64,000 nt of DNA. Source: Sphaerotilus montanus (GTDB lineage Bacteria > Pseudomonadota > Gammaproteobacteria > Burkholderiales > Burkholderiaceae_C). Below the pieces are notes generated by a model that saw only the letters and a list, made by a program, of their open reading frames with translations, did no database searches and was not told the DNA's origin. Where the stretch lies: contig NZ_JACCFH010000001.1 of NCBI RefSeq assembly GCF_013410775.1, positions 2,666,001 through 2,730,000 on the forward strand. Reading direction: 5' to 3'. Positions within the stretch are counted from its first letter, which is position 1. Each line of letters opens with the position of its first letter. Positions 1-64,000 of the stretch are shown here, in pieces. Position numbers and translations under genes: made by a program.

Positions 1-545
1 TCCGCATCGAGGCGCAGATGCACGGCGGTGGCCACGAGCGCGGCATGCGTTCTGGTTCGCTGCCGGTGCACCAGATCGTCGGCATGGGGCTGGCGTTCGA
101 GATCGCCGGCCAGGAAATGGCCGAAGAGAACGCCCGCATCGCGATGCTGCACAAGCGCCTGCTGGACGGCCTGTCGGACATCGAGCAGGTCTTCGTCAAC
201 GGCGACCTGACGCACCGCGTGCCGCACAACCTCAACATCTCGTTCAACTATGTCGAGGGCGAGTCGCTGATCATGGGTGTCAAGGGGCTGGCGGTGTCGT
301 CGGGCTCGGCCTGCACCTCGGCCAGCCTGGAGCCCAGCTATGTGCTGCGCGCACTCGGCCGCAGCGACGAGCTGGCGCATTCGTCCCTGCGCATGACCAT
401 CGGCCGTTTCACCACGGTCGAAGAGATCGACTACGCGGTCAGCACCCTGAAGGACCGGGTCGCCAAACTGCGCGAGTTGTCCCCGTTGTGGGACATGTAC
501 AAGGACGGCATCGACATCAGTTCCATCCAGTGGGCCGCGCACTGA
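1..545 (+). CDS. iscS: Cysteine desulfurase IscS, 3' end (partial at window edge)
   Basis: PLP-dependent cysteine desulfurase that takes sulfur from cysteine and passes it to the IscU scaffold. Only about 180 C-terminal residues are present. The reading frame is already open at base 3, upstream of the first Met, and runs [18 protein letters not shown], a typical IscS stretch, so the gene continues off the left edge. The mobile catalytic-cysteine loop is seen as [14 protein letters not shown], and the C-terminus ends SIQWAAH, as IscS proteins usually do. It leads the isc cluster, 74 bp before iscU, on the same strand. Identification rests on these motifs and on the gene order. Confidence 0.96.
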
Positions 546-619
546 GCGTTTCCCGGATCCGGGTTCCAGGTTTCACGGTTTGGCAGTTTTGACAGAGCAG
601 GCAGAGTAGGCAGCACACC

Positions 620-1024
620 ATGGCATACAGCGACAAGGTCATCGACCATTACGAAAATCCCCGCAACGTGGGCGGCTTCGACAAGGGTGACGAGGATGTG
701 GGCACCGGCATGGTCGGCGCGCCGGCCTGCGGTGACGTGATGAAGCTGCAGATCAAGGTCAACCCGGCCACCGGGCTGATCGAGGACGCCAAGTTCAAGA
801 CCTACGGCTGCGGCTCGGCGATCGCGTCGTCGTCGCTGGTGACGGAATGGGTCAAGGGCCGCACGCTCGACGAGGCCCTGACGATCAAGAACACCCAGAT
901 CGCCGAGGAACTCGCGCTGCCGCCGGTCAAGATCCATTGCTCGATCCTGGCCGAAGATGCGATCAAGGCCGCTGTCGATGACTACAAGGCCCGCCACGGC
1001 ACGGCCGCGGCCACGGCCCAATGA
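620..1024 (+). CDS. iscU: Fe-S cluster assembly scaffold IscU
   Basis: Scaffold on which [2Fe-2S] clusters are built from IscS-derived sulfur before transfer to apoproteins by HscA/HscB. 134 residues, the usual length. The start [18 protein letters not shown] is diagnostic. The three cluster cysteines are visible in PACGD (with the conserved Asp), YGCGS and KIHCS. The chaperone-recognition motif LPPVK sits just before the third cysteine and is the segment bound by HscA, which agrees with hscA downstream. The stop overlaps the iscA start by 4 bases, so the two are probably translationally coupled. Confidence 0.97.
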
Positions 1025-1356
1025 GTTCCGCCATGGCCGTCACGCTCTCCGAATCGGCGGCACGCCACGTGTCGCGCTACATCGCCCGCCGGGGCAAGGG
1101 TGTGGGCGTCCGCCTGGGTGTCAAGACGACGGGCTGCTCGGGCCTGGCCTACAAGCTGGAATACGCCGACGAGATCGCGCCCGAGGACGTCGTGTTCGAG
1201 GACCGCGGCGTCAAGGTGCTGATCGACCCGAAAAGCCTGCCCTACCTCGAAGGCACCGAACTCGACTTCGTGCGCGAAGGCCTGAACGAAGGTTTCAAAT
1301 TCCACAATCCGCGCGAGAAGGACCGTTGCGGTTGTGGGGAATCCTTCCGGGTCTGA
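1021..1356 (+). CDS. iscA: A-type Fe-S carrier IscA
   Basis: A-type iron-sulfur carrier of the HesB/IscA family that receives clusters from IscU and delivers them to targets. The three conserved cysteines are present: TTGCSG in the middle and DRCGCGESF near the C-terminus. The first codon overlaps the iscU stop (ATGA). A second ATG four codons later, at 1033 (MAVTLSE), matches the usual IscA N-terminus better and may be the true start. 111 residues from the first start, 107 from the second. Third gene of the isc operon. Confidence 0.95.
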
Positions 1357-1446
1357 GTCTCCCGCCCCACGACGGCAAGGGCAGGGCGCGGGCATCCATC
1401 TTGCCTGCCTGCAGGCCATGTCGGACTAGCGCGCCATGCCCTCACC

Positions 1447-1965
1447 ATGAAACTCACTGACCACGACTTCGACCTCTTCGGCCTGCCGATGCGGTTTGCG
1501 CAGGACCGCGTGGCACTCGATGCCCGCTGGAAAGCGCTGCAGACCGAGGTCCACCCCGACCGTTTCGCCAGCGAGGGCGGCACCGCCCAGCGCGTGGCCA
1601 TGCAGTGGGCGATCCGGGTCAACGAGGCCTACCAGCGCCTGAAGGATCCGCTCAAGCGCGCGGCCTACCTCTGCGAGCTGCACGGTGCGCCGATCGGAGC
1701 AGAGAACAACACCGCCATGCCAGGCGCCTTCCTGATGCAGCAGATGGAATGGCGCGAGGCGCTCGACGAGGCCCGCACGCTGGACGCGGTCGAAGCGCTG
1801 GCCGATGACGTGGTCGCCCACGAGCGCCGCCTGCAGCAGCAGCTGGCCACCCTGATCGACGAGCGCCAGGACTGGCCGGCCGCGGCCGCGCAGGTCCGGG
1901 CGCTCATGTTTGTCGTGCGCTTCGCCGCCGACGTCGACCGGCGCCTTGACGCGCTGGGACAATAG
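1447..1965 (+). CDS. hscB: Fe-S co-chaperone HscB (J-domain)
   Basis: J-protein that delivers IscU to HscA and stimulates its ATPase. The N-terminal J-domain (about residues 1-75) has the HPD triad in EVHPDRFAS. The C-terminal helical IscU-binding region includes the family-typical [10 protein letters not shown]. 172 residues, the usual HscB size. It starts 90 bp after iscA and is followed 23 bp later by hscA, the normal order in proteobacterial isc clusters. Confidence 0.96.
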
Positions 1966-1988
1966 CGCCCCGCGCATTCCCGTCCCCC

Positions 1989-3857
1989 ATGGCCCTCCTC
2001 CAGATCTCCGAACCCGGGCAGACGCCCGACCCGCACACCCGCCGCATCGCCGTGGGCATCGACCTGGGCACGACCCATTCGCTGATCGCTGCCGTGCGCC
2101 ACGGTCTGCCCGAGTGCCTGCCGGATGCGCAGGGCTGCGTCATCCTGCCTTCGGCCGTGCGCTACCTGGGCGAGGGGCGCCGCCAGATCGGTGCCGAGGC
2201 ACTCGCTGCGCAGGCCGACGATCCGCACAACACGCTGGTGTCGGTGAAGCGCTTCATGGGCCGGGCGCTGGCCGACATCGCCGACCGCGGGCGACTGCCA
2301 TACCACTTCATCGACCAGCCTGGCATGGTCGCGATCGAGACCCGCGAGGGTGTGAAGTCGCCGGTCGAGGTGTCGGGCGAACTCCTGGCGACGCTGCGCT
2401 ACCGGGCCGAGGACACCTTCAGCGACGACCTGTTCGGTGCCGTGATCACCGTGCCGGCCTATTTCGACGACGCGCAGCGGCAAGCCACGAAGGATGCCGC
2501 ACAGCTCGCGGGCCTGAACGTGCTCCGCCTGCTGAACGAGCCGACCGCCGCCGCCATCGCCTACGGGCTGGACAACGCGATCGAGGGCCTCTACGCCGTC
2601 TACGACCTGGGCGGTGGCACCTTCGACATCTCGCTGCTGCGCCTGTCGCGCGGCGTGTTCGAGGTGGTCGCGGTGGGTGGCGACTCGGCGCTCGGCGGCG
2701 ATGACTACGACATGCACCTGGCGCAATGGCTGCTGGCCCGCGCCGGTCTGCCCACGCTCGACACCCTGGACGCGCACGACAAGCGCGTCGTGCTCACTGC
2801 CGCCCGGGCTGCCAAGGAGGCCCTGTCGAACGTCGATACAACGACCGTGCAGGCCACGCTCCACAACGGCGTCGCGCTGACGCAGGCCGTCACCCGCGCC
2901 GAATTCGAGGCCGCCACCGACGACCTGACCCGCCGCACCCTGATGCTGATGAAGCGCGTGCTGCGCGACGCCAAGGTCACGCCCGACGAGGTGCAAGGCA
3001 CGGTGATGGTCGGTGGCTCGACCCGGATGCCGGTCGTGCGCGCTGCGGTCGCCGCGTTCTGTGGCCGCGAGCCGCTGATCAACGTGAACCCGGATGAGGT
3101 GGTTGCCCTCGGCGCCGCGATCCAGGCCAACGCGCTGGCCGGCAACGCCGCGGACGGCGAGATGCTGCTGCTCGACGTGACGCCGCTGTCGCTCGGGCTG
3201 GAGACGATGGGCGGGCTGGTCGAGCGCGTGATCGAGCGCAACTCGACGCTGCCGACCGCCAAGGCCCAGGAATTCACCACCTTCAAGGACGGCCAGACCG
3301 CGATGGCCATCCACGTCGTGCAGGGCGAGCGCGAGCTGGTCAGCGACTGCCGCTCGCTGGCGCGTTTCGAGCTGCGCGGCATTCCACCGATGGCCGCCGG
3401 CGCAGCGCGCATCCGCGTGACCTTCCAGGTGGACGCCGACGGCCTGCTGTCCGTCAGCGCCCGCGAGCAGGGCAGTGGCGTGGAAGCCTCCATCGTCGTC
3501 AAGCCGAGCTATGGCCTGAGCGACGACCAGGTGGCCAACATGCTGCGCGAAAGTTTCACCGAGGCGGAGGGCGACATGCGCCGCCGCGCGCTGACCGAAG
3601 CCCGTGTCGAGGCCGAGCGCCTGACGCTGGCCACCCGGTCGGCGCTGCTGGCCGATGGTGATCTGCTCGACGAGGACGAGCGTGCCACGCTCGACCGCCT
3701 GATGCACACGCTGGCCGAAACGGCGCGCGGCGAGGACGCCCACGCGATCGACGCCGCCACCAAGGCCCTCGGCGACGGCACCGAAACCTTCGCGGCCGTG
3801 CGCATGAACCGCGGCATCCAGCAGGCCCTGACCGGCCGCCGCCTCGACGACGTTTGA
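1989..3857 (+). CDS. hscA: Fe-S chaperone HscA (Hsp70 family)
   Basis: Specialised Hsp70 that binds the LPPVK motif of IscU and uses ATP to promote cluster release. 622 residues, as expected. The nucleotide-binding domain shows the first phosphate loop [14 protein letters not shown] near residue 24, [15 protein letters not shown], the second phosphate motif [12 protein letters not shown] and [10 protein letters not shown]. The substrate domain begins around residue 390 ([17 protein letters not shown]). The long acidic C-terminal lid tail of DnaK is absent, as is usual for HscA. Between hscB and fdx in one transcriptional direction. Confidence 0.97.
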
Positions 3858-3879
3858 GAACCTGCAAGTTCCCCCGACC

Positions 3880-4218
3880 ATGCCCATCATCAAGATCCTG
3901 CCCCACCAAGAACTCTGTCCGCAAGGTGCGTCGATCACCGCTGCGCCGGGTACCTCGGTCTGCGAGGCGCTGCTGGAAAACGGCATCGCCATCGAACACG
4001 CCTGCGACATGAGCGCGGCCTGCACCACCTGCCACGTCGTCGTACGCCAGGGCTTCGCCTCGCTGAACGAGATGGACGAGACCGAGGAAGACCTGCTCGA
4101 TCGCGCCTGGGGCCTGGAGCCTGATTCGCGCCTGAGCTGCCAGGCCATCGTCGCACAGAAGGACCTCGTCATCGAGATCCCGAAGTACACGATCAACCAC
4201 GCCCGCGAAAATCACTGA
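3880..4218 (+). CDS. fdx: [2Fe-2S] ferredoxin of the isc cluster
   Basis: Adrenodoxin-type ferredoxin that supplies electrons for Fe-S cluster assembly. 112 residues. The four cluster ligands are seen in CDMSAACTTC (Cys-x5-Cys-x2-Cys) and later in SRLSCQA, with the acidic partner-binding stretch MDETEEDLLD between them. Last gene of the isc run: 22 bp after hscA and only 3 bp before dnaQ. No iscX follows it in this genome. Confidence 0.96.
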   Translation: MPIIKILPHQELCPQGASITAAPGTSVCEALLENGIAIEHACDMSAACTTCHVVVRQGFASLNEMDETEEDLLDRAWGLEPDSRLSCQAIVAQKDLVIEIPKYTINHARENH

Positions 4219-4221
4219 GCC

Positions 4222-4935
4222 ATGCGCCAGATCTTCCTCGACACCGAAACCACCGGTCTCAACCCCGAGACGGGCGACCGCATCGTCGAGATCGGCTGCA
4301 TCGAGATGGTCAGCCGGCGCCTGACGGGCCGCCACCTGCACCTGTACCTCAACCCCGAGCGCCCCGGCAGCGAAGAGGCGACCCGCATCCACGGCCTGAC
4401 CGATGCCTTCCTCGCCGACAAGCCGAAGTTCCGCGAAGTGGCGGCGGAGTTCATCGAGTTCGTGCGCGGGGCGGAACTCATCATCCACAACGCGGCCTTC
4501 GACGTCGGCTTCCTGAACGCCGAACTGCGCCGCGTGCAGCAGCCCAGGGTGGCCGAGCTGGCCGGCGGCATCCTCGACACGCTGGTGATGGCGCGCGAGC
4601 AGTACCCGGGCAAGGCGAATTCGCTGGACGCGCTGTGCCGCCGCCTGGAGGTGGACAACACCAACCGGACCTTCCACGGCGCGCTGCTGGACGCGGGCCT
4701 GCTGGCCGAGGTCTACATCCGCATGACCCGCGGGCAGAACGCGCTGGTGATCGACGCCGACGACGGACAGGACGAGGGCAGCTCGGACGACGCTGACCTG
4801 CACATCGACCTGTCGGCGTTCAGCGTGGCGGTGCTGCGTGCGAGCGAGCAGGAAATCGCCGCCCATGCCGGCGTGCTGGCCGATCTGGACAAGGCCAGCG
4901 GCGGCAAGACGGTCTGGCGAACGATTTCTGCCTGA
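4222..4935 (+). CDS. dnaQ: DNA polymerase III epsilon subunit (proofreading exonuclease)
   Basis: 3'-5' exonuclease of the replicative polymerase. 237 residues. ExoI is IFLDTETTGLNP at the N-terminus (catalytic Asp and Glu), ExoII is NAAFDVGFLNAEL near residue 92, and ExoIII-epsilon is HGALLDAGLLAEVY around residue 153, the His variant typical of DnaQ. The acidic linker DADDGQDEGSSDDADLHID separates the nuclease from a C-terminal tail expected to bind the alpha subunit. The 3-bp gap to fdx suggests co-transcription with isc, followed by the tRNA-Val gene. Confidence 0.95.
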   Translation: MRQIFLDTETTGLNPETGDRIVEIGCIEMVSRRLTGRHLHLYLNPERPGSEEATRIHGLTDAFLADKPKFREVAAEFIEFVRGAELIIHNAAFDVGFLNAELRRVQQPRVAELAGGILDTLVMAREQYPGKANSLDALCRRLEVDNTNRTFHGALLDAGLLAEVYIRMTRGQNALVIDADDGQDEGSSDDADLHIDLSAFSVAVLRASEQEIAAHAGVLADLDKASGGKTVWRTISA

Positions 4936-4940
4936 AATGC

Positions 4941-4970
4941 TTGCGCTGCTGAATTCGTACGTGGCATAAT
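4941..4970 (+). promoter_or_regulatory. Probable sigma-70 promoter of tRNA-Val
   Basis: TTGCGC at 4941-4946 and CATAAT at 4965-4970 are separated by 18 bp and lie about 55 bp before the tRNA. This is the only AT-richer stretch between dnaQ and the tRNA. Assigned by eye from consensus likeness and position. Confidence 0.5.
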
Positions 4971-5025
4971 TTCTTTCTTGCTGCAGCGCACTGAACAAGT
5001 CAACGCAGCGACCCGAACCAGTTTC

Positions 5026-5100
5026 GGGCGGTTAGCTCAGCGGTAGAGCACTGCCTTCACACGGCAGGGGTCGCAGGTTCGAACCCTGCACCGCCCACCA
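5026..5100 (+). tRNA. tRNA-Val (CAC)
   Basis: The cloverleaf reads directly. Acceptor GGGCGGT pairs with ACCGCCC, the D arm is GCTC...GAGC, the anticodon stem is CTGCC/GGCAG around the loop TTCACAC (anticodon CAC, reading GTG valine codons), and the T arm is GCAGG/CCTGC around TTCGAAC. CCA is encoded. The 3' half is the integration site of the downstream element, and the gene is restored intact by it. Confidence 0.95.
5081..5095 (+). repeat. attL core, inside the tRNA-Val 3' end
   Basis: GAACCCTGCACCGCC, identical to 15534-15548. The similarity extends loosely on both sides: TTC/TTT before, and CACCA versus ACCA after, with one base missing on the right copy. It covers the T-loop to acceptor part of the tRNA, the usual target of tyrosine integrases. 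Confidence 0.9.
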
Positions 5101-5130
5101 AACGAAGCCCCACAAAGGGCCAAGAAAGCC

Positions 5131-5167
5131 AAAAAGCCCTAGAGAATCAACGCTCTAGGGCTTTTTT
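5131..5167 (+). terminator. Intrinsic terminator after tRNA-Val
   Basis: Perfect inverted repeat AAGCCCTAGAG ... CTCTAGGGCTT with an 8-base loop, followed by TTTTTT. It lies inside the left end of the integrated element, so it replaces the terminator that originally followed the tRNA, now stranded at 15557-15590. Confidence 0.85.
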
Positions 5168-5216
5168 GTTGCCCAAAGAGCCCCAAAGAACCCCACTTGA
5201 AGCCAGTCGCGCATGC

Positions 5217-5261
5217 GGGTAGCTTCGCGGGTAGCTCAACAAGCACCCGAAGAAGTTACCC
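5217..5261 (+). promoter_or_regulatory. GGGTAGCT repeats upstream of the integrase
   Basis: GGGTAGCT occurs at 5217-5224 and 5229-5236, exactly 12 bp apart, with an inverted GTTACCC at 5255-5261 touching the integrase start codon. The same pair with the same 12-bp spacing is found at the other end of the element (15459 and 15471). Candidate repressor operators, or arm sites for integrase or an excisionase. Confidence 0.5.
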
Positions 5262-6551
5262 ATGCCCGAGAACATCCTGAGCGATCAGGCGATCAAGAAA
5301 GCCAAGCCTGAAGCCAAGCCCCGCAAGCTGTCAGACGGTGGCGGTCTACTGCTTGAAGTGCGGCCCGAGGGCGGCAAGTGGTGGCGGCTCCGGTATCGGT
5401 TCGCCGGCAAAGAGAAGATGCTGAGTCTTGGTGTCTATCCAGCGGTTGCCCTCGCCGACGCACGCAAGCGCCGGGACGAAGCGCGTGCCCTTCTGGCTGC
5501 GGGGATCGATCCCAGCGCCGCACGCAAGGACAGCAAGGCGGAACAGGCCCGCCAGCAACATATCGAGTCGCTGGCAGCACAGGGCAAGCCCCTTCCGGGC
5601 ACCTTCGAGCATGTGGCCTGTGACTGGCTGGAGAAGAAGCACGAGCCTGAGGTCAGCCCGAGGTATTCGGCCCGGTCCCGCAAGCAACTGGAGGCCGACG
5701 TGTTCCCGCACATCGGCCGGATGCCTGTGCGCGAGATCACCGCGCCTGTGCTGCTTGAGCTTCTGCGCAAGGTGGAGGCCCGAGGCGCCACCGACACCGC
5801 GCACCGGGTCAAGCAGACATGCAGCCTGGTCTTCCGCTACGCCATCACCACAGGAGACGCCGACCGCGACCCTGTGCCGGACCTGCGCGGCGCACTGGCT
5901 ACGCACACCAAGCGGCACTTCCCGGCCATCACGGAGCCCGTGCGGGTCGGCGAGCTGCTGCGGGCCTTCGACGCCTACACCGGGCAGCCTGGCACGCGGG
6001 TCGCCCTGAAGCTGGCCGCGCTGGTGTTCCAGCGGCCTGGCAACCTGATCGCGATGAGGTGGGAGGATCTGGACTTGGACGCCGCCGTCTGGACGATCCC
6101 GTCCGAGGACATGAAGCGCACCAAGGGGCAGAAGATCAACGGTGCTGCGCACATCGTGCCCTTGGCCCGTCAGGCGGTGGAGCTGCTGCGCGAGCTGCAG
6201 CCGATCACCGGGCACGGGGTCCACTGCTTCCCCGGTCTGGGCAACAAGCGCCACCAGCCAATCAGCAACGTGACGCTAAACGCCGCGATGCGCCGGCTTG
6301 GCTTCTCGGGCGATGAGATGACCGCCCACGGCTTCCGCGCCCTGGCCCGCACGGTCATCGTGGAGAACCTGCCGGGCGTGGACTCCGAATGGATCGAAGC
6401 CCAGCTTGCCCACTCCAAGAGGGGGCCGCTCGGGTCTGCCTATGACCGGGCACAGTACCTGCGCCAGCGCCGCCAGATGATGCAGACATGGGCCGACTAC
6501 CTGGACAGGCTGCGCGACGGGGCGCAGGTGATTCCGCTCAAGGTGGCTTGA
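5262..6551 (+). CDS. Tyrosine site-specific integrase (P4-type)
   Basis: Phage-type integrase that recombines the element with the tRNA-Val 3' end. 429 residues. The N-terminal DUF4102-like arm-binding domain begins MPENILSDQAIKKAKPEAKP and contains GGGLLLEVRPEGGKWWRLRY. A core-binding region spans about residues 110-215. In the catalytic domain, LVFQRPGNLIAMRWEDLDLD holds the first catalytic Arg (Arg-Pro-Gly-Asn type), then MTAHGFRALARTVIVE gives His-x2-Arg, LAHSK the next basic residue, and the nucleophile is the Tyr in SAYDRAQYLRQRR. It starts at ATG 5262 directly after the tRNA and its terminator, and reads into the element. The Shine-Dalgarno is weak. Confidence 0.93.
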   Translation: MPENILSDQAIKKAKPEAKPRKLSDGGGLLLEVRPEGGKWWRLRYRFAGKEKMLSLGVYPAVALADARKRRDEARALLAAGIDPSAARKDSKAEQARQQHIESLAAQGKPLPGTFEHVACDWLEKKHEPEVSPRYSARSRKQLEADVFPHIGRMPVREITAPVLLELLRKVEARGATDTAHRVKQTCSLVFRYAITTGDADRDPVPDLRGALATHTKRHFPAITEPVRVGELLRAFDAYTGQPGTRVALKLAALVFQRPGNLIAMRWEDLDLDAAVWTIPSEDMKRTKGQKINGAAHIVPLARQAVELLRELQPITGHGVHCFPGLGNKRHQPISNVTLNAAMRRLGFSGDEMTAHGFRALARTVIVENLPGVDSEWIEAQLAHSKRGPLGSAYDRAQYLRQRRQMMQTWADYLDRLRDGAQVIPLKVA

Positions 6552-6569
6552 GGGGACCAGAAGCACAAA

Positions 6570-6596
6570 AGGCACTAGATCGTGAATCTAGTGCCT
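6570..6596 (+). terminator. Hairpin after the integrase
   Basis: Perfect 11-bp stem AGGCACTAGAT / ATCTAGTGCCT with a 5-base loop, 19 bp after the integrase stop. No T-run follows, so it is either a weak or factor-assisted terminator or a protein-binding site. A second palindrome, TTGACCG-CC-CGGTCAA, lies at 6654-6669. Confidence 0.5.
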
Positions 6597-6696
6597 CCGG
6601 TGCGCCGCGACCGATCCCCGATGACCATTCAGGGGGTGACGGCGCGGAAATTCTTGACCGCCCGGTCAATGGCGTCAAGGGGCGCACCCTGATTGG

Positions 6697-7204
6697 GGCC
6701 AGCGCCAGCAGCAGGCCACAGGGGGCGCCGATCGGGTCGGCTGGTGCGCTGGGTGCTTCAGCCTGGTGGTGGTGGCGCCACGGGGCCAGCAGGCCCGGCC
6801 CTGAGCGTGTCGGGGGCTGGTGGGTGCTGCTGGCCGGGACTCGTTTTCCAGAAAACCACTACCCCGGTCACCCTCAAAACCCTCAAAAGTCCACCGGGCA
6901 ACCGGTCGGGGCTCAGGAGGTCGGCGCCGGCCAGCGCCAGCAGCAGGCCACAGGGGGCGCCGATCGGGTCGGCTGGTGCGCTGGGTGCTTCAGCCTGGTG
7001 GTGGTGGCGCCACGGGGCCAGCAGGCCCGGCCCTGAGCGTGTCGGGGGCTGGTGGGTGCTGCTGGCCGGGACTCGTTTTCCAGAAAACCACTACCCCGGT
7101 CACCCTCAAAACCCTCAAAAGTCCACCGGGCAACCGGTCGGGGCTCAGGAGGTCGGCGCCGGCCAGCGCCAGCAGCAGGCCACAGGGGGCGCCGATCGGG
7201 TCGG
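6697..7204 (+). repeat. 232-bp tandem repeat array (2.2 copies)
   Basis: Unit 1 is 6697-6928, unit 2 is 6929-7160, and a truncated third copy runs 7161-7204. The two full copies look identical. Each unit contains a GC-rich part opening and closing with GGCGCC, and a core (6840-6894 and 7072-7126) carrying the tandem motif CCCTCAAAA-CCCTCAAAA. The core recurs in reverse orientation three times at 14525-14774. The open frames across it shift freely and have no family resemblance, so I treat the 680 bp between the integrase and the IS as non-coding. Confidence 0.9.
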
Positions 7205-7240
7205 GTGCGTGGACTCGCCGGGGTTCGCGGGGTGTCCTGG

Positions 7241-8448
<1,208 letters not shown>

Positions 8449-8482
8449 CTATCGGTGTGTGCGAAATCATTAGACCAGGACA

Positions 8483-8689
8483 GTCGGTCAGGTCATCAAC
8501 GTGAATCCCCTGCGCGATCGCCTCACAGATCATCAGGATGTGCCCTTCCGGCCCCCACCGGCCGACAAGCTCAAGCTCCTTCCCTGTGGCGTGGATCAGG
8601 TTCAGTGCAGCCGCCGAGGTGGCCTTGTCCGTGAGTGCCAAGATGGCCTTGTCCTGTGCTTCGGTGTCTTGCTCGAATGCGTCAAACAT
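8483..8689 (-). pseudogene. Element gene cut by the IS (3' end lost)
   Basis: ATG at 8689 with a good Shine-Dalgarno (AAGGAA 7 bases upstream) opens MFDAFEQDTEAQDKAILAL. 69 residues of the original gene remain, then the frame runs into the IS end and stops at 8396 with about 29 foreign residues. Original product unknown: acidic N-terminus, then a GRWGPEGHILMICEAI segment. Last gene of the element's minus-strand operon. The missing 3' part is not found on the other side of the IS. Confidence 0.7.
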
Positions 8690-8831
8690 TTCATGTTCCT
8701 TGTTTCTTGATTGGTTGGCGGATGTGGTTCGGCGGTTCGGCGGCGGGGGAGTCGCCAGACATGACCCCCCGCCAGAGAACGCCAGACGCAAGCACCAACC
8801 GGCCCCGCGTGCAGTGACCATGCCGGCTCTG

Positions 8832-9248
8832 TCAGCCTGACCGGGCGGCGAACCGCGCGCAGCGGCGCAGCTCATGCGGCGGCCCGACCATCTCACCCCC
8901 GGCGCAGCGGCGCCCGATCAGCCGCGCGCACTCGACGCAGGCGCGCATGTCGGATCCTGTGCGGTCCCGCACCAGCAGCCGATCGGCGATCTGTTCAGCG
9001 TCCGCAAGGCTGTAGCCCTGCCGCCTCAGGACCGCCACCCGCCCGGACAGTCGGCTGATCTCCTGATCGTTCAGACCCACCAGCGCCAGCACATCAGCGC
9101 GAACCGTAGGCGGGCGCGTATCGCCGGGCACGGCAGGCGCTCCAGGAGGCACACCATCCGGCCTCATCTGAGGCGGCACCGTCTCTGCCTGGGCAGCAGC
9201 CGCAGCCTCTGCAGATTCGCGCGCCAGTAGCTCAATCCATCGTCTCAT
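8832..9248 (-). CDS. Hypothetical protein with C-terminal cysteine cluster
   Basis: 138 residues, function not recognised. Its start overlaps the stop of the DUF3987-like gene by 4 bases, so the two are coupled. The first half is Ala/Pro-rich. The middle (VGLNDQEISRLSGRVAVLRRQGYSL) looks like a small helical DNA- or protein-binding unit. The end carries Cys-x2-Cys in ACVECARLIGRRCAGG plus RRCARF, a possible zinc-binding knuckle. Similar short cysteine-containing proteins often accompany primase genes on integrative elements, so a replication accessory role is possible but unproven. Confidence 0.6.
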   Translation of the reverse strand: MRRWIELLARESAEAAAAAQAETVPPQMRPDGVPPGAPAVPGDTRPPTVRADVLALVGLNDQEISRLSGRVAVLRRQGYSLADAEQIADRLLVRDRTGSDMRACVECARLIGRRCAGGEMVGPPHELRRCARFAARSG

Positions 9249-10798
9249 CGCATCAGCTCCGGGTTGACCACATAGACCGTTCGAGGCCGGCCAATCTTGA
9301 CGACCTGCCCAGCATCAACTTCCATGAGATGCCGATGCGCCACCAGCAAATCCAGGGCGGCCCCCACCACGTCACGATCCGTCAGCCCAGACCATCCGCG
9401 CTGATGGACATCGCGTGCCGAGAACATCGCCGGCAGCGCCCCGGCCTGCACCTTGCGCATGAGGGCCTTTGCAGCAGCCACCACAGGCCGGACCCCGCTT
9501 GCGTAGGCGCGGCGGGCGTGGCTCTCGAAGTAGTCGGCCAGCGCCAGCGCCTGCACCATCGCCCGACGACTCACCGGGCCAGCGTGCCCATTGATGGCGT
9601 GCAGCGTCAGTGCCAGCGCCGGGACATGCTTGCGGAACTTGGACAGTGCCCCTTCCGTGGCGGCATCGATGTCCGGCAAGCGCAGGCGTTTTTCCAGCCC
9701 GGTGCGCCACTCCTGAAACAGCTCCAGAGCATCGGGAGCGAAGCGCAGGAAGGGCACGCCCTCGGGATCGCCGTTGCGGTCCACTGGCTGCTCGGCGCCC
9801 AGGTCGGCGGCCTGCAGGCGGTGCAGGCGCTCGAACACGTCGAAGGCGGCACGCTTGGCGGCGTTGTCAGGGAGCCGGTCCACGTTGCGCCAGTCCCCGG
9901 GCTGGTCCGGCCAGCACACCAGGAACCGCTGCATCATGCCGTCATCCATCGATCCGCCCACCGATGCGCCACGGATGAAGGAGGCCAGTGGGCCGGGCTG
10001 GATGCAGCCGACCAGCGACAGGCGCACGCTCGGCACGGTCAGCGTGCCCCGGGTGATCCGGTCGAAGGTGTAGCGGCCACCGCTCCAGGATTGCAGGTAG
10101 AAGGCGCGGGCGTCGGCGGTGTCTTCGCGCTGAAGGATGGTCAGCAGGCCCCGCATCTCGTCGCGCACGCACAGCAGGCCATCCGGGTTCTCCGTCATGA
10201 TCTGGCCCATTGCCTCATAGGTCAGGTCATTGACCAGCAGGCGCGGCCGGGTCGGCGCGGGCGGTTCCTCCAGGCCGTCGAAGGCGTTGCCGATCTCGGC
10301 GTGAGGGTCTTTCGCCAGCTTCTGCCGGGCCAGCTTGTCGGCGGCGTCGGTGCGCATCTTGTGCAGCCGCAGCGCGTCGGCGTGTCCCTTGGCGTCGGCG
10401 TTGAATTGCTCGGCGCTTCGGGCCTCCAGTCGTTCGATCGGGGCCAGCGCGGCGGACATCGCCGGGCTTTTCATCATCCCCGGCCTGCCGACCACCAGCG
10501 CCCACAGGTTAGGCGACTCCTGCCAATCAGTCAGCCCCTGAGGGCACACCGCCAGCCGACGCGCCACCAGCGCAGCCGCGCCCACCAGCATCGGCACGGC
10601 AACGAAGTCCGGGGGGCACTGCATGCGTTCGGAAACGTCGATCACCCAGGGGCGCAGCGCATCGGGGAGCGCCTGCAACGGCAGGGCCTCCACCGGCAGC
10701 AGATCAAGCGGCAGCGGCAAGGGCGCCGACTCGGAAATCAGGTCATCGGCTGCGGCACTCATGGCGGACATGGCATTCGTGGAATCGGTGTTGTTCAT
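9245..10798 (-). CDS. DUF3987-like P-loop protein (YfjI type)
   Basis: 517 residues. Similar proteins on prophages and islands have a RecA/helicase-like fold and sit beside primase-like genes, so a role in element replication is likely. A Walker A-like motif is visible as VVGRPGMMKSPAMS around residue 100, with a Walker B-like acidic stretch in GLLCVRDEMRGLLTIL around 210. The N-terminus (about 1-70) includes QCPPDFVAVPMLVGAAALVARR, typical of the family. It lies 9 bp after the Toprim gene and overlaps the 138-residue gene by 4 bases. Identification is from family memory; an alternative reading is a more general phage NTPase. Confidence 0.75.
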   Translation of the reverse strand: MNNTDSTNAMSAMSAAADDLISESAPLPLPLDLLPVEALPLQALPDALRPWVIDVSERMQCPPDFVAVPMLVGAAALVARRLAVCPQGLTDWQESPNLWALVVGRPGMMKSPAMSAALAPIERLEARSAEQFNADAKGHADALRLHKMRTDAADKLARQKLAKDPHAEIGNAFDGLEEPPAPTRPRLLVNDLTYEAMGQIMTENPDGLLCVRDEMRGLLTILQREDTADARAFYLQSWSGGRYTFDRITRGTLTVPSVRLSLVGCIQPGPLASFIRGASVGGSMDDGMMQRFLVCWPDQPGDWRNVDRLPDNAAKRAAFDVFERLHRLQAADLGAEQPVDRNGDPEGVPFLRFAPDALELFQEWRTGLEKRLRLPDIDAATEGALSKFRKHVPALALTLHAINGHAGPVSRRAMVQALALADYFESHARRAYASGVRPVVAAAKALMRKVQAGALPAMFSARDVHQRGWSGLTDRDVVGAALDLLVAHRHLMEVDAGQVVKIGRPRTVYVVNPELMR

Positions 10799-10807
10799 CA
10801 GTCCCCC

Positions 10808-11737
10808 TCAGGTGGCGGTGTTGCTGGCGTGCACGATGTCGCACCAGTCCATTTCAGGTGTCTGCGGCGTGATCACCTTGGCGGTGAGGCCGGCCCGTAT
10901 CGCTCGGCTGTAGAGCTTCCCGGCAGCGGCGATGCCGGCCGGATCGTGATCCCCCCAGATCACCAGATGGCGTGTCCCGGCCGGCCACTGCCAAGCGGCT
11001 AGGGCTCCGGCGCTGTAGGCTGCACAGACAGGCATGCGGCCACCGTGGTGGCACGCCAGCGCCGTTTCCAGCCCTTCCGCCACGCCGATCACGCCCCGAT
11101 CGTCTGGCGCGCTCCACAGGGCCACACCAGCGCCAGCCAGCGGGCCGCAGGTGCGAGACAGCTTCTTGACCGGGCCGGGCACGTCGGCCTTCTGACCGTC
11201 TCGGGTGAGGTAGGTTCGGTGCAGCGCCAGCAGCTCGCCGGCCGGGCTGGTGATGGCGGCCACCATCGCCGGGAAGCGACCGACCTCCTTGCCGTCATCG
11301 TCGAAGTACGGAACCGCGGGTGCGCACCGCAGCGCGGCCGGCAGTGGCCACAGCTCCACGCCAAGACGATTCCCCAGGTAGCGCACGACGGGATCACCGG
11401 GCACCAGCACCCGTGCGCGTGACCACTGCAACACAACGGCGGCGGCGTTCTTCGCCCACTTGGCCCGCTGCTCGCGCTCGCGCTGCTGTCGCTGGTGCTC
11501 TGCCCATGCCCGGGCGGCGGCGCGTTCCTCCGGATCCATCGCCCGGCCCGACTCGCTCCAGACGTAATGTCCACCCGTGCGCCAGTCGCCGAAGACGGCG
11601 GCGCGGCCATCGGTGAACAGCCGGACCCACAGCGGCCGATTTCGGCCACCGAAGCGGATGAACTCGCCGGGGATGATGTCGCGCTCGGGCGCGGTGCCCA
11701 GAACGGCGCGCAGCGTGTCCAGTAGTGCCCCACTCAT
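10808..11737 (-). CDS. Toprim-domain primase-like protein
   Basis: 309 residues. The N-terminal part resembles the CHC2-less primase-helicase proteins of integrated elements (DUF7146-like), with FGDWRTGGHYVW near residue 50 and a basic coiled stretch (about 85-105). The C-terminal Toprim domain shows GVIGVAEGLETALA (catalytic Glu) at about 218-231 and HLVIWGDHDPAG (Asp-x-Asp) at about 262-273. No cysteine zinc finger is seen at the N-terminus. With the DUF3987-like gene downstream it forms the likely replication pair of the element. The start overlaps the upstream gene by 4 bases. Confidence 0.8.
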   Translation of the reverse strand: MSGALLDTLRAVLGTAPERDIIPGEFIRFGGRNRPLWVRLFTDGRAAVFGDWRTGGHYVWSESGRAMDPEERAAARAWAEHQRQQREREQRAKWAKNAAAVVLQWSRARVLVPGDPVVRYLGNRLGVELWPLPAALRCAPAVPYFDDDGKEVGRFPAMVAAITSPAGELLALHRTYLTRDGQKADVPGPVKKLSRTCGPLAGAGVALWSAPDDRGVIGVAEGLETALACHHGGRMPVCAAYSAGALAAWQWPAGTRHLVIWGDHDPAGIAAAGKLYSRAIRAGLTAKVITPQTPEMDWCDIVHASNTAT

Positions 11738-12051
11738 GCGCGACTCACCTTCAGCGCGTTGCGCACGAAGACACGGCAGGCAATGACCGACATCCCCACC
11801 AAGGAGGGAAGATTCTGGTCTGGCACCCTCATTGCCAGCGCGATCACGCCCAGGAAGGCGTCTGCCTCCCGCAGCATCGATCGTGACAGGGTGGCGCCGG
11901 GGTCATCACTGGCCGCCAGGATCAGGGCCTTCGTGTAGTGCACAGCCTTGCTGATGTCTTCCGCATCCGGGTCGCGCCCAATAAGCGCATCCTCAGCCCG
12001 CTTCAACAGGCGCAGGGCCTCGCGTAGTGCCTTCTTGGCGATCGGGTTCAT
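11734..12051 (-). CDS. Small helical protein of the element operon
   Basis: 105 residues from ATG 12051 (MNPIAKKALREALRLLKRAE); the longer upstream frame reads through non-conserved sequence. Mostly alpha-helical by composition: a basic first helix, then DPDAEDISKAVHYTKALILAAS. Not recognised. Its stop overlaps the primase-like gene by 4 bases (ATGA), placing it firmly in the operon. Confidence 0.6.
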   Translation of the reverse strand: MNPIAKKALREALRLLKRAEDALIGRDPDAEDISKAVHYTKALILAASDDPGATLSRSMLREADAFLGVIALAMRVPDQNLPSLVGMSVIACRVFVRNALKVSRA

Positions 12052-12124
12052 GGTCCGCACTCTTTCAAACGATTCAGCAGCCCGGCCTGATGTGCTCGGG
12101 CCGCTCGTGGAGGTGGTTCCGGGG

Positions 12125-12451
12125 TCAGTGCAAGGCCGCTTCAGCCAGGTCGGCGCGGCCGTCTCGAATTCGGCCCAGCACGTCAGCCACAACGCCTACG
12201 TGCTCATGCTGTTCCAGCGTCTGTGCGGTCAGCGCCAGGATCGTGTCTGCCTGGTCAGCCAGCGCCCGCGACATCTCCGGCTTTTCATCCAGCGCCTCAA
12301 TCAGCGTCCCCGTCGTCAACCGAAGCGCATTGAGCTGCAAGGAAACATCCCGGCCCGTGCGTGAATGGCGAATCAGGTCAATCGCCTGGTCGATCCGGTC
12401 AAGGCAAGACTGAAGATGGCCAGGGCGGGAGAAAACAACGGTAGAGGTCAT
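12125..12451 (-). CDS. Small hypothetical protein of the element operon
   Basis: 108 residues from ATG 12451 (MTSTVVFSRPGHLQS); an in-frame ATG at 12490 (MSKVNQ) is an alternative start. Helical, with heptad-like leucines (LADQADTILALTAQTLEQHEHVGVV). No recognised family. 73 bp upstream of the next operon gene. Neither start has a convincing Shine-Dalgarno. Confidence 0.5.
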   Translation of the reverse strand: MTSTVVFSRPGHLQSCLDRIDQAIDLIRHSRTGRDVSLQLNALRLTTGTLIEALDEKPEMSRALADQADTILALTAQTLEQHEHVGVVADVLGRIRDGRADLAEAALH

Positions 12452-12545
12452 GATGCAAACAACTCTTTTTGTTTGATTTACTTTGGACATGCAGCAGCGC
12501 GACCGACTTTCGAGAGTCAGCCGAACATGCTGCGGGGAGAGAGAA

Positions 12546-12740
12546 TCAGCGAGCCGAAAAGCGATCGCGCGGAGCTGCGAGCTGCAGGCGATCGGCGGCG
12601 AGTATCTCGAAGGCGCGAGCGCGTAGCGCGTGGCGCTTCTCTGCCTTCGAGGCGAGAAGATGCGCCAGGCGGCGGCGGTACATCTGGGTAAGGGGAACGT
12701 AGGCGCGAGCGAGCGCACCGCTTTGAATGGCGTTCGTCAT
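12546..12740 (-). CDS. Very small basic protein of the element
   Basis: 64 residues from ATG 12740 (MTNAIQSGALARAYVPLTQM). Strongly basic and Ala/Arg/Leu-rich, with RRRLAHLLASKAEKRHALRARAFEILAA. No family recognised. Supported by its position in the minus-strand gene series and lack of a competing frame, so moderate to low certainty. Confidence 0.4.
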   Translation of the reverse strand: MTNAIQSGALARAYVPLTQMYRRRLAHLLASKAEKRHALRARAFEILAADRLQLAAPRDRFSAR

Positions 12741-13033
12741 GGTTTCGGGCTTTCTGCAAAAGCGGCGAAGAACCACGCGCTGCGGGGACTAGCCGAAGCG
12801 GGTGGGGATGGGGATAGTCACACGATTGCAGCCGTGCGGCCGTCCTTGCGGATAGGCCCTCCCATCCCCGAAACCTGACGGAATTCGGGCATGACAAAGC
12901 CGCGCTATCGTGGCGGCCAAACGCTGCAATTAAGGTGTGACTAGCACCGCTGCGCAGTGTGCCACCGTGGCGCCCATTGTTGCAATACCCCAGCGGTACC
13001 GCCTGTGCATGAGGACGAATCGTGCGCACGGCC
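12741..13033. other. Intergenic gap inside the element operon
   Basis: 293 bp between the antirepressor gene and the small basic protein. No convincing ORF, hairpin with T-run or repeat seen. Contains a mildly AT-richer stretch near 12923-12945 (GCAATTAAGGTGTGACTAGC) that could host an internal promoter for the downstream replication genes. Confidence 0.35.
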
Positions 13034-13564
13034 TCACTCCAACTGCAGGAGAAGCTGAAGCTGGCTTCTGATGGTGTTCACCTCGCCCTGCAGGCGTGGC
13101 TTCTCGGCTCGCCGCCGCGACAGGACGGAGGCTCCGCGACTGGCCCGGGCGAAGGACTCGGCCTCAGCCCGCTCTGCAGCGGCCAGCCGGCGATCCAGGT
13201 CGGCCAGCTCATCAGCGTTCCGGCGGAACACCCGCAACAGCAGTTCACGCTCAGCGGCGATCAGGTGGGCACGGTAGGCGCGGCCCTTCGGGCTGCTGGA
13301 CACCAGCGCGATGTGCTTCGCCGCATCCAGGGTCAGGGCGTAATTCGCCCCTGGCCGGCCCCCCCGGGGGTTTCCATTTTTTTTCATGAAAACCTCCCGG
13401 TAGTCCTCACCCTCCAGGAGTCCGCACCGCTTCACCTGAGCCTTGAACCAACTGGTGAAGTCCCCACTGCAGCCAAGGCTGGCATACAGGGCGCGGGCCA
13501 TCACGGCGTGGTGCTCTGCGCCGACAGTGCAACGCTCGATGTCGATGTTCATGGCGCGTGTCAC
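13034..13564 (-). CDS. AntA/AntB-family antirepressor-like protein
   Basis: 176 residues. The N-terminal domain (about residues 12-95) matches the AntA/B antirepressor pattern: VMARALYASLGCSGDFTSWF, then EGEDYREVFMKKNG and NYALTLDAAKHIALVSSSPKG, which closely resembles the usual YxLTLDMAKHLAM...KG. The C-terminal half is a long charged helical region ending in QLQLLLQLE. Family members counteract phage repressors to trigger induction, so it may act against the XRE protein at 14799-15458; that pairing is inference. The start overlaps the AlpA-like gene by 4 bases, with a second Met four codons in. Confidence 0.8.
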   Translation of the reverse strand: MTRAMNIDIERCTVGAEHHAVMARALYASLGCSGDFTSWFKAQVKRCGLLEGEDYREVFMKKNGNPRGGRPGANYALTLDAAKHIALVSSSPKGRAYRAHLIAAERELLLRVFRRNADELADLDRRLAAAERAEAESFARASRGASVLSRRRAEKPRLQGEVNTIRSQLQLLLQLE

Positions 13565-13848
13565 TGCTCGGTCGGGGTTCGGGTGGATTCAAGCCACTGG
13601 CGCACCAAGCCAGCAGACCAGCGCACGCAGCGCGGACCGGAGCGGTAATCGGCGGCCGGGAACTCGCCGGTCTTGATCTTGTTGCGGATGCTCTGCTCGC
13701 ACAGGCCCGCCAAGACCGCAATCTCTTTGATGGAGAGCCGCGCCATGTCGGCAAGTCCAGAGTCAATCATCATCTTCACAGGGTTCTCGTTGACGCTCTT
13801 GGTTGCCCAAGGTTGGGCGTGGTGGTGTTTCTTTGTGAACATGCCCAA
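13561..13848 (-). CDS. AlpA/excisionase-like DNA-binding protein
   Basis: 95 residues. A winged-helix MerR/AlpA-type DNA-binding domain lies at about residues 38-92: LSIKEIAVLAGLCEQSIRNKIKTGEF then RSGPRCVRWSAGLVRQWLES. AlpA proteins of P4-like elements activate integrase or excision functions. First gene of the minus-strand operon, coupled by ATGA overlap to the antirepressor. In-frame Met residues at 25 and 26 (KMMIDSGL) could be the true start, since the first 24 residues are unlike the family. Confidence 0.78.
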   Translation of the reverse strand: MGMFTKKHHHAQPWATKSVNENPVKMMIDSGLADMARLSIKEIAVLAGLCEQSIRNKIKTGEFPAADYRSGPRCVRWSAGLVRQWLESTRTPTEQ

Positions 13849-14059
13849 TCATTTCCCGGAAAAAACGGCCCTCCGCCGTCGTTTTCCAACCCCCTGCCCA
13901 GGCCCACGACCCGAGCCAACGAAACCCGAAAAGCTGTATTTGATGAGAACTATTTGACGAAATATGGCGTTTGGGGGCGGAATTCGCCGGACTGCCCCGC
14001 GATGACCGACCGCACCAGCGCCAGCGGGTCGGCACCGACCCGGCCAGCAGCGCCAGCAC
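13849..14059. other. Leader region of the element operon
   Basis: About 210 bp upstream of the AlpA-like gene, containing the only AT-rich patch of this part of the element. No gene seen. Likely holds the minus-strand operon promoter. Confidence 0.4.
13937..13960. promoter_or_regulatory. AT-rich direct repeat TATTTGAYGA x2
   Basis: TATTTGATGA at 13937-13946 and TATTTGACGA at 13951-13960, 14 bp apart, about 90 bp upstream of the AlpA-like gene. Possible operator, promoter or DNA-unwinding patch. Assigned from repeat structure and base composition only. Confidence 0.35.
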
Positions 14060-14490
14060 AGGCGGCCACATGGCGCCACTGAAGCCGGACGACGCACCCA
14101 CAGCACGCCGGCCCGGCCCGATCGGCGCCTGGTGCCGGCCACCAGCTCGATCAGCTCGGCACCGACCCGGCCAGCAGCGCCAGCGCCTCGGCATGCTCAG
14201 GGCCGGTCTGCGCCCGTGGTGCTGCTGCAGCCAGGCGGACGCACCCAGCTTCCAGCCGGCGCAGATCGGCGCCACTGCGGCCCGCTGCAGGGCGTGCAGC
14301 TCCGGCCACCGGCAGCACCAGGAGGCAGGCGCTCGGCCGGACTGGCCAGCACCTCAGCCCGGCCCCGTGGCGCCGCCGCAGCCAGGCGGACGCACCCAGC
14401 GCACCGCCCAGCACGATCGGAGCCCCTGCGGGCTACTGGCGCCAGCAGCGCCCGCGCCTCGGCCTGCTCGGGGCCGGGTCAGCCGGCCAG
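14060..14490 (-). repeat. Diverged inverted copies of the 232-bp repeat
   Basis: Three degenerate copies, at about 14070-14130, 14214-14275 and 14368-14450, of the GC-rich half of the left array, in reverse orientation. Each shows the order GGCGCCRC, CAGCCAGGCGGACGCACCCAGC (or a variant) and GATCGGCGCC. The phrase CGGCACCGACCCGGCCAGCAGCGCCAGC also occurs twice, near 14031 and 14157. No gene seen. Confidence 0.65.
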
Positions 14491-14493
14491 CGC

Positions 14494-14790
14494 GGGCCGC
14501 CTGAGCCCGACCGGGCGCCCCTCGGTGGACTTTTGAGGGTTTTGAGGGTGCCCGGGGTAGTGGTTTTCTGGAAACGAGGACCGGCCTGAGCGGGCCGCCT
14601 GAGCCCGACCGGGCGCCCCTCGGTGGACTTTTGAGGGTTTTGAGGGTGCCCGGGGTAGTGGTTTTCTGGAAACGAGGACCGGCCTGAGCGGGCCGCCTGA
14701 GCCCGACCGGGCGCCCCTCGGTGGACTTTTGAGGGTTTTGAGGGTGCCCGGGGTAGTGGTTTTCTGGAAACGAGGACCGGCCTGAGCGGG
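14494..14790 (-). repeat. 98-bp tandem repeat array (3 copies)
   Basis: Three apparently identical 98-bp units start at 14494, 14592 and 14690. Each holds, reversed, the same 54-bp core as the left array (14525-14578, 14623-14676, 14721-14774), including TTTTGAGGG-TTTTGAGGG. No variable spacers, so not CRISPR. Ends 9 bp before the repressor stop codon. Confidence 0.92.
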
Positions 14791-14798
14791 CTACCCGG

Positions 14799-15458
14799 TC
14801 ACATCGCCACGAAGGCGCCTGCGCTCGCTTGAATCTCCGTCCGCAGTCTGGCGGGAGTGGTGGCGGCCCGCTCAAGGTTCGCCACACTGGTGGAGATGCG
14901 ATCAGCCGCAGCCAGCAGCCGGGCACCGCCCCGGATGTGCTCATCGAACAGGGTGCCGTTCTGGTCCCGGACACGCTTCAACGCTGTCACCAGTTCGGCG
15001 AAGTCGTCACGCACATGGCGCCAAGCATGTTCGGCTGCGGAGACTTCGCACGACAGGCGAATCGACGCATCAGCGACCAGCCGTGCAACGGCGTCGATTG
15101 CCAGCCGGGCCTGAGATACGGCGCTGCGACGCATGGCAACCGATGGGTCTGGCGCCATTTCGTCGGAGACACCCGCCAGATAGTCGAGACTCACGCCGGT
15201 CTCTGCCGCCAACAGGATCAGGCTCCACAGCGGCGGCATGCGAATCCCCATCTCCCACAGAGACAACTGCGTGCCGCTCGCATGGCCGATGCGTACCGCC
15301 ATCAGATGCCCGGAGAGCCCCGTTGATTCGCGGGCGATGCGGATGCGCTGCCCGATCAGCTTGCACAGGCTGTCCTTGTCGCTGACCTGGTTGCCGATCA
15401 GGGCGCGTAGTGCATCGATGTTGAAGGACTCATCAGACGGGGCAACAAATGAAGACAC
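14799..15458 (-). CDS. XRE-family transcriptional regulator (element repressor)
   Basis: 219 residues from GTG 15458. The HTH_3 domain lies at about residues 34-95: LIGQRIRIARESTGLSG, then ASGTQLSLWEMGIRMP and VSLDYLAGVSDE. A long helical C-terminal part (about 100-219) probably oligomerises. The start codon lies 7 bp from a palindromic operator, with no Shine-Dalgarno, so the message may be leaderless, as known for some phage repressors. It faces the right att site. Probably keeps the integrase and the operon silent. Confidence 0.8.
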   Translation of the reverse strand: MSSFVAPSDESFNIDALRALIGNQVSDKDSLCKLIGQRIRIARESTGLSGHLMAVRIGHASGTQLSLWEMGIRMPPLWSLILLAAETGVSLDYLAGVSDEMAPDPSVAMRRSAVSQARLAIDAVARLVADASIRLSCEVSAAEHAWRHVRDDFAELVTALKRVRDQNGTLFDEHIRGGARLLAAADRISTSVANLERAATTPARLRTEIQASAGAFVAM

Positions 15459-15489
15459 GGGTAACTTTCAGGGTAGCTCTACCCTGAAA
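15459..15489. promoter_or_regulatory. Palindromic operator upstream of the XRE repressor
   Basis: TTTCAGGGTAG-CT-CTACCCTGAAA at 15466-15489: perfect 11-bp arms with a 2-bp centre. GGGTAAC at 15459 and GGGTAGCT at 15471 repeat at 12-bp spacing, as they do in front of the integrase. Likely autoregulation site. Confidence 0.65.
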
Positions 15490-15533
15490 TGATCGCACTG
15501 CTGTGTCAAATCAACAACTTACGATGCATGTTT

Positions 15534-15548
15534 GAACCCTGCACCGCC
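15534..15548 (+). repeat. attR core
   Basis: GAACCCTGCACCGCC, the second copy of the tRNA-Val 3' end, followed by ACCA. It marks the right junction of the element. Confidence 0.9.
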
Positions 15549-15556
15549 ACCAGATC

Positions 15557-15590
15557 AAGCCTCGTGAATCCATGGTTCACGAGGCTTTTT
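15557..15590 (+). terminator. Former tRNA-Val terminator, displaced
   Basis: 12-bp perfect stem AAGCCTCGTGAA / TTCACGAGGCTT with a 7-base loop, followed by TTTTT. It lies 8 bp beyond attR, where the tRNA's own terminator would have been before integration. Confidence 0.8.
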
Positions 15591-15633
15591 CACGTTATGG
15601 CGGAAATTTCAGTGCTCGGCATCGCATGAATGA

Positions 15634-17949
<2,316 letters not shown>

Positions 17950-18001
17950 GGCTGGCCCGGGGATGTCGCGCGGGTGCGGGCGCCTCCTGGCCTGATCCCG
18001 T

Positions 18002-19201
18002 ATGGTCGGCAGCATGACGCTGACCAACAACCCCCACGACGCCGCCCGCCTGCGGGTGCTGATGGCCGGCCTGTCCAGCCTGATCCTGGTGCTCGGCATC
18101 GCCCGCTTCGCCTACACGCCGCTGCTGCCGCTGATGCAGCAGCAGGCCGGGCTCGGCGTGGCCGAAGCGGGCTGGCTCGCGGCGGTGAACTACGCCGGCT
18201 ACCTCAGCGGGGCGGTGCTGGCGGCGTCGATCAGCGATCTGGTGCTCAAGGACCGGCTCTACCGGGCGGGCATGGTGCTGGCGGTGCTGTCCACCGTGGT
18301 CATGGCGCTGAGCACGGACTGGCGCGTCTGGGCGCTGTCGCGCTTTCTGGCGGGGCTGAGCAGCGCGGCCGGGATGCTGATGGGCACGGGGCTGATCCTG
18401 AACTGGCTGATCCGCCACCAGTACCGCAGCGAACTCGGGCTGCACTTCTCGGGCATCGGCCTCGGCATGGCCGGTTGTGCGGCGGCGGTGCTGGCGATGA
18501 CCGGTGCGCAGTTCGACTGGCAGCAGCAGTGGTGGGCGTTCAGCGCCATCGCGGCGGTGCTGATGGTGCCGGCGCTGCGCTGGCTGCCGCCGCCAGACAC
18601 CAGCGGCCTGACCACCGGCGGTCAGACGATGACCGACCGGCCGCCCGGCGTGCTGTTCCTGCGCGTGTTCATGGCCGCGTATTTCTGCGCCGGCATCGGC
18701 TTCGTCGTCAGCGTGACCTTCATCGTGGCCATCGTCGACCGGCTGCCGGGTCTGCAGGGCCGCGGTGCGTGGGTGTTCATGGTGATGGGGTTGACGGCCG
18801 CACCCGCGGTGATCCTCTGGGACCGCATCGCGCGCCGGCTGGGCGACATCGACGCGCTGATCCTGTGCAGCGTGCTGCACATCGGCGGCATCGTGCTGCC
18901 GATCGGCGGGACGCTGGCGGCGGCCATGGCGGGCGCGGTGCTGTTCGGCGCCACCTTCATCGGGCTGGTGAGCCTGGTGCTGTCGATGGCGGGGCGCTAT
19001 TACCCGACCCGCCCGGCCAAGATGATGGGCCGGATGACGCTCACCTATGGCTGCGCCCAGATCCTCGGCCCGGCCGCCACCGGCTGGCTGGCGGCGCGCA
19101 GTGGCGGCAGCTACGTTGCCGGGCTGTCGATGGCCGCGGCGGTGATGGTGGTCGGATTGCTGCTGCTGTGCGCGCTGCGGGTCATCGCACGACGCGCGTG
19201 A
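18002..19201 (+). CDS. MFS transporter, YbfB/YjiJ type
   Basis: Inner-membrane major facilitator, substrate unknown. 399 residues with about 12 hydrophobic segments. The opening LVLGIARFAYTPLLPLMQQQ and WLAAVNYAGYLSGA are characteristic of the YbfB/YjiJ family. Start is ATG 18002, with another Met at 18014. Its 3' end overlaps the convergent small membrane-protein gene by 20 bp. 52 bp after katG and possibly read through from it. Confidence 0.85.
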   Translation: MVGSMTLTNNPHDAARLRVLMAGLSSLILVLGIARFAYTPLLPLMQQQAGLGVAEAGWLAAVNYAGYLSGAVLAASISDLVLKDRLYRAGMVLAVLSTVVMALSTDWRVWALSRFLAGLSSAAGMLMGTGLILNWLIRHQYRSELGLHFSGIGLGMAGCAAAVLAMTGAQFDWQQQWWAFSAIAAVLMVPALRWLPPPDTSGLTTGGQTMTDRPPGVLFLRVFMAAYFCAGIGFVVSVTFIVAIVDRLPGLQGRGAWVFMVMGLTAAPAVILWDRIARRLGDIDALILCSVLHIGGIVLPIGGTLAAAMAGAVLFGATFIGLVSLVLSMAGRYYPTRPAKMMGRMTLTYGCAQILGPAATGWLAARSGGSYVAGLSMAAAVMVVGLLLLCALRVIARRA

Positions 19202-19493
19202 CTTCGCGGGCCTGCACCTCGACCACGTCGTCGCCGGACGTCGGGCGCTGGCTGCGGCCCTGACCGGGGCGGGCACCGAAGCCGGCCGACCAGCCGGCGC
19301 GGTTGCGCTGGAAGCGCAGGATGTCCTGCAGCGTCGGGCGCCGGCCGCGCAGCAGGCTCCACAGCGTGTAGGCACCTGCCACCACGACACCCGCGACCAG
19401 CAGGCTCATGAAGAAGACCGCGCCCGCCACGAGGAAGGACAGGCGCACCATCAGGCGGAGCAGGCCGCCAAAACCGTCAGTGAGGACATGCAT
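19182..19493 (-). CDS. Small membrane protein, unknown function
   Basis: 103 residues. A hydrophobic N-terminal half with one or two membrane segments (LMVRLSFLVAGAVFFMSLLVAGVVVAGAYTLWSLL) is followed by a basic, cytoplasm-like tail (RPTLQDILRFQRNRAG). Upstream of, and divergent-to-convergent with, nothing informative: it overlaps the MFS gene end and lies just beyond dxs on the same strand. Not recognised. Confidence 0.6.
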   Translation of the reverse strand: MHVLTDGFGGLLRLMVRLSFLVAGAVFFMSLLVAGVVVAGAYTLWSLLRGRRPTLQDILRFQRNRAGWSAGFGARPGQGRSQRPTSGDDVVEVQAREVTRVVR

Positions 19494-19544
19494 GGGCAGT
19501 TCGATCCGTCTGGGGCTGAACAGTTCCGCGGCGTTGGCGGGTCT

Positions 19545-21482
19545 TCAGGCGTTGGCCACCGGGCGCAGCAGCCCGAACTGGCCGTAGCGCTGCTGCACGG
19601 CGGCTTCGATGCCGGCCGCGTCCAGCCCGCACTGCGCCAGCAGGAAGGCCGGGTCGCCGTGTTCGATGAAGCGGTCGGGCAGGCCGAGGTGCAGCATCGG
19701 CACGGTGATGCCGGCGGCGTTGAGGTGTTCGGCGACCGCCGAGCCGGCGCCGCCCATGGTGCAGCCTTCCTCGATCGTCACCAGCGCGTCGTGGGTGCGG
19801 GCGAGCTGTTCGACCAGCGCGCCGTCCAGCGGCTTGACGAAGCGCATGTTGGCGACCGTGGCGTCGAGCTTCTCTGCCGCGGCCAGCGCGGGGTAGAGCA
19901 TCGTGCCGAAGGCGAGGATGGCGACCCGCTTGCTGCCCGGACGGCCCGCCACCAGGCCGGATTCACGGCGGATTTCCCCGCGGCCCCAGGGCAGCGTCTC
20001 GAAGCTGTTGCCAGCGGCCGCGACCGTGCCGACGCCGCTGCCGCGCGGGTAGCGCACGGCGACCGGGCCGTCATGGCGGAAGGCCGTCGTCAGTGCCATG
20101 CGGGTCTCGGCCTCGTCGGCGGGGGCCAGCAGCGCCATGTTCGGGATGCAGCGCACGAAGGCAATGTCATAGGCACCGGCGTGCGTTGCGCCGTCCGCGC
20201 CGACCAGCCCCGCGCGGTCGAGCGCGAAGACCATCGGCAGGTTCTGCAGCGCCACGTCGTGGATGAGCTGGTCGTAGGCGCGCTGCAGGAAGGTCGAATA
20301 GATGGCGACCACCGGCCGCATGCCCTCGCAGGACAGGCCCGCGGCGAAGGTGACCGCATGCTGCTCGGCGATGCCGACGTCGAAGTAGCGGTCCGGGAAG
20401 CGCTTGTGGAACTCGACCATGCCCGAGCCTTCGCGCATGGCTGGCGTGATGGCGACGAGCTTGGGGTCGGCCGCTGCCATGTCGCACAGCCACTGGCCGA
20501 AGACCTGCGTGAAGGTCGGCTTCGGGGGCGTGGCGGGCTTGACGAGGCCGATGGCGGGGTCGAACTTGCCGGGGCCGTGGTAAGCGATCGGGTCGACTTC
20601 GGCCAGCTGGTAGCCGTAGCCCTTCTTGGTGACGACGTGCAGGAATTGTGCGCCCTTGCGGTCGCGCAGGTTCTCCAGCGTCGGGATCAGCGCGTCGAGG
20701 TCGTGGCCGTCGATCGGGCCGACGTAGTTGAAGCCGAATTCCTCGAAGATCGTGCCGGGCACGACCATGCCCTTGGCGTGCTCCTCGAAGCGCCGGGCCA
20801 GCTCGAACAGCTGCGGCGCGTTCTTCAGCACCTGCTTGGCGCCTTCGCGGGCCGAAGCGTAGAACTTGCCGCTCATCAGCCTGGCGAGGTACTTGTTGAG
20901 CGCGCCGACCGGCGGGCTGATCGACATGTCGTTGTCGTTGAGCACCACCAGCAGGTTCGGCTCCTGGCCGGCGTGCGGCATGCCGCCGTTGTTCAGCGCC
21001 TCGAAGGCCATGCCGGCGGTCATCGCGCCGTCGCCGATGATGGCGACGCAGTGGCGGTGTTCTCCCTGGAGCTGCGAGCCCATCGCCATGCCGAGCGCCG
21101 CCGAGATCGAGGTGGACGAGTGCGCGGTGCCGAAGGTGTCGTACTCGCTCTCGTCGCGGCGCGGGAAGCCGGAGAGGCCGCCGTATTGCCGCAGCGTCGG
21201 CATGCGGTCGCGCCGGCCGGTGAGGATCTTGTGCGGGTAGGTCTGGTGGCCCACGTCCCACACCAGGCGGTCGTCGGGCGTGTCGAAGACGTGGTGCAGC
21301 GCGATCGTCAGCTCGACGGTGCCGAGGTTGGACGACAGGTGGCCGCCGGTGCGCGAGACGCTCTTGAGCAGGTGGTCGCGCAGTTCGGTGGCGAGCTGCT
21401 TCAGTTCTGGGCGCGAGAGCCGGCGCACATCGGCCGGGGACTGGATGCGGTTCAGCAGCGGATGGGCGTTCTGGGCGTTCAT
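19545..21482 (-). CDS. dxs: 1-deoxy-D-xylulose-5-phosphate synthase
   Basis: TPP-dependent first enzyme of the non-mevalonate isoprenoid pathway (pyruvate + glyceraldehyde-3-phosphate to DXP). 645 residues. Visible motifs are [20 protein letters not shown] (catalytic His), the TPP-binding [18 protein letters not shown] with the downstream Asn of LNDNDMSI, and the transketolase-type [16 protein letters not shown]. Downstream of ispA (33-bp gap) on the same strand, forming an xseB-ispA-dxs operon found in many proteobacteria. Confidence 0.97.
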
Positions 21483-21514
21483 CGCGGGGGGATCCGTCGG
21501 TGTGCGGTCGCGGC

Positions 21515-22417
21515 TCAGGAGTCGCGATCGAGGATGCGGTCGGCCAGGGTGGCCAAGGCATGGACGTCACCCAGGCCGGAGGCGGACAGGGCGGACAGGG
21601 CTCGGGCGTGCAGGGTGGCGGCGCGTTCGCGCGCCCCGTCGAGGCCGAGCAGCGAGACGTAGGTGGGCTTGTTCTGGTCGGCGTCCTTGCCGGCGGTCTT
21701 GCCGAGGACCTCGGAGTTCTGGGTCATGTCCAGGATGTCGTCGACCACCTGGAAGGCCACGCCCAGGGCGGCACCGAACTCGGACAGCGCGTCCCATGTG
21801 GCAGCGGACGGCTGACCGCAGGCGGCCCCCATCAGGACGCTGTTCTGCAGCAGCGCGCCGGTCTTGCGGCCGTGCATGTCGAGCAGTTCGGTCTCGGTCA
21901 GCGGCTTGCCGACGCTGGCGAGGTCGATGGCCTGGCCGCCGGCCATGCCCTCGACGCCGGACGCCCGGGCCAGCAGGCGGCACAGGCGGGCCTGCAGCGC
22001 GTCGGGGACCACGTCGCCAGCGGCGGCGGGCGGGGGCGTGAGCACCTCGAAGGCCAGTGCCTGCATCGCGTCGCCGGCCAGCATGGCGCGCGCTTCGCCG
22101 AACTGCACGTGCACCGTCGGCTTGCCGCGGCGCAGCACGTCGTTGTCCATGCAGGGCATGTCGTCGTGGATGAGCGAGTAGGCGTGGATCAGCTCGACTG
22201 CGCAGGCCGCGCGCACTGCCGCCTCGGCATGCCCGTCGACGGCCTGTGCGGCGGCCAGCACCAGCAGCGGGCGCAGTCGCTTGCCGCCATCCAGTACGCC
22301 ATAGCGCATCGCGAGGCCGAGTCCGGCGGGGGCGTCGGCGCGGACATGGACGCACAGCGCGGCTTCGACCGCTTCGAGCTGCGCGCGCATCCAGGCATCG
22401 AAGGCAGAGCGCTTCAT
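21515..22417 (-). CDS. ispA: Farnesyl/polyprenyl diphosphate synthase
   Basis: Condenses isopentenyl diphosphate with allylic diphosphates to farnesyl diphosphate. 300 residues. The first aspartate-rich motif is DDMPCMDND, the spaced type of bacterial FPP synthases, followed by RRGKPTVHV. The second is [10 protein letters not shown], and [15 protein letters not shown] follows as usual. Operon partner of dxs. Its start overlaps the xseB stop by 4 bases. The exact product chain length cannot be read from sequence, though synteny favours farnesyl. Confidence 0.94.
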
Positions 22418-22656
22418 GTGGGATCGTTCCAGGGTTGGAGCTGTCCGCCGTCCAGCACCTTGACCTGCTGCTCCACCGCGTCAAGGCGGCTGCGGCAGTA
22501 GGCCAGCAACTCGGCACCCCGGCGGTAACCGTCCAGCAACGCATCAAGCGGCATCTGCGCGGATTCGAGCGCCTGCACGAGACGATCGAGTTCGGCCAGT
22601 GCACTCTCGTAGCTGGCGGGCTCGCGGGAAGGGGAGTCGGAGGCGCTCTGGGGCAT
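22414..22656 (-). CDS. xseB: Exonuclease VII small subunit
   Basis: Small subunit of the single-strand-specific exonuclease VII. 80 residues from ATG 22656 ([10 protein letters not shown]), chosen because conserved sequence begins soon after: [18 protein letters not shown], then [24 protein letters not shown], both typical. The stop overlaps ispA (ATGA). First gene of the xseB-ispA-dxs operon. Confidence 0.93.
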
Positions 22657-23001
22657 GGCGTCGGGAAAAGTCCTTGATTGTAGGGGGCTTGGCGGGGCTC
22701 GAATGTTCCGTCCTGTACACGCCGCGGCGCTGCAGGGCCGCTGAAGCCGCTGCGGTCTGCTGGGCCCTGTTGTACCCGGTGAACAGGGCGGCAGGAAATA
22801 CTGCACATTTCCCGTGGCCAATGGCCGTGGTCCCGGTCTGGGTTAAAATCCGCGGTTCGCCTTGGGCGTCCGCCCACCCCGGCCCGCTGCAACACCGTCG
22901 TGTGTCGCAAAACACCTTGCCTTCGAAATGGCAAACGCCCTTGGTTGGGGCCAGAACATGGGGTGGTGGTTCGACATGGATTTTTGGAGATCCTGGGGAT
23001 C
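22657..23001. other. Divergent intergenic region xseB / Rieske oxygenase
   Basis: 345 bp with promoters expected on both strands. Slightly AT-richer around 22836-22856 (TGGGTTAAAATCC). No hairpin terminator or recognisable operator was found. A frame that extends the Rieske gene upstream to 22900 lacks conserved sequence. Confidence 0.4.
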
Positions 23002-24132
23002 ATGTCCGACCTGAGCATCACACTCGACGCTCTTCAACGCAGCCGCACTCAATTGCCGGTCACGAGTTACTTCGACCAGGCCCTCTTCGACCGGGAGATG
23101 CGTCTCATCTTCCCCTCCGGTGCGCGCTACGTCGGGCACGAGCTGATGGTGCCCGAGGTTGGCGATTACCACGCCCTCGCGCACGAAGGCGAGGGGCGCG
23201 CGCTCATCCGCACCAAGAACGGCGTCGAGCTGGTCTCCAACGTCTGCCGCCACCGGCAGGCCGTGATGCTCAAGGGCCGCGGCCACACCGGCAGCAATGT
23301 CGTGTGCCCGCTGCACCGCTGGACCTACGACCTGCAGGGCCAGCTGATCGGCGCGCCGCACTTCAAGGAAGACCCGTGCCTGAACCTGCGCAACTACCCG
23401 GTGCAGGTCTGGAACGGCATGGTCTTCGAGCGGACGGACGGTGGCCGCGACGTGGCCGCCGATCTGGCCGGCATGGGGCCACGCCAGGCGCTGGACTTCG
23501 AGGGCTATGTCTTCGACCACGTCGTGCAGCACGAGTGCAACTACAACTGGAAGACCTTCATCGAGGTCTACCTGGAGGACTACCACGTCGGTCCCTTCCA
23601 CCCCGGGCTGGGCAATTTCGTCACCTGTGACGACCTGCGCTGGGAGATGGGCGATGCGTACTCGGTGCAGACGGTCGGTGTGGCGCAGGGCGCGGGCAAG
23701 GCGCTGGGCAAGTCGGGCTCGCCCACTTACGAGCGCTGGCACGAGCAGGTGCTGAAGTACCAGAACGGCGTGATGCCCAAGCACGGCGCGATCTGGCTGA
23801 CCTACTACCCGAGCGTGATGGTCGAGTGGTATCCGAACGTGCTCACGGTGTCCACGCTGCACCCGATCAGCCCGACGAAGACGCTCAACACCGTGGAGTT
23901 CTACTACCCGGAAGAGATCGCCGCCTTCGAGCGCGACTATGTGGAGGCCCAGAAGGCCGCCTACATGGAGACCTGCATCGAGGACGACGAGATCGGCGAG
24001 CGCATGGACGCGGGCCGCAAGGCGCTGATGCTGCGCGGGGACAACGAGGTCGGGCCGTACCAGAGTCCGATGGAGGACGGGATGCAGCACTTCCACGAGT
24101 GGTATCGGCGTGTGATGGCGTTCAAGGACTGA
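23002..24132 (+). CDS. Rieske-type aromatic ring-hydroxylating oxygenase, alpha subunit-like
   Basis: Rieske non-heme iron oxygenase. 376 residues from ATG 23002 (MSDLSITLDALQRSR). The Rieske cluster ligands are visible as NVCRHRQAVML (Cys-x-His) and VVCPLHRWTYD (Cys-x2-His), around residues 75-100. The mononuclear iron site follows in IEVYLEDYHVGPFHPGL (Asp-x2-His-x4-His). No reductase, ferredoxin or beta subunit is next to it, so its electron donor must be elsewhere. Substrate unknown. The family also includes quaternary-amine monooxygenases, so 'aromatic' is not certain. Confidence 0.85.
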   Translation: MSDLSITLDALQRSRTQLPVTSYFDQALFDREMRLIFPSGARYVGHELMVPEVGDYHALAHEGEGRALIRTKNGVELVSNVCRHRQAVMLKGRGHTGSNVVCPLHRWTYDLQGQLIGAPHFKEDPCLNLRNYPVQVWNGMVFERTDGGRDVAADLAGMGPRQALDFEGYVFDHVVQHECNYNWKTFIEVYLEDYHVGPFHPGLGNFVTCDDLRWEMGDAYSVQTVGVAQGAGKALGKSGSPTYERWHEQVLKYQNGVMPKHGAIWLTYYPSVMVEWYPNVLTVSTLHPISPTKTLNTVEFYYPEEIAAFERDYVEAQKAAYMETCIEDDEIGERMDAGRKALMLRGDNEVGPYQSPMEDGMQHFHEWYRRVMAFKD

Positions 24133-24137
24133 TCGGC

Positions 24138-24168
24138 GCGTGGGTTCCCGCTTGCGCGGGAATGCCGG
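24138..24168. repeat. Dispersed GC-rich palindromic repeat, copy 1
   Basis: GCGTGGGTTCCCGCTTGCGCGGGAATGCCGG-type element: inverted TTCCCGC / GCGGGAA around a 4-base centre. A close relative lies at 44904-44934. It may act as a transcript-end hairpin for the Rieske gene. Confidence 0.65.
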
Positions 24169-24219
24169 AGGTCCGAGCCACGCGGCGATGTCGAGGCCAG
24201 GGTCGTTAGCATCGGGGGC

Positions 24220-25128
24220 ATGACTGCTCCCGTGCTGATGGTTCTGGCCTCGTTTCTCTTTGCGCTGATGGGCGTGTGCGTCAAGCTCGCCAGTGCGTAC
24301 TTCGGCACCGGCGAGATCGTGATGTACCGCGGCCTGATCGGGGCGGTGGCGATGGCGGTGCTGCTGCGCGTGCGCGGGCAGTCGCTGCGCACGGCGGTGC
24401 CGTGGATGCACGTCTGGCGCAGCATCGTCGGCGTGTCCTCGCTGTGCCTGTGGTTCTACGCCATCAGCGGGCTGCCGCTGGCCACCGCGATGACGCTGAA
24501 CTACATGTCGCCGATCTGGATGGCGATGTTCCTGATCGGCGGCTCGGTGCTGATGGGCGGTGCGAAGATCAACCCGCGGCTGATCGCCACCGTGCTGGCC
24601 GGCTTCGTCGGCGTGGCGGCCATCCTGCGCCCGAGCATCGACCGCGACCAGCTCTGGTACGGCGTTGTCGGTTTCGGCTCGGGCATGCTGTCGGCGATGG
24701 CCTATCTGCAGGTCACCGCCCTCGGCCGCGCGGGGGAACCGGAGACCCGCGTGGTGTTCTATTTTTCCTGCGGCGGCACGCTGGCAGGCCTGGTGCTGAC
24801 GCTGCTCAACGGCGGATTGAGCCCATGGCATGGCTGGACGGCTGCCGCACTGGTGCTGGCCGTCGGGCTGTTCGCCACCGCCGCACAACTGGCGATGACC
24901 CGCGCCTTCGCGATCGGCCGACCGCTGGTGAACGCGAGCCTGCAGTACCTCGGCATCGCATTCGCGTTCGTGTTCGGCGTGCTGCTGTTCGACGATCCGG
25001 TGCATCCGCTGGCGCTGGCCGGCATGGTGCTGGTGGTGGGTGCCGGCATCACCGCGACCCGGCTGCGCCACGGCACCGGGCCGCGCCAGAATGAACGAGA
25101 CACGCTGCCCCCCGACCTCGAAACCTGA
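24220..25128 (+). CDS. EamA/DMT-family transporter
   Basis: Drug/metabolite-superfamily permease of the inner membrane. 302 residues, about 10 membrane segments in two repeats. EamA-typical stretches are FALMGVCVKLASAYFGTGEIVMYRGLIG at the N-terminus and PLATAMTLNYMSPIWMA. The second repeat has RAFAIGRPLVNASLQYLGIAFAF. Substrate not predictable. The next gene follows 25 bp later. Confidence 0.85.
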   Translation: MTAPVLMVLASFLFALMGVCVKLASAYFGTGEIVMYRGLIGAVAMAVLLRVRGQSLRTAVPWMHVWRSIVGVSSLCLWFYAISGLPLATAMTLNYMSPIWMAMFLIGGSVLMGGAKINPRLIATVLAGFVGVAAILRPSIDRDQLWYGVVGFGSGMLSAMAYLQVTALGRAGEPETRVVFYFSCGGTLAGLVLTLLNGGLSPWHGWTAAALVLAVGLFATAAQLAMTRAFAIGRPLVNASLQYLGIAFAFVFGVLLFDDPVHPLALAGMVLVVGAGITATRLRHGTGPRQNERDTLPPDLET

Positions 25129-25153
25129 AGATCCACCCAACCCCGCTGCCACC

Positions 25154-26002
25154 ATGACGACGCTCCCGACACCCCTGATCCGTGCCGACGAACTGCGCGC
25201 CCTTGCGGGCGCCGTGTGCGTGCTCGACGCCCGCTTCGACCTCGCCCGGCCCGACGCTGGCGCCGAGGCCTTCCTCGCCGGTCACATTCCCGGAGCGCAG
25301 TACGTGCACCTCGACTGCGACCTGAGCGCCAAGGGCGACGTGCCTGCGCTGTGCGGCGGGCGCCATCCGCTGCCGACCCGTGAACACTTCGCCGCCACGG
25401 TCGCCCGGCTCGGCATCACGCCCGCCACGCCGGTGGTGGTCTGCGATGCACAGGGCGGCATGTTCGCCGCCCGCGTGTGGTGGATGCTGCGCTGGATCGG
25501 GCACACCGCGGTGGCCGTGCTGGACGGTGGCGTGGCCGCCTGGACCGCGGCCGGCGGGACGCTGGAAACCGGCGCGGCGCGGTCGCCTGTGCCGGCCTCC
25601 GCCTATCCCTTGTCCCCTGAAGCGGGGCAGCGCATCATCACGGCGGACGCCTTGCAGGCGCAACTCGGCCGCGTCACGCTGATCGACGCCCGCGCGCCGG
25701 AGCGTTACCGCGGCGATGTCGAGCCGCTGGACCCCGTCGCCGGCCACATTCCCGGTGCGCTGAACCGTCCGTTCAGCGCCAACCTGGGCGTGGATGGCCG
25801 CTTCCATGCGCCGGAGACGCTGCGGGCCGCGTTCACGCCGCTGCTTGGCGCAGGCGAGGTCGTCCACCAGTGCGGCTCGGGTGTCACGGCCTGCCACAAC
25901 CTGCTGGCCATGGAGATCGCCGGTCTGCCGGCGGCCACGCTCTATGCCGGCTCGTGGAGCGAGTGGTGCCGCGACGGGCGCCGGCCGGTGGCGCGGGGCT
26001 GA
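25154..26002 (+). CDS. Sulfurtransferase, mercaptopyruvate type (two rhodanese domains)
   Basis: 282 residues from ATG 25154 (MTTLPTPLIRADELRAL). An N-terminal inactive rhodanese domain is followed by a C-terminal active one. The catalytic loop is QCGSGVTACHN, and CGSGVT is the signature of 3-mercaptopyruvate sulfurtransferases (thiosulfate enzymes have CRKGVT). Other family marks are HIPGAQYVHLDCDLS and GHIPGALNRPFSANL. It probably moves sulfur from mercaptopyruvate to thiols or cyanide. Between the EamA transporter and a stress protein, same strand. Confidence 0.9.
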   Translation: MTTLPTPLIRADELRALAGAVCVLDARFDLARPDAGAEAFLAGHIPGAQYVHLDCDLSAKGDVPALCGGRHPLPTREHFAATVARLGITPATPVVVCDAQGGMFAARVWWMLRWIGHTAVAVLDGGVAAWTAAGGTLETGAARSPVPASAYPLSPEAGQRIITADALQAQLGRVTLIDARAPERYRGDVEPLDPVAGHIPGALNRPFSANLGVDGRFHAPETLRAAFTPLLGAGEVVHQCGSGVTACHNLLAMEIAGLPAATLYAGSWSEWCRDGRRPVARG

Positions 26003-26085
26003 ACGCGGATGGCGGCTTTCTTGACGATCCTCAAGTCGGCGCCACCGCGGGCGCGCATCATGGGGCCATCTTCAGGAGGTACACC

Positions 26086-26520
26086 ATGTACACATGCATT
26101 CTGGTTCCGACCGATGGATCCGAGATCACCGCCAAGGCGGTCGACACGGCCATCACCTTGGCCAAGACCTTCGGCGCGAAGCTCGTGACGCTGGCGGTCA
26201 AGGAGCCGTTTCCCTACAGCGCCATCTCCGAGATGCAGCCCATCCCGCCGCAGGAGTTCTTCGACGCGCAGGACCGCATCGCTAACAAGCATGTCGAGCA
26301 GGTCAAGGCGCTCTGCGCAGCCAGCGGCGTGGCCTGCACGGCGGCGACGGTCGAGGCCGTGCACCCCTGGGAAGCCGTGATCGACTACGGCAAGGAGCAG
26401 GGCGCCGACCTGATCGTGATGGCCTCGCACGGCCGGCGCGGCATGGCGGCGCTGCTGCTGGGCAGCGAGACGCAGAAGGTGCTCACGCACAGCACCGTGC
26501 CGGTGCTGGTGGTGCGTTAA
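26086..26520 (+). CDS. Universal stress protein (UspA family)
   Basis: 144 residues. Typical start MYTCILVPTDGSEITAKAV, and the ATP-binding-type motif near the end VMASHGRRGMAALLLGSETQKVL (Gly-x2-Gly-x9-Gly-Ser). A strong Shine-Dalgarno, AGGAGG, ends 6 bases before the ATG and fixes the start; the longer upstream frame is spurious. Its last codons overlap the convergent gene by 4 bp. Confidence 0.95.
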   Translation: MYTCILVPTDGSEITAKAVDTAITLAKTFGAKLVTLAVKEPFPYSAISEMQPIPPQEFFDAQDRIANKHVEQVKALCAASGVACTAATVEAVHPWEAVIDYGKEQGADLIVMASHGRRGMAALLLGSETQKVLTHSTVPVLVVR

Positions 26521-27386
26521 CGGTTGCCCAGCAGGCTGCCCAGCATCCCGCCGCCGAGCACCGAGCCTTCTTCCTGAGAGCCGCCGTTCTGCGGCGCGGC
26601 GGCGAAGATGCGGCTGGCCAGGCGCGAGAACGGCAGGCTCTGCATCCACACCGTGCCCGGGCCGGTGACCTTGGCGAAGAACAGGCCCTCGCCTCCGAAG
26701 AGTGCGGTCTTGATCTTGCCGACGTACTGGATCTCGAAATCGACATTCGGTGTCAGCGCGACGATGCAGCCGGTGTCGATCAGCAGGGTCTCGCCGTGGC
26801 GCAGTTCGCGGCGCACGATGCTGCCGCCGGCGTGCACGAAGGCCAGTCCGTCGCCTTCGAGCTTCTGCATGATGAAGCCCTCGCCACCGAAGAAGCCGAC
26901 CGACAGCTTCTGCTGGAAGTGGATGCCCAGCGAGACCCCCCGTGCCGCGCACAGGAAGGCGTCTTTCTGGCAGATGAGCATGCCGCCGAGTTGGCGCAGG
27001 TCCATCGGCAGGATCTTGCCAGGGTAGGGGGCGGCGAACGCCACACGCTGCTTCGCGCTGGCGTGGTTGGTGTAGACCGTGGTGAACAGCGATTCGCCCG
27101 TGATCAGCCGCTTGCCGGCGCCGAGCAGCTTGCTCATGAAGCCGCTGCCGCCGGCGCCCTGTTTCGCACCGTCGCCGAAGACGGTGTCCATGTCGATGCC
27201 GGCCTCCATGAACATCAGGCTGCCGGCCTCGCCGATGGCGGCCTCGCCGGGATCCAGTTCGATCTCGACGAACTGCATCTCGGAGCCCTTGATCTCGTAG
27301 TCGATCGCGTCCATGGCCGTCGGTGTGCCTGCGGCACCTGGGGCGGGCGAGGAGGACGCACCGGAGAATGAATCGAAGAGGGACAT
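26517..27386 (-). CDS. TIGR00266/AIM24-like protein
   Basis: 289 residues from ATG 27386 (MSLFDSFSGASS). A beta-rich AIM24-type fold is indicated by MQFVEIELDPGEAAIGEAGSLMFME, then KQRVAFAAPYPGKILPMDL, FVHAGGSIVRRELRHGE and DTGCIVALTPNVDFEIQYVG. Function of the family is poorly known; it is often membrane-associated. C-terminal residues are low-complexity (GGSQEEGSVLGGGMLGSLLG). Convergent with the stress-protein gene. Confidence 0.85.
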   Translation of the reverse strand: MSLFDSFSGASSSPAPGAAGTPTAMDAIDYEIKGSEMQFVEIELDPGEAAIGEAGSLMFMEAGIDMDTVFGDGAKQGAGGSGFMSKLLGAGKRLITGESLFTTVYTNHASAKQRVAFAAPYPGKILPMDLRQLGGMLICQKDAFLCAARGVSLGIHFQQKLSVGFFGGEGFIMQKLEGDGLAFVHAGGSIVRRELRHGETLLIDTGCIVALTPNVDFEIQYVGKIKTALFGGEGLFFAKVTGPGTVWMQSLPFSRLASRIFAAAPQNGGSQEEGSVLGGGMLGSLLGNR

Positions 27387-27445
27387 GAGCGTGTCGTGGG
27401 TGGTGAGGAAGAGTGCTGATTCTCGCCTGACGCCCCCCGCACCGG

Positions 27446-28177
27446 TCAACGCTTCAGGGGTGCGCGCAGACGGTCGAATGCAGACGGCGCCACATACTGC
27501 AGCACCGGCTTGGCGCGCTCCTGCGGGTCCAGCGCGATGACCACGCCCTGTTCCGGGTAGAGCAGGTGCACCGTGCCATCCTGGGTGGTGAGACGTTCGG
27601 GTGCGGGGCCGAAGCGCTCGACGGCGGTGGCCTCGTCGAAGCGTGCGGCGGGCAGGAACACCAGCCCGGCCAGCGGGGCGGCGAGCGCCGTGGCCTGGTC
27701 CTGCGGGTTCAGCGTCAGGCGCCAGGTGCCGCTGGGCTGGGGCTCGCGGTGGGTGGCGCGTTCGGACCAGGCCTGGAGCGTGGCGGTGTCGGCGGCGCCG
27801 GTCAGCACCATCTTGCCCTGCACGAAGCCGGCGCGGATGTTCTCCAGATAGCCCTCCAGCGTGAAGACGCCTTGCGGATCGCGCACGAGGGCCAGTTCCA
27901 GCTTCTCGTCGGGCCAGCGCGTGGCGACCTGCTGCAGCGTGCCATGGCCGAGGTCGAGGCCGAAGACCAGGCTGCTGCCATCGGGGCGGCGCTCGATCTG
28001 CCAGGGCAGTCCGGCCAGCGGTGCTGCGGCCATGGCGGCGGGTCCGGACGCGCTCCTGAAGGTCTGCCAGACCCAGGGTGCGACCAGTGCGATCACGAGG
28101 AAAGTCAGCGTGCCGACGAGCAGCAGGGCGACCATGCGCCCGGTGCCGAGCCGAGTAGTGGGTTCATTCGATGGCAT
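27446..28177 (-). CDS. Hypothetical single-pass membrane protein
   Basis: 243 residues from ATG 28177 (MPSNEPTTRLG); ATG 28189 is an alternative start. One N-terminal membrane anchor (MVALLLVGTLTFLVIALVAPWVW), then a soluble, presumably periplasmic domain with GSSLVFGLDLGHGTLQQV and HLLYPEQGVVIALDPQE. Not recognised. It starts 39 bp from the divergent SDR gene, so they share a promoter region. 60 bp upstream of the TIGR00266-like gene. Confidence 0.7.
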   Translation of the reverse strand: MPSNEPTTRLGTGRMVALLLVGTLTFLVIALVAPWVWQTFRSASGPAAMAAAPLAGLPWQIERRPDGSSLVFGLDLGHGTLQQVATRWPDEKLELALVRDPQGVFTLEGYLENIRAGFVQGKMVLTGAADTATLQAWSERATHREPQPSGTWRLTLNPQDQATALAAPLAGLVFLPAARFDEATAVERFGPAPERLTTQDGTVHLLYPEQGVVIALDPQERAKPVLQYVAPSAFDRLRAPLKR

Positions 28178-28216
28178 GGTTTCGAGCATACCCGGGACTT
28201 CGCCACAATCGCCGGC

Positions 28217-28990
28217 ATGACTGAACATCTGATGATTCTGACGGGCGCGTCGCGCGGACTGGGGCTCGCGGTGGCCCGCCAGTGGCTGCAGACCTCCGGC
28301 CATGTGCTGATCGCGCTGGCGCGCCACCCGGACGCCAGCCTGGCCGACCGGGCGCAGCAGCAGGGCAGCCGCTGCCTGTCCTGGGCGCTGGATCTGGCCG
28401 ATGCGCCCGCAGCGGCGCAGGCGCTGGCCGACTGGCTCGCCGCGCAGCCCGCCGACGCCTTTGCCAGCGCCACGCTGCTCAACAACGCCGGGGTGCTGTC
28501 GCCGCTCGGACCGATCGGGGCGAGCAGCGCTGCCGAGCTGTCGAACGCGCTGCGGGTCGGGCTGGAGGCGCCGATGCTGCTCACGGCCGCGTTCCTGCGC
28601 GGCACCGAAGGCTGGTCGGCGCGGCAGGCGGGCGCGGTGAAGGTGCTGAATGTCTCGTCCGGGCTGGGCCGGCGGGCGATGGCCGGCAGCGCGGCCTACT
28701 GTGCCGCCAAGGCCGGCATGGACCACTACAGCCGCGCCGTCGCCCTCGAAGAGGCGCAGCGCCCGCACCCGGCGCGCATCGTCTCGCTGGCACCGGGCGT
28801 GGTCGACACCGACATGCAGGTGCAGTTGCGTGCGGGCGATCCGGCGGCATTTCCGGACCGCCTGCGCTTCGTGCAGCTGAAGGACGCGGGTCTGCTCGAC
28901 AGCGCCGAAGCGGCAGCGGCCAAGGTGCTGGCCTGGCTGGACCGGGCCGATTTCGGCGCCCAGCCCATCGCGGATGTGCGCGAGGGCTGA
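28217..28990 (+). CDS. Short-chain dehydrogenase/reductase
   Basis: NAD(P)-dependent oxidoreductase. 257 residues from ATG 28217 (MTEHLMILTGASRGLGLA). The cofactor motif TGASRGLG, the structural LLNNAGVL and the catalytic Ser...Tyr-x3-Lys (VSSGLGRR, AYCAAKAGMDH) are all present. Its best resemblance is to sepiapterin-reductase/YhcM-like SDRs with the PGVVDTDMQ segment, but the substrate is unknown. Divergent from the hypothetical membrane protein. Confidence 0.88.
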   Translation: MTEHLMILTGASRGLGLAVARQWLQTSGHVLIALARHPDASLADRAQQQGSRCLSWALDLADAPAAAQALADWLAAQPADAFASATLLNNAGVLSPLGPIGASSAAELSNALRVGLEAPMLLTAAFLRGTEGWSARQAGAVKVLNVSSGLGRRAMAGSAAYCAAKAGMDHYSRAVALEEAQRPHPARIVSLAPGVVDTDMQVQLRAGDPAAFPDRLRFVQLKDAGLLDSAEAAAAKVLAWLDRADFGAQPIADVREG

Positions 28991-29026
28991 GGCGCTTGCC
29001 CTCGCTTCCGCACGCTGCGGGCGGCC

Positions 29027-32000
29027 TTATTTCCAGTTCGCCGCGATCACCGGGTTCAGCGCGGTCTGGTAGGCCGTCGACAGCGTGGTCTGACCGGCGG
29101 CCGGGGGGGCGAACGCCGCCATCGCGTTGACCAGCTGGTCCACCTGCGTGTCGAGCAGCACCTTGCCGTCGGCAGTGCGGAACTGCTCGACGTGGTAGGC
29201 CTTGCCGGCGTACCAGTTCCGCACCGTCACCTTGTCGGTGGTGCCGATGATGCTCATCTCCAGATCGCTGCCCGACTTGCGCCACCAGACCTGGTCGCGG
29301 CTGACGCCGGCGAAGAGCTGGAGCGTGTCCACGCCCGTGGTGGTGTTGTCGGATTCGAGAATGCGGTCCTGGCCCTCGCCGCGGCCGAACTGGTAGGTGT
29401 CGTTGCCCCAGGAGCCGTCGAGCGTGTCGTTGCCGGTGCCGCCGTAGAGGGTGTCGTTGCCGTAGAGGCCGTTCAGCGCGTCGTGGCCGTCGCCGCCGTG
29501 GAGCGCGTCGTTGCCCGAGTAGCTGCCGTAGAGGATGTCGTTGCCCCCCAGGCCGTAGAGCGTGTCGTGGCCCCCCGCGCCGGTCAGCACGTTCACGGCG
29601 CTGTTGCCGGTGATGGTGTTGTTCAGCAGGTTGCCGGTGCCGTTCAGGGCGGCGGTGGTGAGCAGCGTCAGGTTCTCGATGTTGGTGGCCAGGATGTGGT
29701 GGAGGCTGGCTTGCACGAGGTCGGTGCCTTCGCCCACTTGCTCGGTCACCATGTCGCCGCTGTCGTTGACGAGGTAGGTGTCGTTGCCCAGGCCGCCGAC
29801 CATCGTGTCATTGCCGGTTTCGCCGGACAGCAGGTCGTTGCCGGCTTCACCGTAGAGCACGTCGTTGCCGGTGCCGCCCCAGAGGCTGTCATCGCCCGTG
29901 CCACCCGAGAGGGTGTCGAGGCCGTCGCCGCCGTAGAGCGCGTCGTTTCCGCCGTAGCCCAGCAGCTGGTCATTGCCGGCCAGACCGTTCAGCACATTGC
30001 GCAGGTCGCTGCCTTCGAGCTTGTTGGCGAGCGCGTTGCCCGTGCCGGTGAAGACCTTGCTGGCGATGTCTGCAGCGGTGTAGGCGAGGCCGTTGACGAC
30101 CAGGTTTTCTAGGTTGGCACCGAGGGTGTAGCTGTCGGGTGCCACCACGGTGTCGATGCCGCCATCGGCTGCTTCGACGATGACATCAAGGACTCCGTCG
30201 GTCGGATTCCCTTCCGGGCTCCACAGGAGATATTGGTCATTGCCGGTGCCGCCGATGAGCGTGTCGCGTCCGCTGCCACCGGACAGGATGTCGTCGCCCG
30301 CACCGCCGTCGAGCCGGTCGTTGCCGCCCATGCCCATGAGCTGGTCATTGCCGGTGCCGCCGGAGATCGTGTCGGCCTGCCAGGTGCCATTGATGGCGTC
30401 GTGGCCGGTGGTGCCGGCGAAGACGAGGGCCTTGAGGTCGTCCTCCGTCCACGCGCTGCCGTCGGCGAACTGGACACGCTGCACGCCCGCCATGCGTCCG
30501 CCGATGTTGGCGCCTTCCGGCGAGGACGGGCCGTAGTTGTAGAAGCGGTCGATCGCGACGCTGTCGGTGGTGCCACGCACGGACAGGACCAGTGCGCTGC
30601 CCGAGACACGCAGGTCGATGTCGGACTTGGCGATGGCGCCGGTGAACTGCAGCGTGGTGGTGCTCATGGACGTGTCGGTGTGGCCGACGATGGTGTCCTG
30701 GCCGTCACCACGGGCGAAAAAGGCAGTCATTGAGTTCATGCTGCCGGACATGAGGACGTCGCTGCCTGTGCCGCCGTAGAAGGCCAGTGTGCCCATGTCG
30801 CCGCGCAGGATGTCGTTGCCCGCGCCGCCGTAGAGGGTGTCGCTGCCTTGGAGGCCATAGAGCGAGTCGTTGCCTTCGCCGCCCTGGAGCACATCGTCGC
30901 CCATGGCACTGCCCAGCAGGGTGTCATGCCCCGCACCGCCATCCAGCGAGTTGTTGCCGATGCCGCTTCCGGCGTCCAGCCAGTCGTCGCCTGCATCGCC
31001 AAGCAGCGTGTCGTTGCCGTCGCCGCCGTAGAGGGTGTCGTTGCCGCCCGCGCCGGTCAGCACGTTGGCGGCGTCACTGCCGGTGAGGACGTTGGCCAGC
31101 GTGTTGCCGGTGCCGGCCAGGGCGGTGCCGGTGAGCGTCAGGTTCTCGACGAAGTTGCCCAGGGTGTAGCTGAGGCTGCTGCGGACGGTGTCGGTGCCGT
31201 CGTTGCCGAGTTCGAGCACGGTGTCGCCGGTGGCGTCGACGACATAGGTGTCGTTGCCGGAGCCACCGGCCATCGCGTCGTTGCCGGCGCCGCCGTCGAG
31301 CCAGTCGTTGCCACCCATGCCGCCCAGGGTGTCGTTGCCGAGGCCGCCGGAGAGGGTGTCGTTGCGGAAGCTGCCGCGGAGGCTGTCGTTGCCGGTGGTG
31401 CCGGCGAAGACGATGGCCTTGAGGTCGTCCATCGTCCAGGAACTGCCATCGGCAAACTTGACGAGTTGCACGCCCGTCATGCCGCCGCCGATGTTGGCGC
31501 CTTCGACGGTGGGAGAGTTGTAGTTGTAGAAGCTGCTGACCGTGACCGCGTCGGTGGTGCCGCGGATCGACAGGACGAGCGCGGTGCCGGAGACCGAAAC
31601 GGCGATGTCGGACTTGGCGATGGCGCCGGTGAACTGCAGCGTGCTGACGGCGGTGGCCCAGTCCTGGTGGCCGGCGATGGTGTCCTGACCGTCGCCGCGG
31701 CCGAAGTAGGCGGTCATGCTGGCCATGCCGCCGGTCAGCAGGGTGTCGTTGCCGGCGCCGCCGTAGAAGGACAGCGTGCCCATGTCGCCGCGCAGCGTGT
31801 CGTTGCCGGTGCCGCCGTAGAGGGTGTCGTTGCCCTGGATGCCGTTGAGGGAGTCGTCGCCGTCGCCACCGTAGAGCGCGTCGTTGCCGTCGTGGCCACC
31901 CAGGATGGTGTCGTTGCCGCTGCCACCGTCGATCCAGTTGCTGCCGGCACCGCCGTCGATCGCGTCATTGCCGCCGTGGCCATACAGCGTGTCGTTGCCG

Positions 32001-32602
32001 GCGCCGGCAGCGAGGGTGTCCGCCTGCCAGGTGCCGCGGACGCTGTCGTTGCCCGTGGTGCCAGCGAAGACGAGGGCCTTGAGGTCGTCCATCGTCCAGG
32101 AACTGCCGTCGGCGAACTTGACGAGCTGGACCCCGGTCATGCGTCCGCCGATGTTGGCGCCTTCGGGTGTGGGCGGGCCGTAGTTGTAGAAGCTGTCGAT
32201 GGTGACCGCGTCGGTGGTGCCGCGGATGGACAGCACCAGCGCGTTGCCGGAGACGGACACGGCGATGTCGCTCTTGGCGATGGCGCCGGTGAATTGCAGG
32301 GTGTTGGTGCCGACCGCCCAGTCGGGATGGCCGGCGATGGTGTCGCGCCCGTCGCCGCGGCCGAAGTAGGCCGTCATGCTGGCCATGCCTCCGGTCAGCA
32401 GGGTGTCATTGCCGGCGCCGCCGTAGAAGGACAGCGTGCCCATGTCGCCGCGCAGCGTGTCGTTGCCGGTGCCGCCGTAGAGGGTGTCGTTGCCCTCCAG
32501 GCCATTGAGCGTGTCGTCACCGTCGAGACCGTGCAGCAGGTCGTTGGTGGTGGTGCCGACGAGGCTGTCGCGCCCTGCTGTGCCGTAGCGTGTGATACCC
32601 AT
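29027..32602 (-). CDS. Large RTX (hemolysin-type calcium-binding repeat) protein
   Basis: 1191 residues from ATG 32602 ([21 protein letters not shown] Shine-Dalgarno upstream); the upstream in-frame Met gives an unlikely 32-residue extension. Dozens of GGxGNDxLx nonapeptides (for example [13 protein letters not shown]) form calcium-binding beta-rolls. Between them lie three copies of a ~150-residue non-RTX module ([16 protein letters not shown], [35 protein letters not shown]) beginning about residues 30, 250 and 575. Haemolysin-type [15 protein letters not shown] linkers follow. The C-terminus ends in a probable type I secretion signal ([18 protein letters not shown]). No enzymatic domain and no type I exporter adjacent, so likely a secreted surface or matrix protein. 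Confidence 0.9.
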
Positions 32603-32719
32603 GCATCCCCCTGAGGATTGTTGAAATTCATCAAACTCTGAACAGGGGGGGGATTTTTGCGTTTTCAGGCCATGTTGGTACGCCGCGTACCCCTTCATTC
32701 AGGGGGTGGGTGGTGCAGA

Positions 32720-33490
32720 TCAGTCCTCGAAGTCGATGCAGCCGTCCACGGTGGCTTTCAGCGAGGCATAGAACGCGCCGGAGAAGATCATCGCGCCGGG
32801 CAGCACGAGCAGCATGGCGGCCTGTCCCAGGCCGAGGGCAGCCATCAGGCCGCCGAGCAGCAGCGACAGCACCAGATCGGCCAGCACCCAGCACACGCCG
32901 TAGACCACGAAGGCGCCGAGGTTGCGCCAGCTGGCGGTTGCGCTGATGAACAGGGCCTTGCCCAGACCGGCTCCCGTGCGCACGATGATGACCGGTGCGT
33001 GCCAGATCGTCAGCACCAGCGGCAGCAGCAGCACGGCGCGCAGCACCATGCCCTGTTGCAGGGCGCCGATGGCATCGAGCGTTGCTTCGGCAGTGGTGTC
33101 GTTGTCGCGCATCACGGTCCAGGCATCGGACATGCCGGGGTCCAGGGCATCGGCCAGCAGCAGCAGGACGAAGGAGGCGAGTGCGTTCAGCCCGCCCAGC
33201 TGCAGCAGCGCCGGACGGGCGGCCGAGCGCAGCGGGCCGATCAGGTGCGAGGGCAGGGGGCGTTCACCTGCCTGCACGGCGGCGGCGGCATCCACCCATC
33301 CGGCGGTCAGCGACGGCAGCAGCACGGCCACCAGCACCGGGCCGATCCAGGGCAGCCCGAGGAACAGTGCCAGTCCGAAAATCATCATGCCGAACAGACC
33401 AGCCAGACCGAGGGTCTGCTGGCGAGCCAGCCGGACGCCGCCGAGCATCCACTGCAGGCCGTCCCGCGGCGTTGCGACGCGTAATTTCAT
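32720..33490 (-). CDS. BPSS1780-like integral membrane protein
   Basis: 256 residues, about six membrane segments (GLAGLFGMMIFGLALFLGL, VLVAVLLPSLTAGW, FVLLLLADAL and others). The N-terminus MKLRVATPRDGLQWMLGG and QAGERPLPSHLIGPLR match a betaproteobacterial family annotated only as BPSS1780-like membrane protein. Function unknown. 24 bp downstream of the homoserine kinase gene on the same strand, so probably co-transcribed. Confidence 0.78.
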   Translation of the reverse strand: MKLRVATPRDGLQWMLGGVRLARQQTLGLAGLFGMMIFGLALFLGLPWIGPVLVAVLLPSLTAGWVDAAAAVQAGERPLPSHLIGPLRSAARPALLQLGGLNALASFVLLLLADALDPGMSDAWTVMRDNDTTAEATLDAIGALQQGMVLRAVLLLPLVLTIWHAPVIIVRTGAGLGKALFISATASWRNLGAFVVYGVCWVLADLVLSLLLGGLMAALGLGQAAMLLVLPGAMIFSGAFYASLKATVDGCIDFED

Positions 33491-33514
33491 GGTGCCTTCA
33501 TCGTGTGTGGTGCT

Positions 33515-34486
33515 TCAGCGCACCCAGTGCCAGGGATTGGCGACCCGCTCGCGCAGCACGCGCTCGAAGTGGGTGGGATCGTGCGGCTTGAGCATGCTGG
33601 CTTCGCGTGGCAGGTGGAAGTCCCACAGGCGCGAGGTCCAGAAGCGCAGTGCGCCAGCGCGCATCATCGCCGGCAGCAGACGCAGCTCGTCCGCGCTCAT
33701 CGGGCATTCGGTGTCGTAGGCGGCGACCATCGCGCTGGCCCGCTCCTCGATGAGGCGGCCGGTGTCGAGGTCGATGCACCAGTCGTTCAGGCACACCGCG
33801 AGGTCGAACAGCCAGGTGTCGACGCCGGCGAAGTAGAAGTCGAAGAAGCCGGTCAGCTTCTCGTGGCCGGGCAGGCCGTCGAACATCACGTTGTCGCGGA
33901 ACAAGTCGGCGTGGACCGGGCCGCGCGGCAGCGCCAGGTACGCGGACGTCTCGGCGAGGTGGCGCTGGAAGACCAGTTCGTCCTCGATCAGGCGGCGGGC
34001 GTTCGCGTCCATGTAGGGCACGACCACCGGCACCGTCTCCACCCACCAGTCCAGCCCGCGCAGGTTGGGCTGGTGGCGGGGGTAGTCGCGGCCGGCGAGG
34101 TGCATCCGCGCGAGCATCTGGCCGACCTGCTGGCAGTGCCAGATGGACGGTGCGAGCTGGTGGCCGCCCGAGAGCTTGTTGACCAGCGCCGCGGGCTTGC
34201 CGCAGACGGTGTGCAGGATCTCGCCGCTGGTGTCCGCCTGCGGATCGGGCACCGGGATGCCGCGTTCGGCCAGGTGCTTCATCAGGTGCAGGTAGAACGG
34301 CAGCTGCTCGAACGTGAGTCGCTCGAACAGCGTCAGCACCCACTGCTGGTCGCGGTCGGTGGTGACGAAGTAGTTGGTGTTCTCGATGCCGGAGGCAATG
34401 CCGCGCAGCGCGGTGACCGATCCCAGACCCAGACGTTCGACGAGCGCATTGGCCGCGTCGAGGGACACTTCAGTGAAAACAGCCAT
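33515..34486 (-). CDS. thrB: Homoserine kinase (APH-fold ThrB)
   Basis: Phosphorylates L-homoserine in threonine synthesis. 323 residues from ATG 34486 ([16 protein letters not shown]). The aminoglycoside-phosphotransferase fold is shown by [15 protein letters not shown] (nucleotide loop), the Brenner motif [16 protein letters not shown] (catalytic Asp, Asn) and [22 protein letters not shown] (metal-binding Asp). This is the HSK2 type common in beta- and gammaproteobacteria, unrelated to GHMP-type ThrB. Divergent from polA (90 bp). Confidence 0.93.
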
Positions 34487-34576
34487 CGGCAACAGAAGGA
34501 AAGGAGACAGAAGGAGCGGCGAGACCAGGGCCGCATTGTAGGTGGCGGCCACGGGACGATCGCCGACAATCTCCCC

Positions 34577-37426
34577 ATGAACCTGCCCGCCGCCGCCACT
34601 CCCGCGCCCGCCGACCGCCCCACGATGCTGCTGGTGGACGGATCGAGCTACCTCTACCGTGCCTTCCACGCGATGCCCGACCTGCGCAACGCCGAAGGCG
34701 CGCCCACCGGGGCCATCTACGGGCTGATCAACATGCTGCGCCGGCTGCGCGAGCAGATCCCGTCCGAACACGCGGTCTGTGTCTTCGACGCCAAGGGCCC
34801 GACCTTCCGCAACACGTGGTACGACCAGTACAAGGCCCACCGCCCGCCGATGCCCGATGACCTGCGGCTGCAGATCGAGCCGATCCACGAGGTCGTGCGG
34901 CTGATGGGCTGGCCGGTGCTCGAAGTGCCGGGCATCGAGGCGGACGACGCGATCGGGACGCTGTGCAAGGTGGCGGTCGAGCGGGGGCACCGCGTCGTGG
35001 TTTCCACTGGCGACAAGGACTTGGCGCAGCTCGTCAACGAACACGTCACGCTCATCAACACGATGACGAACGAGACGCTGGACATCCCCGGTGTCGTCGC
35101 CAAGTTCGGCGTGCCGCCCGAGCGGATCATCGACTACCTGACGCTGATCGGCGACGCGGTGGACAACGTGCCCGGCGTCGAGAAGGTGGGGCCGAAGACG
35201 GCGGTGAAGTGGCTGGCCGAACACGATTCGCTGGACGGCGTGATCGCGGCGTCGGCGTCGATCAAGGGTGTCGCGGGCGAGAACCTGCGCAAGGCGCTCG
35301 ACTGGCTGCCGATGGGCCGCAAGCTCATCACCGTCAAGCTCGACTGCGACCTCGCGCCGCACATCGCCGACTGGCCGGTGATGGACACGCTGGCGCTGCG
35401 GCCCCTGGACAAGCCGGGCCTGCTGGATTTCTATGTCCGCTACGGCTTCAAGAGCTGGCGCTTCGAGCTGGAGAAGGAACTGCTGGCCGTCGTCGCCAAT
35501 GCGGCGGCGCAGGCAGCGGCCCAGGCGGCTGCGCCGAAGCCGATCGGCCACATGGACGACCTGTTTGCCGACCCGCCGCCCGAGGTCGACACCGCCGCCG
35601 CCGCGCTGCCCGAGACCGGCCGTTACGACACCGTGCTGACCCGCGAGGCGCTCGACGGCTGGCTGGCGACGATCCGTGGCGCCGAACTGGTCGCGCTCGA
35701 CACCGAGACCGACTCGCTCGACCCGATGCGCGCCCGCATCGTCGGCCTGAGCTTCGCGGTGCGGCCGCAGGAGGCGTGTTACCTCCCGCTGGCGCACGAC
35801 TACGCGGGCGCGCCGGCGCAGTTGCCGCTCGACGAGGTGCTGGCGCTGCTGAAGCCGTGGCTGGAGGATGCCGGCGCGGCCAAGGTTGGCCAGAACATCA
35901 AGTACGACACCCATGTCTTCGCCAACCACGGCATCACGGTGCGCGGCTACCGGCACGACACGATGCTGGAGAGCTACGTGCTCGAAGCACACAAGCCGCA
36001 CGGGCTGGAGAGCCTGGCCCAGCGCCACCTCGGCCGCAGCGGGCTGAGCTACGAGGACCTGTGCGGCAAGGGCGTGCACCAGATCCCGTTCAGCCAGGTC
36101 GATGTCGAGCGCGCGGCGCGTTATTCGGGCGAGGACAGCGAGATGACGCTGCAGGTCCACCAGACGCTGTGGCCCGACCTGAGCGCGCCCGACCACGCCG
36201 GCATGCGCCATGTCTACGAGCACATCGAGATGCCCACGTCCGTCGTGCTCGCGCGCATGGAGCGCCACGGCGTGCTGCTGGACGCGGCGGTGCTGGCGCG
36301 GCAGAGCCAGGAGCTGTCCGAGCGCCTCGTCGTGCTCGAAGCCAAGGCGCATGAACTCGCCGGGCAGCCTTTCAACCTCGGCAGCCCGAAGCAGCTCGGC
36401 GAGATCCTGTTCGTCAAGCAGGGCCTGCCGGTGAAGAAGAAGACCGCGTCCGGCGCGCCGAGCACGGACGAGGAGGTGCTGCAGGAACTCGCCGCCGACT
36501 ACCCGCTGCCGGCCTGCCTGCTCGAATACCGCGGCCTGGCCAAGCTCAAGAGCACCTACACCGACAAGCTGCCGCTGATGGTCAACGCGGTCACGGGCCG
36601 CATCCACACCAACTACGCGCAGGCGGTGGCGGTGACCGGGCGGCTGGCGAGCAACGAGCCGAACCTGCAGAACATCCCTATCCGCACGGCGGAAGGCCGC
36701 CGCGTGCGCGAAGCCTTCATCGCGCCGCACGGCCACCGGCTGATGAGCGCCGACTACTCGCAGATCGAACTGCGCATCATGGCGCACCTGTCAGACGACC
36801 CGGCCCTGCTGCGTGCCTTCGCCGAGGGGCATGACGTGCACCGCGCGACGGCGAGCGAGGTGTTCGGCGTGCCGCTGGCGGAGGTGAGTTCCGAGCAGCG
36901 CCGCTACGCCAAGACCATCAACTTCGGGCTGATCTACGGCATGGGCGCCTTCGGCCTGGCGCAGAGCCTGGGGATCGAGGTCAAGGCCGCACGCGACTAC
37001 ATCGACCGCTACTTCGCCCGCTATCCCGGCGTGAAGCGCTACATGGACGAGACACGGACGCTGGCCGGCGCGCAGGGCTACGTCGAAACGATCTTTGGCC
37101 GGCGCATCACCCTGATCGACATCCAGGGTGGCAGCGGCCCGCGCAAGGCCGCGGCGGAACGTCAGGCGATCAACGCGCCGATGCAGGGCACGGCGTCCGA
37201 TCTGATCAAGCTGGCGATGATCGCCGTGCAGGGCGCGCTGGACGCCGAGGGCCGCGCCACCCGCATGGTGATGCAGGTCCACGACGAACTGGTGCTGGAG
37301 GTGCCCGAGGCCGAACTGGACTGGGCGCGCGAGGCGATTCCGCGGCTGATGGCGGGGGTCGCTGCGCTGAAGGTGCCCTTGCTGGCCGAGGTGGGGGTCG
37401 GTCTCAACTGGGACGAGGCGCACTGA
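34577..37426 (+). CDS. polA: DNA polymerase I
   Basis: 949 residues from ATG 34577. The N-terminal 5'-3' exonuclease begins at [20 protein letters not shown] and contains [10 protein letters not shown] and EADDAIGTL. The 3'-5' proofreading domain is intact, with [15 protein letters not shown] (Asp-x-Glu) near residue 375. The polymerase domain shows [21 protein letters not shown] (motif A), [19 protein letters not shown] (motif B) and [15 protein letters not shown] (motif C). Repair and Okazaki-fragment maturation. Its 3' end overlaps the convergent glycosyltransferase by 23 bp. Confidence 0.97.
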
Positions 37427-38462
37427 GCGTGCGCAGGCGCCGCCTGGCCCGCTGCCAGAAGGTGTTCTGCGCGGCCAGGAAGGTGCGCACCCGGGCCAGC
37501 GCGTGGGCATCGACATGGTCGGTGTCGGGCAGGCGGGTCAGCGGGCGGTCGGGCAAGGCGTCGGTCGCGTCGTAGGGGGAGCCGCCCACGCCGCAGTGCA
37601 CGCCAGTGCCGTCGAAGCCTTCGTTGCGGACCAGGCTCTGGCGCGGGTAGAGCGTCATGCCGCCGTGCATGAACAAGCTCAGGTACCAGCGGATGAACCA
37701 GGAGTCGGCCTTGCCGGCGCGCTGGCGCTTCAGGATCGAGAAGTAGGGGAAGGCGCCATCGATGTCGAACTGCCGGCGCAGGGCCGACTGCTCGACCAGC
37801 ATCTGGAAATCGCGCATGTCCGGGTCGAAACGGCGCCAGGCCCGGTCCCAGGTCGCCCAGCCCCACGAGGAGGCCATCGGCATGAACACCGCGTCACTGG
37901 TGCTGCCGGTGTCCACCGGGTACATGTGTCCCGACACCTGCATCACCAGCGGATTGTCCCGGTAGTGGCGCAGCGACTGGTTCATGAACGCCAGGAATGA
38001 CGGCGCCAGCACCAGATCGTCCTCGACCACGATCACCCGGCCGTGCTCCTGCACGACGCGTGTCACGCCTGCAATCACCGAGTCGGCCAGACCGCGGTTG
38101 GTCGTGGATTCGATGATGACCTTGCCGGGGTGCGGCAGGGCATGGGCCATGCGCCGGACTTCCTCGACCGCGGCCGCATCGACGGCGTCTTTCGGGCCGT
38201 CGCAGAACAGGTAGAGCGGGCTGTCGAGGAACTCGGGATTGCGCGCCAGCGATTGCAGGCAGCGCAGCGTGTGGCGCGGCCGGCGGTAGAGAAACAGCGC
38301 GATGGGTGCGGCGGCGGACGAGGTGTTCGCCGGGGGGGCTGGCAGCGGATCCGTCACCAGGGGCGCAAATTCTGACGTGAGAGGCATCGGGACGCGGCGT
38401 GCGGACGTGGTCCGCGGGTGACCCGTCGTCAGGGGATTGGGCGAATACAGCAGTGCGGTCAT
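37404..38462 (-). CDS. Glycosyltransferase-like protein (GT-A fold)
   Basis: 352 residues from ATG 38462; ATG 38501 would add 13. Conserved sequence begins near PIALFLYRRPRHTLRCLQSLA (about residue 50). The GT-A core is seen in PLYLFCDGPKD, the donor and metal motif VIVVEDDLVLAPSFLAFMN and SGHMYPV, and an acceptor region SSWGWATWDRAWRRFD. This pattern is shared by sugar-nucleotide glycosyltransferases that modify surface polysaccharides; donor and acceptor unknown. N-terminal ~45 residues are low-complexity and probably not part of the enzyme. Convergent with polA. Confidence 0.8.
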   Translation of the reverse strand: MTALLYSPNPLTTGHPRTTSARRVPMPLTSEFAPLVTDPLPAPPANTSSAAAPIALFLYRRPRHTLRCLQSLARNPEFLDSPLYLFCDGPKDAVDAAAVEEVRRMAHALPHPGKVIIESTTNRGLADSVIAGVTRVVQEHGRVIVVEDDLVLAPSFLAFMNQSLRHYRDNPLVMQVSGHMYPVDTGSTSDAVFMPMASSWGWATWDRAWRRFDPDMRDFQMLVEQSALRRQFDIDGAFPYFSILKRQRAGKADSWFIRWYLSLFMHGGMTLYPRQSLVRNEGFDGTGVHCGVGGSPYDATDALPDRPLTRLPDTDHVDAHALARVRTFLAAQNTFWQRARRRLRTLSAPRPS

Positions 38463-38665
38463 GGGTGTGCAGCGATGAAATCGATCTGATTTCTCGACCA
38501 CTGGACACTGAAAATCAATATCCGATGGGGTGTTTGCTGCACTCTATCGATACAAACTGTCTCGACGTGGCCGTGCCGCTGCGAAAGCACCGGGTTCGGG
38601 GGATTGGTACTGCGCGGATCGTAGTCCGTCGTGAAGTCTCGCCAGTATCCGGATGTATGCCCACC
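38463..38665. other. Intergenic region glycosyltransferase / parA
   Basis: About 200 bp, AT-richer than its surroundings at 38502-38560. Probably holds the glycosyltransferase promoter (minus strand). No terminator hairpin with a T-run seen beyond the parA stop. Confidence 0.35.
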
Positions 38666-39436
38666 TCAATCGGTGCGCAGGGCGTCGTGCAGCGCGATGT
38701 ACTCCAGGGTCAGGCGGTGCTTCGGATCGAGGTGCACCATCGGCAGCGCCTGTTCGTGGGATTCCTTGACCTTGACCGTGGACGACAGATAGGGATGCAG
38801 CACCGGCAGGCCCTCCGCGATCAGTTCGGCCACCACCTTGCGCGGCAGGCTGGCCCGTGCCTGGAACTGGTTGACGATGATCCCTTCGACCTGCAGCTTG
38901 CGGTTGTGGTCGGCCTGGATCTCCTGGACGTTCTCCATCAGCGCGTAGAGCGCGCGGCGCGAGAAGTCGTCGCAGTCGAAGGGCACCAGACAGCGATCGG
39001 CCGCGATCAGCGCCGAGCGGGTGTAGAAGTTCAGCGCGGGGGGCGTGTCGATGTAGATGCGGTCATAGCGGTCAGCGATCTCGTCCAGCGCGTCGCGCAG
39101 CTTGTAGATCTTGTAGCGCGATTCGAGCTTGCCCTGCAGTTCCTCCAGCGCCGGACTGGACGGCATCAGGTGCAGGTTCTCGAACGGGGTCGGCACCACG
39201 AACTCGGCCGTGCTGCGCGGGTGCAGGTTGAACTTGAGCGTCTGGTCGAAGAAGCCGGCCAGATCCACCGTCAGCCCGTCGGCCTGGCTGCCGAGCAGGT
39301 AGCGGGTGCTGTTGCCCTGGGCATCCAGATCGAGCACCAGCGTGCGCAGGCCCTGCTGTGCGCTGACGGCCGCCAGGTTGCAGGTGATGGTGGATTTTCC
39401 GACCCCCCCCTTTTGGTTGAAGACGACACGGCGCAT
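38666..39436 (-). CDS. ParA-family ATPase (orphan)
   Basis: Deviant-Walker ParA/MinD ATPase. 256 residues from ATG 39436 (MRRVVFNQKGGVGKST). The P-loop KGGVGKST carries the signature lysine; then VLDLDAQGNSTRYLLG (switch I) and YIDTPPALNFYTRSALIAAD (Walker B). No parB or parS-like site is adjacent, so it is not a standard partition operon; such solo ParAs position cargo such as chemotaxis arrays, granules or secretion systems. Divergent from the GIY-YIG-like gene with 224 bp between. Confidence 0.9.
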   Translation of the reverse strand: MRRVVFNQKGGVGKSTITCNLAAVSAQQGLRTLVLDLDAQGNSTRYLLGSQADGLTVDLAGFFDQTLKFNLHPRSTAEFVVPTPFENLHLMPSSPALEELQGKLESRYKIYKLRDALDEIADRYDRIYIDTPPALNFYTRSALIAADRCLVPFDCDDFSRRALYALMENVQEIQADHNRKLQVEGIIVNQFQARASLPRKVVAELIAEGLPVLHPYLSSTVKVKESHEQALPMVHLDPKHRLTLEYIALHDALRTD

Positions 39437-39660
39437 GAGCTTGGTCCCGGAAGGTTGGTGTGACGGAGTGCTGGATTGTGCCCAGTCTGGGGGAATTTTC
39501 CGCGTTGCACCATCGCGACGTCGCATCAGGGGTGCTGCACCATTCCGGCCTGAAAATGCACCTGATGCCCCCGGTACCGGGGGCTCGGGGGATGCCGGAC
39601 CAGAGGGTATCCATTCAGAATTGCACTTTTCTCATATCAGGGCAAGGGGTGGCGGTCCTC

Positions 39661-40161
39661 ATGGCAGTACAAGACGTCTCGATCAAGTTCTCCGGTTACT
39701 GGAGCGAATACAACCGCGGGCTGATGCCGCGCCGGGCGGGCGTCTTCTGTGTCTATCGGGCGCATTTCAACGACCTGTCCAAGTCCACCACCATGCTGGA
39801 GTTGCTCTACATCGGGGGCTCGCCCAATGTGCACGAGTGCCTGGCCGAGCACCGGCTGGCCGACCAGTGGCGGGCCTGTCTCGGTCCGGACGACAGCCTG
39901 TCGTTCAGTTTCGGCTCGGTGGCCCTGCCAGATCTGGCCGCCTGCGAGACCGCGCTGGTGATGCAGCACCGGCCGCGCTGCAACGAGGCGGTGCCGCAGG
40001 TCTTTCCCTTCGACGGCCTGTCGCTGAAACTCACCCACCGCACGCCCTTGCTGCAGGGCCGCTTCTCGATTGGCGCGGGGTCGTCCGGCGTGATGCACCG
40101 CCTCCGCGGGCAATGGGTGCGCCGCGGACTCGACTTCCTCCGCGGGATCCAGCCGGGTTGA
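39661..40161 (+). CDS. Protein with GIY-YIG-like fold signature
   Basis: 166 residues from ATG 39661 (MAVQDVSIKFSGYWSEYN); a longer frame upstream has no conserved sequence. GVFCVYRAHF around residue 27 and LELLYIGGSPNVHECLAEHR around 47-66 are spaced and shaped like the GIY...YIG elements of that nuclease superfamily, but the catalytic Arg and Glu are not clear: the position after the helix reads NVHECL rather than NVxxRL. Function unknown; possibly degenerate. First gene of a plus-strand run of three unknowns, opposite parA. Confidence 0.55.
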   Translation: MAVQDVSIKFSGYWSEYNRGLMPRRAGVFCVYRAHFNDLSKSTTMLELLYIGGSPNVHECLAEHRLADQWRACLGPDDSLSFSFGSVALPDLAACETALVMQHRPRCNEAVPQVFPFDGLSLKLTHRTPLLQGRFSIGAGSSGVMHRLRGQWVRRGLDFLRGIQPG

Positions 40162-40320
40162 GCGGGCCGGCGGTGGTTCCGGCATCACACGCAGACATGA
40201 AGTTTCAATTTGTTTCCTTGTGGGGTGGCGCTGAAAACGGAAAAAATGTGATTTGATTGGAGTGTGACCTTGTTCACGTTCCATGAACTGAAACTGCCCT
40301 CAAGACCTGAATCAGTATCC

Positions 40321-40725
40321 ATGCCTGCAGACGACCTGTCTCCGTCGATATTGATCGAGCAATATGCACAGCAATTGCGCGGCCAGTGGCTCCATCGTTC
40401 CTTCGGGGATATTCGATTCTGGGGATTTGCCGTGGTGCGGCCGAATGACCAGAGTTTTGTCGTCGTGTCGGTGCAGGCCGAAGGCGACCGCCTCGATCTG
40501 AGGCTGGTGCACGAAAGCCGGCAGGGCCACGAGACCGTGCTGTCGATCTGGTCGCCGCGCGGGCTGCAGCTGGCCTCCGGACTGGTGGTCGCGCGGGCGG
40601 CCCGACTCGTGCTGGGCGACTGCGAAGCCTGGTCCGAGGACGATGCGCACTACCGGATCCGGACACCACGCGGCGAGGGCAGTTTTCCCATGGAATCGAC
40701 CCCGGCCTTGCGGCTGGGTTGTTGA
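40321..40725 (+). CDS. Hypothetical protein
   Basis: 134 residues from ATG 40321 (MPADDLSPSILIEQYAQQ). A GTG at 40264 in the same frame gives 153 residues and may be used. Alternating beta-strand pattern (FWGFAVVRPNDQSFVVVSVQAEGDRLDLRLVHES) and repeated charged loops. Not recognised. 23 bp ahead of the lipoprotein gene on the same strand. Confidence 0.5.
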   Translation: MPADDLSPSILIEQYAQQLRGQWLHRSFGDIRFWGFAVVRPNDQSFVVVSVQAEGDRLDLRLVHESRQGHETVLSIWSPRGLQLASGLVVARAARLVLGDCEAWSEDDAHYRIRTPRGEGSFPMESTPALRLGC

Positions 40726-40748
40726 TCCTTGCCCTTCGAGGTTCCGCC

Positions 40749-41381
40749 ATGTTTGCGCTGCACTCTGTTTCCCGGGCACTGCTGCCCCTGCTGGTCCTGT
40801 TCGGAGGCTGCGTCAGCCTCGACAGCGGCTCCGATGACGAACGCCTGCCGACCCAGCTTGCCGGCAAGGCCGAGGTGCTGGCCACCACCGACGCCGACTA
40901 CCCCCGCGCTGTCATCACCTCCGCGGTCAAGGCTGCCGGTGAGGGCGGCGTGGTCGAAGGCACGGTGATCCGCCTGACGCAGGACGTGACTGTCTGGCGC
41001 ATGTGGAGCGGCCCGACCAAGAAGAACGCCAGCGGTCTCACCAACCGCATCGGCGGCTGGTGGGCCTACGACGCGCCCAAGGGCACGCAGGCGCAGTACC
41101 GCACCGCCTACGAGATCTGCAACGGCTGGAACGACCTGACCTGGGTCGCGAAGTGCACGCTCAAGGCCGGCGCGGTCGTGGTGATCGGGCCGGGCCAGTC
41201 GGTGTCGGCACAGACCTGCGGCGACGTGACCGGCGTGGAGAACTATCCCGCCAACCAGAAGGACTGGCAGACCTACGTCGACAAGCCGTGGGCGCGTCCG
41301 GCCGAGCTGGTCTGTCCGGCCGACACCGAGGACTACCAGGCCGATCCGGCCGACATCTCGAAGGCCAAGGCGGCGTCCTGA
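40749..41381 (+). CDS. Putative lipoprotein
   Basis: 210 residues from ATG 40749. Type II signal peptide MFALHSVSRALLPLLVLFGGC with lipobox FGGC (Cys at about residue 21). The mature part has repeated aromatic segments (TVWRMWSGPTKKN, GGWWAYDAPKG) and two more cysteines (EICNGWN, VAKCTLK) that could form a disulfide in the periplasm. Function not recognised. Ends 4 bp before the convergent MFS gene. Confidence 0.7.
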   Translation: MFALHSVSRALLPLLVLFGGCVSLDSGSDDERLPTQLAGKAEVLATTDADYPRAVITSAVKAAGEGGVVEGTVIRLTQDVTVWRMWSGPTKKNASGLTNRIGGWWAYDAPKGTQAQYRTAYEICNGWNDLTWVAKCTLKAGAVVVIGPGQSVSAQTCGDVTGVENYPANQKDWQTYVDKPWARPAELVCPADTEDYQADPADISKAKAAS

Positions 41382-41385
41382 GGCA

Positions 41386-42603
41386 TCAGGCGGGCGGTGG
41401 ACTGGCGTGCAGCCGGTCGCGCCGCCACAGGTCCGGGAACCACCGGATCCACAGCCCCGCGACCACCAGCACGCCCACCCCGCCGAGCAGCACCGAGCCG
41501 ACCGGCCCGAGCAGCGCGGCGGTGGCGCCGGACTCGAACTCTCCGAGCTGGTTGCTCGCGCCGATGAAGATCGAGTTGACGGCGCTGACCCGGCCGCGCA
41601 TGGCGTCCGGCGTGCCGAGCTGCACCAGCGTCTGGCGGATCACCACGCTGACCATGTCGGCGCCACCCGAGGCCAGCAGCGCCACCAGCGACAGCCAGAA
41701 CGAGGTGGACAGCGCGAACACCAGCAGGCACAGGCCGAACACCGCCACTGCGCCGATCAGCGTGCGCCCGACGCGGCGCTCCAGCGGCCGGCGCGCCAGC
41801 CAGACCGAAACCAGCAGCGCGCCGGCTGCAGGCGCGGCACGCAGCAGCCCCAGCCCCCACGGTCCCGTGTGCAGGATGTCCTTCGCGTACATCGGCAGCA
41901 GCGCCGTGGCCCCGCCGAGCAGCACCGCGAACAGGTCCAGCGACATCGCGCCCAGCATCACCGGCTGGCCCCGCAGGAAGTGGATCCCGGCGAAGACACT
42001 GGTCCAGCTCGCCGGCTCGCGTGGCGCCGCCGGCGTGTCGTAGCGGATGCCCAGCGCCAGTCCGCAGGCGAGCAGCAGGAAACCCGTGCCGGCCGCGTAG
42101 ACGACATCTGCGCCGGCCACATAGAGAAACCCGCCCAGCGCCGGCCCGCCGATGATCGCCACCTGCATGCCGCTGGAGCCAAGCGCCACGGCCTGCCCGA
42201 GCAGCGTCGGCGGCACCAGCAGCGCCGGCAGCGCCTGACTCGCGGGCATCTGGAAGGCCTTGGCCACCCCGAGCACGATCGACACCCCGAGGATCAGCTC
42301 CCGGGCCATGGCGCCGTGGTGGGTCGCCAGTGTCAGGGCCAGGGCGACGCCGGCCTGCAGCAGCGTGGCGGCCATCATGATCCGGCCGCGGTGGTGGCGG
42401 TCGGCGACATGGCCGGCCGGCAGCGTCAGCAGCAGCGCCGGCAGGAACTGCGCGAGGCCGACCAGCCCGAGGTCCCAGGCGCTGCCGGTCAGGTCGTACA
42501 TCTGCCAGCCCAGCGCCACCATCAGCATCTGCGCGGCAAGCTGTGCGCTCAGCCGGGTGCACCAGAAGAAGACGTAGGCGCGGTGGGCCAGCAGCGCCTT
42601 CAT
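41386..42603 (-). CDS. MFS transporter, EntS/DUF894-like
   Basis: 405 residues, 12 hydrophobic segments. N-terminal FFWCTRLSAQLAAQMLMVALGWQMYDLTGSAWDLGLVG and LLTLPAGHVADRHHRGRIM (MFS loop 2-3 motif) plus the second loop PDAMRGRVSAVNSIFIGASNQLGEFESG are characteristic of the EntS-like exporter group. Substrate unknown. 13 bp after ureF on the same strand, so it may be transcribed with the urease accessory genes, although nothing in the sequence says it transports urea or nickel. Confidence 0.82.
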   Translation of the reverse strand: MKALLAHRAYVFFWCTRLSAQLAAQMLMVALGWQMYDLTGSAWDLGLVGLAQFLPALLLTLPAGHVADRHHRGRIMMAATLLQAGVALALTLATHHGAMARELILGVSIVLGVAKAFQMPASQALPALLVPPTLLGQAVALGSSGMQVAIIGGPALGGFLYVAGADVVYAAGTGFLLLACGLALGIRYDTPAAPREPASWTSVFAGIHFLRGQPVMLGAMSLDLFAVLLGGATALLPMYAKDILHTGPWGLGLLRAAPAAGALLVSVWLARRPLERRVGRTLIGAVAVFGLCLLVFALSTSFWLSLVALLASGGADMVSVVIRQTLVQLGTPDAMRGRVSAVNSIFIGASNQLGEFESGATAALLGPVGSVLLGGVGVLVVAGLWIRWFPDLWRRDRLHASPPPA

Positions 42604-42616
42604 GCCGCGTGGTCGC

Positions 42617-43339
42617 TCATGAACGGAACAGCCGCGAGTACTGCGCCTCGTGCTGCGCCGAGAGGATGGCCAGCATCGGCGTGTGCGCCTGCCGGGCGCT
42701 GTCGGGCAGCGTCAGCGCGTGTTCGACCTCGGCGGGAATGGTCTCGACCAGCGCGGCGAGGATGCGCTGGCCGGCACTCTGGCCCAGCGGTACCGACTTG
42801 ATCGCGGCCTGCACCATGTTCTCGGCCCAGCCGAAGGCGTGCGCGAGCAGTGCTTCTCTCAAGGGGGCGCCGGTGCGCTCGACGGCCAGCGCGAACGCCA
42901 CCGGCCAGCTCGGTGCCGGCTTCAGTGCGGCGAGTTCGGCGATCCGCTGGTCGGGGAACGCCAGGTCTGCGTCCTGCGTCGCCAGCCACGCGCCCAGCGA
43001 GCGGCCCATCTGCTCGGTCTGCTGGCGGAACTCGCTGCTCTCGCGGGTCAGGCGCACCCAGTCGTTGAGTTCGGTGATGCGGACGCTGTCGCGCTGGCGC
43101 CAGGCGGCGTGCGCCCGGGCGACCACCGACAGGTCGGCGCGGGCCAGCGCCAGGTGCAGCTGATCGACCAGCCAGCGGGACACGCCGGCCTCATCGCGCA
43201 CCAACCCGGCATCAATGGCCGCCTCCAGTCCCTCGGAGTAGCTGAACCCGCCCACCGGCAGTGCGGGCGAGGCCAGCCACATCAATTGCAGCAGTGCCGA
43301 CGGCGACAGCGTCGGCGGCTTGGCACGGACCCGCGGCAT
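42617..43339 (-). CDS. ureF: Urease accessory protein UreF
   Basis: GTPase-modulating member of the UreDFG complex that loads nickel into urease. 240 residues. Family marks: [27 protein letters not shown] near the N-terminus, and [25 protein letters not shown] near residue 185. Its ATG overlaps the ureE stop (TGATG, 1 base). ureG, which normally follows, is absent: an MFS gene comes next, so ureG and ureD must be elsewhere. Confidence 0.95.
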
Positions 43340-43956
43340 CAGTGGTCGTGGCCGCAGCCGGGGCCGTGGACATGCGGCACATCGGCGGCGCGCACGGCGA
43401 TGTTCAACGGCTTGCCGCGCACGGGGGCGGCGACCGGCGCCAGGGCGTGCGCATGGCCGTGGTCGTGGTGGTCGTGACCGCCATGTCCGTGGCTGTGTCC
43501 GCCCGCGGCATAGGCGCCGCCCTCGGGCTCGAAGGCGGACTGCTCTTCGGTGACGATCAGGTGCATCTGGCGCAGCATGTCGGCCAGCACGTGGTCGGGC
43601 TCGAATTTCAGGTGGTCGGGCTGCAGTTCGAGCTGCACGTGGCGGTTGCCCAGGTGGTAGGCGGCGCGCACGAGGTCGAAGGGCGTGCCGTGTTCGCTGC
43701 AGGGGCGCACGACCAGCACCGGCTGCGGCGCCGCGAGCACGCGCACCATCGAGCCGTCCTCGGCGATCAGCACATCGCCGCCGCGCACCAGCGTGCCGCG
43801 CGGCAGGAAGACGCCGAGGTGGCGCCCGCTGCTGTCGGTCGCGTCGAAGCGGCTCTTCTGGCGCACGTCCCAGTCGAGTTCGACGGACGGTGCGCGCTTG
43901 AGGAGGACCTGGGCCAGACCCTGGCCGCCGGGGAGGAGTTTGTTGACGGTGAGCAT
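43339..43956 (-). CDS. ureE: Urease accessory protein UreE (nickel metallochaperone)
   Basis: Delivers nickel to the urease active site. 205 residues from ATG 43956 ([17 protein letters not shown]). A peptide-binding N-terminal domain is followed by the metal-binding domain [29 protein letters not shown] with the conserved His. A long His-rich tail ([18 protein letters not shown], later GPGCGHDH) supplies extra nickel sites. It sits 5 bp after mdcH, so it is attached to the end of the malonate decarboxylase operon rather than to ureC. Confidence 0.95.
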
Positions 43957-43961
43957 GGCGT

Positions 43962-44897
43962 CTATTGTGCGGTGGCGCGGGCGATCTGCTGGCGTACCCA
44001 GGCGATCACGGCCTCCGGGTGGGTGAACTCGTCGGCCGAGCGCGCCGCGATGCCGGGGAAACGAGCGTTCCATATCTTCGACAGCGTCGTGCCGGGACCG
44101 AGTTCCAGCACGCACTGCACGCCGCGTTCGGCCACCGCCTCCATGCAGCGGTCCCACGGCACCGTCTGCGCCACCTGCCGGGCGAAGGCGTCGCGCAGCG
44201 CAGCCGGCCGGCGCACGACTTCGCCCGTGGCGTTGCAGACCAGCGCGGCGCGAGGCGTGGAGAAGGTGCGCGTCCCGACCACGGCGGCGAGCGCAGGCAC
44301 CGCGTCGGCCAGCATCGGCGTGTGCGAGGCGATCTGCACGCCAAGCCGTGTGCAGGACACGCCGTCCGCGACGAGTTCATGCTCGGCCGCCGCCAGCGCA
44401 GTCGCCGGGCCGCCGACGATGTGGCGCTGCGGCCCGAGCCGGATCGCGACGGCGAGGCCGTGGCGCTGCAGCACCGGCGCGAGCGCGTCCGCCGCCAGGT
44501 CGCGCACCGCGAGCAGGCCGCCCGCGGGGTGGCGCGCCGCCGCGTCGTCCATGGCCTGGGCGCGGGCCTGCGCGAGGTCCAGCGCCGTGTCGGCGTCGAA
44601 CACGCCGGCGATGCTGAACGCGGCGACTTCACCGACGCTGTAGCCGGCGACGGCGGTCGGTGCTGGCAGGTCCGCCCGCAGCCGCGCCCACAGCGCCAGC
44701 GCCAGGCCCGTGATCAGTGGTTGCGCCACGGCGTTGCGCGTCGCCCAGCGTGGATCGTCCAGCCGTGTGCGCCAGTCCATGCCCAGCACGGTGGTGAGTC
44801 GGTCGAGCGTCGGATCGGGCGCCTCGGTCTGCAGCAACCACGGCAGCATCGCGGGATGCTGCGTGCCTTGACCAGGGAGGAGGAGTCCCAGGCTCAT
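43962..44897 (-). CDS. mdcH: Malonate decarboxylase epsilon subunit (malonyl transacylase)
   Basis: Malonyl-CoA:ACP transacylase that charges the acyl carrier MdcC. 311 residues. The alpha/beta-hydrolase-type FabD fold is shown by [14 protein letters not shown] at the N-terminus, [13 protein letters not shown] (nucleophilic Ser; GYSxGE where FabD has GHSxGE), then QIASHTPML (catalytic His) and [12 protein letters not shown]. Its start overlaps the mdcB stop by 4 bases. Last mdc gene before ureE. Confidence 0.92.
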
Positions 44898-45802
44898 GCG
44901 CTTGCGTGGGTGCCCGCTTTCGCGGGCATGACGGGTGGGGGACTGACACGCAGCACCCAGCCCGCTGCGGCCAGCACGTCAGCCGCCCCGCCGGGCGACA
45001 GGCGCCGCGCGACGAAGTGGCGGTGGATCGCCTCGGCCCGCGCGATCGCGTCGGGCTGCCACACGCCGCCGTCGGCCAGGTAGTCCTGCGCCAGCCGCTG
45101 GGCGTCGCGCAGGCCAGCGAGGCCGCCGCGGTGGGCGAGGTTGGTGTCGTCGAGCGTGGCCAGGATGTGGAAGAAGGTCTGCAGCCGCGCGTCGCGGGGG
45201 GACAGGCCGGCTGCGCGGGCGGTCTGCAGCGCGGGCACCGCGACCTCGAACAACACCGGCAACCCGCGTGCGGCTTCTTCGCCCGCGCTGCGCAGACCGA
45301 ATTGCTGCGCCACGCGCTGGCCGTTTGACTCACCCGTGTGGCCGCAGCGGCGACGCAGCGCCTCGCCCCATCCGTCGAGCAGCGCAGCGCGCAGGCGGGC
45401 GGGTGTTGCCGCTGTGCCCTCGGCGTGCAGGCGGCCCGCGGCGGCGCACAGCAGGCCCAGGTTGAAGATCGCCCCGCGGTGCGTGTTGACGCCGCCGGTG
45501 GCCCGCAGCATCCGCGCTTCGGCGGCGATGCCGAGGTGCTCCAGCGTGGCGAACGGGGCGTGCTGCGCGCCGGCTTCTGCGATGCGCACGAAGTAGTGGC
45601 GCAGCGCGAACAGGCTGCGCAGGAAGGTGCCCGCGTCCATGTCGGCGTGGCTGCCGGTGTCGATGAACGAGACCAGCCCCGGCTTGGGGTAGAGCGCGAG
45701 TTCGTCGTAGAGCGCGACGGTGGCGGCGCGGCCGATGGCTTGCAGGCGCGCCGGGTCGTGTGCGACCGCGGTCGTAGTCGAAATCAATTGCGGATCAGCC
45801 AT
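44894..45802 (-). CDS. mdcB: Triphosphoribosyl-dephospho-CoA synthase MdcB
   Basis: Makes 2'-(5''-triphosphoribosyl)-3'-dephospho-CoA, the precursor of the MdcC prosthetic group. 302 residues. Family motifs are ELALYPKPGLVSFIDTGSHADMD, TGGVNTHRGAIFNLGLL and DDTNLAHRGGLAGL. The last 18 residues (RVSPPPVMPAKAGTH...) come from a dispersed palindromic repeat fused to the 3' end. Overlaps mdcG by 19 bp. Confidence 0.93.
   Translation of the reverse strand: MADPQLISTTTAVAHDPARLQAIGRAATVALYDELALYPKPGLVSFIDTGSHADMDAGTFLRSLFALRHYFVRIAEAGAQHAPFATLEHLGIAAEARMLRATGGVNTHRGAIFNLGLLCAAAGRLHAEGTAATPARLRAALLDGWGEALRRRCGHTGESNGQRVAQQFGLRSAGEEAARGLPVLFEVAVPALQTARAAGLSPRDARLQTFFHILATLDDTNLAHRGGLAGLRDAQRLAQDYLADGGVWQPDAIARAEAIHRHFVARRLSPGGAADVLAAAGWVLRVSPPPVMPAKAGTHASA
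44904..44934. repeat. Dispersed GC-rich palindromic repeat, copy 2
   Basis: Same family as 24138-24168: inverted GCCCGC / GCGGGC around CTTT/TTTC, with the same GCGTGGGT start and ATGnCGG end. It lies within the 3' end of mdcB and is translated as PAKAGTH. Confidence 0.65.
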
Positions 45803-46446
45803 TGCGATCCCCGCTCCAGACGGACGCCGGTTCGGTGCTTGACGAGGACCGCATCAGCTTGGCCCGCGCGCCACTGCCGCCATTCACGCCACGCCACGGC
45901 CGCGCCATCCGGCAGGCCAATCTCACCGTCCAGCCGCGGGCCGCGCCAGTCGGCGTCGTCGAGCAGCGCCGCGGCGGCATCCGCCTGCGCCGCGTCCCGC
46001 ACCGGCAGCCACAGGTCGAGGTCCGAGCCTTCGCGCAGGTAGGCCAACCCGGTGATCGCCTGCCAGCCGTGGCTGCCGTAGACCTGCGGCGCCACGCCCA
46101 GTGCGGCCAGCCTGTCGGCCAGCGTGGTCCAGGCGGCGCGCACCGGCGGTGCCAGCAGCGGCGTGATCGCCGTCGGTTCGGGGAAGCCGTGCGGATGGCG
46201 CAGCGCCGCCGCCGGGACCGACAGTGCCAGTCGCAGCCGCCCCCAGCATGTCGGCGCGGGCAGCCCGAGTGCGACCTGCTCTCCGTCGTCCACGCGCTGC
46301 CGGGTGACCACCAGCGGCAGGTCGTGCGCGGCCCAATGCGCCAGCGCCGCCTGGGCTATGGGTTCACGATCTATCGACTGAACGCCCGCCCAACCCTCGG
46401 GCGTCAGGCGCACGAGCTGGTGGCGCTGCAGATCCGACCCCATCAC
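45784..46446 (-). CDS. mdcG: Phosphoribosyl-dephospho-CoA transferase MdcG
   Basis: Attaches the prosthetic group to the MdcC serine (holo-ACP synthase). 220 residues. Nucleotidyltransferase-like motif YLREGSDLDLWLPV (Gly-Ser-Asp-x-Asp) around residue 135-148; family features YGSHGWQAITGL and QHRxVRL-like start QRHQLVRLTPEGW. Its ATG overlaps the mdcE stop by 4 bases. Confidence 0.9.
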   Translation of the reverse strand: MMGSDLQRHQLVRLTPEGWAGVQSIDREPIAQAALAHWAAHDLPLVVTRQRVDDGEQVALGLPAPTCWGRLRLALSVPAAALRHPHGFPEPTAITPLLAPPVRAAWTTLADRLAALGVAPQVYGSHGWQAITGLAYLREGSDLDLWLPVRDAAQADAAAALLDDADWRGPRLDGEIGLPDGAAVAWREWRQWRAGQADAVLVKHRTGVRLERGSQWLIRN

Positions 46447-47144
46447 GCCGCGTTCAGCACACGCTCAATCACCGCCGCCGCGAGCCGCCGCCCACCGCGC
46501 GCCGCGCCATCCACCGCCCGCGTGTCCGTGACCGGCGTGTCCGCCAGCGCCGCACGCAGGCAGACCGCCAGGTCATCCCGCCACAGCGCCCGCACGCCGC
46601 CCATCGCCACGTAGTTCTCCACCCCCGGCGCGAACACCGGGTTGCTCGCCGACAGCGCGGCCAGCATCGCCTCGGGCAGCTTCGTCACCCTCGCCATCGC
46701 CGGCAGCCGCATCACGCGGATCTCCGCCTCCGGCAGCGCGAAGCAGCCGTCCGCGATCAGCCCCGAGGTCAGGAAGCCGCCCGACAGCGCCTGGTCGTAG
46801 ACGAGGCCGAGCACGCGGTGGCCCCGCCGGCGCGCCAGGTCGATGCAGCAGCCCAGGTGCGCCATCGCGCGGTTGATGCCCATCCACTCGTCGCGTCGGC
46901 GCAGTTGCTGCCCCTGCGTGTCGACCAGCAGCAGGATCGGCCGCCCCGGGTGGTCGCGCAGCGTGTCGAGCACCCCGCGGGCCTGCGCCAGCGCGAGCGC
47001 CACGCCGATCGGCGCGTGGTTCGTCGTGCCGAGCACGGTGATCGTCTGGCCGTCGAACTCGGCGTGGCCGTGCAGGAAATCGCCGTCGGCGACGAGGTGG
47101 TGCGCGTCGCCGAACAGGCGGTGGGCGAGGGTGGGCCAGTCCAT
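46443..47144 (-). CDS. mdcE: Malonate decarboxylase gamma subunit
   Basis: With MdcD decarboxylates malonyl-S-ACP to acetyl-S-ACP and carbon dioxide. 233 residues, crotonase-like carboxyltransferase fold: ITVLGTTNHAPIGVALALAQARGVLDTL, ILLLVDTQGQQLRRRDEWMGINRAMAHL, GLVYDQALSGGFLTSGLIADGC. 17 bp after mdcD. The set mdcA, C, D, E without a biotin carrier defines the biotin-independent form. Confidence 0.93.
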   Translation of the reverse strand: MDWPTLAHRLFGDAHHLVADGDFLHGHAEFDGQTITVLGTTNHAPIGVALALAQARGVLDTLRDHPGRPILLLVDTQGQQLRRRDEWMGINRAMAHLGCCIDLARRRGHRVLGLVYDQALSGGFLTSGLIADGCFALPEAEIRVMRLPAMARVTKLPEAMLAALSASNPVFAPGVENYVAMGGVRALWRDDLAVCLRAALADTPVTDTRAVDGAARGGRRLAAAVIERVLNAA

Positions 47145-47161
47145 CGGGAGGCTTTCGGTGT

Positions 47162-47938
47162 TCAGGGGTGGAGCGGCGTCGTCGCCAGCCGGGCGGCGAG
47201 CAGCGCGTGCTCGGCTTCGAGCGAAGCCATCGTGAGTGGCTGCGAGGCGTTCAGGGAATCGATCGCGGCCGCGCGGAAAGCGGCCACGTCGTCGTCCACC
47301 AGCCGGTCGCAGTCGCCGCTCTCGGCGCGGTGGCGCCCGCCGGTCGTGCGCCAGACCAGCGCGCGGTCACGCGAATCGAACTCGTCCACGCCGTGCGACG
47401 CCTCGATCACCTCCGGTCCCGACATCGCCAGCCGCCCCGTCTCGCTGATGACGAGGTGATCCGCACACCGCGCCACCAGCCCCATGCCGCCGAAGCAGCC
47501 GTTGGCGCCGCCGATCAGCACGATCACCGGGATGCCCGCCGCGCGCACGTCCAGCACGGCGCGCATCACCTCCGACACCGCGATCAGCCCCGCGTTCGCC
47601 TCGTGCAGCCGCACGCCGCCCGACTCCGCCAGCAGCACGACCCCCGCCGGCCGCTCGCGCAGCGCCCGCCGCAGCCAGCCGACCAGCTTGGCGCCATGCA
47701 CCTCGCCGACACCGCCGCCCATGAAGCCGCCTTCCTGCGCGCCGACAAAAACCGTGTGTCCGTCCAACTGCGCTCGGCCGATCACCACGCCGTCATCGAA
47801 GGACGACGGAACGCCGAGCTGCGCGAGGTGCGGGCTGGTGAGCCGCTCGGACGGCGGCAGCCATTCGTGGAAGCTGTCGGTGTCGCACAGCCGCGCCAGG
47901 CGCTCGCGGGCGGTGCATTCGGCGTAGCTGATGTTCAT
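47162..47938 (-). CDS. mdcD: Malonate decarboxylase beta subunit
   Basis: Carboxyltransferase-fold partner of MdcE. 258 residues. Visible family segments are DGVVIGRAQLDGHTVFVGAQEGGFMGGGVGEVHGAK, VVLLAESGGVRLHEANAGLIAVSEVM and VIVLIGGANGCFGGMGLVARCADHLV. Its ATG overlaps the mdcC stop by 4 bases. Confidence 0.94.
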   Translation of the reverse strand: MNISYAECTARERLARLCDTDSFHEWLPPSERLTSPHLAQLGVPSSFDDGVVIGRAQLDGHTVFVGAQEGGFMGGGVGEVHGAKLVGWLRRALRERPAGVVLLAESGGVRLHEANAGLIAVSEVMRAVLDVRAAGIPVIVLIGGANGCFGGMGLVARCADHLVISETGRLAMSGPEVIEASHGVDEFDSRDRALVWRTTGGRHRAESGDCDRLVDDDVAAFRAAAIDSLNASQPLTMASLEAEHALLAARLATTPLHP

Positions 47939-48261
47939 GGGGCCACCTTCAATCCGGCCACGGCCTGGTCCAGCCGCAAGCTCACCACGGCAGGCGTCGC
48001 GCCCATGTCATTCACCGAGACGGTCACCCCCGCCAGGTGGTGGCGTTCGTGGAAATCGCGCACCACGGCGGCCCAGATCGCCTCGAAGCCGCGCGCCGAG
48101 GTCTCGATGCCGACGCTGCAGCGGTCGTGTGCCGCGGGCTCGACCATCACCTCCAGGTTGCCCGAGCCGACCACGCCGACCAGCACCGGCGTGAACGCGG
48201 CGGGGTGGCGGTGGCCGTCGAACTCGAAGTGCATCGACTCGATGCTGGTGGAATTTGTCAT
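47935..48261 (-). CDS. mdcC: Malonate decarboxylase acyl-carrier protein (delta)
   Basis: Acyl carrier whose serine carries the dephospho-CoA prosthetic group. 108 residues from ATG 48261 (MTNSTSIESMHFEF). The modification serine lies in VGVVGSGNLEVMVE (about residue 34), as in characterised MdcC proteins. The longer upstream frame encodes an unlikely Asp/Gly-rich leader. 28 bp after mdcA; overlaps mdcD. Confidence 0.94.
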   Translation of the reverse strand: MTNSTSIESMHFEFDGHRHPAAFTPVLVGVVGSGNLEVMVEPAAHDRCSVGIETSARGFEAIWAAVVRDFHERHHLAGVTVSVNDMGATPAVVSLRLDQAVAGLKVAP

Positions 48262-48289
48262 GTCGTCACCGTCACTGTCACCGTCGTCA

Positions 48290-49957
48290 TCACCAGTTCC
48301 TGAAGCGCGCCGGCGGCTGGTACAGCCCACCCGACGCCCGCACCAGATCGCGCATCGACCGCGCCGCCAGCAGGTTGCGCGTCGCGTCACGCTGGTCGAT
48401 GCCCAGATCAGCGGCGCGCCGGATCACGCCGCGGTCGCGCAGGTTCTCCACCATCCGCCGATCACGCCCGAGCCCGACCGGCGTGTAACCCGCCACGCCG
48501 CGGATCGCCTGCTCGCGCTCCTCGTCGGTGCGGCACAGCAGCAGGTTGGCGATGCCTTCCTCGGTCAGCACATGCGTCACGTCGTCGCCGTAGACCATGA
48601 TCGGCGGCAGCGCCATGCCCGCCTGTTCGGCCAGCGTCCAGGCGTCCAGCCGCTCGACGAAGGCGGGCTGCATGTGTTCGCGGAAGGTCTCGACCATCTG
48701 CACCACCAGCTTCTGGCCGCGCGGCGTGCCGCGGGCGCCGGTCAAGCCTTCGCGGGCCTGCGCACCCGCCTTGAGCCACGCGGGGCTGGCGTGACGCCGT
48801 CCGCGTGCGTCAGATCCCATGTTCGGCGCGCCACCAAAGCCGGTGATGCGGCCGAGCGTCGCGGTGGAGCTGTTGCCGGCGAGGTCCATCTGCAGCGTCG
48901 AGCCGATGAACAGGTCGCAGGCGTAGTGGCCCGCCGCTTGCGAAAACGCCCGGTTGCTGCGCAGCGAGCCGTCCGGGCCGGTGAAGAACACGTCCGAGCG
49001 GGCGCGGATGTAGTCCTCCATGCCCAGCTCCGAGCCGAAGGAGTGGATCGACTGCACCCAGCCCGCCTCGATCGCCGGGATCAGCGCCGGGTGCGGGTTC
49101 AGCGCCCAGTGCTGGCAGATCTTGCCCTTCAGCCCGAGCGACTCGCCGTAGGTCGGCAGCAGCAGCTCGATCGCCGCCGTGTCGAAGCCGATGCCGTGGT
49201 TCAGCCGCTGCACGCCGTATTCGGCGTAGAGCCCCTTGATGGCCATCATCGCCATCAGCACCTGGATCTCGCTGATCTGCGCCGGGTCGCGGGTGAACAG
49301 TGGCTCGATCACGTTGGGCCGCGGCGCCTGCACGACGAAGTCCACCCAGCCGGCCGGCACGTCCACGCGCGGGACGTGGTCGACGATCTCGTTGACCTGC
49401 GCGATGACGAGGCCGCCGCTGAAGGCGGTCGCCTCGACGATGGCGGGTGTGTCCTCGGTGTTCGGGCCGGTGTAGAGGTTGCCGTCGGCGTCGCTGCTGT
49501 GCGCGGCGATCAGCGACACGCGGGGCGTCAGGTCGACGAAGTAGCGCGCGAACAGCTCCAGATAGGTGTGGATGGCGCCAATGTGGATCTGCCCCTGCGA
49601 CACCAGCGACGCCAGCCGCCCGCCTTGTGGCCCGGAGAACGAGAAGTCGAGCTTCGACGCGATGCCGAGGTCGAACACGTCCAGATGCTCCGGCAGCGCG
49701 AGCACCGACTGGACCATGTGCAGGTCATGCACCCGCTCGGGATCGACCTGCACCAGCGCCTTGGCGAGGAAGTCGGCCTGCTTCTGGTTGTTGCCCTCCA
49801 GGCAGACGCGGTCGCCCGACTCGATCACCGCGTGCAGCAGATCGACGACCGCGCCCGTCTCCACCCGCTTGCCGCGCAGGCGGGTGCCCAGGGTGTCGGC
49901 GGCGCGGGCGAGCCGGGCCTGCCGGTTCTGCGCGCGGTGGTTCCAGGTGCGGTCCAT
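48290..49957 (-). CDS. mdcA: Malonate decarboxylase alpha subunit (ACP transferase)
   Basis: Exchanges acetyl-S-ACP for malonyl-S-ACP by acyl transfer. 555 residues from ATG 49957; a GTG at 49969 overlaps the preceding stop, but GGAG is better spaced for the ATG. Family segments include GDRVCLEGNNQKQADFLAKALVQVDPERVHDLHMVQSVL, YTGPNTEDTPAIVEATAF, NHGIGFDTAAIELLLPTYGESLGL and SNRAFSQAAGHYACDLFIGSTLQMDLAGN. First catalytic gene of the mdc operon, just after the receptor gene. Confidence 0.95.
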   Translation of the reverse strand: MDRTWNHRAQNRQARLARAADTLGTRLRGKRVETGAVVDLLHAVIESGDRVCLEGNNQKQADFLAKALVQVDPERVHDLHMVQSVLALPEHLDVFDLGIASKLDFSFSGPQGGRLASLVSQGQIHIGAIHTYLELFARYFVDLTPRVSLIAAHSSDADGNLYTGPNTEDTPAIVEATAFSGGLVIAQVNEIVDHVPRVDVPAGWVDFVVQAPRPNVIEPLFTRDPAQISEIQVLMAMMAIKGLYAEYGVQRLNHGIGFDTAAIELLLPTYGESLGLKGKICQHWALNPHPALIPAIEAGWVQSIHSFGSELGMEDYIRARSDVFFTGPDGSLRSNRAFSQAAGHYACDLFIGSTLQMDLAGNSSTATLGRITGFGGAPNMGSDARGRRHASPAWLKAGAQAREGLTGARGTPRGQKLVVQMVETFREHMQPAFVERLDAWTLAEQAGMALPPIMVYGDDVTHVLTEEGIANLLLCRTDEEREQAIRGVAGYTPVGLGRDRRMVENLRDRGVIRRAADLGIDQRDATRNLLAARSMRDLVRASGGLYQPPARFRNW

Positions 49958-49965
49958 CGCCGGGG

Positions 49966-50994
49966 TCACTCCAGCTTGATGTTGCCGGCCTTGACGACGT
50001 CGGCCCAGCGCTTGGTCTCGGCTACCACGAAGTCACCGAACTCCTTGCCGGCCATCGTCGGCGTTTCCGAGCCGATGTTGTTCCAGGCGGTCTTCAGCTC
50101 GGGGCTGCCCAGCGCGGTCTTCAGCTCGGCGGACATCTTGTCCACGACCTCCTTCGGTGTGCCCTTGGGCGCCCAGAGGCCGTACCAGGTCGCCACCTTG
50201 TAGGTCGGCACGCCCGCTTCCGCCGCGGTCGGGATGTCCGGGAAGCCCGGCGCCCGCTTGTCACTGGCCACGGCGATGGCGCGCAGCCGGCCGCTCTTGA
50301 TGTGGGTTGCCGAGGAGCCGAGGCCGTCGAACATCATGTCGATCTGGCCGCCCATCAGGTCTTGCAGCGCCGGCCCGGCACCGCGGTAGGGGATGTGCGT
50401 GATGAAGGTCTTGGTCTGCATCTTGAACAGCTCGCCCGCCAGGTGGTGCGACGAGCCGTTGCCGGCGGAGCCGTAGGTGAGCTGGCCGGGCTTGGACTTG
50501 ATGTAGGCCAGCAGCTCGTTCAGGTTCTTGGCGGGCACCTTCTGCGGGTTCACGACGATGACCTGCGGCACGCTGGAGACCAGCGCGACGGGGATGAAGT
50601 CGTTGAGGAGGTTGTAGTCGAGCTTGGGGTAGACGGCCGGCGCGATGGCGTGGTGGACGGCGCCCATGAACCAGGAGTAGCCGTCCGGCGCAGCCTTGGC
50701 CGCCACCCCGGCCCCCAGATTGCCGCCGGCGCCGCCCTTGTTGTCGATGATGAGTTGCTGGCCGAGCTGTTTCGACAGCACCGCCGAGAGCGGGCGGGCG
50801 AAGGCGTCGGTGCCCCCGCCGGCCGGGAAGGGCACGACCAGTGTGATCGGCTTGGTCGGCCAGGCGGTCTGTGCCATGGCGGGCAGCCCGATGGCCAGGG
50901 TGCCCAGCAGGCCGAGGCCGGTCAGGCCCAGGGCGTGGCGACGGGTCAGGGGTGCGGGTGTGGGCACAGGCGAAAGCGAAGGCATCTGGGTCAT
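49966..50994 (-). CDS. Bug-family (TTT) substrate-binding receptor
   Basis: Periplasmic binding protein of the tripartite tricarboxylate transporter type. 342 residues. Tat-like/Sec signal RRHALGLTGLGLLGTLAIGLPAMAQ, then the Bug hallmark WPTKPITLVVPFPAGGGTDAFAR, VNPQKVPAKNLNELLAYIKSKPGQLTYGS and YRGAGPALQDLMGGQIDMMFD. First gene of the mdc operon, so malonate or a related dicarboxylate is the natural guess. tctA/tctB membrane genes are not in the window, nor is the mdcLM malonate carrier. Preceded by GGAGA. Confidence 0.92.
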   Translation of the reverse strand: MTQMPSLSPVPTPAPLTRRHALGLTGLGLLGTLAIGLPAMAQTAWPTKPITLVVPFPAGGGTDAFARPLSAVLSKQLGQQLIIDNKGGAGGNLGAGVAAKAAPDGYSWFMGAVHHAIAPAVYPKLDYNLLNDFIPVALVSSVPQVIVVNPQKVPAKNLNELLAYIKSKPGQLTYGSAGNGSSHHLAGELFKMQTKTFITHIPYRGAGPALQDLMGGQIDMMFDGLGSSATHIKSGRLRAIAVASDKRAPGFPDIPTAAEAGVPTYKVATWYGLWAPKGTPKEVVDKMSAELKTALGSPELKTAWNNIGSETPTMAGKEFGDFVVAETKRWADVVKAGNIKLE

Positions 50995-51026
50995 CGGTTG
51001 TCTCCGGAAAAATTCTTTTCAGCCAT

Positions 51027-51066
51027 CAATGTATACATTGAACATTGAATTGAATGCAAATTCAAT
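51027..51066. promoter_or_regulatory. Operator and promoter between the mdc operon and gntR
   Basis: Perfect 14-bp palindrome CAATGTATACATTG at 51027-51040, plus ATTGAATT/AATTCAAT arms at 51044-51051 and 51059-51066. On the minus strand TTGCAT (51054-51059) and TATACA (51030-51035), 18 bp apart, make a good promoter whose -10 lies in the palindrome, so bound GntR would block it. Confidence 0.65.
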
Positions 51067-51118
51067 CCTGAGGGATACCCTTGGTGCCGTGCAGGCCAAG
51101 CCTGAGACAATTCGAGCC

Positions 51119-51772
51119 ATGAAGATCTCCGAGCGCCTGTGTGAAACCATCGAAGAGCTGATCGCCACCGGCGAGCTGGCGCCGGGCAGCGCGCTGGACG
51201 AGGCGATGCTGGTCGAGCGCTATGGGGTCTCGCGCACGCCAGTGCGCGAGGCGCTGATCCAGCTGGCCGCGGAGGGACTGGTGGAGTTGCGGCCGCGGCG
51301 CGGTGCGGTGGTGGCGCAGGCCACGCCGCAGCGGCTGGTCGAGATGTTCGAAGTGATGGCGGAGCTGGAAGCGATGTGCGCACGGCTGGCCGCCCGGCGC
51401 CTGCACGACGCCGATCTGGTGGCGCTGGAGGCGGCGCTGGCCTGCTGCGATGCGGCCGCCGCGCAGCGTGACCCGGACGCATACTTCTACGCCAACGAGG
51501 AGTTCCACCGGGCGCTCTACACCGCCTCCCACAACGACTTTCTGGTCGGGCAGACGCTGGCGCTGCAACGCCAGCTGCGTCCCTACCGCCGGCTGCAGCT
51601 GCGGGTGCGCCACCGGATGCAGCACTCGCTGACCGAGCACGCCGAGATCCTCGTCGCCCTGCGGCAGGGGGACGCGGTGCAGGCCATGGAGGCGACCCGG
51701 CGCCACGTCGTCGTGCAGGGCGAGCGGTTCGCCGACCTGCTGGCGAGCCTGCAGCAACTCGCCGCGGCATAG
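51119..51772 (+). CDS. GntR-family transcriptional regulator (FadR-type)
   Basis: 217 residues from ATG 51119 (MKISERLCETIEELIATGE). A winged-helix N-terminal domain (GSALDEAMLVERYGVSRTPVREALIQLAAEGLVELRPRRGAVV) is followed by an FCD effector domain at about 85-210 with the metal-type HRALY and RHRMQHSLTEHAEIL pattern. Divergent from the mdc operon, so a malonate-responsive repressor is likely. Usual mdc regulators are LysR-type MdcR or other GntR proteins. A start further upstream in the same frame (GTG 51089) is possible. Confidence 0.9.
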   Translation: MKISERLCETIEELIATGELAPGSALDEAMLVERYGVSRTPVREALIQLAAEGLVELRPRRGAVVAQATPQRLVEMFEVMAELEAMCARLAARRLHDADLVALEAALACCDAAAAQRDPDAYFYANEEFHRALYTASHNDFLVGQTLALQRQLRPYRRLQLRVRHRMQHSLTEHAEILVALRQGDAVQAMEATRRHVVVQGERFADLLASLQQLAAA

Positions 51773-51807
51773 GCCGCGCCGCCGGGGCTGGCGTTATGCT
51801 GGCCGGC

Positions 51808-52479
51808 ATGGCACTCGACACCCTTGATTTCCAGTCCGGCGACCACCCTGTCGCCAGCCTCATCGTCCTGCACGGCCTTGGCGCCGACGGCAACGACTTC
51901 GTGCCCATCGCGCGCGAACTCGATCTGTCGGCGGTCGGCCCGATGCGCTTCGTGTTCCCGCACGCGCCGATCCGGCCGGTCACCATCAATGGCGGCATGA
52001 AGATGCGCGCCTGGTACGACATCTACACGCCCGATCTGGTGCGCCGCGAGGACGAAGCCGGCCTGCGCGCCTCGGTCGCCGACGTGCAGGCGCTCATCGA
52101 CCGCGAGGCCGCGCTCGGCATCCCGCCCGAGCGGGTCGTGCTGATGGGCTTCTCGCAGGGCTGCGCGGTGGCGCTGCTGGCCGGTCTGCGTGCGCCGCAG
52201 CGGTTGGCGGGCATCGCGGGCCTGTCCGGCTACCTGCCGCTGGCGGCGACCACCGCGGCCGAGCGCAGCACCGCCAACCAGGACGTGCCGGTGTTCCTGG
52301 CGCATGGCCGCTTCGATCCGGTCGTCGTGCCCGCGCGCGGTGTGGCCTCGCGCGAGGCGCTGCTGGCGCTGGGCTACGGCGTCGAGTGGCACGACTATCC
52401 GATGGAGCACTCGGTCTGCCCGGAAGAAGTCGAGGACCTCAACGTCTGGCTGCTGAAGGTGCTGGGCGCGCCAATCTGA
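51808..52479 (+). CDS. Carboxylesterase/phospholipase (YpfH/EstB-like)
   Basis: Alpha/beta hydrolase. 223 residues from ATG 51808; ATG 51796 adds four residues. LIVLHGLGADGNDF (oxyanion region), the nucleophile elbow VVLMGFSQGCAVALL, the acid in AHGRFDPVVV and the His in YPMEHSVCPEEV form the complete triad. Matches dienelactone-hydrolase-like carboxylesterases. Substrate unknown. 36 bp after gntR, same strand. Confidence 0.9.
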   Translation: MALDTLDFQSGDHPVASLIVLHGLGADGNDFVPIARELDLSAVGPMRFVFPHAPIRPVTINGGMKMRAWYDIYTPDLVRREDEAGLRASVADVQALIDREAALGIPPERVVLMGFSQGCAVALLAGLRAPQRLAGIAGLSGYLPLAATTAAERSTANQDVPVFLAHGRFDPVVVPARGVASREALLALGYGVEWHDYPMEHSVCPEEVEDLNVWLLKVLGAPI

Positions 52480-52580
52480 TCCAGGGCAAGACTCGGTCAT
52501 CCGCAGTGCGCCATCCGCGGGACGGGGCGCCCATACTCGACACCGTACCCACCTGACCCGGGTGCACGGAGGTGTTGACC

Positions 52581-53096
52581 ATGGCGATGATCCCGAAGAC
52601 CCGGCTGAAGCGGCCCCTGGCCCTGGTGGCGGCAGCATCGGCGACAGCCACTGCTGCGTTGCTGCTGGGTGGCTGCAGCGTGGAGTGGATGAACCTGCAG
52701 CCTGCCCGCGAGCTGGCCGAGCAGGCGAAGCCGCCGGGCGAGGTCTATGCCGGCTGGCGCGTCTACCAGGACAAGTGCGCGCAGTGCCACGGTGCCGAGC
52801 CGCTGGGCACTTCGCGGGCGCCCAATCTGGTGATCCGCCTGCGGGACATCGGCCCGCAGCGCTTCGCCAGCCTGGTGCTCACCCGCTACGACTTCAGCCT
52901 GCCCGGCATGCCGCCGCGCAGCGACGCGCCGATCCCGGACGCGCTGATCGACGAGGTCGTGGCGCGCAAGGCCGGTGACATCGCCATGCCGGCGTGGCAG
53001 GGCGAGCCGCGGGTCAACGCCCACATCATGGATCTGTACGCCTACCTCTCGGCCCGCGCGCAAGGCACGCAGGGTCCGGGCCGTCCGGCGCCGTAG
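52581..53096 (+). CDS. Monoheme cytochrome c lipoprotein
   Basis: 171 residues from ATG 52581, with GGAGG 8 bases upstream; an in-frame GTG at 52572 is less likely. Signal with lipobox (LALVAAASATATAALLLGGC). One heme site, DKCAQCHGAEPLG, followed by a Met ligand probably in FSLPGMPPRSD. Likely membrane-anchored periplasmic electron carrier. Ends 10 bp before a convergent second cytochrome gene. Confidence 0.85.
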   Translation: MAMIPKTRLKRPLALVAAASATATAALLLGGCSVEWMNLQPARELAEQAKPPGEVYAGWRVYQDKCAQCHGAEPLGTSRAPNLVIRLRDIGPQRFASLVLTRYDFSLPGMPPRSDAPIPDALIDEVVARKAGDIAMPAWQGEPRVNAHIMDLYAYLSARAQGTQGPGRPAP

Positions 53097-53106
53097 CCTC
53101 CGACGC

Positions 53107-53514
53107 TCAGGGCACCAGCACCAGCAGCCAGTTCACCAGCATCCGCGCATCGCCTTCGCTGATGGCGGTGGCGTTGGGCGGCATCGCGGTGGCGCCGGTC
53201 TTGCCGGTCCAGTGGCGCGACTGCGGGTTGGAGCCGGTCATCACGGTCTGCGTGAGCCGGTCCGAAGCGGTGGGGTCATCCCGGTACTTCAACGCGATCT
53301 CGCGCCACGCCGGCGCAATGGGCGGCAGACCGTCGGCGCGTTTTGTGGCGGGCAGCACGCTGTGGCAGGCCATGCAGCCGCTGTCGGTGGCGAGCTTGAG
53401 CAGGGCGGCGTCGTTCTCGGCCGGGGTGGCCTGGGCGGCCGGACTGGTGGCGAACAGCGCCGCAGCGGCGACAGACAGCAGGGCACGGAAACGAAATCGG
53501 CAAACAGGGGGCAT
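53107..53514 (-). CDS. Small monoheme cytochrome c
   Basis: 135 residues from ATG 53514 (MPPVCRFRFRALLSV). Sec signal peptide ending near SPAAQATP, then heme attachment DSGCMACHSVLP and a Met ligand likely in ATAMPPNATAISEGD. Class I cytochrome of the type that serves oxidases or dehydrogenases. Convergent with the preceding cytochrome gene and 128 bp from the divergent transglutaminase-like gene. Confidence 0.87.
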   Translation of the reverse strand: MPPVCRFRFRALLSVAAAALFATSPAAQATPAENDAALLKLATDSGCMACHSVLPATKRADGLPPIAPAWREIALKYRDDPTASDRLTQTVMTGSNPQSRHWTGKTGATAMPPNATAISEGDARMLVNWLLVLVP

Positions 53515-53641
53515 GGTCGGGTGACCTCTCTGGAGAATGTCTCTGGGGGACGTCTTGGGGACGAACCCGTGCAGCCTAGGCCCTCGGCGGGTGCAGGGAT
53601 TGAGCTGCATCAAGTTGCCTCGGCGCGCTATGCTGGTCCGC

Positions 53642-54559
53642 ATGGCCCTCATCCGCATTTCCCACCAGACCGTCTACCGCTACCGTGAACCGGTGCAGTT
53701 CGGCGAGCACCGCTTCATGTGCCGCCCGCGGGGCAGCCACGATCTGCGCCTCGTCGAGACCGGCCTCACCGTGTGCCCGACGCCCAAGCTGCGCTGGATC
53801 CACGACGTGTTCGGCAACTCGGTGCTGGTGGCGACCTTCGCCGAGAAGGCGTCCGAGCTGGTCTTCGAGTCCACCTTCACGGCCGAGCATTACCCGGTCG
53901 ATCCCGACGTGGAGCTGATCGAGCCCTACGCCGAGACCTTGCCCTTCACCTACGACGCCAGCGAGATCCCGGACCTGTCCCGCGTGATGGAGCGCCATTA
54001 CCCGGACCCCCGGCACCAGGTCGATGCCTGGGTGCGGGCGGTGTGCGCCGAAGCCGGCACGGCGCGGACGCTGGAAGTGCTGTTCGCCATCACCCGCGCC
54101 ATCCAGGCCCAGTTCGCCTACGAGTCCCGCGACGACGAGGGCACACGCACGCCCACCGACACGCTGGCCCGGGGCAGCGGCAGTTGCCGGGACTTCGCGC
54201 TGTTCATGATGGAGGCCGTGCGCAGCCTCGGCCTGGCCGCCCGCTTCGTGTCCGGCTACCTCTATGGCGACGTGCTGCCGGACGGCGCCGCGGCGGTGGT
54301 CGGCGGTGGCGCGACCCACGCCTGGGTCGAGGTCTACCTGCCCGGCGCCGGCTGGCTGCCGTTCGATCCGACCAACGCGATCATCGGCGGGCGGCACCTG
54401 ATCCGTGTGGCGACGGCACGCGATCCCTCGCAGGCCGCGCCGCTGCGGGGCAGCTATGTCGGACCAGCGGACGCCTACCTCGGCATCACGGTCAACGTGA
54501 CCGTGGGGGTGGTCCATGTGCCCGACACCGGCACCGCCCCTGAGGCGTCTGTGCCTTGA
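53642..54559 (+). CDS. Transglutaminase-like protease fold protein
   Basis: 305 residues from ATG 53642 (MALIRISHQTVYRYREPV). Beta-rich N-terminal domain (LRVxHxTxYxYxxPV type, about 1-150), then the transglutaminase-like core with the catalytic Cys in ARGSGSCRDFALFMMEAVRSLGLAARFVSGYL, His in ATHAWVEVYLPGAGW and Asp in FDPTNAI. In this family (YfbG/CysC-type bacterial transglutaminase-like) the enzymes are thought to be cysteine proteases or amidases; target unknown. Cytoplasmic, no signal. Confidence 0.88.
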   Translation: MALIRISHQTVYRYREPVQFGEHRFMCRPRGSHDLRLVETGLTVCPTPKLRWIHDVFGNSVLVATFAEKASELVFESTFTAEHYPVDPDVELIEPYAETLPFTYDASEIPDLSRVMERHYPDPRHQVDAWVRAVCAEAGTARTLEVLFAITRAIQAQFAYESRDDEGTRTPTDTLARGSGSCRDFALFMMEAVRSLGLAARFVSGYLYGDVLPDGAAAVVGGGATHAWVEVYLPGAGWLPFDPTNAIIGGRHLIRVATARDPSQAAPLRGSYVGPADAYLGITVNVTVGVVHVPDTGTAPEASVP

Positions 54560-54572
54560 AGCGCCGCCCGCC

Positions 54573-54896
54573 TCAGCACAGCAGCCGGATTGCCAGCCGC
54601 TCGTGCCACGCCCGCGCCTGCCAGACGGCCAGCGCGTTGTCGGCAAAGAACTTGCCGGTGTCGGTCATGCGGAAGTAGCGCAGGCCTGGGAAGCCTGCCG
54701 GGTTGTCGTATTCGGCGACCAGGCCGTAGTCGTGCAGCGGCCGGAACGCGGACATCAGCCGCGCGCCATCCAGCACGCAGTTCCGCGTCTCCGTGTCCAT
54801 GACGACGATGACCCGGCCCCGGCGCAGGGCGGCCAGCGCGTCGATGAACTCGCTGAGGTTGAGGATGATGGAGGGGGTGGGCGAGAGGGTGCTCAT
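54573..54896 (-). CDS. Hypothetical protein
   Basis: 107 residues from ATG 54896 (MSTLSPTPSIILNLSEFIDA). A helical N-terminus, then a compact region with RGRVIVVMDTETRNCVLDGARLMSAF and GLRYFRMTDTGKFFADNALAVWQ. Not recognised. 195 bp downstream of ureC on the same strand; could be a tail gene of the urease operon. The GC and codon use are as in neighbours. Confidence 0.6.
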   Translation of the reverse strand: MSTLSPTPSIILNLSEFIDALAALRRGRVIVVMDTETRNCVLDGARLMSAFRPLHDYGLVAEYDNPAGFPGLRYFRMTDTGKFFADNALAVWQARAWHERLAIRLLC

Positions 54897-55091
54897 GCTG
54901 CGGCTGCCTTTCGGTGCGGTAGGGCAGCCATCAGCGATCGACCTGACCGGGGGCAGGGCCCAGGGCCAAGGCCATTTGCAGGAGCTGCAGGGTCCACGAT
55001 AGCCCTGCTGACTCGAAGCTGACGAAGAGAATTGGAGAACCTTTGCCGGCTTCCAGGACTTGCGCACGGTCGCCAGCGTGCGCAAGGTCCG
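54897..55091. other. Intergenic region ureC / hypothetical
   Basis: 195 bp without a gene. An open frame extends the downstream hypothetical upstream to 55085 but has no conserved sequence. No terminator hairpin with a T-run seen. Confidence 0.35.
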
Positions 55092-56831
55092 TCAGAACAG
55101 GAAGTAGCGCTGCCCCATCGGCAGACTCGTCGCCGGCTCGCAGGTCAGCAGTTGCCCGTCCGCCCGCACCTGATAGGTCTGCGCGTCGATCTCCATCACC
55201 GGCAGATAGTGGTTGTGCACCATGTCGGCCTTCTTCGCGGTGCGGCAGCCCTTCACCGCCGCCAGCGTCTTGCGCAGACCATACGCCGCGCCCACTCCGC
55301 CCGCGAGCGCCGACTGGCTGACGAAGCTCAGCGATGTCCGCGTGAGCGCGCCGCCGTAGGAGCCGAACATCGGCCGGTAGTGCACCGGCTGCGGCGTCGG
55401 AATCGAGGCGTTTGGATCGCCCATCGCGGCCATCGCGATGAAGCCACCCTTGAGCACCAGGCTCGGCTTCACGCCAAAGAACGCCGGCCGCCAGAACACC
55501 AGATCCGCCCACTTGCCGACCTCGACCGAGCCGACCTCGTGGCTCACGCCGTGGGTGATCGCGGGGTTGATGGTGAGCTTGGCGAGGTAGCGCTTGATGC
55601 GGGCGTTGTCGTTCCGGTCGGTGTCGCCGGGCAGCTTGCCGCGCTGCGACTTCATCTTGTGCGCCGTCTGCCAGCAGCGGATCAGCACCTCGCCGACACG
55701 GCCCATCGCCTGCGAGTCCGACGAGAACATGCTGATCGCGCCGAGGTCGTGCAGGATGTCCTCGGCGGCGATCGTCTCGCGGCGGATGCGCGATTCGGCA
55801 AAGGCCAGATCCTCGGCGAGCGACGCATCCAGGTGGTGGCACACCATGAGCATGTCCAGATGCTCGTCCAGCGTATTGATCGTGTACGGCCGCGTCGGGT
55901 TGGTGGACGAGGGCAGCACGTTGGCCTCGCCGACCACCTTCATGATGTCGGGCGCATGGCCGCCGCCCGCGCCTTCGGTGTGGAAGCTGTGGATGGTGCG
56001 GCCCTTGAAGGCGGCGACCGTGTCCTCGACGAAGCCGGACTCGTTGAGCGTGTCGGTGTGGATCGCGACCTGCGTGTCGGTGTCCTCGGCCACGCCCAGG
56101 CAGCAGTCGATCGCCGCGGGCGTCGTGCCCCAGTCCTCGTGCAGCTTCAGGCCGATGGCGCCGGCGTCGATCTGCTGGCGCAAGGCTTCCGGGCGGCTGG
56201 CGTTGCCCTTGCCGAGGAAGCCGATGTTCATTGCGAAGGCATCCGCCGCCTGCAGCATCCGGGCGATGTTCTCGGGGCCGGGGGTGCAAGTGGTCGCGAA
56301 CGTGCCGGTCGCCGGACCCGTGCCGCCGCCGAGCATCGTGGTGACGCCGGAGGTCAGCGCCTCCTCGATCTGCTGCGGGCAGATGAAGTGGATGTGGCTG
56401 TCGATGGCGCCCGCCGTGACGATCATGCCTTCGGCGGCGATCACCTCGGTGCCGGGGCCGATGACGATGTCCACGCCGGGCTGCACGTCCGGGTTGCCCG
56501 CCTTGCCGATGGCGCAGATGCGGTGGCCGCGCAGGCCGATGTCCGCCTTCACGATGCCCCAGTGGTCGAGGATCAGCGCGTTGGTGATGACGCAATCGAC
56601 CGCATCACCCGGGCCGGGGCCGTTCGGGCGCTGGCTCTGGCCCATGCCGTCGCGGATGGTCTTGCCGCCGCCGAACTTCACTTCCTCGCCGTAGCCACCG
56701 GCCCGCAAGGTCAGGTCTTGTTCGACTTCGAGGATCAGGTCGGTGTCGGCCAGTCGCAGCCGGTCGCCGACCGTCGGGCCGAACATCTCGGCGTAGGCAC
56801 GCCGCGGGAAGGTTGCAGAGGACGTCGCCAT
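55092..56831 (-). CDS. ureC: Urease alpha subunit
   Basis: Catalytic subunit hydrolysing urea to ammonia and carbamate. 579 residues from ATG 56831 ([19 protein letters not shown]). Nickel ligands are visible: DSHIHFI (two His), the carbamylated Lys in [29 protein letters not shown] and [14 protein letters not shown] (His, His). The flap with the catalytic Cys and His is [24 protein letters not shown]. Preceded by ureB with a 2-bp gap. Confidence 0.97.
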
Positions 56832-56833
56832 GG

Positions 56834-57139
56834 TCAAAGTGCTCCCTGCACGAGGCCGCGGAAGCCCCACACCTGCCGGTCCCCGGCGAAATCGCACAGC
56901 TCGACCGTGCGCTGCTGGCCCGGCTCGAAGCGCACGGCCAGCCCGCTGGCGATGTTGAGCCGCATGCCGTGCGCGGCGGCGCGGTCGAAGCGCAGGCCGG
57001 CGTTGGTCTCGGCGAAGTGGTAGTGCGAGCCGACCTGGATCGGGCGGTCGCTGGCGTTCTCGACCACGAGGGTCAGCGTGCGCCGGCCGGGGTTGAGGGC
57101 GTGTTCGCCGTCGTCGGTGAAGAGTTCTCCGGGGATCAT
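56834..57139 (-). CDS. ureB: Urease beta subunit
   Basis: Small structural subunit. 101 residues. [46 protein letters not shown] and [26 protein letters not shown] are diagnostic. Ends 2 bp before ureC. In many organisms ureB directly follows ureA; here an extra small gene lies between them. Confidence 0.96.
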
Positions 57140-57158
57140 CGGGTCACCTCGCGGTCGG

Positions 57159-57338
57159 TCATTTCTTGCGCGTGAACCACAGCGCGGCGCCGATCCCGGC
57201 GGCCAGCAGGTAGCCGATCACGTCGGTCGAATGCCAGTGCGAGATGCCGGGCAGGCCGTGGCCTTCGTGGGCGAGGGCGGAGTGGGACAGCGCCGTCAGG
57301 GTCAGCAGCGCGGCGGCAAGGCGGAGGGAATGCTTCAT
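57159..57338 (-). CDS. Small His-containing secreted or membrane protein between ureA and ureB
   Basis: 59 codons ([20 protein letters not shown]...), too short for usual ORF cut-offs but well placed. Signal peptide ending at LAHEGHG, then a His-rich stretch [17 protein letters not shown] and one membrane segment ([15 protein letters not shown]) with a basic RKK end. Five His in about 20 residues suggest metal binding, and nickel for urease is the obvious guess, not proven. 19 bp before ureB and 23 bp after ureA, so it is within the operon. Alternative: an unrelated small membrane protein. Confidence 0.75.
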
Positions 57339-57361
57339 GTTGGTGCGTCGCGTGGTGCGGT

Positions 57362-57664
57362 TCAGGCAATGGGTTGGTGCACGGTCACCAGCTTGGTGCC
57401 ATCGGGGAAGGTGGCCTCGACCTGGATCTCGGGAATCATCTCGGCGATGCCGTCCATCACGTCCGAGCGGCGCAGGATGGTCTTGCCCTCGCTCATCAGC
57501 GCGGCCACGGTCTTGCCGTCGCGGGCGCCTTCCATGATGGCGGCGGTGATCAGCGCGATCGCTTCCGGGTAGTTGAGCTTCAGTCCGCGGGCCATGCGGC
57601 GTTCGGCCAGCAGCGCGGCGGTGAAGATCAGGAGTTTGTCTTTCTCGCGGGGAGTGAGTTCCAT
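57362..57664 (-). CDS. ureA: Urease gamma subunit
   Basis: 100 residues from ATG 57664 ([23 protein letters not shown]), the invariant UreA start. Followed by [28 protein letters not shown] and [20 protein letters not shown]. First urease gene on this strand; only 46 bp separate it from the divergent hybrid sensor kinase, so their promoters must overlap coding sequence or each other. Confidence 0.96.
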
Positions 57665-57710
57665 GGCGGGGGGAGGTTGGGCTGGTGCGTTTCTTGAGTG
57701 CGAGAGCGGC

Positions 57711-60700
57711 ATGACCACTGCCGCCGGAGATTCAGCGATCTTGTCTGCACAGGCAGATTTCGGGCCAACCCCTGCAAACCCGCAGGGCCAGGCCGCTGCG
57801 TCGGCCGAGCCACAGCAGCGGGTCATCAAGATCCGCCGCGACTACAACACCTGGGTCGCCAGCGAGACGCTGGAGGACTACGCGCTGCGCTTCGCCCCGC
57901 GCAGCGCCCGGCGCTGGAGCATCGGCCGGGTGGCCAACACGGCGCTCGGGGGGGCTGCATCGTTTCTCGTGCTGGAGGCGGTGGGTGCCACGCTGCTGGT
58001 GCGCTACGGCTTCACGAACGCGGCGCTGGCGATCCTGGCGACCGGGCTGGTGATCTTCCTGGCCGGGCTGCCGATCAGCCTCTGTGCGGCGCGCCATGGC
58101 GTGGACATGGACCTGCTCACGCGCGGCGCCGGCTTCGGCTACATCGGCTCGACCATCACCTCGCTCATCTACGCGAGCTTCACCTTCCTCTTCTTTGCCC
58201 TCGAAGCGGCGGTGATGGCCTATGCGCTGGAGCTGGCGTTCGACATTCCACCGGCCTGGGGCTACCTGGTCTGCGCTGCCGTGGTGCTGCCGCTGGTGAC
58301 GCACGGGGTGACGGTGATCAGCCGGCTGCAGGTCTGGACGCAGCCGCTGTGGGCGCTGATGCTGGTGACGCCCTACGTCTTCGTGTTCCGCGAGAACCCG
58401 GGCGTGCTCGACGGGCTGGTCGGCTACGGGGGCGAGCGCGGGCTGACGGCGTTCGACCCGCTGGCCTTCGGTGCGGCGATGACGGTGGGCATCGCGCTGA
58501 TCACGCAGATGGGCGAGCAGGCCGACTATCTGCGTTTCATGCCGGAGCAGACCCGCGAGAACCGCTGGCGCTGGTGGGCTGGCGTGGTCGCGGGCGGGCC
58601 GGGCTGGGTGGTGCCGGGCGTGCTGAAGATGCTGGGCGGGGCGCTGCTGGCCTATCTGGCGATCCGCCACATGGTGCCGGTGGAGCGGGCGGTCGATCCG
58701 AACCAGATGTACCTCGCGGCCTACGAGTACGTCTTCCCGCACTACGGCTGGGCGGTGGCCGCCACGGCGCTGTTCGTCGTCGTCTCGCAGCTCAAGATCA
58801 ACGTGACCAATGCCTACGCCGGCTCGCTGGCGTGGTCCAACTTCTTCTCGCGCGTGACGCACAGCCACCCGGGGCGCGTGGTCTGGGTCGTCTTCAACAC
58901 CGGCATCGCGCTGATGCTGATGGAGCTGGACGTGTTCCAGGCGCTCGGCCACGTGCTGGGGCTGTACGCCAACATCGCCATCAGCTGGATGATGGCGGTC
59001 GTGGCGGACCTGGTCATCAACAAGCCGCTGGGCCTGAGTCCGAAGGGCATCGAGTTCCGCCGCGCCTACCTGTGCGACATCAACCCGGTCGGCGTGGGCG
59101 CGATGGGGATCGCGTCGGCGGTGTCGGTGGCGGCGCACCTGGGGCTGTTCGGCGACATGGCGCAGGCGTGGTCGGCGCTGATCGCACTGGTGACGGCGCT
59201 GGTGGCGTCGCCGCTGATCGCGTGGTGGACGGGCGGGCGCTGGTACCTGGCGCCGCGCGTCGGCGTGCCGGACGAGGCACCGGGGCAGGAGGAGCCGGTG
59301 GGCCGCTACCGGCGTTACGCCACGCTGCAGCGCTGCACCGTCTGCGAGCGCGACTACGAGGGGGAGGACATGGCGCACTGCCCCGCGTACGGCGGCCCGA
59401 TCTGCTCGCTGTGCTGCACGCTGGACGCCCGCTGCCACGACCTGTGCAAGGCGCCCGAGGCCAGCCTGTCGGCGCAGTGGTCGGCGGTGCTGCGCTGGGC
59501 GCTGCCGCGCAGGGTGTGGCCGTATCTGGACAAGGGGCTCGCCCACTACCTGCTGCTGATGCTGGTGGCGGCGCCGTTGCTGGGCGGGCTGGCGGTGGCG
59601 CGGCGCGAACTGGCCCTGCCGACGCTGGCGCTGGTGGCCGGGGTGGTCGCGTGGTGGCTGGTGCTGGCGCACCGCAGCCGTCAGGTCGCGCAGGAAGAAG
59701 CCAACCGCCAGACCCAGGCCCTGCACGCCCAGACCCTGGCGCTGCGCCACGAGATCGCCTCGCACCAGGCCACCGACCGTGCCCTGCAGCAGGCCAAGCG
59801 CCAGGCCGACGCCGCCAACCAGGCCAAGAGCCGCTACATCACCACCATCAGCCACGAGCTGCGCACGCCGCTCAACTCCATCCTCGGCTACGCGCAGCTG
59901 CTGGAGGACGACGAGGCCATGCCCCCGGCGCGCCAGCAGGCGGTGCGCGTGATCCGCCGCGGTGGCGACCACCTGCTGACGCTGATCGAGGGCACGCTCG
60001 ACATCGCCCGCATCGAGAGCGGCAAGCTGCGGCTGGAGGTGCGCCCGATGCGCTTCGCCGACACGATGGACGAGATCGCCCGGCTGTTCGAGCTGCAGGC
60101 GGCGGCCAAGGGCATCGGTTTTCGCTGCGAGTTCTCCAGCCTGGGCGATGCGGCGCGCGTGCCGGCCTGCGTGCGCGCCGACGAGAAGCGGCTGCGCCAG
60201 ATCCTGATCAACATCGTCGGCAACGCGATCAAGTTCACCCGCGAGGGGGCGGTGGTGCTGCGGCTGCACCACGCCCGCGAGATGGCGCGCTTCGAGGTCA
60301 TCGACTCCGGCCCCGGCATGACGCCGGAGGAACTGGCGCGCATCTTCGAGCCCTTCGAGCGCGGCTCGGCCACGGGCGGCGCAGTGACCGGCGGCGCGGG
60401 GCTGGGCCTGACGATCAGCAAGATGCTCACCGACCTGATGGGCGGCGAGCTGACGGTGGAGAGCACGCCCGGCGTCGGCACCACCTTCCGGCTGCGGCTG
60501 TTCCTGCCCGAGGTGCGCGGCGCGCTGGTCGCGCAGGCCGTGGCCCGCCGGCGGCGCACCGGCTACACCGGCCCGCGCCAGTGCGTGCTCGTGGTCGACA
60601 ACGAGGAAGTGGACCGCGGGCTGCTCGTCAGTCTGCTGCAACCGCTGGGTTTCACCATCCGGCAGGCTGCGAGCGGTGAGGCCTGTCTCGCGCTGATGGC

Positions 60701-61268
60701 CGCGCTGCAGGACGGCCGCGACCCTGGTCCGGCGCCGGACGCCCTCTTCATGGACCTGGCGATGCCCGGCATCGACGGCTGGGAGACCCTGCGGCGCCTG
60801 CGTGCCGCAGGGCTGGGCCGGCTGCCGACGGCCATCGTCTCGGCCAATGCCTTCGACAAGGGGCTCGACAACGACGTCGGCATCCAGCCGGCCGACTTCC
60901 TGGTCAAGCCGGTGCGGGTGGACGAGCTGCTCGACTGGCTCGGCCGGCGGCTGGCCCTGCAATGGATCGAGGCGCCTGCCACCGCCTCGGCCCGAGCTGC
61001 CGAGGGGGCGCAGCCGGCCGCGGCCATGCCGGACGCCGGACGGCTGCGCGCGTTGCACGAGGCCGTCTCGCTCGGCCATGTGCGCGGCGTGCTGCGGCTG
61101 CTGGATCTGCTGGACGCCGAACGGCCCGACTGCCGTGATTTCTCAGACCGGCTGCGCACGCTGGCGCGGCAATTCCAGCTGGATGCCATGAGCGGATTGC
61201 TCCGCCAGGCCCTCGATGTCTCAACCCACGCCGCTTCCGGGGCGAATCCTGATGAACCTCCTGCCTGA
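57711..61268 (+). CDS. NCS1 permease-domain hybrid sensor histidine kinase
   Basis: 1185 residues from ATG 57711. Residues about 35-520 are a purine/cytosine/allantoin permease (NCS1) with ~12 membrane helices ([64 protein letters not shown]). Then a cysteine cluster at 542-579 (Cys-x2-Cys-x11-Cys-x7-Cys-x2-Cys-Cys-x5-Cys-x3-Cys). Two more membrane helices (about 600-650), a coiled coil (660-705), a HisKA with phospho-His near 715 ([20 protein letters not shown]), HATPase boxes ([20 protein letters not shown]), a REC domain ([20 protein letters not shown], phospho-Asp about 1014) and a helical tail. It divides urease from urea transport genes, so it probably senses urea or a pyrimidine-like compound; inference. 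Confidence 0.9.
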
Positions 61269-62208
61269 CCGAACCGACCGCAGCGCCGACGTGGTGCTGA
61301 TCGTCGACGACATGCCCGACAACCTGGCGGTGCTGCACGACGCGCTGGACGAGTCAGGCTACACCGTGCTGGTCGCGCTGGACGGCGAGACGGCCCTCGA
61401 CCGGGCGGTGCGGGCGCAGCCGGACGTGATCCTGCTCGACGCGGTGATGCCGGGCATGGACGGGTTCGAAGTGGCCCGCCGGCTCAAGGCCGATCCCGCC
61501 ACCGCGTCGATCCCGGTCATCTTCATGACCGGCCTGACCGAGACCGAACACGTCGTGGCGGCCTTCGCGGCCGGTGGCTGCGACTACGTCACCAAGCCGA
61601 TCCGTGCCCGCGAGGTCATCGCCCGCATCACCGCGCACACGCTGGCCGCCCGCGAGCAGCAGCAGGCGCGCAACGCGCTCGACGCGTTCGGCCACGCGAC
61701 GCTGGTGGTGCGGCGTGCCGACGGCCGGCTGGTCTGGCAGACGGCGCTGGCGCGGCAGATGCTGGAGACGCACTTCCAGTCCGACGGCCGGCGGGCGCCG
61801 ACGCCGCTGCTGTCCTGGCTGCAGCACGAGACGGCGCGGCTGGGTGCGATCGAGGGGCTGGTGCCCGGCTCACCCTCGGTGACGCTGGAGACCGGCACCG
61901 GCCGGCGCCTGCGCTTCACGCTGCACGAGGCGACCGGCGAGGGCGAGTGGATGCTGGTGCTGCGCGAGGCCGACGACGCCGCCGCGCTGGAGGCGCTGGC
62001 GCTGGCCTTCGGCCTCACCCCACGCGAGGCCGAAGCGCTCTACTGGGTTGCCAAGGGCAAGACCAACCGCGACATCGGCGACATCGTCGGCGCCAGCCCC
62101 GCGACGGTGAAGAAGCACCTGGAGCACGTCTACGAGAAGCTCGGCGTCGAGACGCGCAACGCGGCGGCGGCGGTGGCGATGGCCAAGGTGCCGCAGTTGG
62201 GACGGTGA
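61252..62208 (+). CDS. Response regulator, REC + LuxR-type HTH
   Basis: 318 residues from ATG 61252; ATG 61216 adds 12. An N-terminal receiver with VLIVDDMPDNLAVLHDAL (acidic pair) and phospho-Asp in VILLDAVMPGMDGFEVARRLK, then a middle region of unknown type with PAS-like HATLVVRRADGRLVW, and a C-terminal LuxR HTH (LTPREAEALYWVAKGKTNRDIGDIVGASPATVKKHLEHVYEKLGV). Overlaps the kinase gene by 17 bp, so likely its cognate regulator. Likely targets are the urt and ure promoters beside it. Confidence 0.9.
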   Translation: MNLLPDRTDRSADVVLIVDDMPDNLAVLHDALDESGYTVLVALDGETALDRAVRAQPDVILLDAVMPGMDGFEVARRLKADPATASIPVIFMTGLTETEHVVAAFAAGGCDYVTKPIRAREVIARITAHTLAAREQQQARNALDAFGHATLVVRRADGRLVWQTALARQMLETHFQSDGRRAPTPLLSWLQHETARLGAIEGLVPGSPSVTLETGTGRRLRFTLHEATGEGEWMLVLREADDAAALEALALAFGLTPREAEALYWVAKGKTNRDIGDIVGASPATVKKHLEHVYEKLGVETRNAAAAVAMAKVPQLGR

Positions 62209-62380
62209 GCGGGCCTGTGGCCTCCATGGGCTGGCCTCTATGGTGTGGCGCCAGGCGAGGGGGCTGGCGACCGCTTGTTCGCGTCTACGCCATCTGGCGT
62301 ATTTCACGATCCGACCCCGGCCGGGACACTGCGTGCATCCGATCCACCCGCTTACCAGCCCCTTCCGGAGTCACCCAGTC

Positions 62381-63667
62381 ATGAAGATTGTTTCTGCTTC
62401 CCGTCGTGCGTTTGCCCAGAAGCTCAGCGCCGTTGCCCTCGGCGTCGCCGTGACCACGCTGCCGCTGCTGGCGCACGCTGCCGACACCATCAAGGTCGGC
62501 GTGCTGCACTCCCTGTCGGGCACGATGGCCATTTCGGAAACGGTCCTCAAGGACGTGGCCCTGATGACCATCGACGAGATCAACGCCAAGGGCGGCGTGC
62601 TCGGCAAGAAGCTCGAACCCGTGGTGGTCGATCCGGCCTCCAACTGGCCGCTGTTCGCCGAAAAGGCCAAGCAGCTCATCGACCAGGACAAGGCGGTCGT
62701 GACCTTCGGCTGCTGGACCTCGGTGTCGCGCAAGTCGGTGCTGCCGGTGTTCGAAGAGAAGAACTCGCTGCTGTTCTACCCCGTGCAGTACGAGGGTGAA
62801 GAGCTGTCGAAGAACGTGTTCTACACGGGTGCGGCGCCGAACCAGCAGGCCATCCCTGCGGTCGAATACCTGATGAGCAAGGACGGCGGCTCGGCCAAGC
62901 GCTTCGTGCTGCTGGGCACCGACTACGTCTACCCGCGCACGACCAACAAGATCCTGCGTGCCTTCCTGAAGTCCAAGGGCGTGGCCGAGTCGGACATCAT
63001 CGAGGAGTACACCCCGTTCGGTCACAGCGACTACCAGTCGATCATCGCCAAGATCAAGAAGTTCTCCAGCGAAGGCAAGAAGACCGCCGTCATCTCGACC
63101 ATCAACGGCGACTCCAACGTGCCCTTCTACAAGGAACTGGGCAACCAGGGCCTGAAGGCGACCGACGTGCCGGTGGTGGCGTTCTCGGTGGGTGAGGAAG
63201 AGCTGCGCGGCGTGGACACCAAGCCGCTGGTGGGTCACCTGGCCGCCTGGAACTACTTCATGTCGATCAAGAACCCGGCCAACACCGCGTTCATCAAGCA
63301 GTGGAGCGAGTACGCCAAGGCCAAGGGCATCGCCGGCCACAAGGACAAGCCGCTGACCAACGACCCGATGGAAGCCACCTACCTCGGCATCCACATGTGG
63401 GCGCAGGCGGTCGAGAAGGCCAAGTCGACCGACACCGACAAGGTGATCGCGGCGATGGCGGGCCAGACCTTCAAGGCTCCGGGCGGCTTCATGTCCACGA
63501 TGGACAAGGAAAACCACCACCTGCACAAGCCGGTCTTCATCGGCGAGATCAAGGCGGACGGCCAGTTCAACGTGGTGTGGAAGACGCCGGGTCCGGTCGT
63601 GGCCGATCCGTGGAGCGACTACATCGCCGAGAACAAGGGCAAGAAGAACGTGCCCGAGAAGAAGTAA
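62381..63667 (+). CDS. urtA: Urea ABC transporter substrate-binding protein UrtA
   Basis: Periplasmic urea receptor. 428 residues from ATG 62381. Signal peptide MKIVSASRRAFAQKLSAVALG...AHA, then the UrtA signature TIKVGVLHSLSGTMAISETVLKDV, VVVDPASNWPLFAEKAKQLI, FGCWTSVSRKSVLPVFEEKNSLLFYPVQYEGEE and FVLLGTDYVYPRTTNKILRAFL. C-terminal KTPGPVVADPWSDYI. 172 bp after the response regulator; 11 bp before the next gene urtB. Confidence 0.96.
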   Translation: MKIVSASRRAFAQKLSAVALGVAVTTLPLLAHAADTIKVGVLHSLSGTMAISETVLKDVALMTIDEINAKGGVLGKKLEPVVVDPASNWPLFAEKAKQLIDQDKAVVTFGCWTSVSRKSVLPVFEEKNSLLFYPVQYEGEELSKNVFYTGAAPNQQAIPAVEYLMSKDGGSAKRFVLLGTDYVYPRTTNKILRAFLKSKGVAESDIIEEYTPFGHSDYQSIIAKIKKFSSEGKKTAVISTINGDSNVPFYKELGNQGLKATDVPVVAFSVGEEELRGVDTKPLVGHLAAWNYFMSIKNPANTAFIKQWSEYAKAKGIAGHKDKPLTNDPMEATYLGIHMWAQAVEKAKSTDTDKVIAAMAGQTFKAPGGFMSTMDKENHHLHKPVFIGEIKADGQFNVVWKTPGPVVADPWSDYIAENKGKKNVPEKK

Positions 63668-63678
63668 GGCTGCTGGCG

Positions 63679-64000
63679 ATGCGCACCCGGTTCCTGCCCC
63701 TGTTGTTCAGTGGCCTGCTGTGGTGCGTGGGCGCGGTGCACGCGCTCACGCCGCAACAGGCGCTTTCCCTCTCCACAGGCGAGACCGATGCGCGCATCGC
63801 TGCCTTGAACCAGGCGGCGGCCGAGGCCGACCCCGCGCTGGCCGACTTCGTGCGGGCCTTGCTGGACGGCGAAGTCAAGGTCGCCGCCGGCAAGGTCTTT
63901 GTCGTGCGGGGTGACGCCACCGCCCCCGACACGGCCGAAGACGTCATCAACAACAACCGCATGCGCGGCGCCCTCGAAGCCGCGCTCGGCGCCTTGAAGC
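63679..64000 (+). CDS. urtB: Urea ABC transporter permease UrtB, 5' end (partial)
   Basis: The start MRTRFLPLLFSGLLWCVGAVHALTPQQALSLSTGETDARIAALNQAAAEADPALADFVRALLDGEVKV opens 11 bp after urtA and runs off the right edge. A signal peptide and long periplasmic N-terminal domain ahead of the membrane part is typical of UrtB. Membrane segments are not yet reached. Assigned from that N-terminal pattern and synteny. Confidence 0.85.
   Translation, partial: MRTRFLPLLFSGLLWCVGAVHALTPQQALSLSTGETDARIAALNQAAAEADPALADFVRALLDGEVKVAAGKVFVVRGDATAPDTAEDVINNNRMRGALEAALGALK

Follow-up and report, generated by a model that had tools for sequence, protein, structure and literature searches.

An NCS1-type transporter domain fused to a hybrid histidine kinase beside urease and urea-transport genes: a probable sensor controlling the utilisation of urea or related small nitrogen compounds

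Few histidine kinases fused to transporter domains have been characterised, and the signals they perceive are debated. In the available portions of the papers describing CbrA and CrbS/MxtR (PMC5715377, PMC7918813, PMC13022988), these SLC5–STAC kinases carry a whole transporter-type domain N-terminal to the histidine kinase; CrbS has a receiver at its end as well, and a palindromic motif is required by CrbR. A Kuenenia sensor kinase for a nitrogen compound is likewise a fusion of a transporter domain with a histidine kinase, but its domain is of the ammonium transporter (Amt) type and not NCS1, according to the accessible part of PMC5764959. No description of NCS1-fused kinases was found in the open-licence literature, and one may exist elsewhere; the words 'NCS1 family' in the accessible part of a kinase review belong to a thesis title in its references. 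The kinase presented here adds another transporter fold to this small group, with a strong genomic clue to its ligand.

The kinase gene lies in a 64,000-nucleotide stretch of the Sphaerotilus montanus genome, hereafter the window. The features of the locus are as follows:

55092–56831, minus strand: ureC, urease alpha (domain and family scans; start chosen by reading)
56834–57139, minus strand: ureB-like ORF, named by its place here and its conservation next to ureA and ureC in relatives
57362–57664, minus strand: ureA, urease gamma, divergent from the kinase gene (domain and family scans)
57711–61268, plus strand: hybrid sensor kinase of 1185 aa, in the order NCS1 domain, 8-cysteine module, two transmembrane (TM) helices, HisKA, HATPase_c, receiver, short tail
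57864–59240, plus strand: NCS1-type domain, residues ~52–510, with 12 predicted TM helices (hhalign, hydropathy)
59334–59447, plus strand: 8-cysteine module (C542, C545, C557, C565, C568, C569, C575, C579)
59547–59666, plus strand: two further predicted TM helices, residues 613–652, leading into the kinase part (hydropathy)
59823–60023, plus strand: HisKA, residues 705–771, phospho-acceptor His715 (Pfam PF00512)
60180–60506, plus strand: HATPase_c, residues 824–932 (Pfam PF02518)
60585–60935, plus strand: receiver domain, residues 959–1075, phospho-acceptor Asp1015 (Pfam PF00072)
61216–62208, plus strand: response regulator with receiver, middle region and GerE/LuxR-type HTH (Pfam)
62286–62301, no strand assigned: palindrome TACGCCATCTGGCGTA, candidate operator for the response regulator, located before urtA (pattern and matrix scan)
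62381–63667, plus strand: urtA, urea ABC transporter binding protein (TIGR03407, E 1e-177; start chosen by reading)

Three features are additions to a preliminary description of the locus: the 8-cysteine module, the pair of helices that follows it and the palindrome before urtA. That description had placed ureA divergently at 46 bp from the kinase, and the gap is exactly 46 bp. It had also placed a response regulator and urtAB on the other side; the regulator and urtA are indeed there, both on the plus strand, whereas the urtB-like permease ORF is located beyond the end of the window. The regulator overlaps the kinase gene by 53 bp and urtA is next, with urtB-, urtD- and urtE-like ORFs following downstream, outside the window (L225). 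With its receiver and GerE HTH the regulator is of the NarL/LuxR type, and its middle region of ~125 residues has no Pfam match.

The kinase ORF runs unbroken from ATG to TGA with zero N, and its GC3 stays between 0.84 and 0.98 in 600-base steps; the source genome (5.07 Mb, three contigs) is rated 100% complete. A Sphaerotilus orthologue matches at 87% across 1174 residues, making a frame break or an assembly join in the gene unlikely. Pfam and hhalign confirmed the proposed fusion of an NCS1-type domain with HisKA, HATPase and receiver domains, and family-averaged hydropathy resolved the N-terminal domain, described earlier as having about 12 helices, into 12 predicted helices, followed by a Cys-rich stretch and two more helices. 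In an alignment of 160 sequences, unthinned for similarity and including two stand-alone permeases (L180 and L186), His715 is His in 155 and Asp1015 is Asp in 150, so that every element of a hybrid histidine kinase (HisKA with its His, HATPase, receiver with its Asp) is present. An Hpt domain in the tail was considered and rejected, the tail having no conserved His.

Assigning the N-terminal domain to NCS1 depended on profiles. Single-protein scans gave no Pfam or NCBIfam match for residues 1 to ~660, and a single-sequence search of this part against the PDB returned just two short, chance-level matches. A profile of the N-terminal parts of the window kinase and 77 relatives (78 rows) aligned by hhalign with a profile of nine proteins passing the PF02133 cut-off at a probability of 99.1 (E 6.8e-19, 394 columns). 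Against a profile of seven nearer stand-alone proteins, of which both that were scanned pass the same cut-off, it reached 99.9% (E 7.4e-36). Searched against the PDB, the nine-protein profile recovered Mhp1 and CodB at 1e-46 to 1e-48, and the stand-alone profile recovered CodB at 5.5e-21 and Mhp1 at 2.8e-10; the 78-sequence kinase profile retrieved no NCS1 chain, its matches having E ≥1.8 and being mostly zinc-finger-like. PF02133 was also absent from the families matched in Pfam scans of the 78 members. Among four stand-alone relatives scanned, L186, L222 and L115 passed its cut-off and L180 had no match. A PF02133 scan of the source genome gave zero matches, so the family scan overlooks the NCS1 domain of the kinase. 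On these profile comparisons we regard the N-terminal domain as homologous to NCS1 over the core helices. The comparison with CbrA and CrbS, as far as the available portions of those papers go, is one of different parts: 13 SLC5 helices and STAC there, and here 12 NCS1 helices, an 8-cysteine module and two more helices. No Pfam match to SLC5/SSF or STAC was found in the window kinase, although Pfam may lack a STAC model, and it is thus not counted as an SLC5–STAC kinase.

The binding pocket was mapped onto CodB in a MAFFT alignment with 20 of the 78 members, and residues were counted on the 160 sequences. In the accessible part of PMC9379551, CodB W108 and F204, a pair that sandwiches the base, are described as conserved through NCS1, and the hydroxyls of the Na2 site are those of Thr278/Thr279. 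Besides the profile homology, the kinases share with CodB the counterparts of Arg216 (R275) and Tyr285 (Y369), each in 160/160, and Asn280 corresponds to N364 (160/160). Unlike CodB and Mhp1, the kinase family has neither an aromatic sandwich on TM3 and TM6 nor a Na2 site with Ser/Thr on TM8: Trp108 is replaced by F161 (151/160), Phe204 by L263 (155/160), Thr278 by K362 (160/160) and Thr279 by I363 (156/160; Val in 4). E165, Q266, E269, Q270, D272, K362, N364 and N367 are invariant in all 160 sequences, E165 occupying the position taken for Mhp1 Gln121, which was placed by hand from alignments. The loss of the aromatic pair and of the Na2 hydroxyls argues against purine-type ligands. From this residue mapping we infer an NCS1 domain without Na+ coupling of the Mhp1/CodB kind and without a flat-base sandwich, whose pocket a small polar ligand would fit better than a flat base. 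F161, E165, L263, Q266, K362 and N364 are identical in two stand-alone relatives that were aligned.

These stand-alone relatives provide a second clue to the ligand. Urease or formamidase genes adjoin six of the seven, in a sample for which 14 plasmid matches were listed and four were looked at besides the query's own record. The Klebsiella protein, named cytosine permease and 45% identical to the sensor domain, is encoded 3' of ureG in a urease cluster; the Acinetobacter gene precedes ureE, F, G, J, D, A, B and C; L186 lies 2–4 kb from ureABC; those of Moraxella and Tsukamurella are near fmdA; and L180 stands between a kinase and an ORF read as fmdA, at a locus where a urtA/fmdD-like gene was looked for and not found. 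The Streptomyces stand-alone has no urease or formamidase neighbour. Several of these proteins are named 'cytosine permease' or 'allantoin permease' in databases, and their gene neighbourhoods suggest urea or formamide as the cargo of some 'cytosine/allantoin permeases'. All seven form one clade (support 100/98), which a quick tree nested among the kinases; a careful tree favoured neither a position inside nor one beside them (AU p 0.53), and the permeases may or may not derive from kinases by loss. A distant Rhodococcus relative (30%) adjoins hydantoinase-type genes.

At E ≤ 0.001, relatives were found in 52 of 300 genomes at order level, in 19 of 369 at class level and in 61 of 398 at phylum level, counts that include some weak matches to other permeases. 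A scan of named-species genomes gave at least 594 matching stretches, of which at least 591 encode a relative, the nearest among the matches listed being Sphaerotilus and Leptothrix. Matches were also present in 533 of 72,556 plasmid records, 342 of them Klebsiella, and 510 of the 533 cover ≥80% of the query, some being stand-alone permeases.

To describe the neighbourhoods, 120 of 157 scanned loci were taken as well flanked (≥6.5 kb on each side). A urea/amide gene is present at 108 of the 120 and a regulator at 112, as counted around kinase-family loci only and with three marker sequences that derive from two counted loci; at the 52 loci non-redundant at 80%, the figures are 45 and 47. The 55 named-species loci come from the nearest 80 matches, so they are mostly urease-type (urea/amide gene at 49, regulator at 54). 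The other 65 were hand-picked from the order, class and phylum scans (80 regions fetched, 77 for the kinase family), and one of them, L186, is itself a stand-alone permease; a urease, urtA/fmdD-like, fmdA or amiF-like gene is found at 59 of them and a regulator at 58. The synteny with urea genes noted in the window therefore recurs and extends to distant relatives. A urtA/fmdD-like binding-protein gene is present at 46/65 of these loci, with none nearby at 19/65, and many kinase neighbours are formamidase loci without urease. The urea/amide markers sought were absent from 6/65 order, class and phylum loci and from 6/55 named-species loci. One kinase locus (L218), seen once, lies beside nitrogenase-type genes.

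Three main arrangements were seen, with the kinase divergent from ureABC, from an fmd-type operon (FmdA_AmdA, PF13433 binding protein and CN_hydrolase, at L156 and L194) or from urtABCDE (Roseomonas). In annotated records the kinase stands beside fmd in B. vietnamiensis, with urtABCDE but three small genes between in S. meliloti, beside urease in Mitsuaria, and with urt and formamidase on a Klebsiella plasmid. With Roseomonas these make five annotated kinase loci, at which no purine, pyrimidine, allantoin or hydantoin gene was seen by name. On one K. pneumoniae plasmid, which may differ from the published UTS plasmid, urtABCDE and formamidase are divergent from a kinase and regulator of the NCS1-kinase family. 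The papers on the Klebsiella ST307/CG307 plasmid urea cluster (UTS, UrtABC/AmiF; PMC13060141, PMC5506382) treat transporter genes; in their accessible text 'two-component' is absent from both, 'histidine kinase' from PMC13060141 and 'kinase' from PMC5506382.

The 8-cysteine module, C-x2-C-x11-C-x7-C-x2-CC-x5-C-x3-C, lies between helix 12 and the two further helices. All eight cysteines are present in 159/160 sequences, the sole exception being the stand-alone L186; L180 retains the module, which is degenerate in the other six of the seven stand-alones. A search of 150 genomes at E 0.001 gave 15 matches in 14 genomes, all in kinase frames of 894–1231 residues. Against the PDB the module matched C2H2-type zinc-finger chains, with a best whole-chain E of 1.1e-5 that adds up repeats of a single short stretch and a best single stretch at E 12; Prok-RING_1 and Cript were matched by 5/42 members each (best E 0.011 and 0.033). 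A RING identity was dropped because these similarities are weak, and the module is described as perhaps zinc-binding and, by inference, on the cytoplasmic side.

A candidate operator emerged from the upstream regions. The dyad TACGT-N6-ACGTA is present in 13/61 of them against a mean of 0 in ten block shuffles, the best dyad of any kind reaching 3–7 per shuffle. A matrix built from 14 sites in 13 loci scored above the 99% point of block shuffles in 28/61 regions, its 13 source loci being among the 28, and a good site is missing in the other 33. The strict pattern TACGYCA-N2-TGRCGTA, found at many fmdD and urtA promoters, is a 7-2-7 palindrome, the known site form of NarL-type regulators. Although the window gave the matrix no site, its best match in the 64 kb (62281–62306) falls between the regulator and urtA; this score was equalled in 14/200 shuffled windows, so alone it is weak. 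At 15 of the 16 named-species loci with urtA downstream (all 80 scanned), the best site lies 78–237 bp before the urtA match. The matrix found no scoring site in the ureA–kinase gap; control of urease itself thus gained no support, the putative operator being upstream of urtA.

Genome-wide, the source genome has two copies of the relaxed form TACGY-N6-RCGTA (reversed control 25), one being that upstream of urtA, the only strict fit. This rarity is not special, because the reversed control exceeds the relaxed pattern in 26/27 other genomes, with or without the kinase; kinase genomes hold 0–16 relaxed sites and kinase-free genomes 0–12, so that the relaxed form fails to tell the two groups apart. 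The strict pattern gave 14 sites in 13/45 kinase genomes, and is missing in 32, versus 0/35 kinase-free genomes (Fisher p 0.0004); without the 12 matrix genomes the contrast is 10/33 versus 0/35 (p 0.0003), both values being uncorrected for kinship and the groups unmatched for kinship or size. Twelve of the 14 strict sites are placed ahead of urtA or in the gap that separates the kinase from its divergent neighbour, one (G166) is at the far end of the kinase–regulator pair, and one (G119) precedes a gene read as a nucleoside permease. Among four outlying sites, hand-picked for strict-form likeness among many relaxed ones, those in G1000 (~245 kb from a kinase) and G1010 (~40 kb) are both before urtA, and that in G264 (~10 kb) is before amiF; the fourth is the G119 site, which does not fit.

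Taken together, the kinase is probably a sensor through which the utilisation of urea or related small nitrogen compounds is controlled. More specifically, we consider it likely on sequence evidence that the sensor is of transporter origin, responds to urea or short amides and acts on urt/fmd uptake operons via the LuxR-type regulator. The NCS1 domain would bind the small ligand, and a conformational change would reach the HisKA/HATPase core by way of the 8-cysteine module and the final pair of helices. The kinase, in which no Hpt was found, would then phosphorylate the adjacent LuxR/GerE-type regulator, either directly or with the attached receiver playing a regulatory part. The phosphorylated partner may bind the 7-2-7 palindrome and so control uptake operons, positively or negatively: urt in the source genome, and elsewhere urt or fmd, the latter comprising an amide/urea ABC transporter and formamidase. 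The preliminary description had proposed an NCS1 substrate or urea as the ligand; urea is favoured by the stand-alones beside urease or formamidase, whereas uracil, cytosine, allantoin and hydantoin are disfavoured by the pocket residues and the formamidase/amide neighbours.

A nucleobase, allantoin or hydantoin, whose breakdown gives urea, could be sensed instead. NCS1 homology, the database names of the stand-alones, the strict palindrome before the nucleoside-permease-like gene and the Rhodococcus relative beside hydantoinase-type genes are all compatible with such a ligand; we nevertheless hold it very unlikely, given the F161/L263 and Lys362/Ile363 substitutions at W108/F204 and Thr278/Thr279 and the five annotated loci devoid of genes named for these compounds. 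Were the 8-cysteine module the real sensor, of zinc, nickel or redox state, the NCS1 domain would be a membrane scaffold or an independent transporter. Urease requires nickel, and the near-complete retention of the cysteines is what such a role would lead one to expect, but the module is degenerate in most stand-alones while pocket positions are the same in the two aligned, and many neighbours are formamidase loci without urease, which makes this reading unlikely.

It is highly improbable that the kinase monitors the state of the ABC transporter encoded next to it, or of the binding protein, and not urea itself: the binding-protein gene accompanies it at 46/65 loci, but the remaining 19 do without one nearby, and at the L180 locus no urtA/fmdD-like gene was found, the divergent side being occupied by a stand-alone permease and an fmdA-like gene. 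We would also give very little credence to an ordinary nitrogen-regulation kinase whose urea neighbours reflect operon convenience and whose palindrome belongs to another regulator. Loci without the sought urea/amide genes, one of them beside nitrogenase-type genes, and the absence of the strict palindrome from most kinase genomes speak for it; against it stand the confinement of that palindrome to kinase genomes and its NarL-type form.

The scheme offers a candidate regulator and a candidate operator of urea uptake for many environmental bacteria, and possibly for the plasmid urea-transport cluster discussed in the literature. Whether transporter domains sense by binding or by transport also becomes a testable question, since stand-alone relatives of the same clade exist. 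More broadly, we lean slightly towards a widespread family of urea/short-amide receptors built on NCS1-clade carriers, with a coupling module of eight cysteines peculiar to the family and with swapped outputs, a reading in which the clade itself would consist of unrecognised urea/formamide carriers now annotated as cytosine/allantoin permeases. The sensor part is followed by PAS-GGDEF-EAL, the single such case, in L184, by PAS-PAS-kinase-receiver in L185, by a kinase with two receiver stretches and Hpt in L204, and by a plain kinase in L163. A short match was also seen in a 534-residue frame in G259.

In the window, ureA and the kinase gene are divergent, and their start codons are separated by just 46 bp (57665-57710), a gap in which no recognisable operator was found. 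It may be that ureA has its promoter within the kinase gene, or that the start codons are misplaced. Within the response regulator, a stretch of ~125 residues between the receiver and the HTH (61633-62010) received no domain assignment in the Pfam scan.

A kinase and regulator of the same family were also found beside urea genes on a plasmid, and relatives of the sensor domain that lack the kinase part occur in urease clusters:

L274:9992-14225, Klebsiella plasmid: kinase and regulator of the NCS1-kinase family, divergent from urtABCDE-formamidase
L297:6989-8596 and L294:6959-8566, urease clusters of Klebsiella and Acinetobacter: 'cytosine/allantoin permease' gene, a relative of the sensor domain

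Klebsiella accounted for 342 of the 533 matching plasmid records. The permeases of the Klebsiella and Acinetobacter urease clusters may be urea carriers. The Klebsiella record bearing the permease/urease locus is labelled a plasmid; this part of it looks chromosomal, since plsY, dnaG and rpoD are present on the same record. An IS element lies inside this Klebsiella cluster.

The sensor part, comprising the NCS1-type domain and the 8-Cys module, is fused to PAS-GGDEF-EAL in a single protein of genome G435 (L184:8356-12030), and other kinase layouts carry it in L185, L204 and L163.

At L218:2855-6054, an NCS1-family kinase adjoins two nitrogenase-type (Oxidored_nitro) genes rather than urea genes. 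At L302, a strict copy of the palindrome that in the window is the putative operator of the response regulator occurs at 4063, upstream of a gene reading like a nucleoside permease; this palindrome and the kinase of the same genome (G119) are located on different contigs.
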